This document shows, piece by piece, positions 1 to 39,637 of a DNA stretch of 39,637 bases. This DNA comes from an uncultured Arenicella sp. (lineage in GTDB: Bacteria > Pseudomonadota > Gammaproteobacteria > Arenicellales > Arenicellaceae), in NCBI GenBank assembly GCA_937989675.1, contig CALKRK010000288.1, forward strand, positions 1 to 39,637, in the 5' to 3' direction. The notes beneath the pieces are model-generated. The model was given only the letters and a program-made list of their open reading frames with translations, ran no database searches and was not told the DNA's origin. The position numbers were made by a program, and so were the translations under genes. Position 1 is the stretch's first letter. Every line of letters begins with the position of its first letter.

Positions 1-1
1 G

Positions 2-208
2 AATCCAGACGGGTGTGGTAGATCAGACTACTACATAACAAGTGGTTCTTATGGAGGAACTAGTCTTCCAAGAAACAATCGAGTATTTTCGGTCGTTGAT
101 ATTGACTTAATACTGGCAGCGAAAATCAACAACCTTTCAGTCGACTTTAAGATCTCTGGGTGCTCTCAAGATGGGTTTCCAGTTATTCGCTGGTTTATGT
201 TGTCATAG
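2..208 (+). CDS. C-terminal part of a small secreted protein (cut by the window edge)
   Basis: An open frame enters from the left edge and ends at the TAG at 206-208, leaving 68 residues. Its start (NPDGC, then a DYY stretch) and end (VDFKISGC, then GFPVIRWFM) match the second half of the protein at 436-783, which has NPDGC, VDFRISGC and GFPKVVWFM at the same places. The two cysteines are conserved, which fits a disulfide in an exported protein. I do not recognise the family. The N-terminus lies outside the window. Confidence 0.7.
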   Translation, partial: NPDGCGRSDYYITSGSYGGTSLPRNNRVFSVVDIDLILAAKINNLSVDFKISGCSQDGFPVIRWFMLS

Positions 209-435
209 TTGCCGAGAATATTGTTGCCACTAGCTTCAAATTACTGAGCTAGTTGAAATCAGGCAACCATTTGAACATGTGGAGCTTGCATGATTGGATT
301 TTAGATAGCCTGTGTGGAGACAATGTTGACACACGAGGCGTGCAAGACAGCTATCGTTGGACTAATGCTGGCTATTGCTCTTGAAGAAATTAGTTTCAAA
401 AATTTTAATATTTGTTTTTATGGAGAATACTGTTT

Positions 436-783
436 ATGAATACCTTGATTTCTAGAATTTTCGTTCTATCCGCTGCTGTAGCGCTTACGATGTTTATGCC
501 AACTGTAAGTTTTGCTGCCTCGACGTTAGAGGCTAAGACCGTTTCTAAGGTGATCTACTACCCGAGGGGGCAACGCACTAACTCTTATATCTATCTTTTT
601 CAAACAGCAGAGGCTATAGAAAATCCGGATGGGTGCAACAGGGCGGATTTTTACGGGATATCTAATCAAGAGCTGCGTGACCTTGTTCTTGATGCAAAAC
701 GGAATAGCTATATAGTGGATTTTAGGATTAGTGGCTGTACATTTGAAGGTTTCCCAAAAGTTGTCTGGTTTATGGTGAATTAG
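436..783 (+). CDS. small secreted protein, tandem paralogue of the gene at 2-208
   Basis: This is a 115-residue exported protein of unknown function. I chose the ATG at 436 because GGAG at 422-425 sits 10 nt upstream and the protein then begins with a typical signal peptide: MNTLISR, a hydrophobic run, and a likely cut near SFA/AS around residue 27. A TTG at 412 would only add eight residues in front of it. The mature part has one cysteine in NPDGC and one in ISGC, both shared with the truncated gene just upstream, so the two arose by tandem duplication. The next gene starts within 20 nt of this stop, so co-transcription is likely. Confidence 0.7.
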   Translation: MNTLISRIFVLSAAVALTMFMPTVSFAASTLEAKTVSKVIYYPRGQRTNSYIYLFQTAEAIENPDGCNRADFYGISNQELRDLVLDAKRNSYIVDFRISGCTFEGFPKVVWFMVN

Positions 784-801
784 GAGATGAAGGGTTCGCG
801 A

Positions 802-1584
802 ATGTGGTACCTCCTATGCGGGAAACCTGCTTTGTTATCGTTACTTAGTTTGGTGAGTTTTGTTATTAGCCCCGCAAATGCGAAAACTTACGCCGTAGAT
901 TGTGGTAACTACGCTAGAACCGGAGTTCAAGAAGCGGTGAACAAGGCGGTGGACAACGACGTCATAGTCATTACCGGTAAATGCCAGGAAGACGTTTTTA
1001 TTAGTAAGTCGATTTACTTGTCCGGCGATGTTAGTCAAGAGCGGGCGGCAATAGTCAATGGTCGAATAAAGCTCGTAAAAGGGCGAACAAAACTTAAGAA
1101 CTTATTTGTTTATGGCAAAGTATCGGTTACAGATAGTTCAGCTCTAGTTGCAGAAGGTGTAATCTTTGATAATCGAGGTGCGTATGCCTTGAGCGTTACA
1201 GGAAATAGCCATGCCGAAGTTGAGACTAGCACAACACTTGGCCCAGTTGAGGTTACGGCTAACTCTTCGATTAGTTTGTCTAAATCTGGCCTCTCGCCGG
1301 GGTCTTCTATAGGTGGTCATGGGGCGATATTAGATATATCTGGAAGTAGTTACGCAAAGATATCATCTGGTATTTTTGCTAGTGACCTGACCTTCATGAG
1401 GGTTGAAATGCTTTCCGTAGTCGAGATCATTGGTGGAAGTTACCGGCTTAGTGGGGCTGCCGAAAGTGATTTAGGCCTGATCTGTTCTAATTCGATTGTG
1501 CGGTTAGTTGACGTTCCTTTTGCGGTGGATTCGGATTATTTGCCTCTCGATGAAAGTTGTATTTTGAAGCAAGCAGCTGACTAA
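802..1584 (+). CDS. secreted protein with a predicted right-handed beta-helix
   Basis: This is a 260-residue exported protein. The frame is also open from an ATG at 787, but that codon directly abuts GGAG. The ATG at 802 has AAGGG at 790-794 with 7 nt spacing, so I prefer it. The signal peptide ends near SPANA/K at about residue 27. The mature part opens with VQEAVNKAVDNDVIVITGKC and a VFISKSIYLSGD stretch. That is the typical first turn of secreted parallel beta-helix proteins (pectate-lyase-like fold). After it come short strand-turn repeats rich in S, G, N and V. No catalytic residues of a polysaccharide lyase are evident, so enzymatic activity cannot be assigned. It may be co-transcribed with the small secreted gene before it. 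Confidence 0.65.
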   Translation: MWYLLCGKPALLSLLSLVSFVISPANAKTYAVDCGNYARTGVQEAVNKAVDNDVIVITGKCQEDVFISKSIYLSGDVSQERAAIVNGRIKLVKGRTKLKNLFVYGKVSVTDSSALVAEGVIFDNRGAYALSVTGNSHAEVETSTTLGPVEVTANSSISLSKSGLSPGSSIGGHGAILDISGSSYAKISSGIFASDLTFMRVEMLSVVEIIGGSYRLSGAAESDLGLICSNSIVRLVDVPFAVDSDYLPLDESCILKQAAD

Positions 1585-1974
1585 TTTCTCTTGCTCATGG
1601 CGGTGCTAGATTTTTATTATGCTGCCCGATAACGCATGGAGTGAACGCTTTCTATCTCTGGGTAGTGATTAATTGGGATGTTTTTTGTTTATGGCGCTGC
1701 ATTGGCTAGAGTGAATGCATTTTTCTGTGCCACTATTGAGTTCTGATGTGAAAGCTTTGGAAGGAAGATCTATTTCGAAATGTCTATGTTTTGTGAATGG
1801 TGGATAATCAACGCTGTTTAGGTGCACATATGTATGCAAGCCAATGGGGTTGTTTGGAAGGGGTCTAAGATCTTGCTTATAGTTAAATTCTGAACCAATA
1901 GTTGTTAATAGCGTCTCGAAGAAGCTAAATATCGTGCTTTGAGTGGCTTTGTCTTCGTAAAACCTGACCTCTTA

Positions 1975-2267
1975 TCACCATCTAAAGAGCCACCCAAATA
2001 ACCTCCGCAAAACCATCAATGCTGCAACCAGACAAGCAAATATCCAATGCGACTGAGTTAAGTTAATGTTTGTTGCCGTGTTGTGTGCTGGGCTGAAAAT
2101 TCGTCGTTGGGATCGACTATTTTTTATTTAGTTAGCTCTTTCGTAACCATCTGAATTCTCCATTAGTTATTGGGTCTGAGTCAAGTAACGGCTGTATAGC
2201 CTTCAAGAGTTGTTCCGGCGTAGCTAGAGAGAGGAGCAAGTACTAAAAGAGATAGTGTGCAAATCAT
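1975..2267 (-). pseudogene. possible decayed small secreted-protein gene
   Basis: On the minus strand an ATG at 2267, preceded by an AAGGGAAG ribosome-site-like sequence, opens a signal-peptide-like stretch (MICTLSLLVLAPLSSYAG) that hits a stop after 28 codons. A second frame continues with LDSDPITNGEFRW. A third frame ends at 1975 with a hydrophobic segment followed by arginines (IFACLVAALMVLRRLFGW), which resembles a C-terminal membrane or sorting tail. Reading a whole protein through would need two frame changes. This is inference from composition only; chance cannot be excluded. Confidence 0.25.
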
Positions 2268-2513
2268 GTTTTGTGCATTCTTCCCTTTGAAATTGAGATG
2301 GAGTGATTGGGATTTTATCAAAGTCTCTTATGTCTAAACCTTAGGCGATTTCAATCATTTTTGTTTTGTGATATCAGCAGCTGTCGCTAACTGAGGCAGG
2401 GCTATTATTGGTCGTACTATAGTGTTTCAAAGAGAGCGGATCGGATGCTGAAAATTCAAAGATTAGCGTTGGTCGGAGACTATTTGGAAAATGCAATGTT
2501 GGGCTATATGGTC

Positions 2514-2519
2514 TATAAT
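2514..2519 (+). promoter_or_regulatory. candidate -10 box of gyrA
   Basis: A perfect TATAAT lies 35 nt before the gyrA start codon, which would give a leader of about 29 nt. No good -35 hexamer is found at 16-18 bp spacing (the sequence there is ATGCAA), so the promoter is plausible but not certain. Confidence 0.4.
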
Positions 2520-2554
2520 CCATCGATTGTATATGACACAAATTCGATGCCTAA

Positions 2555-5143
2555 ATGACCGACCAATTCGCTAAAGAAACCATACCCGCTAATCTCGAGC
2601 AAGAGATGCGTCAGTCGTACCTTGATTATGCGATGAGTGTGATCGTTGGAAGGGCGCTGCCGGATGTTCGAGATGGCTTGAAACCTGTGCATCGGCGGGC
2701 TTTGTTCGCGATGTCGCAGTTGAATAACGACTACAACAAGCCCTATAAAAAGTCGGCGCGTATTGTTGGTGACGTGATCGGTAAATATCACCCGCATGGT
2801 GATACGGCGGTTTACGATACGATTGTTCGTTTAGCGCAAGATTTCTCGATGCGTTACCCATTAGTCGACGGGCAAGGTAACTTTGGTTCAATTGATGGTG
2901 ATTCGCCTGCGGCGATGCGTTATACGGAGATTCGTCTTGAGAAGATAGCGCACGAAATTCTGGCTGATTTGGATAAAGAAACGGTCGATTTTTATCCAAA
3001 CTACGACGAAAGCGAGCTTCAGCCATCGGTTATGCCGACTAAGATCCCTGCTTTACTGGTAAATGGTTCATCCGGTATCGCTGTTGGTATGGCGACCAAT
3101 ATTCCACCGCACAATTTGACTGAAGTCATTAATGGTTGTGTGGCCTTCGTTGATAACGAAGACATCACCGTTGATGAGCTAATGGAGCATATCCCTGGGC
3201 CGGATTTTCCGACCTCAGGCTTTATTAACGGTTCTAAAGGCATTCGTGATGCGTACCGCACTGGTCGCGGCAAAATTTATATGCGCGCTCGCACGCATAT
3301 TGAAACCAACGATGCCAATGGGCGGCAATCCATTATCGTGACTGAGTTACCATATATGGTTAACAAGGCGCGGCTGTTGGAAAAAATCGCCGAGTTGGTG
3401 AAGACTAAAAAAATCGACGGTATTACAGAGCTGCGCGATGAGTCGGACAAAAGCGGCATGCGTATGTTTATCGCGGTTCGCCGTGGTGAAGTTGCTGAAG
3501 TTATTTTAAATAAGCTATTCCAACAGACTCAATTGCAAACCGTGTTCGGTATTAATACGGTGGCATTGCTTGACAATCAACCGCGCTTATTCAATTTGCG
3601 AGAGTTGATTGAGGAGTTTATTAAGCATCGGCGCGAGGTCGTTACACGCCGTACGATTTATAATCTGCGCAAGGCGCGTGCTCGAGCACATACATTGGAA
3701 GGCCTTGCGATTGCGCTGAGTAATATCGACCCAATGATTGAGTTGATTAAAAATTCAGCGAATCCGACCGAGGCAAAAGCTCAGTTGCTGGCGCAAAGCT
3801 GGGAACCTGGGGTAGTAGCCGATATGATTTCGCGTGCTGGCGATGTGTCATGTAAGCCCGTTGGGTTAGATCCAGAGCTTGGCCTGCATGGTAGCGAATA
3901 CCGTTTGTCTGAGACACAGGCGCAGGCGATTCTTGATTTGAAGCTGCATCGTTTAACTGGGCTTGAGCAAGACAAAATTCGCGAAGAGTACGCCGAGGTA
4001 CTAGAGAAAATCGCTGAGTACATCAATATTCTTGAGAACGTAGGCCGATTAATGGAAGTTATTCGGGAAGAGCTGATTGCCATTCGTGAAGAATATGGTG
4101 ATGAACGACGCACCGAAATTCTAGATCAGAAGCTAGATTTGACTCTAGAGGATATGATCGCCGAAGAAGACCTTGTAGTAACGCTCTCACATGAAGGTTA
4201 TGCTAAATCTCAACCGCTTAGCGATTATCGTGCTCAGCGACGCGGCGGCAAAGGTAAGAGTGCCACCAAAACCAAAGATGAGGATTTCGTTGAACGTATG
4301 TTCGTAGCGAACACGCACGATACGATTCTTTGTTTTTCGGATAAGGGCAAAGTTTATTGGCTTAAGGTCTATGAACTGCCTCAAGCTGGGCGCAACGCAC
4401 GCGGTAAGCCAATCGTGAATCTCTTGCCGTTGGATGGTGAAGAGCACATTACCGCAATTCTTGCAGTCAAAGAATTCACCGAAGGCAGCCATGTTTTTAT
4501 GGCGACCAGTGATGGTACGGTGAAGAAAACCTCGTTGATGGATTTTTCTCGCCCTAGAGCGAACGGCATCATCGCATTGGATTTGGTCGAAGGTAATGAA
4601 TTGGTTGGTGTTGGTTTAACTAATGGCCAGCAAGAGGTAATGCTATTTAGCACATCTGGTAAGGCGATACGCTTTAAGGAAGACGATGTGCGCAAAATGG
4701 GCCGAACAGCACGCGGTGTTCGAGGCATTAAAATGCCAGAAGGGCATCACGTTAACGCCATGCTGATTTGTGAGCCAGACGATGCTGAATCAGCCGTATT
4801 GACTCTTACGGAGAATGGTTATGGGAAGCGCACTTTGCTTTCCGAGTACCATACGCAAGGGCGGGGTGGTCAAGGCGTCATTTCAATCCAAACGACCGAG
4901 CGTAACGGTAACGCCGTAGGCGCGATCTTGGTTGAAGAGGGTGATGAGGCAATGCTGATCACAAACGGCGGGACCTTAGTTCGAACTAAGGTTTCTGAAG
5001 TGTCAGTAATCGGGCGTAACACACAGGGAGTTAAAGTCATAGGTGTGTCTGAGAATGAGCAGTTGATCAGTGTTGAGAAAGTAGCTGAGTCGGACGATGA
5101 GGATGACGCGGGTCCAGATGAGAACGATGCTCCTGAAGAGTAG
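2555..5143 (+). CDS. gyrA: DNA gyrase subunit A
   Basis: GyrA is the DNA breakage-reunion subunit of gyrase, which introduces negative supercoils as an A2B2 tetramer with GyrB. The 862 residues compare with 875 in E. coli. The N-terminal half has the [25 protein letters not shown] stretch, the quinolone-region motif [11 protein letters not shown] around residues 79-89, and the catalytic tyrosine Y123 in AAMRYTE. The GyrA-box QRRGGKG starts the C-terminal pinwheel domain, which is followed by a short, very acidic tail. Thr84 stands where E. coli has Ser83, and Asp88 matches Asp87. No clear Shine-Dalgarno site precedes the ATG. The gene appears to be transcribed alone. Confidence 0.98.
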
Positions 5144-5249
5144 CTCGTTCGATCCCTCTTTCTATATAAGGTAACAACAGAGGGTTGCAGGCATTTACGT
5201 CGAGCTTAAACACGCCATTCAATACGCCGCGCAGAGTAAGGGCAGCGGC

Positions 5250-5771
5250 TTGAAGCTAGGTGGGTTCAGAGTTGTTGTATTGCTTGCTTTGCTGTTAACG
5301 TTCTTCGGTTGTTCCGCTAGTGAAGAGGTGCCCCGTCTCGAGGTGTTAATGGAGGTGGATTCATCGATGCTAATAGAAGGGCGCGTTGTGCTTAACTCAA
5401 CAATCCATAATAGAGGTTTGGGAACTCTGGTATTTTTGCCTTGGGGCTCGCCTTTCGAATCATCCGTAACGGCGCCTTTTTTAAAGGTGAAAGTGCGTAA
5501 GGTTAATGGCCTTTATGACGTTCCATATGAAGGCATGTTGGTAAAGCGTCGAGCTCCACAAGCTGAGGATTTCCTGGAACTTGAGGCTGGAAGTAGCTAT
5601 AAACGAAGCTTAGATATAACTAAAAGTTACACTTTTTGCCCTGGTCAGACCTATATACTGGAGTATCAAGGCCCTTTGTACTCATTAGATTTTACTGAAT
5701 TGCTCGTTTCTGGTGAGATTGTAGAATTTAGTACACATGAGGCGTTTCCGCCCTGTGGGCAGACAGAATAA
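5250..5771 (+). CDS. putative lipoprotein related to the N-terminal domain of the next gene
   Basis: This is a 173-residue protein. The only sensible start is the TTG at 5250, which gives a lipoprotein signal peptide with the lipobox TFFGC (Cys21). The mature part is predicted to be all-beta. It resembles the region around residues 40-150 of the protease that follows: both have a strand-rich immunoglobulin-like start, an ISIEPDQS- or LELEAGSS-like loop, and then a (T/H)YILEYQG- or YHIVYKG-type strand. I do not recognise a named family. The protease gene starts 26 nt after this stop, so the two probably form an operon. The lipoprotein might present, chaperone or inhibit the protease, but that is a guess from position. 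Confidence 0.65.
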   Translation: MKLGGFRVVVLLALLLTFFGCSASEEVPRLEVLMEVDSSMLIEGRVVLNSTIHNRGLGTLVFLPWGSPFESSVTAPFLKVKVRKVNGLYDVPYEGMLVKRRAPQAEDFLELEAGSSYKRSLDITKSYTFCPGQTYILEYQGPLYSLDFTELLVSGEIVEFSTHEAFPPCGQTE

Positions 5772-5797
5772 GTAGTTTTATATATTGGGGAGTGACA

Positions 5798-7306
5798 ATG
5801 AAGGCTGACAAGTTCTTTTCTTTACAGGCTCGAAGGGTTCGCCAAACCACATTGTTGTTGTTTATCTCGTTCTTTTACGGGGCTTTTGCGCAGGCCCATT
5901 TACCGCTTGGTGTGGCTGTTTCAATAGAGCCCATCAAAACTAATTATGATGCCTCAGACGCGTTAATGGTGGAAATCCGCTACACCAATGTGTCCGATTT
6001 GCCGATTCAATTTTTAATGCGAGGCACAGCTCTTGAGAAGCAGATCAATGAAGATTTTCTGGAAATTAGTTCCCAGGGGCGGTTGCTTCCGTATGTGGGG
6101 CGGCATGTAAAGCGATTACCACCAACTGAGAGCGAGTATATATCGATTGAGCCAGATCAGAGCGTAAGTGCCACGGTCGATATTGGGGAGGCCTACCCGA
6201 TGTTTGAGAAAGGCCAATACCACATTGTTTACAAAGGTGCTAGCTTTAGCAGTGGTGATGCTTCTCTAAAATCTAGCAGTGTTGCTAGCATCGAACTTTC
6301 AGAAGATCGTGCGGTGAAATTGCTTAAACGTAGAACTCCAATTATTGATGCATCCTGTAGCTCAACCCAGCGCTCTCAGATTAATCAAGCGCTTGCTATT
6401 GCTGAAAACATAGCGCGTTCGGCTCGCGACGCCCTAAACAATGCGCCAGTAGAGCTACGGCCAACGGCGCGGCGTTATACTGAGTGGTTTGGCGTATATT
6501 CACCGGGCCGATACTCAACAGCGCAAACGGCATTTAATCGTATATCCAGCGCGCTTTCAAACCAGGTTATTGGTTTTGATTGCACCTGTGATATTAATAA
6601 TCGCGAAAATGTCTTTGCCTTCGTGTTTGCGAATGACCCGTATAATATGAATGTATGCCCGGTCTTCTTTCGGGTTGCCCCCAGTGGTACTGATTCAAGG
6701 TCTGGGACTATTATTCATGAGATTAGTCACTTCAATGTTGTAATTGGGAGTGACGATTTTTCCTCCGCACTTAATCAGAGTGGGTCTCGAAGATTGGCTC
6801 AATCCAATCCGTCTGCGGCAATCCGCAACGCAAACGCCTTTGAATATTTCGCTGAGAACACGCCGTTTTTGCCGATGCCTACGGTTGATGACCTCCCGCG
6901 CCCTTCTGATCTCGTTGTAAGTTCCTTCAGTGTTCAGAAACAAAACCCTGCAGTGGAAGAGCTGGTTGGTGTTTCTGCCGTGATCGCTAATGTCGGTGAG
7001 TCAGAATCTCCGTCAACTCAAGCAAGTATTAGATTGTCCCCGGATGCCGTGATTTCGTTAAATGACACGCAGCTTAGTCAGGGCGTAATACCATTGTTAG
7101 GGTCTGGGGCTATGTTCAATTTTGACTCGGCCGTTCAAGCCCCAAGTGAGCCTGGGGAGTATTGGATTGGTATTTGCGTTTCCCCAGTAGTTGGTGAATT
7201 GGTAACCACTAATAACTGTTCAGGTTCCGTGCCGTTAATGGTAAGGCCAAGGGCAACCTTCTTACCTTCCATATTTTTACTGCTACTGGACGAAACTTCC
7301 GATTAG
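5798..7306 (+). CDS. secreted M35-type (aspzincin) metalloendopeptidase with CARDB-like domain
   Basis: This is an exported zinc protease of about 502 residues. I chose the ATG at 5798 (GGGGAG 5 nt upstream) over the in-frame GTG at 5792. The signal peptide ends near AQA/H around residue 34. A beta-rich N-terminal domain (about 38-170) is followed by the catalytic domain (about 185-360) with HEISH (H307, E308, H311) and the downstream GSDD motif, whose aspartate (about 320) is the third zinc ligand. ANAFEYFAEN is also typical of deuterolysin and peptidyl-Lys endopeptidases. Paired cysteines (CTC, VCP) suit an extracellular enzyme. After a linker, residues of about 370-480 form an adhesion-like CARDB domain. 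The likely role is extracellular protein degradation, possibly cutting at lysine. Substrate specificity is inferred from the family only. Confidence 0.85.
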   Translation: MKADKFFSLQARRVRQTTLLLFISFFYGAFAQAHLPLGVAVSIEPIKTNYDASDALMVEIRYTNVSDLPIQFLMRGTALEKQINEDFLEISSQGRLLPYVGRHVKRLPPTESEYISIEPDQSVSATVDIGEAYPMFEKGQYHIVYKGASFSSGDASLKSSSVASIELSEDRAVKLLKRRTPIIDASCSSTQRSQINQALAIAENIARSARDALNNAPVELRPTARRYTEWFGVYSPGRYSTAQTAFNRISSALSNQVIGFDCTCDINNRENVFAFVFANDPYNMNVCPVFFRVAPSGTDSRSGTIIHEISHFNVVIGSDDFSSALNQSGSRRLAQSNPSAAIRNANAFEYFAENTPFLPMPTVDDLPRPSDLVVSSFSVQKQNPAVEELVGVSAVIANVGESESPSTQASIRLSPDAVISLNDTQLSQGVIPLLGSGAMFNFDSAVQAPSEPGEYWIGICVSPVVGELVTTNNCSGSVPLMVRPRATFLPSIFLLLLDETSD

Positions 7307-7677
7307 TAAAGCTCTATAGTTAACACTAAACAGATTACGGTTTGCCGTGTGCGGCTTCTGTGGCAACGATTGGTCAATTTTGTTTGCCAAACGCCAGTGT
7401 TGCCCCCCTAATGTTCCGTTAAAGTGCGTTAGTTGAGAGTAAAAAATATGATTACTTTCATTTTTCTGAAACTAGTCATATAGATTTACCCATAGCTTGT
7501 GTAAAATACTCCTCCTGAAAATGTACATAGAGCAGTGCTTCAAATTCTGTTCTTCATAAATAATGCGATACATGCTTATGGTTTTGCGCATTGGTACAGC
7601 GAATGAAGCCCATTGGCCATCCAAGCCTATGGTGACTGATCGCACAACAAGATTTTAAACTTTCTTGGAGACTTATC
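7307..7677. other. 371-bp intergenic region before serC
   Basis: No gene is visible. A TAAAAT hexamer at 7502-7507 could be a -10 box for serC, but no convincing -35 partner is seen. That would give a leader of about 160 nt. A good ribosome site (TTGGAG) precedes serC. I see no terminator with a T-run after the protease gene. Confidence 0.4.
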
Positions 7678-8760
7678 ATGAGTCGTATTTATAACTTCAG
7701 CGCGGGCCCAGCTGCGCTACCTCTTGCTGTGCTTGAAGAAGTTCAAGCCGAAATGCTTGAGTGGAATGGTTCTGGTGCATCAGTGATGGAAGTATCGCAT
7801 CGCGGTAAGCCATTTATGGAAACAGCCGCGCAAGCCGAACAAGACTTGCGTGACTTGATGGGAATTCCAGACAACTACAAAGTGTTGTTCCTTCAAGGTG
7901 GCGCAACTTCTCAGTTTTCTGCAATCCCCCTAAATCTCAAATTTCTCGGTGCTAAAGCTGATTACGCGCACACTGGGCATTGGAGCAAAAAGGCGATAGC
8001 GGATGCCAAGCGCTTTGTTGACGTTAATGTGGTGTGTGACACTTCAGAGGAGGGCTATAAGCACGTTCCTGATGCAAGCGATTGGAGTTTGAGTGATGAC
8101 GCGGCCTATGTTCACGTGACACCCAACGAAACAATTGCCGGGGTTGAGTTCAATTGGTTGCCTGATACCGATAAACCGATTTGTGCTGACGTGTCATCTA
8201 ATATTTTGTCACGCCCGATCGATGTTTCTAAATACGGCGTTATCTATGCTGGAGCGCAGAAAAACATCGGCCCAGCTGGCTTAACGATCGTGATTGTAAG
8301 AGACGACCTTGTTGGCCAGTTTCCAAGTGACGCGCCGCGTTTGATGGATTATCAAGTAATGGCTGACAGCGATAGCATGAACAATACACCGCCGACCTTT
8401 GCCTGGTATCTGGCTGGCAAAGTTTTTCAATGGCTGAAAAACAACGGTGGTGTTGAAGCGATGGCAACAAAGAACCAAGCTAAAGCTGAGAAGCTTTATA
8501 ACTATGTCGATAATTCTGATGGGTTTTATACAAACCCGGTTGCCGTTGAAAATCGTTCTTGGATGAATGTGCCGTTTATTCTTGCAAATAGCGATTTAGA
8601 CGCCAGTTTCCTAGAACAATCGCACGCCGCTGGTTTGCACGCGCTGAAAGGTCACCGCTCAGTGGGCGGCATGCGGGCCAGTATTTACAATGCGATGGGG
8701 CTTGATGGAATTGACGCACTAGTCGATTTCATGGATTCTTTTAAAGCCGCTAACCAATAA
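7678..8760 (+). CDS. serC: phosphoserine aminotransferase
   Basis: SerC converts 3-phosphohydroxypyruvate and glutamate to phosphoserine in serine synthesis. It also acts in pyridoxal phosphate synthesis in many bacteria. The 360 residues match the family length. The start [12 protein letters not shown] is diagnostic, [10 protein letters not shown] (72-80) contacts the cofactor phosphate, and Lys195 in [11 protein letters not shown] is the residue that binds [14 protein letters not shown] near the C-terminus binds the substrate. TTGGAG lies just upstream of the ATG. The serA-type dehydrogenase that makes its substrate starts 53 bp downstream. Confidence 0.97.
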
Positions 8761-8772
8761 CCTAATTTTAGG

Positions 8773-8798
8773 CCGCACAGGCTGTTTAGTCTGTGCGG
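8773..8798 (+). other. hairpin between serC and serA
   Basis: CCGCACAG and CTGTGCGG form a perfect 8-bp stem with a 10-nt loop. No T-run follows, so it is more likely a processing or stabilising structure between the two serine genes than a terminator. Confidence 0.4.
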
Positions 8799-8813
8799 TG
8801 AGACGAGTTTGCT

Positions 8814-9983
8814 ATGTACAAAATTCTAACCTTAAACAACATTTCTCAGGTCGGTTTGGATAAGTTCCCAGCTGATGCTTACACGATTTCCGATCAAGAG
8901 GCTAACCCAGACGCGATCATATTACGCTCTTTCAAGATGCATGATATGGCGTTGCCTACGAGTTTAAAAGCCGTTGGTCGAGCTGGCGCAGGCGTTAACA
9001 ATATTCCGTTGGATAAAATGAGTGCAGCGGGTATCCCTGTCTTTAACGCGCCTGGTGCAAATGCCAACGCGGTAAAGGAGTTGGTGATTGCCTCTTTGTT
9101 TATCTCAGCGCGTAATATCAGTGAAGCGATTAAATATACCGATGAACTGCAAGGTGAAGACGCCGAGCTGTCTAAGATGGTGGAAGCGGGTAAAAAGAAA
9201 TACGCTGGCTTTGAATTGCCGGGTCGCACGATTGGTGTCGTTGGTTTGGGGGCGATTGGCCGAATGGTTGCTAATACCTGTGTTGATTTAGGCATGAATG
9301 TGATTGGTTTTGACCCAGGCTTAACTGTTGACGGCGCATGGCAGTTGTCTGCACAAATCGGCAGAGCCAACAGTGTTGAAGAAATGCTGCCTAAGGTCGA
9401 CTTTTTAACTGTGCATGTGCCTCTGATCGATGCAACACGAGACCTTATTAACGCCGATAATGTAGGCAAAATGAAGGAATCTGCGGTTGTCATTAATTTG
9501 GCGCGCGGCGGTATAGTCAATGACGATGCGGTATGTGCTGCTCTGGACGCAGGAAAGCTTGGCTGTTACGTCACGGATTTCCCAAACAACCGTACTAAGC
9601 AAACACCACAAGTAATTGGCTTGCCTCATTTGGGCGCGTCAACGGGCGAAGCGGAAGACAATTGCGCGGTTATGGTGGCTGATCAGGTTACGGATTACCT
9701 TGAAACGGGTAATATCAAGAACTCAGTTAATTTTCCAAATGTATCTATGCCGCGAGGAACAGATTACCGTTTAGTGGTCTGTAACGCGAATGTACCGAAT
9801 ATGGTAGGGCAAATTTCCACAATATTAGCGGACGCTAATCTCAATATTAATGACATGATTAATCAATCGCGCGGCGATGTTGCTTATACGATAGTCGACG
9901 TGGACAGCGAAATTCCACAGTCAGTCGTGGATACGATTAAGCAGCTAGACGGCATTATGATTGCGCGAACTATTCAAGCCTAA
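8814..9983 (+). CDS. serA: short-form D-3-phosphoglycerate dehydrogenase
   Basis: This enzyme probably oxidises 3-phosphoglycerate to 3-phosphohydroxypyruvate, the first step of serine synthesis. It has 389 residues: a split substrate domain, an NAD-binding domain with GLGAIG (144-149), Arg231 in LARGGIV, His272 in PHLGAST, and a C-terminal ACT domain (about 318-389) that probably senses serine. The usual catalytic Glu of the family's EP motif is not evident: the region reads YVTDFPNNR. That wording appears familiar from other short phosphoglycerate dehydrogenases. It lies directly after serC, which supports the assignment over other 2-hydroxyacid dehydrogenases. The ACT domain suggests feedback control. 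Confidence 0.88.
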   Translation: MYKILTLNNISQVGLDKFPADAYTISDQEANPDAIILRSFKMHDMALPTSLKAVGRAGAGVNNIPLDKMSAAGIPVFNAPGANANAVKELVIASLFISARNISEAIKYTDELQGEDAELSKMVEAGKKKYAGFELPGRTIGVVGLGAIGRMVANTCVDLGMNVIGFDPGLTVDGAWQLSAQIGRANSVEEMLPKVDFLTVHVPLIDATRDLINADNVGKMKESAVVINLARGGIVNDDAVCAALDAGKLGCYVTDFPNNRTKQTPQVIGLPHLGASTGEAEDNCAVMVADQVTDYLETGNIKNSVNFPNVSMPRGTDYRLVVCNANVPNMVGQISTILADANLNINDMINQSRGDVAYTIVDVDSEIPQSVVDTIKQLDGIMIARTIQA

Positions 9984-10018
9984 TGTATGTGGCATTAATC
10001 TACTGAGTTTGAATTCAT

Positions 10019-11179
10019 ATGGGCGACAAACCTAACAGCAAGCCGCGATCTCAAAAGCCAGAGTCTAGTGCGGCGCCGGACTCTGTAGAGCTGGTGGAAT
10101 TACGCAAAAAGATTGATGCGTTTGACCAACAGATTTTGAAATTGATTCAAGAGCGTGTTTTGGTTGCGGCTGATATTGCGAAAGCAAAAACGGCGGTTGA
10201 TGCAGATGCCTCGTTTTATCGTCCGGAGAGAGAAGCCCAGGTTTTACGACGTGTTCGTGAGCGCAATTCCAAATTGCGGGAAGAGCTTGATGGCTTGGTT
10301 TCGGATGATGAGATGGTTCGCTTAATGCGAGAAGTTATGTCGATTTCGTTGGCGGCGGAGATGCCGATGACCGTCGCCTACCTTGGCCCAGAGGGCACTT
10401 ATACGCAAGCGGCCGTTGTTAAGCATTTTGGGCAGGCAGTAAACAGCCTAGATGTGAAAACGATTGGCGATGTGTTTCGAGTGGTGGAGCAAGGCAAGGC
10501 TCATTTTGGTGTGGTACCGGTAGAGAACTCGACTGAGGGTGTGATTACGCATACGCTCGATTGTTTTTCTTCCTCGGACTTAAAAGTGTGTGGCGAAGTG
10601 CAGTTGCCTATTAGTCATCAGCTATTGAGTAATGCGGATGGGTTAACCAATGTAGAGGCCGTGTATGCTCACCCGCAGGCGCTGGCTCAATGCAGGCAAT
10701 GGTTAGAACGCTATCTGCCAGATGCTGAAGTTTTGAACGCTAACAGTAATGCTGAAGCCGCGATTATTGCGGCAAAAAATCCGGCCGTAGCGGCGATTGC
10801 CAGTGATATGGCGGCGAGGCTTTATCAAGTCAATATTCTTGCTTCAGGCATCGAGGATGAGCGCAATAATACAACACGATTTTTGATTATTGGGCGCGAC
10901 AGCTATGCGGCCAGCGGTGAAGATAAGACTACCATCATGGTATCAGCGCCGAATAAAGTTGGTAGCCTCTTCGAGCTATTGAAACCTCTTTACGATGCCG
11001 GTGTGGACATGAGTCGAATAGAATCTCGACCAAGCCGCCAGACCAACTGGGAATATGTGTTTTTCATTGACCTTATAGGCCACGTTGATGATGAGAAGGT
11101 AACGGCGGCTCTGGCTGAGTTGGAATCGCGTTCGGCTTTTTTCAAGTTAATCGGCTCTTACCCAGTGGGCGTACTGTAA
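10019..11179 (+). CDS. pheA: bifunctional chorismate mutase / prephenate dehydratase
   Basis: PheA converts chorismate to prephenate and then to phenylpyruvate, committing carbon to phenylalanine. The 386 residues contain a chorismate mutase domain (about 22-105; ELRKKIDAFDQQIL), a prephenate dehydratase domain (about 117-292; AYLGPEGTYTQ, VPVENSTEGV and the catalytic NNTTRFLIIG), and an ACT domain (about 300-386) with the ESRPS phenylalanine-binding motif. Feedback inhibition by phenylalanine is therefore expected. A polar N-terminal extension of about 20 residues precedes the mutase domain. tyrA follows after only 6 bp. Confidence 0.96.
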   Translation: MGDKPNSKPRSQKPESSAAPDSVELVELRKKIDAFDQQILKLIQERVLVAADIAKAKTAVDADASFYRPEREAQVLRRVRERNSKLREELDGLVSDDEMVRLMREVMSISLAAEMPMTVAYLGPEGTYTQAAVVKHFGQAVNSLDVKTIGDVFRVVEQGKAHFGVVPVENSTEGVITHTLDCFSSSDLKVCGEVQLPISHQLLSNADGLTNVEAVYAHPQALAQCRQWLERYLPDAEVLNANSNAEAAIIAAKNPAVAAIASDMAARLYQVNILASGIEDERNNTTRFLIIGRDSYAASGEDKTTIMVSAPNKVGSLFELLKPLYDAGVDMSRIESRPSRQTNWEYVFFIDLIGHVDDEKVTAALAELESRSAFFKLIGSYPVGVL

Positions 11180-11185
11180 GGTTAA

Positions 11186-12067
11186 ATGTTTAAACAAGTT
11201 ACCATTATTGGCACCGGGCTGCTGGGTGGCTCGTTCGCGCGCGATCTGCGCGAGCATCAATTGGCTGAGAAGATTGTCGGCGTGTGCCGTAGCAAAGAGA
11301 CAGCCGAGTTAGCGCTGTCATCGCGTGTTGTGGACGTGGTGCTGCCTGCGAAGGAAGCCGTGATTGGTGCAGATTTGATTGTGTTGGCCACACCGATGCA
11401 AGCTATGTTGCCGCTGTTAAATGAGTTGGATGGCAGTATTTCAGCCTCCGCGATTTTGACTGACGTTGGTAGTGTGAAGACCGATTTGTATAACCAGCTC
11501 AAACAACACGCACCGCAATTTCTAAATCAGTTTGTATTGGCACACCCCATTGCTGGCGGTGAGAGCTCCGGCGTTTCAGCGTCCAAGGTTGGTCTATTCA
11601 AAGACAAGCACGTAATTCTTACTCCTACCTCTGAGGTAAACGAAGTCGCTGTTCAGGCTATTCAAACTCTGTGGCAACAACTGGGTGCTCGAGTGCGCTC
11701 AATGAGCCTGCAAGAACACGACGCGATTTTTGCTAAAACTAGCCACCTGCCACATGTTATTGCCTTTAGTTTGGTCAATTTCTTAAGTAAGCAAGCAGAT
11801 AAAGAAAGGTTGTTCGATCTAGCAGCGGCTGGTTTTTATGACTTTACGCGCATTGCGTCAAGCGATGCCGAGATGTGGCGCGATATTTGCATCACAAACA
11901 GAGATCAGGTATTGCTTGCTTTGGACGGGTTTCAAGAACAATTAAGTACGATTCGACAACATGTAGCTGACACCGACCAAGATAAAATACTCGGCTATTT
12001 TGGTGAAGCTAAGAGCGCCAGAGATACTGGTTTATTAAAAAAGGCAGAAGCGCTCGCAAAAGAATAG
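11186..12067 (+). CDS. tyrA: prephenate dehydrogenase
   Basis: This is an NAD(P)-dependent dehydrogenase of the TyrA family that oxidatively decarboxylates prephenate (or arogenate) towards tyrosine. Its 293 residues have the N-terminal Rossmann motif IIGTGLLGGSFA, TDVGSVK, the HPIAGGE substrate-binding motif (about residues 120-126) and the TSHLPHVIAFSL helix. It is a single-function enzyme without chorismate mutase or ACT domain, unlike E. coli TyrA. In many relatives the tyrA and aroA domains are fused; here they are separate genes 69 bp apart. The choice between prephenate and arogenate as substrate cannot be made by eye. Confidence 0.92.
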   Translation: MFKQVTIIGTGLLGGSFARDLREHQLAEKIVGVCRSKETAELALSSRVVDVVLPAKEAVIGADLIVLATPMQAMLPLLNELDGSISASAILTDVGSVKTDLYNQLKQHAPQFLNQFVLAHPIAGGESSGVSASKVGLFKDKHVILTPTSEVNEVAVQAIQTLWQQLGARVRSMSLQEHDAIFAKTSHLPHVIAFSLVNFLSKQADKERLFDLAAAGFYDFTRIASSDAEMWRDICITNRDQVLLALDGFQEQLSTIRQHVADTDQDKILGYFGEAKSARDTGLLKKAEALAKE

Positions 12068-12136
12068 AGTTTGCAGTAAAACGGTGGTTCGGGGTTGCCC
12101 CTCAAATACCGACTAACACAAGAGTAATAACAAAAA

Positions 12137-13462
12137 ATGAGTTCCAAATTAGTCTTAACCGCATCGCCTGCAAAGCAGAGTTTAAAGGGCACTGTTCGAG
12201 TTCCTGGTGATAAATCGATGTCACATCGAGCGGTAATGTTTTCGTCGCTGGCCAATGGCACAAGTCATGTTACGGGGTTATTGGAAGGCGAGGACGTGAT
12301 GGCGACTTTGGCTGCGTTTCGAGCCATGGGCGTCGAAGCGGATGGCCCGAACAATGGCACCTTAACAGTTCAGGGTGTTGGAATGCGTGGTTTAAAGGAG
12401 CCTGAACAAGACCTTGATATGGGTAACTCTGGCACGGCAATGCGCCTGATGACTGGAATTCTCGCCGCGCAGAATTTCGCGTCCAAGCTGGTCGGTGACG
12501 AGTCATTATCTGGTAGACCAATGCGCCGAGTAACTGTGCCTCTGACATCAATGGGCGCACGCTGCGCGACCGATGAAAATGGTTGCCCGCCAATTCATAT
12601 TCGCGGAGTAGAGAAGCTAGAACCAATCACTTACAAGTTGCCAATGGCGAGCGCGCAAATTAAGTCGGCGGTTCTATTGGCTGGCTTATACGCTGACGGA
12701 GAGACTAGTGTTACCGAGCCCGCTCCAACGCGAGACCATACCGAGCGTATGCTCAAAGCTTACGGATACGACTGTGAAACTGAGAAGCTAAATGAGCAAG
12801 CCAGTACTATTCGGCTGAGTGGTGGTGGCGAACTGACAGCGACTAATATTGATATCCCGTCTGATATTTCGTCAGCCGCTTTCTTTATGGTGGCCGCTTC
12901 AATTGTGTCAGGCTCTAAGTTGACACTTGAGCATGTCTGCGTTAACCCAACGCGCACTGGTATTATCGATATCCTAAAATCCATGGGCGCTGACATCCGC
13001 TTAGTGAATCCTCGCGCTGTTGGTGGCGAGCCTGTGGCCGATATTGAGGTGCGCTATGTTGGTTTGAAGGGTTGTGAGATCGATCCGAACTTGGTTCCGC
13101 TGGCAATAGATGAATTTCCGGTTATTTGTATAGCGGCAGCATGTGCGAAAGGGCAAACAGTGGTGTCTGGCGCTGAAGAGCTGCGACACAAAGAAAGTGA
13201 TCGAATATCGGCGATGGTCGAAGGTATGCGAAATATTGGTGTTGAAGTCGAAGAGCGCCGCGATGGCATGGTGATCACCAGTGGAACGATTAAGGGCGGT
13301 GAGGTTGAAAGCCATCATGATCATCGTATTGCGATGTCATTTGCGATTGCCGGTGCGGTAAGTGAAGGCGACATTATTATTGATGGTGCCGAGACTGTTG
13401 CCACATCATTTCCTAACTTTGTAGAGTTGGCTAACGTTGCTGGCTTAAACATTGAAAGTTGA
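12137..13462 (+). CDS. aroA: 3-phosphoshikimate 1-carboxyvinyltransferase (EPSP synthase), class II type
   Basis: AroA joins shikimate-3-phosphate and phosphoenolpyruvate to give EPSP, the sixth shikimate-pathway step. The 441 residues have GDKS (24-27), NSGTAMR (97-103), RDHTE (199-203), SAQIK (172-176), NPTR (270-273), the catalytic region LAIDEFP (D325) and RHKESDR (350-356). GDKS, RDHTE, SAQIK and NPTR together are the motif set described for class II EPSP synthases, the type with natural glyphosate tolerance. Leu104 replaces the proline that follows the GTAMR motif in E. coli AroA. The 3' end overlaps the possible cmk start by 11 bp, which suggests translational coupling. Confidence 0.97.
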   Translation: MSSKLVLTASPAKQSLKGTVRVPGDKSMSHRAVMFSSLANGTSHVTGLLEGEDVMATLAAFRAMGVEADGPNNGTLTVQGVGMRGLKEPEQDLDMGNSGTAMRLMTGILAAQNFASKLVGDESLSGRPMRRVTVPLTSMGARCATDENGCPPIHIRGVEKLEPITYKLPMASAQIKSAVLLAGLYADGETSVTEPAPTRDHTERMLKAYGYDCETEKLNEQASTIRLSGGGELTATNIDIPSDISSAAFFMVAASIVSGSKLTLEHVCVNPTRTGIIDILKSMGADIRLVNPRAVGGEPVADIEVRYVGLKGCEIDPNLVPLAIDEFPVICIAAACAKGQTVVSGAEELRHKESDRISAMVEGMRNIGVEVEERRDGMVITSGTIKGGEVESHHDHRIAMSFAIAGAVSEGDIIIDGAETVATSFPNFVELANVAGLNIES

Positions 13463-14150
13463 TCCCAAGGCCGGTTTGTCAACTAGCAATTTACCTCCAG
13501 TTTTAGCACTTGACGGCCCTAGTGGTTCCGGCAAAGGCACCATTGGCCAAATTTGTTCATTAAGGTTTGGTTGGCATTACTTGGATAGCGGTGCCATATA
13601 TCGAGGTTTGGCCTGGTTGGCTGGTGATCAAAATGTGTCGCCTGAAGATGTGCCCGCTTTGGTCGATCTGGCCGATAATATGGAATTGGTTTGTCATGTG
13701 CGCGAAGACGATGTGGCAATGGTCGAGGTCAATGGTCATGTCGTAACAGATGAGTTGAGAACCGAAGAAACTGGCGAAATAGCCAGTAAAATTGCGCCTT
13801 TACAAGAAGTAAGGGCTTCTTTATTAGCCATGCAGCGTCGCTGCCGCAAAGCGCCTGGATTGGTCGCTGATGGCCGTGATATGGGCACAGTTGTGTTCCC
13901 GGACGCCGATTTCAAGGTGTTTTTGACCGCGAGCGCCGAAATAAGGGCGCAAAGGCGTTTTGATCAGTTGAAATCCAAGGGCTTCGATGTTAATCTCGCG
14001 CGCCTGTTAGAGTCGATTCAGGCGCGTGATGTCCGAGATTCGAGCCGAGCAGTGTCGCCGTTGAAACCAGCTGACGACGCTTATGTGCTTGATACTTCAG
14101 ACCTTACTATTGACGAAGTCGTTACGCGAATTCTGGATCATGTAAATTAA
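13452..14150 (+). CDS. cmk: (d)CMP kinase
   Basis: Cmk phosphorylates CMP and dCMP with ATP. The 232 residues start with the P-loop GPSGSGKGT (22-30) and include the LDSGAIYRGLAW and DGRDMGTVVFPDA motifs that bind the nucleotide. The TTG at 13452 overlaps aroA. A second TTG at 13476 (residue 9) has AAGG 5 nt upstream and would remove the overlap, so the true start is uncertain between the two. Either keeps the whole kinase domain. The cmk–rpsA order is conserved in this class. Confidence 0.94.
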   Translation: MKVDPKAGLSTSNLPPVLALDGPSGSGKGTIGQICSLRFGWHYLDSGAIYRGLAWLAGDQNVSPEDVPALVDLADNMELVCHVREDDVAMVEVNGHVVTDELRTEETGEIASKIAPLQEVRASLLAMQRRCRKAPGLVADGRDMGTVVFPDADFKVFLTASAEIRAQRRFDQLKSKGFDVNLARLLESIQARDVRDSSRAVSPLKPADDAYVLDTSDLTIDEVVTRILDHVN

Positions 14151-14232
14151 CGCTCGCCCCAGACGGACTGGGTATTGAGTTAGAAAAGTGCGGTACGCGC
14201 AATGTGTGCTTCACTATAAAAGGTAAGAAGTT

Positions 14233-15903
14233 ATGAGCGAATCATTCGCTGAAATGTTTGAAGAGAGCCTAAAAAATACCGTCATGACTGTCGGTGAGGT
14301 GATCAAAGCTGAAGTTGTTTCTGTTGACGGTGACTACGTTACTGTTACCGCCGGCCTTAAGTCAGAAGCCGAAATTCCACTCTCCCAATTTGCTAAGATC
14401 GAAGGCGAATACAATGTTCACGAAGGTGACCTTGTTGAAGTAGCCATCGAAAGTGTTGAAGACGGCTATGGCCGTACTAAATTGTCGCATGACAAAGCTC
14501 GTCGAGTTCGAGTTTGGGCTGAGTTGGAAAAAGCACACGAAAACGAAGACATCGTTGTGGGTCAAATCACGGGCAAAGTGAAAGGTGGTTTCACCGTATC
14601 ACTGCAAAACGTTCGTGCATTCCTACCGGGTTCTTTGGTTGACGTGCGCCCTGTAAAAGATTCTGCGTATCTTGAAAACCGTGACCTAGAGTTGAAGGTA
14701 ATCAAGATCGATAAAGCCCGTAACAACGTTGTTGTTTCTCGCCGTGCAGTGGTTGAGAACGAGTTGGGTGCGGAGCGCGAAGAGCTGCTTAAAACTATTG
14801 AAGAAGGCCAAATCGTTAAGGGTATCGTTAAGAACCTTACTGATTATGGTGCGTTCATCAACTTGGGTGGTATCGACGGCTTATTACACATTACGGATAT
14901 GGCTTGGAAGCGTGTTAAGCATCCATCTGAAATCCTTGAAGTGGGCCAGGATATTGAAGCGAAAGTTCTTAAGTTTGATAAAGAGAAAGCACGTGTTTCT
15001 CTAGGCATCAAGCAAATGGGTGATGACCCATGGAAAGACTTGGCTCGCCGCTTTACAGTTGACTCTCGTCACTACGGTAAAGTCACTAACATCACTGATT
15101 ACGGTGCTTTTGTCGAGCTTGAAGATGGTGTTGAAGGTTTGGTTCACGTTTCTGAAATGGACTGGACTAATAAAAACATTCATCCGAGCAAAGTTTGCCA
15201 AGTTAATGATGAAGTTGAAGTCATGGTGCTCGAGATTGATCCAGAGCGACGTCGTATTTCTCTTGGCATGAAACAATGTAAAGTGAACCCATGGGATAGC
15301 TTTGCGGCAACGCATAAGAAAGGCGATAAAGTTGTTGGTCGTATTAAGTCGATCACTGACTTTGGTGTCTTTATTGGCTTGGACGGCAACATCGATGGTT
15401 TGATTCACTTAAGCGATCTGTCTTGGAACGAAGATGGTGAAGAAGTCATTCGTAACTTCGCTAAAGGCGATGAGCTAGAAGCGGTTGTCTTGGCAGTTGA
15501 TTCAGACCGAGAGCGTATTTCTTTAGGTGTGAAGCAAGTTTCTGGTGATCCATTTAGTGATTTTGTTGCTGGTAATAGTAAAGGCGCTGTTGTTAAAGGT
15601 AAGGTCAAAGAAGCTGATGCGCGTGGTGTTACCATTGAACTTGCAGATGGCATTGAAGGTTACCTGCGTGCTGCGGAAATCTCGCGTGATCATGTTGAAG
15701 ACGCGTCAGCCTTGTTCAGTGTTGGTGATGATGTTGAATCTAAGATCACGTCAATTGATCGTAAGACTCGACGTATTTCATTGTCGATTAAAGCACTTGA
15801 GGCTCAGCATGAAAGCGAAGCGATTCAAGAATATGCGCGCGGAAACGACGAATCTGGCAGCAGTTTGTTAGCCGAGAAATTAAAAGAGCAATTGAACAAA
15901 TAA
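14233..15903 (+). CDS. rpsA: 30S ribosomal protein S1
   Basis: S1 binds mRNA and helps the 30S subunit unfold and load it during initiation. The 556 residues match E. coli (557) and contain six S1 (OB-fold) repeats. The last four are seen as recurring [27 protein letters not shown] modules between about residues 185 and 530. Codon use is biased towards common codons, as expected for a highly expressed gene. AAGGTAAG lies upstream of the ATG. In E. coli S1 represses its own translation through leader structures; the 82-bp gap here is too short for me to judge. A strong terminator follows. Confidence 0.98.
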
Positions 15904-15926
15904 CGTTCTTTTAGTCACCGTCTATG

Positions 15927-15965
15927 AAAACCGCAGTTCGCCATTTGGCGGGCTGCGGTTTTTTT
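15927..15965 (+). terminator. intrinsic terminator of rpsA
   Basis: CCGCAG and CTGCGG, extended inside by CGCC/GGCG around an ATTT loop, form a strong hairpin flanked by AAAA and a run of seven Ts. It starts 23 bp after the rpsA stop. Confidence 0.92.
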
Positions 15966-15993
15966 ACATTTGTGCAACTATCTCCCTTTTTTA

Positions 15994-16018
15994 TGTTTCA
16001 TTAATGATAAATGAAACA
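15994..16018. promoter_or_regulatory. 9-bp perfect dyad upstream of ihfB
   Basis: TGTTTCATT and AATGAAACA form a perfect inverted repeat with a 7-nt centre, in AT-rich DNA about 60 bp upstream of the likely ihfB promoter. No T-run follows, so a protein-binding site is more likely than a terminator. The binding factor is unknown. Confidence 0.4.
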
Positions 16019-16056
16019 ATATCAGTTACTTAGAGGTCTTTTTTGCCTCTGTGTTG

Positions 16057-16085
16057 TTGCGCGATTGATTCGGACTCTCTATACT
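16057..16085 (+). promoter_or_regulatory. candidate ihfB promoter
   Basis: TTGCGC at 16057-16062 and TATACT at 16080-16085 are separated by 17 bp. The start site would lie near 16092, giving a leader of about 29 nt before the ihfB ATG. Confidence 0.5.
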
Positions 16086-16120
16086 TTCTCGCCTGCATTA
16101 ATCAAGGGTAAATTAGGGTA

Positions 16121-16426
16121 ATGATTAAAACACCAACCATCACGAGATCGGAACTCATTGATACATTGGTCGAAAAACAGCCACATTTAGCGCATCGGGA
16201 TGTCGAGTTAGCGGTAAAAACTGTGTTGGAGCGTATGGGGAATGCGTTTGAGGAAGGTGATCGAATTGAAATTCGTGGTTTCGGAAGCTTCTCTTTGCAT
16301 TATCGCCCCGCACGCGTTGGCCGTAATCCAAAAACGGGTGAGTCTGTTGCGGTGGAAGATAAATTTTCGCCACACTTTAAGCCAGGTAAAGAACTGAAAG
16401 AGCGGGTTGACGCGATAAACTCCTAG
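16121..16426 (+). CDS. ihfB: integration host factor subunit beta
   Basis: IHF beta forms a DNA-bending heterodimer with IhfA that shapes promoters, origins and recombination sites. The 101 residues fit the HU/IHF family. [14 protein letters not shown] is the N-terminal helix, [28 protein letters not shown] carries the beta-arm with its conserved proline that intercalates into DNA, and the terminal helix follows. The Arg-rich arm and the position after rpsA identify IhfB rather than HU. It seems to have its own promoter after the rpsA terminator. Confidence 0.96.
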
Positions 16427-16579
16427 TAAGTTGGTACGTGTTGTATAGCTTGTCGGCTATGTGTTGAGCTACCAGTTTTAACTGAGCCTGTTAAAGTTTT
16501 CTAAACGTTCACCATTTCTGAGCTCTAACGGTATACTTAGAGTTATTGTTATCCTATTTCTGTAACAGGCCTATTGTTT

Positions 16580-16897
16580 ATGAAGAAGTTACTTTCAATC
16601 ATATTGTTTTTGCTATTCGCCGTGTTCGCGTTTTCGCTGAACTTGAAGAATCCAGATTCGGTGACGCTGAAATATTACTTTGGTCTGCAAGCGCAGGTTG
16701 ATCTTTACATCGTATTGCTAGTGCCTTTTGTTATCGGATTGCTGTTAGGTTTATTGTTAATGAGTTTGTCGGTGGTTCGCAATAAAATGGCGGTTGGTAA
16801 AACCAAGCGTAAACTAGCGAAAGTTGAGAAGGAAGTACAAAACCTTCGTGCAGCGCCAATTACCGACCCGATGAACGACGAGATTCAATCAAGCTAA
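16580..16897 (+). CDS. lapA: lipopolysaccharide assembly protein A (LapA domain)
   Basis: LapA is a small inner-membrane protein (former DUF1049) that acts with LapB in tuning LpxC levels and so lipopolysaccharide synthesis. The 105 residues start at the ATG at 16580; the TTG at 16574 adds only two residues. Two membrane helices (about 3-21 and 42-65) are separated by the typical loop LKNPDSVTLKYYFG, and a basic then coiled C-terminal segment lies in the cytoplasm. lapB follows 28 bp downstream, as in E. coli. Confidence 0.9.
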   Translation: MKKLLSIILFLLFAVFAFSLNLKNPDSVTLKYYFGLQAQVDLYIVLLVPFVIGLLLGLLLMSLSVVRNKMAVGKTKRKLAKVEKEVQNLRAAPITDPMNDEIQSS

Positions 16898-16925
16898 CAC
16901 TGCTAATTCGAATATAGAGTTCCAA

Positions 16926-18083
16926 TTGAGCCTATTTGAAACAATAAATTGGATGTGGCCAGCCATTGGGCTGGCCTTTTTATTGGGTGTTGTGGCGACC
17001 CGTTGGTTTTTTAAAAAATTAGGCTTTAAGCCGCGGCAAAAGGTTAACTCGGAGTATTTTAAGGGCCTTAATTTTCTACTCAATGAAGAGACGGATAAAG
17101 CCATAGAAGTTTTTATCAAAGCCTTGGAAGTAGACAGTGAAACAGTCGAATTGCATCTCGCGCTGGGAGGCTTATTCCGTCGTAAGGGGCAGGTAGATAG
17201 AGCCACGCGGATTCATCAAAATCTGGTTGCCAGGCCAACCTTAACCGATGAACAGCGAATGCAGGCCGTGTATGAGCTCGCGCAGGATTATTATAAAGCG
17301 GGTTGGTTAGATCGAGCAGAAAACTTGTTTAAGGAGCTGATGGGGTCTGATGCTTATCGTTCTTCGGCGATTAATGGCCTGTGTCAAATTTACCAGCAGG
17401 AAAAGGAGTGGCAGCAAGCGATTGATGTGTTACGTCGCCATAAACGCAGCGAACGCGGCGAATATGCTAAGCAAATAGCGCACTATTATTGTGAGTTGGC
17501 AGAGGTGTCAATTAATGTTGGGGATTCTGAACAAGCTCGAAAATTTTTAAGTCAGGCAAGGTCTGAAGATCAAACTATTGCCAGAGTTAACTTGTTGCGC
17601 GGAGATTTAAATTTTAACGAGGGTAACTTTTCGAAAGCGATACACTGCTGGCAAAGCCTTATTGCTAACCATCCGCAGTTAGCTCAATTGGTGGTCGCGA
17701 AAATGATTGCTTGTTATCGAGAAAAGGGTGACGAGCGCGGACTTAAGCGCTATTTGATAGGTGTCTCAGCATTGCCAAAAGATGATGCTGCGTTTGATCT
17801 ATGGCGTAACTCCTTGGTTGAATTGCTAGGGCAGGAACAGGCGATAGCACATATATTTTCACAGGTGCAGCAGCAAGGCCTGAGTGGGCCCGCCGCCTCG
17901 TTTCTATCCGACGCGGTAAGCGAAGATCAACTAGGTGTAGAATTTCGGGCGACTTTACTTTCGAATTTGTTAGCTAGAGCAAAAGAACGCAAGATTGAGT
18001 ATACTTGTGTCGGGTGCGGTTTTGATACGCGAGCCATGTATTGGTTCTGTCCTAACTGCGGGGAGTGGGAGAGTTTTAGATAA
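16926..18083 (+). CDS. lapB: lipopolysaccharide assembly protein B (TPR, rubredoxin-type zinc site)
   Basis: LapB (YciM) is the membrane-anchored adaptor that couples LpxC to FtsH-driven proteolysis and so limits lipopolysaccharide synthesis. The 385 residues contain an N-terminal membrane helix (about 9-25), a basic stop-transfer stretch, about nine TPR-like repeats (about 40-330), and a C-terminal rubredoxin-type metal site with Cys361, Cys364, Cys375 and Cys378. The start is a TTG at 16926. Its proteolytic partner ftsH is also in this window, about 9 kb downstream. Confidence 0.93.
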   Translation: MSLFETINWMWPAIGLAFLLGVVATRWFFKKLGFKPRQKVNSEYFKGLNFLLNEETDKAIEVFIKALEVDSETVELHLALGGLFRRKGQVDRATRIHQNLVARPTLTDEQRMQAVYELAQDYYKAGWLDRAENLFKELMGSDAYRSSAINGLCQIYQQEKEWQQAIDVLRRHKRSERGEYAKQIAHYYCELAEVSINVGDSEQARKFLSQARSEDQTIARVNLLRGDLNFNEGNFSKAIHCWQSLIANHPQLAQLVVAKMIACYREKGDERGLKRYLIGVSALPKDDAAFDLWRNSLVELLGQEQAIAHIFSQVQQQGLSGPAASFLSDAVSEDQLGVEFRATLLSNLLARAKERKIEYTCVGCGFDTRAMYWFCPNCGEWESFR

Positions 18084-18326
18084 GTAATTCTCACTTTTGC
18101 TTTATTTCAAGCCGTGAGGCGAGGAGCGGGAACGCTGATGAGTTTAACGATTTTACTGTCTATGACAGTTTTTCGTCGCGAACTAGATCATAATGTCCAT
18201 AACCAAGCAAAAGTAATACTGTAAGTTAGGAATTGCAAAAGACAACACGAGCCTATTTATTGCTAGCATTTGCTGGTGAATCTTTAGGTAATAATAAGAC
18301 CCTTCGATAATAATACGAGTTAGTCA

Positions 18327-19652
18327 GTGAGCACCCAGATAAAATATTTAGCTTTTAAGGGAATTGAGAAGAAGGAACAAATTTTATTTAAATCGTTCCT
18401 TAATTTGGCCAAAAATGAGTTGGCATATCAAATCGTTATCCTGAAGGAGAAGGATGAGGAGCAGCCCGATATTGTCATCATGGAATCTGGCTTTGAGTTT
18501 TCTGGTGATGACGCCGCGTTAAAAGAACTACCAGCCATTTTGATCGGGAACGAACTCAATGAAGATCAAATTGGTTATATTTCCAGACCTGTTCAATGGA
18601 GCGATTTTAAAACTGAGTTAACTCGATTGGAGTTTGATTCCAAGGGTGAAGAGGAAGAGGTTCAAGCAGATAGAGTGCTGCCTGGTGAAATGCAATTCGT
18701 AATTGCTGAAATGGATGATCGTTCGGAGAGCACCAGTGAGTCAGATCAAGAAGAGAGTTTTTCTGACGCGGGCGAATACGATTACGAGCTCGGTAACATG
18801 AGTATCGATTATCACAGTTTCACTAATAGCGAATACATGAAGGCCGCGGATGATGTTAAAGGTTTTCATGATGGTGATGGTGTTGAAGTGCCACAAGGCG
18901 TGGTATTGATGACCGACGACGAAAGCACGTCAACAAACAGTGTTTTAGTGATTGAAACAAACTCACTTGATGCTTGGGAGATGAGCGAATCTGAGTTCGA
19001 TGAAGACAGCAAAACGGTAAAAGGTGAGCAAGATTCCGAATATGCAGATTTAGATGAAGAAGCCGAGAAAGAACTTAGCCAGAAACTGAATGCTGGAACT
19101 CCGATAAACCCTGGAGACGAATACTGGAAGTATGATCTTGAAATATTTTCTGGCCGTGAAAGCTTGTTGTTCATCAAGTCAGAGCGAGATATGGTTTACA
19201 GTAGCTTCGAACCCGCCAAATGGACGCAGGCGCTGAGCGACGAATCTGTAACAAAGCACCCTATAGACAATGAATGGCATCCAACTGAGAGTTTGAAGGC
19301 TTACCCAATTAGTCGCTTGATCTGGGCTAATACCATTGCGACAAATAGTGGCGCTTTGAATACCGGTTTAGCCGAAAATACAGATTATATCCTTGAGCGC
19401 TGGCCACACTTTGAACTGTTGGAGTTAGACAATGTGCTGCTCAAGCTTTGTACGCTACTATTTGTTGGCCCTGAAAGTGCTTACAGCTTAATGCAAAAAT
19501 CCGGCTACGGGCGTAACGTTGTGTTTGGTTTATTGAATGCGTGTTTTGAAATGGGGATTTTACGTGAGGCGGGTGAGATTGAGCTTGAAAAGTTCTCAGA
19601 AGCCAGCAATGAAGACGGTGTATTTGGTAAAATCAAAGACGTATTTCGTTAA
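18327..19652 (+). CDS. acidic protein with degenerate receiver-like N-terminal domain
   Basis: This is a 441-residue cytoplasmic protein with a GTG start that I do not recognise. Residues 1-105 have the alternating strand-helix pattern of a response-regulator receiver: IKYLAF, YQIVIL, PDIVIMES, PAILIG and YISRPV. The usual phosphoacceptor aspartate is Glu53, and the usual lysine of the KP motif is Arg87. Residues of about 106-260 are very acidic and low in complexity, probably disordered. Residues of about 310-420 form a helical C-terminal domain containing RWPHFELLEL and GLLNACFEMGILRE, which looks like a winged-helix-type module. A phosphorylation-independent adaptor or regulator is possible. 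Its place between lapB and dapB does not settle the role. Confidence 0.75.
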   Translation: MSTQIKYLAFKGIEKKEQILFKSFLNLAKNELAYQIVILKEKDEEQPDIVIMESGFEFSGDDAALKELPAILIGNELNEDQIGYISRPVQWSDFKTELTRLEFDSKGEEEEVQADRVLPGEMQFVIAEMDDRSESTSESDQEESFSDAGEYDYELGNMSIDYHSFTNSEYMKAADDVKGFHDGDGVEVPQGVVLMTDDESTSTNSVLVIETNSLDAWEMSESEFDEDSKTVKGEQDSEYADLDEEAEKELSQKLNAGTPINPGDEYWKYDLEIFSGRESLLFIKSERDMVYSSFEPAKWTQALSDESVTKHPIDNEWHPTESLKAYPISRLIWANTIATNSGALNTGLAENTDYILERWPHFELLELDNVLLKLCTLLFVGPESAYSLMQKSGYGRNVVFGLLNACFEMGILREAGEIELEKFSEASNEDGVFGKIKDVFR

Positions 19653-19658
19653 GGCTGA

Positions 19659-20531
<873 letters not shown>

Positions 20532-20620
20532 TTTTAGCGTCTAAAATTACGAAACTATTGCTCTGTTCGCTAAAGCAGTAAAAGATGACAAACTTATTAC
20601 GTTTTTAAGCCTGTTTCACA

Positions 20621-20650
20621 TTGCAAGTAATCGGGCCCTTCGGCTAAAAT
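20621..20650 (+). promoter_or_regulatory. carA promoter
   Basis: TTGCAA at 20621-20626 and TAAAAT at 20645-20650, spaced by 18 bp, form a good sigma-70 promoter. Transcription should begin near 20657, 144 nt before the carA start and upstream of an intrinsic terminator. Confidence 0.6.
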
Positions 20651-20658
20651 ACCGCGCG

Positions 20659-20685
20659 ATGAAAAGGCCACCACAACAGCCGTAA
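20659..20685 (+). CDS. putative leader peptide of carA (8 residues)
   Basis: An ATG right at the predicted transcript start opens the peptide MKRPPQQP and then TAA. It has a consecutive proline pair, two glutamines (glutamine is the CarA substrate) and an arginine read by AGG. It ends 9 nt before the A-tract and hairpin of the downstream terminator, the spacing expected if ribosome position affects termination. No Shine-Dalgarno site is available, so translation would be leaderless. The ORF is short enough to be chance. Confidence 0.3.
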
Positions 20686-20694
20686 AAAGAACCC

Positions 20695-20734
20695 AAAAAG
20701 GGAGAAGCTTCTATTTAAGCTTCTCCCTTTTTTT
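20695..20734 (+). terminator. intrinsic terminator inside the carA leader (candidate attenuator)
   Basis: GGGAGAAGCTT (20700-20710) and AAGCTTCTCCC (20717-20727) form a perfect 11-bp stem with a CTATTT loop, flanked by AAAAA and seven Ts. It could end dapB transcripts, but it also lies downstream of the only good carA promoter, so it must be read through for carAB expression. Confidence 0.85.
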
Positions 20735-20800
20735 AAGCAAAATATGGGTTTTCTCGAAACGGAAAACTCGCACCTAAAGCTCAAAACTAAAGGTAGTTAC

Positions 20801-21958
20801 GTGAAACATACCGCATTACTGGCATTAGAAGATGGAACGCTCTTTTGGGGGCAATCAATCGGCGCAGACGGGCAGTCGACCGGAGAAGTGGTGTTTAACA
20901 CTTCAATGACTGGCTATCAGGAGATACTGACTGACCCTTCTTACTCGCAACAAATGGTCACTTTGACTTATCCTCATATTGGAAATACAGGCACTAATGA
21001 GGAAGACACCGAATCAAAACAGGTGTTTGCGGCAGGTCTGATTGTTCGAGATTTACCGCGCATGGCTAACAACTGGCGAAACACACAAAATCTCGACGAG
21101 TACTTGAAGGCCAATAATACGGTGGCTATCGCTGACATAGATACACGCCAATTGACGCGTCTGTTGCGTGAGAAGGGCGCGCAGAATGGTTGTCTTGTTG
21201 CGGGTAGCAATATTGACGCTGAAACCGCTGTCGCCGCCGCTAAGGGCTTCCCTGGCCTTAAAGGTATGGATCTTGCGAAGGTGGTAACCACTCAAGACTC
21301 GTATCAGTGGGAGCAATCGGTTTGGTCCCTAGCCGAAGGTTACCAAAATAAGAGCGATGGCCGATTTAAGGTTATCGCTTATGATTTCGGTGTTAAACAT
21401 AATATTTTACGAATCTTGGTTGATCTTGGCTGCGAAGTGATTGTTGTGCCAGCACAAACTGCGGCCGCAGACGTGCTTGCTGAAAACCCTGATGGTGTGT
21501 TTTTGTCGAACGGGCCTGGTGACCCAGAACCCTGCGATTACGCGATCAACGCCACGCAGGAAATTATCGCCGCCGGGGTGCCGATATTTGGTATTTGCCT
21601 AGGGCATCAAATCCTGGCTCTGGCTTCTGGTGCCACAACCGAAAAGATGAAGTTTGGTCATCATGGTGCCAATCATCCGGTGCAAGATCTAAGCACAAAG
21701 AAAGTCATGATCACCAGTCAGAATCACGGCTTTGCTGTGCGCGAAGAAAGCTTGCCAAATACGCTGGAAGTAACGCATCGTTCATTGTTCGACAACACCA
21801 TTCAGGGTATTGCCAGGACTGATGTGCCGGCATTTTCGTTCCAGGGCCACCCAGAAGCGAGCCCTGGCCCACGTGACGTTGCTCCCTTGTTTGAGCGCTT
21901 TATTGAATTAATGACTGAGAGCGCCAACAGCGCAAAAGAAGGAGCAGACAATGCCTAA
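20801..21958 (+). CDS. carA: carbamoyl-phosphate synthase small (glutaminase) subunit
   Basis: CarA hydrolyses glutamine and passes ammonia to CarB for carbamoyl phosphate, the precursor of arginine and pyrimidines. I chose the GTG at 20801: AAGG lies 7 nt upstream, and the protein then begins [17 protein letters not shown], as in E. coli. The frame is open from an ATG at 20744, but that ATG abuts the terminator. The 385 residues contain the N-terminal CarA domain ([21 protein letters not shown]) and a class I glutamine amidotransferase domain with the nucleophile in GICLGHQ and the His/Glu pair in GHPEASPGP. The stop overlaps the carB start by 8 bp. Confidence 0.96.
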
Positions 21959-24900
21959 GCGTAATGACATCCAAACCGTACTTATTATTGGTGCCGGCCC
22001 CATCATTATAGGTCAGGCATGTGAGTTTGATTATTCGGGTGTTCAAGCGTGTAAAGCGCTAAAGGAAGAAGGGTATCGGGTTGTGTTAGTGAATTCCAAC
22101 CCCGCTACCATTATGACCGACCCTGGTTTTGCCGATGCGACCTACATTGAACCAATTAGTTGGCAAGCGGTGGAGAAAATTATTGAAGCTGAAAAGCCCG
22201 ATGTTTTGTTGCCGACGATGGGTGGACAAACCGCGTTGAATTGTGCGCTCGACTTGGAACGTGAAGGCGTACTAGCCAAGAACGGTGTAGAGATGATCGG
22301 TGCTAAGAAGGAAGCCATCGACAAAGCTGAAGACCGAGAAAAATTCAAACGAGCAATGAATAAGATCGGTCTTGAGACTGTGCGCGGTGACGTTGCTCAT
22401 AGTATGGATCAAGCTTTTGAAATACTCGAAGGCTTAGGCCTGCCGGTCATCATCCGACCGTCTTTTACGATGGGTGGCACCGGTGGTGGTATTGCCTACA
22501 ATAAGGCCGAGTTTGTCGAGATATGCGAGCGCGGCCTGGACGCATCACCAACCAATGAATTGCTTATAGAAGAGTGCATCTTTGGTTGGAAAGAATACGA
22601 GATGGAAGTGGTGCGTGATCGCGAAGATAACTGCATCATCGTCTGCTCAATCGAGAACTTCGATGCCATGGGTGTGCATACGGGTGATTCCATAACGGTC
22701 GCGCCTGCGCAAACTTTGACGGATAAAGAATATCAGATCATGCGTGATGCCAGCCTGGCGGTTTTGCGCGAGATTGGCGTGGATACGGGCGGATCGAATG
22801 TGCAGTTTGCGGTAGATCCGGCGACTGGTCGCATGATTATTATCGAGATGAACCCACGGGTTTCTCGTTCCTCGGCGCTTGCCTCGAAAGCCACAGGTTT
22901 CCCTATTGCTAAAGTGGCCGCTAAATTGGCGGTAGGGTATACGCTTGACGAACTACGCAATGAGATAACGGGAGGTTTAACGCCAGCCTCGTTTGAGCCG
23001 AGTATCGACTACGTGGTGACTAAGATACCGCGTTTTGATTTTGTTAAATTTCCACAAGCTGATAACACGCTAACCACCCAGATGAAATCGGTTGGTGAAG
23101 CAATGTCAATGGGGCGAACCTTCCAAGAGTCGTTACAAAAAGCCATGCGTAGCTTAGAGATCGGCAGCCATGGTTTTGAGCCACAGCTTTGCGATTTGCA
23201 AGGCCAGGATCGTATTGATCGATTGAGTCAAGCATTACGCGTACCAAAAGCGGAACGTCTTTGGTATATCGGCGATGCATTTAGAGAAGGCATGTCGGTT
23301 AAAGAAGTGCATGAGGCCACTGGCATTGAGCCTTGGTTTTTGGCCGAGATTGAAGATCTAATGAACACTGAATCAAGCGTTGCGGAATCCAACGTTGATG
23401 AGCTTGATGCAGATAGCGTTTTTGCATGGAAACGCAAAGGCTTCTCTGATGTGCGTTTATCTGAATTGCTGAACATCAGCGAAGATGAGTTTCGCGCTAA
23501 GCGTCATGGCTTAAATGTGCGGCCGGTGTATAAGCGAGTGGATTCTTGCGCGGCTGAGTTTGCCACTGCCACTGCGTATATGTACTCAACGTATGAACAC
23601 GAATGTGAATCTTCGCCGGAGCCGACCGATAAAATTATGGTGTTAGGCGGCGGGCCGAATAGAATTGGCCAAGGTATCGAATTTGACTATTGCTGTGTGC
23701 ATGCCTCGATGGCACTGCGTGAAGATGGTTATCAAACCATTATGGTGAATTGCAACCCTGAAACTGTTTCCACCGATTACGATACGTCTGACCGCCTGTA
23801 CTTCGAACCTCTAACCCTGGAAGATGTGTTAGAAATTGTGCACAAAGAAAATCCGTCTGGTGTGATTGTGCAATATGGTGGCCAAACACCACTAAAATTG
23901 GCTCGGCCGCTCGAAGCGCAAGGTACCAAAATCATTGGTACTTCGCCTCAAGCCATTCATAACGCAGAAGACCGTGAGCACTTTCAGGCGTTACTACACG
24001 ATCTTAATCTAAAGCAACCGCCCAACCGAATTGCATCCAGCGAAGAAGATGCGTTGGTGTTAGCCGAAGAGGTTGGATACCCGTTGGTTGTTCGGCCTTC
24101 ATATGTGCTTGGTGGTCGGGCGATGGAAATCGTGCACGACAGCGACGCATTAAAGAACTATATGCACTCTGCAATCCAGGTGTCGAATGAATCACCAGTA
24201 TTACTTGATCGTTTTTTGAACGATGCCATTGAGGTTGACGTTGATGCCATTTCTGATGGAAGCAATGTAGTCATTGGTGGCATTATGGAGCATATTGAAG
24301 AAGCTGGCGTACACTCTGGTGATTCGGCTTGCTCTTTACCACCGTTCAGTTTATCTGAAGAGATTAAAGCGGATTTACGTGAGCAGACTAAGCAAATGGC
24401 TTTGGCGCTTAATGTGATTGGTTTAATGAACGTGCAGTTTGCGATTAAGGGCAGTGATATCTATGTGTTAGAGGTAAATCCGCGTGCGTCTCGTACTGTG
24501 CCGTTTGTTTCCAAGGCTACCTCTCGCCCGCTAGCCAAAGTGGCTGCATTATGCATGGCTGGTAAGAGCCTCGCGGAGCAGGGTATTGAAGCGGAAATTA
24601 TTCCGCCTTACTACTCAGTAAAAGAAGCGGTGTTCCCCTTTGTGAAGTTTCCTGGTGTAGACACATTGCTTGGCCCTGAAATGAAATCAACCGGTGAAGT
24701 TATGGGTGTCGGAGAGACTTTCGGTGAAGCTTATGATAAAGCTCAGCAAGGTACCGGGGCTAATATTCCAAGCACCGGCAAGGTATTGTTTAGCGTTAGG
24801 GATTCAGATAAATTGATTGCCATCGAATTGGCTAGCTACTTGTCGGCCTCCGGTTTTGACATCGTCGCTACGCGCGGTACGGCTCAGGCGTTCATCGAGC

Positions 24901-25169
24901 AAGGTATTGAGACCGAAGTGGTTAAAAAGGTGCAGGAAGGCCGCCCGCACATCGTTGATATGATTATTGACGGTGATGCCAACTTGGTTATAAATACGAC
25001 ATCAAGTAACAAAACAGTGAAAGATTCGTATACGATTCGTCGTGAAGCGCTGATGCATAATGTAACTTATTTTACTAATATTTCATCCGCGCGCGCGATG
25101 GTTGCGGCGCACAAGGCGCATGCTGATATGAAAGTTAGCAAATTACAGGATCGCCACAACACGATTTAG
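21951..25169 (+). CDS. carB: carbamoyl-phosphate synthase large subunit
   Basis: CarB makes carbamoyl phosphate from bicarbonate, two ATP and the ammonia delivered by CarA. The 1072 residues (1073 in E. coli) show the two homologous halves. The first starts [22 protein letters not shown] and contains [12 protein letters not shown]. The second starts [20 protein letters not shown] and contains [13 protein letters not shown]. The C-terminal MGS-like domain (about 935-1072; LFSVRDSDK) is where effectors such as UMP and ornithine bind in E. coli. The 8-bp overlap with carA indicates translational coupling. Confidence 0.98.
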
Positions 25170-25261
25170 TCAGAGCCATGAAGTTTGCTCTGAGAGCTCA
25201 CTGAGTTACGTACGACTACGAAATTATTTAAATTAAAATAGACGAAAAGACAGTTATAAGA

Positions 25262-25738
25262 ATGGACCGAGTACTTCTTACAAAAAAAGGCGCTGAAGAG
25301 CTTCAAGCGGAATTGAAAAATTTAAAAAGTGTGGAGCGCCCCAAGGTGATTGAGGCGATTGCTGAAGCGCGCGCCCATGGCGACCTCTCAGAAAACGCGG
25401 AATATCATGCTGCGCGTGAGCAACAAAGCTTTATCGAAGGTCGAATTAAAGAGCTTGAAGGTAACCTGAGCGTTGCTGAGGTAATTGATACGGCTAAGCT
25501 CAATGTTAGCGGCAAAGTTGTTTTTGGCGCGCACGTCACACTTTATGACGAGGACGCTGATAAAGAAGTTAGCTACCAGGTTGTTGGTGATCTTGAGGCC
25601 GATATCACGAATGGGAAAATTTCATTGAGTTCACCAATTGGTAGAGCGCTCATTGGCAAGCACGAGGGCGACGAATTCACTTTCGAAGCACCGAGTGGCG
25701 AAAAGGCTTACGAGGTTGTGTCTGTAGCTTACGACTAG
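25262..25738 (+). CDS. greA: transcription elongation factor GreA
   Basis: GreA rescues backtracked RNA polymerase by stimulating cleavage of the transcript 3' end through the secondary channel. The 158 residues match E. coli. The N-terminal coiled coil (about 1-75) carries the acidic tip [20 protein letters not shown], and the C-terminal FKBP-like domain has [24 protein letters not shown]. It lies 92 bp after carB, and read-through from carAB is possible because no strong terminator separates them. Confidence 0.97.
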
Positions 25739-25803
25739 TCAGCTCTCGAAGGTGCGGTTGGTAAATAACCGGTTAGAGTCTGATCTTCTAATTAGGGCCT
25801 GAT

Positions 25804-25835
25804 AGGGCCTGTTCTCATAAATAGAAGCAGGCTCT
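25804..25835. other. hairpin between convergent greA and yhbY
   Basis: AGGGCCTG and CAGGCTCT form an 8-bp stem with one G·U pair, extended inward by TTCT/AGAA. A second copy of AGGGCCTG lies just to the left at 25794-25801. Neither side has a T-run, so this is at best a weak terminator serving both directions. Confidence 0.3.
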
Positions 25836-26130
25836 AAATACTTGGTAGGGTGATCTTGGGTTCTTTATTAGCTCGATAAACAACACCAACACGGCCAATC
25901 AGTTGTACGGGTTCGCTTTCCGATTGCCCCGTGATTTGGGCGAGCAAGGCAACCTTTTCAGCTTTAGCGTTGCTGGGCAATTTGATTTTAATCAGCTCAT
26001 GCTGATCCAGTGCCAGTTCTATTTCGTTCATTACCGCGTCTGTCAGACCTTTGCCACCAATCATTACGACAGGGTTAAGGTTGTGTGCAATGCCACGTAA
26101 ATAGTTCTTTTGTTTTCCGGTGAGAGTCAT
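25834..26130 (-). CDS. yhbY: YhbY-family RNA-binding protein
   Basis: This is a small CRS1/YhbY-domain protein that associates with the pre-50S ribosomal subunit. The 98 residues contain the family hallmarks LTGKQKNYLRGIAHNLNPVVMIGGKGLT (GxxG-type loop GGKG around 25-28), NEIELALDQHELIKIKL and VQLIGRVGVVYR. It is divergent from rlmE, with 65 bp between the starts, a common arrangement in gammaproteobacteria that links two ribosome-maturation genes. Confidence 0.93.
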   Translation of the reverse strand: MTLTGKQKNYLRGIAHNLNPVVMIGGKGLTDAVMNEIELALDQHELIKIKLPSNAKAEKVALLAQITGQSESEPVQLIGRVGVVYRANKEPKITLPSI

Positions 26131-26195
26131 TTAATGAGATAATTAATCGCTTAGGACGCGCGATTCTACCTAATCTACTGAAAAATACACCTGAA

Positions 26196-26819
26196 ATGGC
26201 ACGAAAAGGCAACAAAACTGGCGAATGGGCACGACGTCATATTAATGACCCATACGTTAAAAAGGCGACCTCTCAAGGTTATCGATCTCGTGCGGTATTC
26301 AAATTTAAAGAGATTGATGATCAAGATAATCTTGTTCGGCCTGGCATGGTGGTAGTTGACCTTGGGTCGGCGCCTGGAGGTTGGTCACAATACATTGCGC
26401 GCAAATTTGGTGACAAAGTAACCGTTATAGCAATTGATCTACTTGATATGGAGCCAATCGAGCATGTGCATTTTATTAAAGGTGACTTTCAAGATGAGGC
26501 GGTGTTAGAAGCCGTAGATAAACTGCTTAACGGTCGCAAAATTGACCTTGTAATCTCGGATATGGCCCCCAACATTACAGGGGTACGCAGTGTCGATGAG
26601 GCGCAGTACGAAGGCTTGTTGGATTCGGTTTTGTATTTTTGTGAATGCCGTTTGAAGCAAAACAGTCATTTGTTGGTCAAATTGTTTGAGGGCAGTGCGG
26701 CCCATTATTATCGCCGCGAGGTGAAAAGTCGTTATAAAAGTGGTGTTGTGAGAAAGCCTGGGGCGTCTCGGTCTAAGAGTAGAGAGTATTACTTTTTGGC
26801 GAAAAATCGAACGCCATAG
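26196..26819 (+). CDS. rlmE: 23S rRNA (uridine-2552-2'-O) methyltransferase
   Basis: RlmE (FtsJ, RrmJ) methylates the 2'-OH of U2552 in the A-loop of 23S rRNA, a late step of 50S assembly. The 207 residues (209 in E. coli) contain the SAM site VVDLGSAPGGWSQY (54-66) and the full K-D-K-E catalytic set: Lys36, Asp122, Lys162 and Glu197. ftsH follows after 137 bp, the conserved rlmE–ftsH arrangement, although that gap is large enough for ftsH to have its own promoter. Confidence 0.96.
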   Translation: MARKGNKTGEWARRHINDPYVKKATSQGYRSRAVFKFKEIDDQDNLVRPGMVVVDLGSAPGGWSQYIARKFGDKVTVIAIDLLDMEPIEHVHFIKGDFQDEAVLEAVDKLLNGRKIDLVISDMAPNITGVRSVDEAQYEGLLDSVLYFCECRLKQNSHLLVKLFEGSAAHYYRREVKSRYKSGVVRKPGASRSKSREYYFLAKNRTP

Positions 26820-26956
26820 TCGGGTCTATTGCCTGTCATGATCGCAATCTATTTATCAATTATCACTATTAATGTGCATTTAGCATCACAATCTCGATAA
26901 ATAGACTGCTAAACTAGAACTAATTATGAAAAGTTATTTAACTAAGGTGCATCGCA

Positions 26957-28864
26957 GTGAATAGAATCACCAATATTGTCATCATCGGCTTATTGTTTTT
27001 AACAATCGGCGCTTTCTTCGCGGATAATAATACGCCAGCGTCTGCGCAAAGTTCGGAAAAAAGCTATTCCGAGTTTATGGATTTGATCGTGAGCGGCGGC
27101 GTGAGCAACGTTGTTGTTGATGAGGGCGAACTGGTTATCTCTGGAGAAGATTCCTCGGGCAACAAAGTGTGGACAGTGATGTCTCGCCTTGATCAGAAAC
27201 TGATTGATACATTAGTAGATCGAAATATTAACTTTACGGTGGTTCAACCCGAACCCCGTTCTATGCTGACCAGCATCTTACTGAACATTCTTCCTGTGCT
27301 TCTGTTTATTGGTGTTTGGATTTACCTTATGCGCCAAATGCAAGGCGGTGCCGGCAAGGGCGCAATGAGCTTTGGAAAAAGTAAAGCACGCCTATTGAAC
27401 CAAGACAATAATCGAGTCACCTTCGATGATGTCGCTGGTGTTGAAGAATCAAAAGAGGAAGTTCAAGAAATTGTTGAATTTTTAAGAGACCCGTCGCGCT
27501 TTCAGAAGCTGGGCGGTCGGATGCCAAGTGGCATCCTGATGACTGGTAGCCCGGGCACTGGTAAAACACTTTTAGCCAAAGCGATTGCTGGCGAAGCCCG
27601 TGTGCCGTTTTTCTCGATTTCCGGATCAGACTTCGTTGAAATGTTTGTTGGCGTAGGCGCGTCGCGTGTTCGTGATATGTTTGAACAGGCGAAGAAAAAC
27701 GCACCGTGCATTATATTCATCGATGAAATCGACGCGGTTGGTCGTCATCGCGGCGCTGGTATTGGTGGCGGTAATGATGAACGCGAACAAACCCTAAATC
27801 AGCTGTTGGTTGAGATGGACGGCTTTGAAGGCGGGGAGGGCATTATTGTTATTGCTGCTACTAACCGGCCTGACGTGTTAGACCCCGCATTGCTGCGGCC
27901 TGGTCGGTTTGACCGGCAAGTTGTGGTGCCACTGCCTGATATTCGTGGGCGTGAGCAAATCTTGAAAGTTCACATGCGCAAAGTCCCGATTGGGAAAACG
28001 GTTGATGCGGCGGTGATCGCACGTGGCACACCTGGGTTCTCTGGTGCGGATATCGCTAACTTGGTAAACGAAGCAGCCTTATTTGCAGCGCGTGGTGCTA
28101 AGAAATTAGTTGAAATGGAAGACTTCGAATTCGCTAAAGATAAGGTCATGATGGGCGCCGAGAGGCGGTCGATTGTGATGCCAGAGAAAGAGCGTTTGAA
28201 TACGGCTTATCATGAATCGGGTCATGCGGTTGTCGGTGCGGTATTAAAAGACATTTACGACCCAGTACACAAGGTAACCATCATTCCTCGAGGGCGAGCG
28301 TTAGGCTTGACCTTCTATTTACCCGAGGAAGACCGATTTGGCTATGACAAAGAGTATCTGCTCGCAAGAGTTGCGGTTGCATTGGGTGGCCGGATTGCCG
28401 AAGAAATTTTCATGAATCAAATGACCACGGGTGCCTCGAGCGACTTTGAGAGTGCCACTGAAATGGCTCACAATATGGTTTCGCGCTGGGGTATGAGTGA
28501 TGCTTTGGGCACGCGCGTTTACGGCGACAGTCAAAATAACGGTATGATGGGCGGCAATACCAGTTCGAAAATGAGTAATCAGACACAAAACCTGATCGAC
28601 ACTGAAGTGACTCGTATTCTCGATGAGCAGTATGAGCGTGCTAAAACGATCCTTGAGGAAAATCGCGATAAGGTCGAGGTTATGACTCAGGCGTTAATGG
28701 AGTATGAAACGTTGGATTCAGATCAGATAGCTGAGATTATGGATGGCAAAAAACCCACTCCACCAGCCGACCTGCCTACACCTCGAAAGAAAGACTCGGA
28801 TGATGATGGCCAAGGGCGGACGAAGGTTGAGCCACAAATGGATAACCCAGCTAGTGAAACCTAA
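26957..28864 (+). CDS. ftsH: ATP-dependent zinc metalloprotease FtsH
   Basis: FtsH is a membrane-bound hexameric AAA+ protease that degrades misfolded membrane proteins and regulators such as LpxC. The 635 residues start at a GTG. Two membrane helices (about 5-22 and 105-124) flank a periplasmic domain. The AAA+ module has a Walker A reading GSPGTGKT (197-204; usually GPPGTGKT), pore loop FVG (230-232), Walker [10 protein letters not shown] and SRH RPGRFDR (314-320). The protease domain has HESGH (419-423) and the third zinc ligand Asp496. The tail is acidic and polar. folP and glmM follow as in E. coli. Its LapB adaptor is encoded in the same window. Confidence 0.98.
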
Positions 28865-28906
28865 AGCTTACCTCTAAAGGGCTTTTTCACGGGCAAGGCT
28901 CCGTAT

Positions 28907-29770
28907 ATGAGTTCGAACACGAAAATTAATAGGGCGCGCGCACTCTTGGGCAGCCCTAATTCATTGATTATGGGTGTTTTGAACGTAACGCCTGATTCTT
29001 TTTCCGACGGCGGTGAATATGTAGCGCCGGGCATTGCCTTGCAACGCGCCTTGCAAATGGTTGAAGATGGGGCCGATATTATCGACGTCGGTGGTGAATC
29101 GACGCGGCCCGGTGCAGATGAAGTTTCACTACAGGAAGAGCTTGATCGAGTAATCCCCATTATTGATCGAATCGTTCAAGCCACTGATGCTCCGGTTTCA
29201 ATTGATACTTATAAGCCCGAGGTAATGTCTGCAGCGGTGGCAGCCGGGGCGCAAATGATTAATGACATTAGTGCTTTACAAGCCCCGCAGGCTTTGGATA
29301 TTGCCGCAGCGGCAAATGTGCCCGTTTGCATAATGCATATGCAGGGCAAACCTAAAGATATGCAGTCTCAGCCGGTTTATCAAGATGTGGTTCCTGAGGT
29401 TGTCGCCTTCCTAAATGATCGTAAAAAGCAATGTGTAGCCCACGGTATTAGTCTGCAAGACCTGGTTGTGGACCCAGGTATTGGCTTTGGTAAGACTCTT
29501 GAGCACAATTTGTCGTTGCTGGCGTCAGTGGAAGTTATTGCTGAAAGTACTGGCTGTGATGTGTTGATAGGCGTGTCGCGCAAATCCTTCATTGATAAGA
29601 TGCTTTCGCGGCCTGTCGGTGAGCGCTTACCAGCCAGTCTAGGATTAGCTGTGCAGGCTGTACTGAAAGGTACTAAAATAGTGCGTGTACACGATGTGCG
29701 CGCCACATATGACGCCGTCCGCAGTGCCGAGGCGGTTGTCTGCGCTTCATCTCAAAATAATAATTATTAG
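28907..29770 (+). CDS. folP: dihydropteroate synthase
   Basis: FolP condenses p-aminobenzoate with the pterin diphosphate in folate synthesis and is the sulfonamide target. The 287 residues form a TIM barrel with MGVLNVTPDSFSDGG, DVGGESTRPGA, SIDTYKPEV, MINDIS, VDPGIGFGKT, GVSRKSF and RVHDV in order. It lies 42 bp after ftsH and 7 bp before glmM, so the three are probably one transcript. Confidence 0.97.
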   Translation: MSSNTKINRARALLGSPNSLIMGVLNVTPDSFSDGGEYVAPGIALQRALQMVEDGADIIDVGGESTRPGADEVSLQEELDRVIPIIDRIVQATDAPVSIDTYKPEVMSAAVAAGAQMINDISALQAPQALDIAAAANVPVCIMHMQGKPKDMQSQPVYQDVVPEVVAFLNDRKKQCVAHGISLQDLVVDPGIGFGKTLEHNLSLLASVEVIAESTGCDVLIGVSRKSFIDKMLSRPVGERLPASLGLAVQAVLKGTKIVRVHDVRATYDAVRSAEAVVCASSQNNNY

Positions 29771-29777
29771 GAAAAAA

Positions 29778-31124
29778 ATGAGCAAACCATTCTTCGGAAC
29801 CGATGGCATTCGAGGTGCTGTTGGTTCAGAGCCCATTACGCCACAGACCATTGTTCATCTTGGTTGGGCGCTTGGGACAACCATTAAAAAGCACTATGGC
29901 AAAGGAAGTGTGTTAGTTGGTAAGGATACTCGGGTCTCTGGCTACTTGCTTGAGTCAGCGATGGAGGCCGGCTTATCGTCTTCTGGTATGGACGTAACCA
30001 TGTTAGGCCCACTCCCGACACCGGCCATCGCCTACCTTACCCAAACTGCGCGGGCTAATGCTGGCGTGGTGATTAGCGCATCGCATAATCACTTTTCAGA
30101 TAACGGTATAAAGTTTTTCTCGCCCGATGGAGCGAAGATATCGGACGACATTCAAGACGAAATAGAAGCGTTGATGTCTAAACCGATTAACGTGGTCGAT
30201 TCGTTCGAATTAGGCAAGGCATATCGTATGGATGATGCCGTTGGCCGCTACGTTGAATTTTGTAAAGGGACGATTCCACGACGGATGAACTTTAAGGGGC
30301 TAAGAGTCGCTTTGGATTGCGCTAACGGAGCGGCTTATCAGTCTGCACCAGCCGTGTTTCATGAATTAGGTGCCGATATCCATGTTATTAATAACGTGCC
30401 GAATGGGTATAACATCAATAATAAGTGCGGTTCTACTCATATCGAGGGTTTGCAGAAGCTGGTGCTTGAAGAGCAATGTGATGTTGGTATTGCCTTTGAT
30501 GGTGACGCCGATCGAGTGTTGATGGTTGATACGCACGGTGATGTGGTCGATGGTGATCAGCTTTTGTTTGTCATCGCAAATAGCTTACGTAAACAAAATC
30601 GACTCAAAGGTGGCGTTGTTGGTACCTTAATGAGTAATTTTGGCATGGAGCGCGCTTTGTTGGAGCGCGATATCCCGTTTGTGCGAGCCAAGGTTGGTGA
30701 TCGTTATGTGATGCAGGAGCTCAAATCAAGAGGCTGGGTGCTTGGTGGGGAATCTTCGGGGCACATTATATGCCTAGACAAAACCACCACCGGCGATGGT
30801 TTGGTTTCCGCTTTGCAAGTGTTAACCCAAATGCAGTTTATGGATCAGCCGCTACACGAGTTAGCGTCGAAGATGCAGATGTACCCACAAACGATGATTA
30901 ACGTTCAGTTGCCTGACGGTGCAAATGCCGCGGAAGTTTGTCAGCTGGCCGCGGTTCAGTCATCGATATGCGAAGTTGAAAATAAGTTAGCTGATACTGG
31001 TCGGGTATTGTTGAGGCCATCCGGTACCGAGCCGGTTATTCGAGTGATGGTTGAAGGTCAAGACAAGTTATTGGTTGAGACTTATTGTGAAAGTATTTCC
31101 GCTGCAGTGAGTGAGCAGCTTTAA
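29778..31124 (+). CDS. glmM: phosphoglucosamine mutase
   Basis: GlmM isomerises glucosamine-6-phosphate to glucosamine-1-phosphate for peptidoglycan and lipopolysaccharide precursors. I chose the ATG at 29778 (AGGA upstream; protein begins MSKPFFGTDGIRG). The frame is open back into folP, but that part is not GlmM. The 448 residues contain the phosphoserine Ser102 in ISASHN, metal-binding DGDADRV, GGESSGH and the sugar-phosphate loop RPSGTEPVIRVM. The residue after ISASHN is His (105), where most family members have Pro, an unusual but probably tolerated change. Confidence 0.96.
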   Translation: MSKPFFGTDGIRGAVGSEPITPQTIVHLGWALGTTIKKHYGKGSVLVGKDTRVSGYLLESAMEAGLSSSGMDVTMLGPLPTPAIAYLTQTARANAGVVISASHNHFSDNGIKFFSPDGAKISDDIQDEIEALMSKPINVVDSFELGKAYRMDDAVGRYVEFCKGTIPRRMNFKGLRVALDCANGAAYQSAPAVFHELGADIHVINNVPNGYNINNKCGSTHIEGLQKLVLEEQCDVGIAFDGDADRVLMVDTHGDVVDGDQLLFVIANSLRKQNRLKGGVVGTLMSNFGMERALLERDIPFVRAKVGDRYVMQELKSRGWVLGGESSGHIICLDKTTTGDGLVSALQVLTQMQFMDQPLHELASKMQMYPQTMINVQLPDGANAAEVCQLAAVQSSICEVENKLADTGRVLLRPSGTEPVIRVMVEGQDKLLVETYCESISAAVSEQL

Positions 31125-31186
31125 TTTTGAGACTAAAGCCACTTTAAATTTTGTTTGGCTTAGTTCTAGTGCAATCGGGGGGGCTA

Positions 31187-31195
31187 TGCTAATAT
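31187..31195 (+). promoter_or_regulatory. candidate extended -10 promoter of tpiA
   Basis: TG, one base, then TAATAT forms an extended -10 element 34 bp before the tpiA start. No good -35 hexamer is present, which is common for this promoter type. Confidence 0.4.
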
Positions 31196-31229
31196 CCGCG
31201 CTCACTAATTTCCGAGCACAGAGGCGACT

Positions 31230-32030
31230 ATGAGACGATTCTTGGTAGCTGGAAACTGGAAAATGCATGGCAGTAAAGAGTTAACTGCTGAGTTGATTTC
31301 CGGTGTATCCAGGCATGTTTTGGATAATGCTCGAATAAGTGAGCAAAAGGTTCTCGCGTATGACATTTTGGTATGTCCTGCGACACCCTATTTGCAACAA
31401 GCTTCGACATTAGCTGAAGCGCTGCCTATACAGGTTGGTGCGCAAAATGTGAATGCGAATGCGCAAGGTGCTTATACAGGTGAGGTATCGCTGAGCATGT
31501 TGTCTGAGCTCGGTTGTGGCCATGTTTTGCTTGGGCATTCTGAGCGTCGTGAAGTTTTCGGTGAAACCGATACGAGTATCGCTGAGAAATTTGCCAGTTG
31601 CGTGAATGGTGAATTTGATATTACGCCAGTTCTCTGCATCGGTGAAACATTAGCGGCTAGGCAGGCAGGCGAAACTGAGAATGTTGTTGCTGCTCAGCTA
31701 GACGCGGTGCTAGATGTGGTCGGAATCGAGGGGTTCAAAGATGCAGTCATCGCGTATGAACCAGTTTGGGCCATTGGTACTGGTGAAACTGCAAGCCCTG
31801 AACAAGCGCAGCAGGTACACGCGTTTATTCGCGCTAAGTTAAGCGGTTTAGATGCAGAAATTGCCGACAAATTGAGAATTTTATACGGGGGAAGTGTCAA
31901 GCCCGGCAATGCTGAAGAGCTATTTGCACAAATTGACATCGATGGCGGCCTGATCGGCGGCGCATCACTAGACGTAAGTAGTTTTGCAGGTATATGCGAA
32001 GCTGCGCAGAAATTAGCCACTCAGGCTTGA
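31230..32030 (+). CDS. tpiA: triosephosphate isomerase
   Basis: TpiA interconverts dihydroxyacetone phosphate and glyceraldehyde-3-phosphate in glycolysis and gluconeogenesis. The 266 residues have Lys11 in NWKMHG, His103 in LLGHSERR, Glu177 in AYEPVWAIGTG, and the phosphate-binding LYGGSVKPGNA and GGLIGGASL loops, so the catalytic set is complete. secG follows 82 bp downstream, the usual tpiA–secG pair. Confidence 0.97.
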   Translation: MRRFLVAGNWKMHGSKELTAELISGVSRHVLDNARISEQKVLAYDILVCPATPYLQQASTLAEALPIQVGAQNVNANAQGAYTGEVSLSMLSELGCGHVLLGHSERREVFGETDTSIAEKFASCVNGEFDITPVLCIGETLAARQAGETENVVAAQLDAVLDVVGIEGFKDAVIAYEPVWAIGTGETASPEQAQQVHAFIRAKLSGLDAEIADKLRILYGGSVKPGNAEELFAQIDIDGGLIGGASLDVSSFAGICEAAQKLATQA

Positions 32031-32112
32031 AATAGTTGGGCTTAACCCCAGCTTTGTTGGGTAGTTTTAATTGCCTTACAAAATCTGACGGCGAAGATAA
32101 CAGAGTAAAAAA

Positions 32113-32559
32113 ATGAACAACGTTACAACTATTTTAATCATCGTCAGCGTATTCGCTGCGATCGCGATCATTGCCCTGGTGCTGATGCAGCAAAGCAAAG
32201 GCGATATGGGGTCTGCATTTGGCGGTGGTGGTTCACAGAGCATGTTTGGCAGCCGTGGCTCAGCTAACTTTTTGAGCCGCAGTACATCGGTAATGGTGAC
32301 GGTGCTTTTTGCCAGTTGTTTGAGCTTGGCGTACATTTACGCGAAAAGAAACGCCGAGGAAAACGTGATAGACACTATTGTGACCGAGCAAGTCAGTGAG
32401 GTGCCGAGCATAGATGATGTTGCTGACAGCGGTTCAGAGATAAATGAACTACCTGCGGTTCCAACCGATGTTTCCGAAGATGTCGTTTCTGAAGTACCTG
32501 AACTGGAAGAACAAGCTGAAGAAATTATTGAACAAGAAGGCGAAAAGGAAGCTGAGTAA
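32113..32559 (+). CDS. secG: preprotein translocase subunit SecG with long acidic tail
   Basis: SecG is the small accessory subunit of the SecYEG channel. Its two membrane helices (about 5-24 and 55-76) are joined by the typical QQSKGDMGSAFGGGGSQSMFGSRGSANFLSR loop. The protein has 148 residues against about 110 in E. coli. The extra part, from about residue 83, is an acidic tail rich in E, D, V and S, probably disordered and cytoplasmic or periplasmic depending on topology. The tpiA–secG–tRNA-Leu order is conserved in this class. Confidence 0.92.
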   Translation: MNNVTTILIIVSVFAAIAIIALVLMQQSKGDMGSAFGGGGSQSMFGSRGSANFLSRSTSVMVTVLFASCLSLAYIYAKRNAEENVIDTIVTEQVSEVPSIDDVADSGSEINELPAVPTDVSEDVVSEVPELEEQAEEIIEQEGEKEAE

Positions 32560-32604
32560 ACTTGTTTGAGACCTACTAAAACAAGGTCTAAGAAATTCAA
32601 TATT

Positions 32605-32697
32605 GCCCAGGTGGTGGAATTGGTAGACGACGGGTTTAAAACCCTAGTGCCGCAAAGCGGCCAGCGTAGCGTGTCGTTTCAGTTCCGGGTAGGCTCG
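32605..32697 (+). pseudogene. decayed tRNA-Leu (UAA-like) copy
   Basis: The 5' part (32605-32628) matches the first 24 bases of the intact tRNA-Leu at 32729 exactly, and an anticodon-loop-like TTTAAAA follows inside a GGG/CCC stem. The D-stem and anticodon stem do not pair well. The long-arm region is expanded, and the T-arm is degraded (TTTCAGTTC in place of GTTCAAGTCC). There is no 3' acceptor strand or CCA, so a working tRNA is unlikely. Confidence 0.55.
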
Positions 32698-32728
32698 ATA
32701 TACGAGTGACCACGAAGACAATGACAAT

Positions 32729-32813
32729 GCCCAGGTGGTGGAATTGGTAGACACGCTATCTTGAGGGGGTAGTGGCGAAAGCCGTGCGGGTTCAAGTCCC
32801 GCCCTGGGCACCA
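32729..32813 (+). tRNA. tRNA-Leu (anticodon GAG)
   Basis: The 85-nt cloverleaf has acceptor GCCCAGG/CCTGGGC, a D-arm with GGTAGA, anticodon stem CTATC/GGTAG around TTGAGGG, a type II long variable arm (TGGCGAAAGCC), T-arm GCGGGTTCAAGTCCCGC, and an encoded CCA. Confidence 0.95.
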
Positions 32814-32821
32814 AATATAAC

Positions 32822-32858
32822 AAAGGCCTGATTTTGCAATAAAAGTCAGGCCTTTTTT
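32822..32858 (+). terminator. intrinsic terminator after tRNA-Leu
   Basis: AAGGCCTGA and TCAGGCCTT form the stem, followed by a run of Ts. It probably ends the secG–tRNA-Leu transcript. Confidence 0.85.
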
Positions 32859-32993
32859 GGTCGAATGTATTGCATGACAAAAGAATTTCTACCGTTGTTT
32901 ATCTCCGATAGTTGATTCTTGCTGCCGTTCTCTTGATTCACCGTTAAGCCACCCGTAAACTCCCGGCTTTGATTTTTATATAGAATGATTTTT

Positions 32994-33314
32994 ATGCCAA
33001 AAGTTACGTTTATTGATTTTCAAGGTGTTGCGCGCGATATCGATGCCAATACTGGTGATACTTTGATGGAAGCGGCAACTAGTAATGACGTTCCTGGTAT
33101 TGATGCTGATTGTGGGGGCGCATGTGCATGCGCTACCTGTCATGTTTACATCGACTTTGAATGGAGGGCTAAAGTTGGCGAGTCCAGCGACTTAGAAGCC
33201 GAAATGCTGGATGTGGCTGAGGGTGTAAAAGAAAATTCTCGACTAGCCTGCCAAGTATCAGTTACTGAGGACCTCGACGGGCTTATAGTGCGAACTCCTG
33301 AAAGCCAGTTTTAA
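32994..33314 (+). CDS. [2Fe-2S] ferredoxin, adrenodoxin/putidaredoxin type
   Basis: This is a 106-residue electron carrier. I chose the ATG at 32994 (MPKVTFIDFQG, the usual start); an ATG at 32985 adds three residues. The cluster ligands are Cys40, Cys46, Cys49 and Cys86, in the pattern C-x5-C-x2-C followed by a distant LACQ motif, as in the Isc-type and monooxygenase-type ferredoxins. Cys44 is extra. There is no redox partner gene or isc cluster next to it, so its partner (a cytochrome P450, Fe–S assembly, or other) cannot be told. Confidence 0.92.
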   Translation: MPKVTFIDFQGVARDIDANTGDTLMEAATSNDVPGIDADCGGACACATCHVYIDFEWRAKVGESSDLEAEMLDVAEGVKENSRLACQVSVTEDLDGLIVRTPESQF

Positions 33315-33346
33315 CCTTTATGTTACTGGCTAGGCTGAATGCTTAA

Positions 33347-33904
33347 CTAACTCCAGTGAGTTAGGTAGTCAACAGGGTCTAAATTTGGCGCTGGTTTTAA
33401 AATCTTGGGTGTACCTAGGTATATAAATCCCACGATCTGATCGTTCTCATCTAAGCCGAGGCCTGCTCGCATAGTTGATTGAAACATTAGGCTCCCAGAT
33501 CTCCAGATAGCACCGATGCCTAATGCGTGAGCTGCGGTCATCATCATTTGTGCGCTAGCGCCAGCAGAGAGCACCTGTTCGACCTCAGGTACCTTTTCAT
33601 GTTTGCTTATCTTTGCTGCGACCACCAATATAGAAGGGGCTCGCATTGGTTTGCATTTAAGCTTTTCAGCGGCCTCAGCGCTTATTCTGGCGCCTTCCAT
33701 CTCTTCTTTGACCTTCACCATTAAATCCCCGAATTTAGCTCTTGCATCGCCTTCTATTAGAAGAAATCGCCAAGGCCGAAGGTTGGCGTGATCACAAGCT
33801 CTTAAACCTGCACGAACAATTGCGTCTAATTGTTCTGACGTTGGCCCGGGAGTTGTTAGTAAGTTGACGGATGTGCGAGAGTGAAGTGCGTGTAGTGCGT
33901 CCAT
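33347..33904 (-). CDS. YdjA-type nitroreductase
   Basis: This is a small FMN-dependent oxidoreductase of 185 residues, like E. coli YdjA (183). The start MDALHALHSRTSVNLL, the RAGLRACDHANLRPWRF region (FMN and dimer contacts), SAGASAQMMMTAAHALGIGAIWRSG and the C-terminal GFIYLGTP are hallmarks of that subgroup. It converges with the ferredoxin gene with 32 bp between the stops. The natural substrate of the YdjA group is not settled. Confidence 0.92.
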   Translation of the reverse strand: MDALHALHSRTSVNLLTTPGPTSEQLDAIVRAGLRACDHANLRPWRFLLIEGDARAKFGDLMVKVKEEMEGARISAEAAEKLKCKPMRAPSILVVAAKISKHEKVPEVEQVLSAGASAQMMMTAAHALGIGAIWRSGSLMFQSTMRAGLGLDENDQIVGFIYLGTPKILKPAPNLDPVDYLTHWS

Positions 33905-34167
33905 GTTGGCGTGTTGGTTTTTTAGTTTTGAAGCCTATTTTAACATCACTTTGAATGCTAACTAGGCGCGCGTAGATAACTATTTGCTTGCAAACAATGA
34001 TCAAAAACTCGTGTTTACACTTTAAGTGTCTGCGATTTTGGATAACTGACAAGCGGAAAAAACTAGATAAACGTCGCGAAAGTGTCCATTTTTATAAAAG
34101 AAATACGACTTTTTTTCAAAATTATACAAACTATAAAAGAAAAGAATAACGTCCCTCACATTAGTTA

Positions 34168-34176
34168 TGGTATCTT
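34168..34176 (+). promoter_or_regulatory. extended -10 promoter of the candidate small RNA
   Basis: TG, one base, then TATCTT, preceded by about 70 bp of A/T-rich DNA that could act as an UP element. Transcription would start near 34182, exactly where the first hairpin begins. No -35 hexamer is convincing. Confidence 0.4.
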
Positions 34177-34181
34177 TTCTT

Positions 34182-34368
34182 TGCATATGTTCAACCCGCA
34201 TATGCACCCAGAAGCCCGCCGGTTTTACTCCAACCCTCAACCGGCGGACCAAGGAGCTTTTTGTTAGGAACTAGGAAGTCTCTAACTAAAAGCAAAATAG
34301 AAGGCAAACCTTTGGGGGGACAGCCTTCTGGAGAGGCTCTTGAGTCGTTGCTCAAGAGCCTCTTTTTT
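34182..34368 (+). ncRNA. candidate small RNA with GGA motifs (CsrA/RsmA-sequestering type?)
   Basis: About 187 nt fold into five successive hairpins. H0 is TGCATATG/CATATGCA (34182-34206). H1 is CCGCCGGTT/AACCGGCGG (34216-34247). H2 (34256-34293) is GCTTTT/AAAAGC, then GTTAG/CTAAC, then ACT/AGT closed by an AGGA loop. H3 is AGAAGGC/GCCTTCT (34299-34329). The last is a terminator. GGA occurs six times (34246, 34253, 34267, 34274, 34318 and 34330), several in loops or linkers. Serial hairpins with exposed GGA are the mark of CsrB/RsmY/RsmZ RNAs that titrate CsrA. No open frame of note crosses it. The class assignment is inference; a different sRNA is possible. Confidence 0.6.
34333..34368 (+). 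terminator. intrinsic terminator of the candidate small RNA
   Basis: GAGGCTCTTGAG and CTCAAGAGCCTC form a perfect 12-bp stem with a TCGTTG loop, followed by six Ts. No protein gene lies within 400 bp upstream on this strand, so it must end an RNA gene. Confidence 0.9.
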
Positions 34369-34951
34369 GCCTGAAAGTTGGCGGCGGTGAGTGTGTGTTA
34401 CCTCCGCTGCTTTCAAGTCTATTTTTACCTTACCTGAACCCATCTAAACAAGTGTCTAATTTTCATAATTGTTGGTTAGAATTTGAGAAAATATCGAAAT
34501 TTTGGTGTTTGTTTTTCAACACTATTTAAATGTTCTTTATTTTCAATGGCTTATGTGTATTCTGTTTTGGCTTTAGTTGATCGCTTTTTTTTAATTTTTT
34601 TGTCTTTTCTTTTCCTTTCTTATATAGATTTGATCTATAAAACAGATTTATCTTACAAACAGCTATTAAATTGGATCGCCGACTAGCTTGCTTTACAGCT
34701 TCATCTTGTTGCGCAAAAACAACATTGCAGGATAGTGAGATATCTAATTGTTTTACGATCAAGAGATTTTTACATTTTTGAGCAAACAACGATGATTAAT
34801 ATGCAATAGGCTGTTTGCGGCGAAATTGCTCGAGCGTATTGTCTGGATTGATTGTCACTGGTTTTTATTTCCGGCCCTTTCTTTCCTCTTAACGCGATTT
34901 TTCTAGGCCTCTAGGAAGCACTCTTGCGAGGAGTTTGGTAGTCTTAATGAT

Positions 34952-35041
34952 ATGCCAGCAAATATCCTCCATGCTTGTGTCAATGGCATAGTCGAACCAT
35001 TTGAACCAACCGATACTCATTTTTGTGAGTTAGATCAATAG
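34952..35041 (+). CDS. possible 29-residue ORF before the nitrilase-like gene
   Basis: ATG at 34952 to TAG at 35041 encodes MPANILHACVNGIVEPFEP and ten more residues, ending 18 bp before the next gene. It has no well-placed ribosome site. It may be a leader ORF or chance. Confidence 0.2.
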   Translation: MPANILHACVNGIVEPFEPTDTHFCELDQ

Positions 35042-35059
35042 CATCACCAGAGGTCCGCT

Positions 35060-36199
35060 ATGCGCAACTTCCCCCTTCCGATTAACTGCTTACTTTTATT
35101 CATAATCTGCACCGGATGTGCTTCAAATACACCTCAATTATCTGACAAACAGAGCGCTCAGACTCAATTGCCTAAGTTGGTAGACGCTCGCGGTGTCTAC
35201 GCCACGATTCCTCTTGAAAAGGATGAGGTGGTGGTTAAGGTAATACAGAGCGAGGTTCGCAATCTGCAGAGCTTTAGTGATGTGGAAGAGGGTTTAGCGA
35301 AAAATCTACAGACTATGGAGGAATTCGCAAAGCGTGCTTGTGGCACTGGTAAGAAACCTGATTTCTTACTGTATAACGAATTTCCTCTAACCGGCTATTC
35401 TTCTGGTTCTCGCGATGAAAAACTCAAGTTCACTATTACTGTACCTGGCCCTGAAACAGACGCACTGGGAGAAATCGCGAAATCTTGTGATACCTATATT
35501 ATCTTTGGCAGCTACGCTACCGACCCCGGCTGGCCTGGGCATATTTTAAGTCTGAATACAGTTATCGGGCGTGATGGAGCCATCAAAGAAAAGTTTTGGA
35601 AAACGCGTAATGTAAAAAGGTTAGGCAAGGGTGAAATTCCGACCACCACAATCGAGAACGTATACGATCGGTATCTTAATGCTTACGGGCCGGAAGCGCT
35701 CTATCCGGTGGTGCGAACAGAATATGGCAATATCGCAGTGAGCACAGTACAACTGGATGCTTTTGTTTACGCTGCGTTTGCGATGCGCGGCGTTGAAATT
35801 ATGTTTCGCACGTCGACTTTGTTTGCGGTGGAAGACGTCAAAGCAATTGCGCGCTTTAATGATTTTTACTCAGCCATGTCGAACATTGTCTTCCCCGAAG
35901 AGAGTGGGGCAGCTCAGTATGGAGGCGACTCACTTATTGTCAGCCCTGATGGCGACGTTCTTGGAGAATTACCGGGAAATATAGAAGGGATTATCGAGGG
36001 TACAATACCGATCAGAGCGTTTCGTGAGAACCGTAGGATACCGCGTTTTCCAATGGAAGTAGTTCAACCCGTGTTTCAGCAATATCGCCAGGAGGTGCCA
36101 CTTAACCATTTGGACTTGCCTGTTGAATCTTTACCGCAAACACGAGAGACCATGAAGGAGTTGTTAGACAACGAGAGTCGATGGCTCAATAATGACTAG
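35060..36199 (+). CDS. lipoprotein with nitrilase/amidase fold lacking the catalytic cysteine
   Basis: This is a 379-residue exported protein with a lipoprotein signal (ICTGC, Cys20). Residues of about 57-330 resemble the carbon-nitrogen hydrolase (nitrilase) fold, closest in pattern to aliphatic amidases. Glu107 in YNEFPLTGY and Lys181 in KFWKTRN fit the catalytic Glu and Lys, and AMRGVEIMFRTS matches the family's (A/L)xxGAExxxxxS region. Where the Cys should follow the strand, the sequence reads GNIAVSTVQLD, with no cysteine. Depending on gaps, Ser228 or Val230 takes its place. It is therefore probably a non-catalytic binding protein or an altered enzyme. It converges with the TPR lipoprotein gene. 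Confidence 0.75.
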   Translation: MRNFPLPINCLLLFIICTGCASNTPQLSDKQSAQTQLPKLVDARGVYATIPLEKDEVVVKVIQSEVRNLQSFSDVEEGLAKNLQTMEEFAKRACGTGKKPDFLLYNEFPLTGYSSGSRDEKLKFTITVPGPETDALGEIAKSCDTYIIFGSYATDPGWPGHILSLNTVIGRDGAIKEKFWKTRNVKRLGKGEIPTTTIENVYDRYLNAYGPEALYPVVRTEYGNIAVSTVQLDAFVYAAFAMRGVEIMFRTSTLFAVEDVKAIARFNDFYSAMSNIVFPEESGAAQYGGDSLIVSPDGDVLGELPGNIEGIIEGTIPIRAFRENRRIPRFPMEVVQPVFQQYRQEVPLNHLDLPVESLPQTRETMKELLDNESRWLNND

Positions 36200-36281
36200 C
36201 GTTATAGATATAGAGTGCTGATAGAAAATTATCAACCGTTTATCGTCTTACGTGCGCGACGCCTAGTTTCAATGCCAATAG

Positions 36282-37454
36282 TTAGTCACCAAACCAGCGA
36301 ACACTGGGCACCTGTGGAGTGCCTGGGTTGGCTAAAGCAGACTCTACAATCGCAAGATCGCGCTCAACCCCATAATGGATTCGCGCCTGTGAAGCTTTCG
36401 CGGCGAGCAGCAATTCTTGAGCCTGGTTGAATTTTCCTAGTCGGTAGTAAGCCCAGCCTTTGACTGCGAGCGTGTGCAGTTTTTGCGGCGCATTTTGTAG
36501 CAGAGCGATGGCTTCAGATGCGTTACCACTTTCAACTAGAGCATACGCCAGCGACCAACTTTGATATTGACCAGGTTTTAGCTCATAGGCGCGTCGTGCG
36601 TAATCAATTGCTGAGTCGTAGTCACCGAGCTCAAAAAAGAAGTTTGCCAAATTAGTTTGAAAAATTGACTCATCAAATGATCGGCCCTTATTGGATAAGC
36701 GACGATATTTCTGGATAATTTCGCTTACTTTTTTGTCGCTCCCCAACGCCAATTCGGCCATTGCTTGGCGGTAAAAATTTGCCCTTTCAGTGATTTTGAT
36801 ACGTTGGCCAGGCAAACTGGCTTGAAGCGATTCTTTTAACTTACCAGCTCGATAGTATGATTTAGCATTTAAATAGTGAATATAGGTGGCAGCCCAAGCT
36901 TGATCTCGAGAGTCGAGCAAAAGTGCGTTTTCGAAGGCGCTGCTTGCTTCATCATAGTACTGAGTACGATAGAGTATGCTTCCAAGTTGATACCAAACCC
37001 ACCTATTTTTTGGATCTAGCTTCGTTAAAGCGTTCCATGCTTGAATTTCCTTCTCCGCATTGTCGGCAACTCGTGCATTCAGCGCTGCTAGCCAGCCCAA
37101 TTTGGTACCCGATAAACTTCGGCTATATTGATCGGCTTTAGCTAACGCGGCGCGAGATTGCTCAAATTTATTCTGCGTTGTGTAAGCGTAACCTAGGTCG
37201 AGCCATAATGAGGAGTCAGTGGGTTGCGACTGAGTCAAGTCCTCAAGTAGCACAACTGCGTCGGCATAGTCACTGCGACGCTGTGGATTGAACAATAGGC
37301 GATGACCTGCCGATGGGGCTAACTTATCTACGATAGGTGTAGAATCATTAACTGGTATATTTTCAGAAAGATCACTCCCAGCAAACTTTGAGCAGGCACT
37401 AAGGCAAACAAGAAGTAGCGCGACGCAGCAGATATTGATGAACGTTCGTAACAT
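36282..37454 (-). CDS. TPR-repeat lipoprotein
   Basis: This is a 390-residue protein with a clear lipoprotein signal (LLVCLSAC, Cys21). The rest is mostly TPR-like helix pairs: WLDLGYAYTTQNKFEQSRAAL, VWYQLGSILYRTQYYDEASSAF, and FFFELGDYDSAIDYARRAYELKPG are the best. It probably sits in the outer membrane and scaffolds other proteins; the partner is unknown. It lies 55 bp after the DUF1838 gene on the same strand, so the two may be one transcript. Confidence 0.8.
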   Translation of the reverse strand: MLRTFINICCVALLLVCLSACSKFAGSDLSENIPVNDSTPIVDKLAPSAGHRLLFNPQRRSDYADAVVLLEDLTQSQPTDSSLWLDLGYAYTTQNKFEQSRAALAKADQYSRSLSGTKLGWLAALNARVADNAEKEIQAWNALTKLDPKNRWVWYQLGSILYRTQYYDEASSAFENALLLDSRDQAWAATYIHYLNAKSYYRAGKLKESLQASLPGQRIKITERANFYRQAMAELALGSDKKVSEIIQKYRRLSNKGRSFDESIFQTNLANFFFELGDYDSAIDYARRAYELKPGQYQSWSLAYALVESGNASEAIALLQNAPQKLHTLAVKGWAYYRLGKFNQAQELLLAAKASQARIHYGVERDLAIVESALANPGTPQVPSVRWFGD

Positions 37455-37509
37455 ATTCTATCTCCAAATTTTTAGAGGGCTATACCGCTCACAACAAACA
37501 TTCGATGGA

Positions 37510-38436
37510 TCAATCCCTTGGCGAGGCCGCTCCACGTTGTTTTTTGTAGCTTTCATAGGTACTCGCTCGCCCTTCCCATGGGCGATTGGGGGCAAAATAG
37601 TTAGCTTGATTTGTTTCGATATAAGCCTTCAGCGTTGGTGAGACCTCAGATATTGAGCCCAGTTTGGAGGCGACACCTCGCCACATCACAAAACCAGGGG
37701 CGCCATCCATCAGCAACCAGGGCTCCCAAGACAAAAAGGCTGTCCAGAATAAAGTGTAATCGGCGCGCCTGACTGTGCGGTCGTTGAGCTCTTTTTCAGA
37801 GACCAAGTAACTTGTTTCAGACCCAAAAAGAAATTCGTCTCCTGAGTTTTCTCTCGGCCAATCAGAGGATGGAAACGGCGTGGGGAATGTGCCTCCACGT
37901 TGCTCGGTATACCAAAGTTTTCTGCCGGTGGTTTGCCATCGCGACTGCAATCCACTCCTCAAAGTTTCTTCAGTATGAATTACTTGATTTCCACCATAAC
38001 GAAAATGGAATGGCGAAACCTCTTCATTAGTAATTGGATTTTTAACCGAATCTAAGGGTTCACCCGATTCCAGGTCGCCAAAGTAGCCGATATCGAAGCT
38101 GCGCTGAGAATACGAACCATCTTTCTGCGGGCTCCACATCGAGCGGGCAAGTCCATGGAAACCACAAATTGGGGCTGGTTCTCGATTTGGTGCAATCGCC
38201 CACAGCGTGCCATCCAGAGCGACATACACGTCTTCTTTTTCCAGAGTGCCAATCAATTTAATGTGAGTCTGAAGATCATCTTTAGGTTCAGAGAAACCAG
38301 TTTCGTTCTCGGCGCTGGCATCACTTTTGGGGCCGCTATGGCTGGCGGTAGAATATAGGGCCATACCAGCGCCAAATCTAAGCATACTGCGGCGGTTGAG
38401 GCTAAATCCTTTTTGTGCGTTGATTAAGTTAAGCAT
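37510..38436 (-). CDS. DUF1838 family protein with Tat-like signal
   Basis: This is a 308-residue protein. The N-terminus has NRRSMLRFGAGMALYS (Arg15, Arg16), a twin-arginine export signal of the SRRxFLK type. The body carries the conserved pieces of DUF1838: YVALDGTLWAI, ARSMW, GYFGDLESGEPLD, NPITNEEVSPFHFRYGG and a Trp-rich LFWTAFLSWEPWLLM region. The biochemical role of this family is not known to me. Export by Tat suggests the protein folds, perhaps with a cofactor, before crossing the membrane. Confidence 0.8.
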   Translation of the reverse strand: MLNLINAQKGFSLNRRSMLRFGAGMALYSTASHSGPKSDASAENETGFSEPKDDLQTHIKLIGTLEKEDVYVALDGTLWAIAPNREPAPICGFHGLARSMWSPQKDGSYSQRSFDIGYFGDLESGEPLDSVKNPITNEEVSPFHFRYGGNQVIHTEETLRSGLQSRWQTTGRKLWYTEQRGGTFPTPFPSSDWPRENSGDEFLFGSETSYLVSEKELNDRTVRRADYTLFWTAFLSWEPWLLMDGAPGFVMWRGVASKLGSISEVSPTLKAYIETNQANYFAPNRPWEGRASTYESYKKQRGAASPRD

Positions 38437-38863
38437 GTAAGCCTCTCGAAGGTAAATTTCAGCAAAGGCGCTAAGGCTAGCCCATAATGTTCCATTGTAG
38501 ACCTTCGAAATTATCTGCTCCAGTAAATTTAATAACCAGTGTCTCTTATTTCAAATCGAATTTGCACCTGAGTATCAACCTGTTCCGCTAACACTAGTCG
38601 CTAGATCAGTTGGTCAGGACTTCGACAATCCTTCAGCATCTGTGGAAAACGACAGTCTCTAGAGAACCTCCTTGGTTTAATGTCCATATGAGGCATGCCT
38701 TCCCTAGGTATGGGCCACGGTATTCCTTTGAAAAGATTCTTTTCAGTAAAAAGACGAACCTAAAAGATAAGCTTCGCGGCTAGTACAAATAGAAGAGGGT
38801 ATTAAAGGCGTTTAGCAAACTTACCAATCCTTAGTAAGCCTTTGATTAAAAAGGTAGTTGAAA
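38437..38863. other. 427-bp intergenic region between the DUF1838 gene and tRNA-Asn
   Basis: No gene is supported. TCGAAGGT (38446-38453) and ACCTTCGA (38501-38508) form an 8-bp inverted repeat in the leader or promoter region of the minus-strand DUF1838 gene, possibly paired operator half-sites. A 57-codon open stretch on the plus strand lacks an ATG. Confidence 0.4.
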
Positions 38864-38939
38864 TGGCTCCCCGAGCTGGACTCGAACCAGCGACCCAATG
38901 ATTAACAGTCATTTGCTCTACCAACTGAGCTATCGGGGA
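38864..38939 (-). tRNA. tRNA-Asn (anticodon GTT)
   Basis: The 76-nt cloverleaf on the minus strand has acceptor TCCCCGA/TCGGGGA, D-arm GCTC/GAGC with AGTTGGTA, anticodon loop CTGTTAA, T-arm CTGGTTCGAGTCCAG, and an encoded CCA. Confidence 0.95.
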
Positions 38940-39042
38940 ACAGTATTTCAACGAAGGCGAATCGTACTGATTCAACACTCTTCGGTCAAGTAATTTCCAG
39001 CTTTTTTTTACTCAAATGTAGGGCGGAATTACAAAGCCTGCA

Positions 39043-39618
39043 TCAAGCTTTGCTCCGGCAAATTTCGTGCTGCTTTTCGCCTAAGTTTCGTTGCGTTCGA
39101 GCACGCCCTGTGTGGAGTAGTTTCACATGCCAGCCTGATTCAGAATTGGCTGTGCATATATAAAAGCCAGCGCTTCTGGCACTACCATCGGGGAAAAACC
39201 GTAGGCGGCCGCGTTGATTGAACACGGTAGCGACGTTTGCGTTGCTCGATACATTTAGGACGGAATCTTGTGTGTCGAGTTTGTTATTTCTATTTTTGTC
39301 TTCGTAGACAATCCAACCATCCTTCCAATTCGTGTTACTAGAATAATCGCCGTTACATTTTTCTTTTTGCATACCTGCTGCAGCACAGACGATAACAACA
39401 GATTGTGTTGTCAGGGCGTAGTTCCGGGCACTGTGCAAAGTTGCGTGAAGTAGGCTGACTTGAGTGCGTATTCGGGTGTTTTCGATTAAGGTGGTGAAGT
39501 TAGGTATGGCGATGGCTAATATGGTTGCGATTATAGAAATGACCAGTAAGGCTTCGATAAGTGTAAAACCAGTACAGTGGGGCGCTCTTCTGCTGTGCGC
39601 ATTGTTATATTCAATCAT
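39043..39618 (-). CDS. FimT/GspH-type minor pilin (pseudopilin)
   Basis: This is a 191-residue prepilin with a GGAGG site upstream of the ATG. After a 17-residue leader the prepilin-peptidase site is G17/FTLIEALLVISI, with Glu22 at position +5 and the usual hydrophobic helix. The rest fits the GspH/FimT domain of type IV pilus minor pilins: RTQVSLLHATLHSARNYAL, WKDGWIVYEDKNRNN and LRFFPDGSA. FimT and FimU proteins prime pilus assembly or bind DNA for uptake. Other minor-pilin genes would be expected nearby but are outside the window. Confidence 0.88.
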   Translation of the reverse strand: MIEYNNAHSRRAPHCTGFTLIEALLVISIIATILAIAIPNFTTLIENTRIRTQVSLLHATLHSARNYALTTQSVVIVCAAAGMQKEKCNGDYSSNTNWKDGWIVYEDKNRNNKLDTQDSVLNVSSNANVATVFNQRGRLRFFPDGSARSAGFYICTANSESGWHVKLLHTGRARTQRNLGEKQHEICRSKA

Positions 39619-39637
39619 GTGTTTCCTCCGTGAAACG

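Follow-up and report, generated by a model that had tools for sequence, protein, structure and literature searches.

A probable, previously undescribed small RNA family with conserved C-rich loops in one bacterial genus

The RNA element and its surroundings

The window, i.e., the whole stretch of 39,637 nucleotides that we analysed, is contig C288 of an assembly of 3.58 Mb that is 80% complete (G000 below, where G numbers stand for genomes and L numbers for the loci that we read). Between the genes of a nitroreductase-like protein and of a carbon-nitrogen hydrolase lies an element that runs from a putative promoter to a terminator. The features of this region are as follows:

33347..33904, minus strand: NAD(P)H nitroreductase-like gene, a conserved neighbour of the RNA (best NCBIfam model 168.1 bits, below its cut-off of 183)
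34168..34176, plus strand: extended -10, TG-G-TATCTT (TGGTATCTT), read from the sequence; no -35 found
34182..34368, plus strand: small RNA of ~187 nt, with the start inferred from the -10; based on the fold (z -7.0) and on homologues
34182..34206, plus strand: hairpin 1, loop UCAACCC (ACCC at 34194-34197); from the fold and a covarying stem (10 hairpins from 7 RNAs)
34216..34247, plus strand: hairpin 2, loop UUACUCCAACCCUC (ACCC at 34233-34236); from the fold, with a CCAACCC-type loop in several relatives
34256..34293, plus strand: hairpin 3, AGGA tetraloop at 34273-34276, a possible CsrA site; from the fold, with GGA in the loop in 12 of 15 copies
34298..34330, plus strand: hairpin 4, G6 tract at 34314-34319; from the fold and stem covariation, with a G5 to G7 tract in 13 of 15 copies
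34331..34368, plus strand: intrinsic terminator, GGCUCUUGAG mostly kept among copies; from the fold, alignment and covariation
34446..34480, plus strand: putative remnant of a KAS III upstream box, with the gene itself absent (GTGTCTAATTTTCATAATT, which resembles TGTCTATTTTTCGTAATT)
35060-36199, plus strand: carbon-nitrogen hydrolase gene

The anatomy that the initial annotation had given to this element is right. The five hairpins placed in 34182-34368 fold clearly more stably than shuffled sequences, with a minimum free energy (MFE) of -79.0 kcal/mol against a shuffled mean of -51.0 (z -7.0; none of 200 shuffles was equally low). In the MFE structure the G6 tract of hairpin 4 is partly paired with the CC upstream of it. 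The extended -10 from which the RNA would be transcribed is present in the sequence, but no -35 is recognisable and a sigma-70 scan gives no promoter for the RNA. Among the 15 copies described below, TGNTATCTT is exact in 10 and TGNTA occurs in all 15, the -10 of each copy having been picked by eye. The perfect 12-bp terminator stem with a T-run was also seen by inspection (GAGGCUCUUGAG/CUCAAGAGCCUC, 12 perfect pairs and then T6). An automatic terminator scan of 33950-35060 reported none, probably because its rule lengthens the stem by G-U pairs into the T-run. The surroundings are as gene-poor as had been described: ORFs of at least 80 aa in the gap 33905-35059 comprise only a mechanical minus-strand ORF (34526-34789) and the start of another (33792-34052). 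No small ORF is common to the RNA copies.

Family members and their conserved loops

A DNA search of 61 genomes gave matches in five, the window's own counted, all within the genus. More copies were recognised by reading the neighbourhoods of the nitroreductase gene and of the relatives' KAS III gene. An alignment of eight copies with MAFFT and RNAalifold misaligned hairpin 4, and we therefore built a covariance model from two sequences, those of the window and of G016 (R1), and then grew it into a model from 12 copies (R2). R1 found further copies among 41 loci (184,825 bases). At E up to 0.1 its matches fell in 11 of the 61 genomes, every one a member of the genus, including G008, where inspection showed no G tract. 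The R1 matches L069 (G008) and L074 (G002:C61), which have no GGGGGA, were discarded. With weak matches counted (E up to 0.1), R2 reached 12 of the 18 genomes of the genus; its matches below 1e-5 fall in 14 places of 10 genomes, and 12 of these places had trained the model. Across 109 genomes of the order, R2 matches outside the genus only in G018 and G080, and both matches were set aside as plain terminators by appearance. Thirteen weak R2 matches were examined in context (8 stretches plus L094, L095, L097, L107, and L108); those among the thirteen other than L110 and L112 look like plain terminators, mostly behind coding-looking sequence.

Model, synteny, and inspection together place the family in 12 of the 18 genomes of the genus, the window's own counted: G000, G001, G002, G003, G005, G007, G009 (partial), G010, G012, G013, G014, and G016. 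Two or more copies are found in G002, G003, G007, and G012, and one confident copy in the window's own, 80% complete genome. We cut a set of 15 copies from the -10 to the terminator; these are related to one another and do not represent 15 independent events. Outside the counts made on this set are L040 (G014, KAS side, no terminator seen), the contig-end loci L037 and L039, and the later-found L110.

Rfam has no match in the window at the gathering threshold, and at E up to 10 the segment 33950-34500 matches just three unrelated families, far below their cut-offs. A plasmid search gave no match, and we did not find a description of such an RNA in the open-access literature that was searched. 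The initial annotation's view of an undescribed small RNA is well supported by the homologues, the covariation, the synteny, and the lack of an Rfam match; we looked for a better fit to another RNA family, and no Rfam family fits. We thus found an RNA family that was not previously described, in one genus that is probably gammaproteobacterial.

Compensating base changes were found among the relatives, both in hairpin 4 with the terminator and in hairpin-1-type stems. The former were analysed in 12 sequences and 20 pairs, in an alignment that had been fitted to the structure: 97.8% of the cells are paired, and 10 pairs changed on both sides (at most two when slid). Four of five covariation measures beat all 500 shuffles, and the fifth (further pair types) was reached by 10 of them. 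The hairpin-1-type motif comprises 10 ungapped hairpins from 7 RNAs, with 93.3% of the cells paired (68.3% in the best slide) and double changes in 22 of 60 cells (11 in the next best slide). Paired cells and covariation score lie above all 500 shuffles, and two measures do not: double-change pairs (127 of 500) and further pair types (291 of 500). The loop carries ACCC in 10 out of 10 of these hairpins despite the changes in the stem, in rows that were selected for an ACCC loop.

In the 15 copies, several words are found in hairpin loops far more often than in folded dinucleotide shuffles: ACCC in 14 copies (1.25 expected), UGGG in 10 (0.54), GGGG in 7 (0.39), AGGA in 6 (0.73), and GGA in any hairpin loop in 13 (3.7). 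The ACCC loops take the forms UUGACCC, UCAACCC, and CCAACCC, and ACCC is also in the terminator loop of six copies (G010k, G007k, G002n, G014n, G012n, and G001k). The G5 to G7 tract of 13 copies—12 with the tract in the hairpin directly before the terminator, and G001k with an extra hairpin between—owes its conservation in part, like CCAACCC, to the selection of the sample, because R1 and R2 include the G tract and CCAACCC served as a search word. GGA itself was not among the search words, and just one of them (GACCCTCATATG) included the hairpin-1 ACCC. Both copies without a G tract are from G012. The tract is usually part-paired in the MFE structure, often with the CC immediately upstream. 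The window RNA adds a multi-copy, undescribed sRNA family with sharply conserved loops and freely changing stems. As the loops are conserved on stems that change, their function is directly testable by mutation.

Some loci share only part of these traits. L110 (G012:C154:33234-33314, minus strand) is a further element that looks like an RNA and combines a CCCAACCC hairpin with a G7 tract and with ACCCC in the terminator loop; neither KAS III nor nitroreductase was recognised within the 2 kb that were read. L112 (G012:C158:27049-27123, plus strand) looks non-coding and has a C-rich loop (CCCCACCCC) in the hairpin before the terminator and no G tract. It can be compared with the G012 copies L021 and L055, which have GCCC and ACACCC at the place of the family's G tract. 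Some 280 nt upstream of the nitroreductase gene of G004, L017 shows a G10 tract after CCAAACC; no RNA copy was recognised in that genome. L042 (G000:C13), ~730 nt upstream of KAS III, shows CCAACCC and then a G7 tract with no obvious terminator, and is possibly a decayed relative.

Antisense pairing and contacts with CsrA

The best explanation, which we advance at just short of an even chance, is a stand-alone, trans-acting sRNA of ~187 nt, complete from promoter to terminator, that would act by antisense pairing through its C-rich loops. Stable stems would display the ACCC-bearing loops, and the partners of these, as reported for sX13, would be G-rich segments of mRNAs close to the start of translation. 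This Xanthomonas RNA has stable stems with several apical C-rich loops for which pairing with G-rich mRNA motifs was proposed, and parts of its description state that the loops are required to repress mRNAs with G-rich motifs near translation starts (PMC3771888). Since stems with C-rich loops are the anatomy of sX13, we infer the same mode for the window RNA. The two differ in that sX13 has CCCC or UCCCCCU, whereas here ACCC is flanked by UUG, UCA, or CCA and accompanied by a G5-7 tract and a GGA hairpin. The likeness, the closest known, is anatomical and we claim no sequence homology. Among the KAS III leaders of eight relatives, a look for G-rich targets near the start codon gave nothing convincing. 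Exact complements of 8-9 nt to the RNA are found in 7 of the 8 leader regions, which is about the chance number by our own estimate, made with no control. Two of them touch conserved loops: GGGTCAAA (G016) lies opposite UUUGACCC, and TGTCCCCC (G005) opposite the G tract.

The conserved GGA hairpin of such a pairing RNA may in addition recruit CsrA and so modulate its stability or pairing. CsrA is encoded in the window's genome (PF02599, 91.6 bits), downstream of an ORF that, by eye, we take to be aspartokinase. In 12 of the 15 copies the loop of the hairpin that precedes the G hairpin contains NGGA, with the A in the closing pair in three of these (loop lists read by hand; for the two G012 copies that have no G tract, the corresponding hairpin was counted). 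NGGA is missing from this hairpin in G003k, G007n, and G003n, and the last two have no loop GGA at all. Seven of the 12 NGGA loops have the ANGGA spacing, e.g., CACGGAAG (G016) and CAUGGACG (G005), near the ANGGAX hexaloop rule given as a preference of RsmE in part of PMC4005645; the AGGA of the window does not have that spacing. In 10 of the 15 copies a second GGA stands at the end of the G tract, where it could serve a CsrA dimer as the other site; it is partly or wholly paired in the MFE structure in all 10. Judged from sequence, the RNA may make one or two contacts with CsrA, given that the protein is encoded, that the GGA loop is conserved, and that a GGA recurs at the G tract.

These contacts might be central to the function, in a dual sRNA of the McaS kind whose base pairing is tuned by one or two CsrA sites. 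The occurrence of ACCC loops together with a conserved GGA hairpin would suit such an RNA, in which base pairing and limited CsrA binding would combine as in McaS of E. coli, a CsrA-binding RNA that also controls mRNAs, csgD among them (PMC10729762). However, McaS has four GGA, two of them proven CsrA sites, whereas here usually one is accessible. We claim no sequence relation between the two, and we consider this second reading unlikely.

The initial annotation had assigned the element to the CsrB/RsmZ architecture, i.e., to sponges that titrate CsrA by their GGA sites. Its stand-alone, undescribed sRNA is well supported, but the multi-site CsrA sponge is not. The window RNA does resemble CsrB, CsrC, and RsmX/Y/Z as a terminator-ended, multi-hairpin RNA with a GGA loop in a genome that encodes CsrA, and the excess of loop GGA, the NGGA hairpin with its partial fit to the ANGGAX rule, and the GGA at the G tract all favour contacts with this protein. 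Yet the number of GGA equals that of the shuffles (3.73 vs 3.70 per copy in the 15 copies). The six that had been counted in the window are there, but six or more occur in 38 of 500 shuffles (mean 3.6), which is not clearly above chance, and the MFE structure leaves just one of the six, that of the AGGA loop, fully unpaired. Per copy, 1.13 GGA lie in hairpin loops (0.26 in shuffles) and 0.93 are fully unpaired (0.32 in shuffles), which leaves about one loop GGA per copy and none in two of them, with the GGA of the G tract at least partly paired. In Pseudomonas, according to part of PMC2375449, several GGA are needed to sequester RsmA proteins and the single-GGA RgsA fails to do so; the Csr sRNAs with stated GGA numbers have 9 to 25 in the corresponding part of PMC11882849. 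RgsA is like the window RNA a small RNA with a single GGA motif, and differs from it in that the part of PMC2375449 that describes it mentions neither ACCC nor G-tract loops.

The profile searches agree with these counts: Csr/Rsm families have no match in the window at the gathering threshold and none in 14 related loci at E up to 0.5, and RF00166 (RsmZ) gives nothing above its cut-off in 21 genomes. Sub-threshold RF00166 matches were dismissed: 5 of these 21 genomes have them, but so do 6 of 14 controls, such as Bacillus and Haloferax. The GacA/UvrY box is TGTAAG..CTTACA, and none was seen by eye upstream of the RNA copies; uvrC, sought as a pointer to UvrY/GacA, was not found in the 80% complete assembly. 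The best-kept features, the ACCC loops and the G tract, are foreign to the CsrB/RsmZ description. A sponge of this kind seems doubtful. By a count of GGA alone the RNA would have been filed among the CsrA sponges, although its best-conserved loops point elsewhere.

The G tract, sister copies, and the KAS III neighbourhood

In the preferred reading of a pairing sRNA, the G5-7 tract near the terminator also has a place. It is complementary to the C-rich loops of the same RNA and might keep them locked, either inside a single molecule or by contact with a sister copy; a target or a protein would then open the RNA. The loop of hairpin 2 pairs with the G tract at a mean of -11.1 kcal/mol in 10 RNAs, compared with -9.4 for shuffled loops (16 of 500 letter shuffles were as low). 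In G005 and G016, UGUCUCCC stands opposite GGGGGGACA with 8 pairs. A search for coevolution between C loops and G tract in 12 RNAs found cognate pairs no better than permuted ones (p ~0.4 for hairpins 1 and 2), and the internal lock is therefore an idea and not a finding. If the C and G loops do lock each other, the RNA would be a compact natural switch. The same complementarity, together with the genomes that have at least two copies (G002, G003, G007, and G012), would suit an RNA sponge that sequesters other small RNAs, such as sister copies, by its G tract and C loops. But the window's genome has one confident copy at 80% completeness and any pairing from copy to copy is hypothetical, and we find this sponge quite improbable.

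Copies of the family sit either beside the nitroreductase gene or upstream of a pair of genes that is absent from the window. The first encodes a KAS III (PF08541/PF08545) and the second a membrane protein with HisKA_7TM at 26.3-26.6 bits, just under the cut-off of 28.6, and with a C-terminal HTH recognised by eye. A number of genomes have several such pairs, including two on other contigs of the window's genome (G000:C13 and G000:C38). The KAS III and 7TM-like/HTH pairs (L031-L058) resemble modules of a signal synthase and a membrane regulator. The RNA and KAS III were both read in eight relatives; there they share a strand, with the RNA upstream and its end ~195-807 nt ahead of the gene. A TGTCTATTTTTCGTAATT-like box precedes KAS III in 8 of the 12 loci that were checked. 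L031, L038, and L041 (genomes G005, G007, and G010) showed none, and L032 has just another match. The region 33901-39637 of the window contains no coding relic of KAS III or 7TM, and the pair was presumably lost from it. Between the RNA and a tRNA-Asn, the window has genes for the carbon-nitrogen hydrolase, a TPR protein, and a DUF1838 protein (35060-38436); in G016 their place is taken by a KAS III/7TM pair, followed by a tRNA.

A more elaborate proposal would combine these elements in a self-locking RNA, with the ACCC loops held by its own G tract and CsrA, at the GGA hairpin between them, opening or closing the lock; the family would have diversified beside the KAS III/7TM-HTH pairs, as possible synthase-receptor modules, to serve as their output RNA. 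We regard it as highly improbable. The RNA is most likely a unit separate from the KAS III operon, given its end 195-807 nt before the gene, the separate box, the RNA of the window without the pair, and the copies on other contigs. A cis-acting leader or attenuator of the downstream operon, which would fit the place of the RNA ahead of a co-oriented KAS III in eight relatives, is the least probable reading of all, because the terminator comes that far ahead of the gene, KAS III has a separate box in 8 of 12 loci, the nitroreductase-side copies of G002, G003, G007, G012, and G014 do not share a contig with the KAS III copy that most resembles the query, and the RNA occurs in the window with no such operon behind it.

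The genus also has a second terminator-ended, RNA-like element, read as L090/L129 (G000:C253, ~8235-8398, minus strand), beside a gene that by eye is presumably ffh, and as L089/L133 (G005:C4:29760-29902, minus strand). A search for its pattern with at most one mismatch matched 17 of the 18 genomes of the genus, and among the 17 loci read the element is in only these two. It consists of an AUCACCC..GGGUGA hairpin and a GCAUC-AGGA-YGAUG hairpin, and its RsmZ score is ~20 bits, below the cut-off. The AGGA hairpin of this second element is more CsrA-like in look than that of the window.
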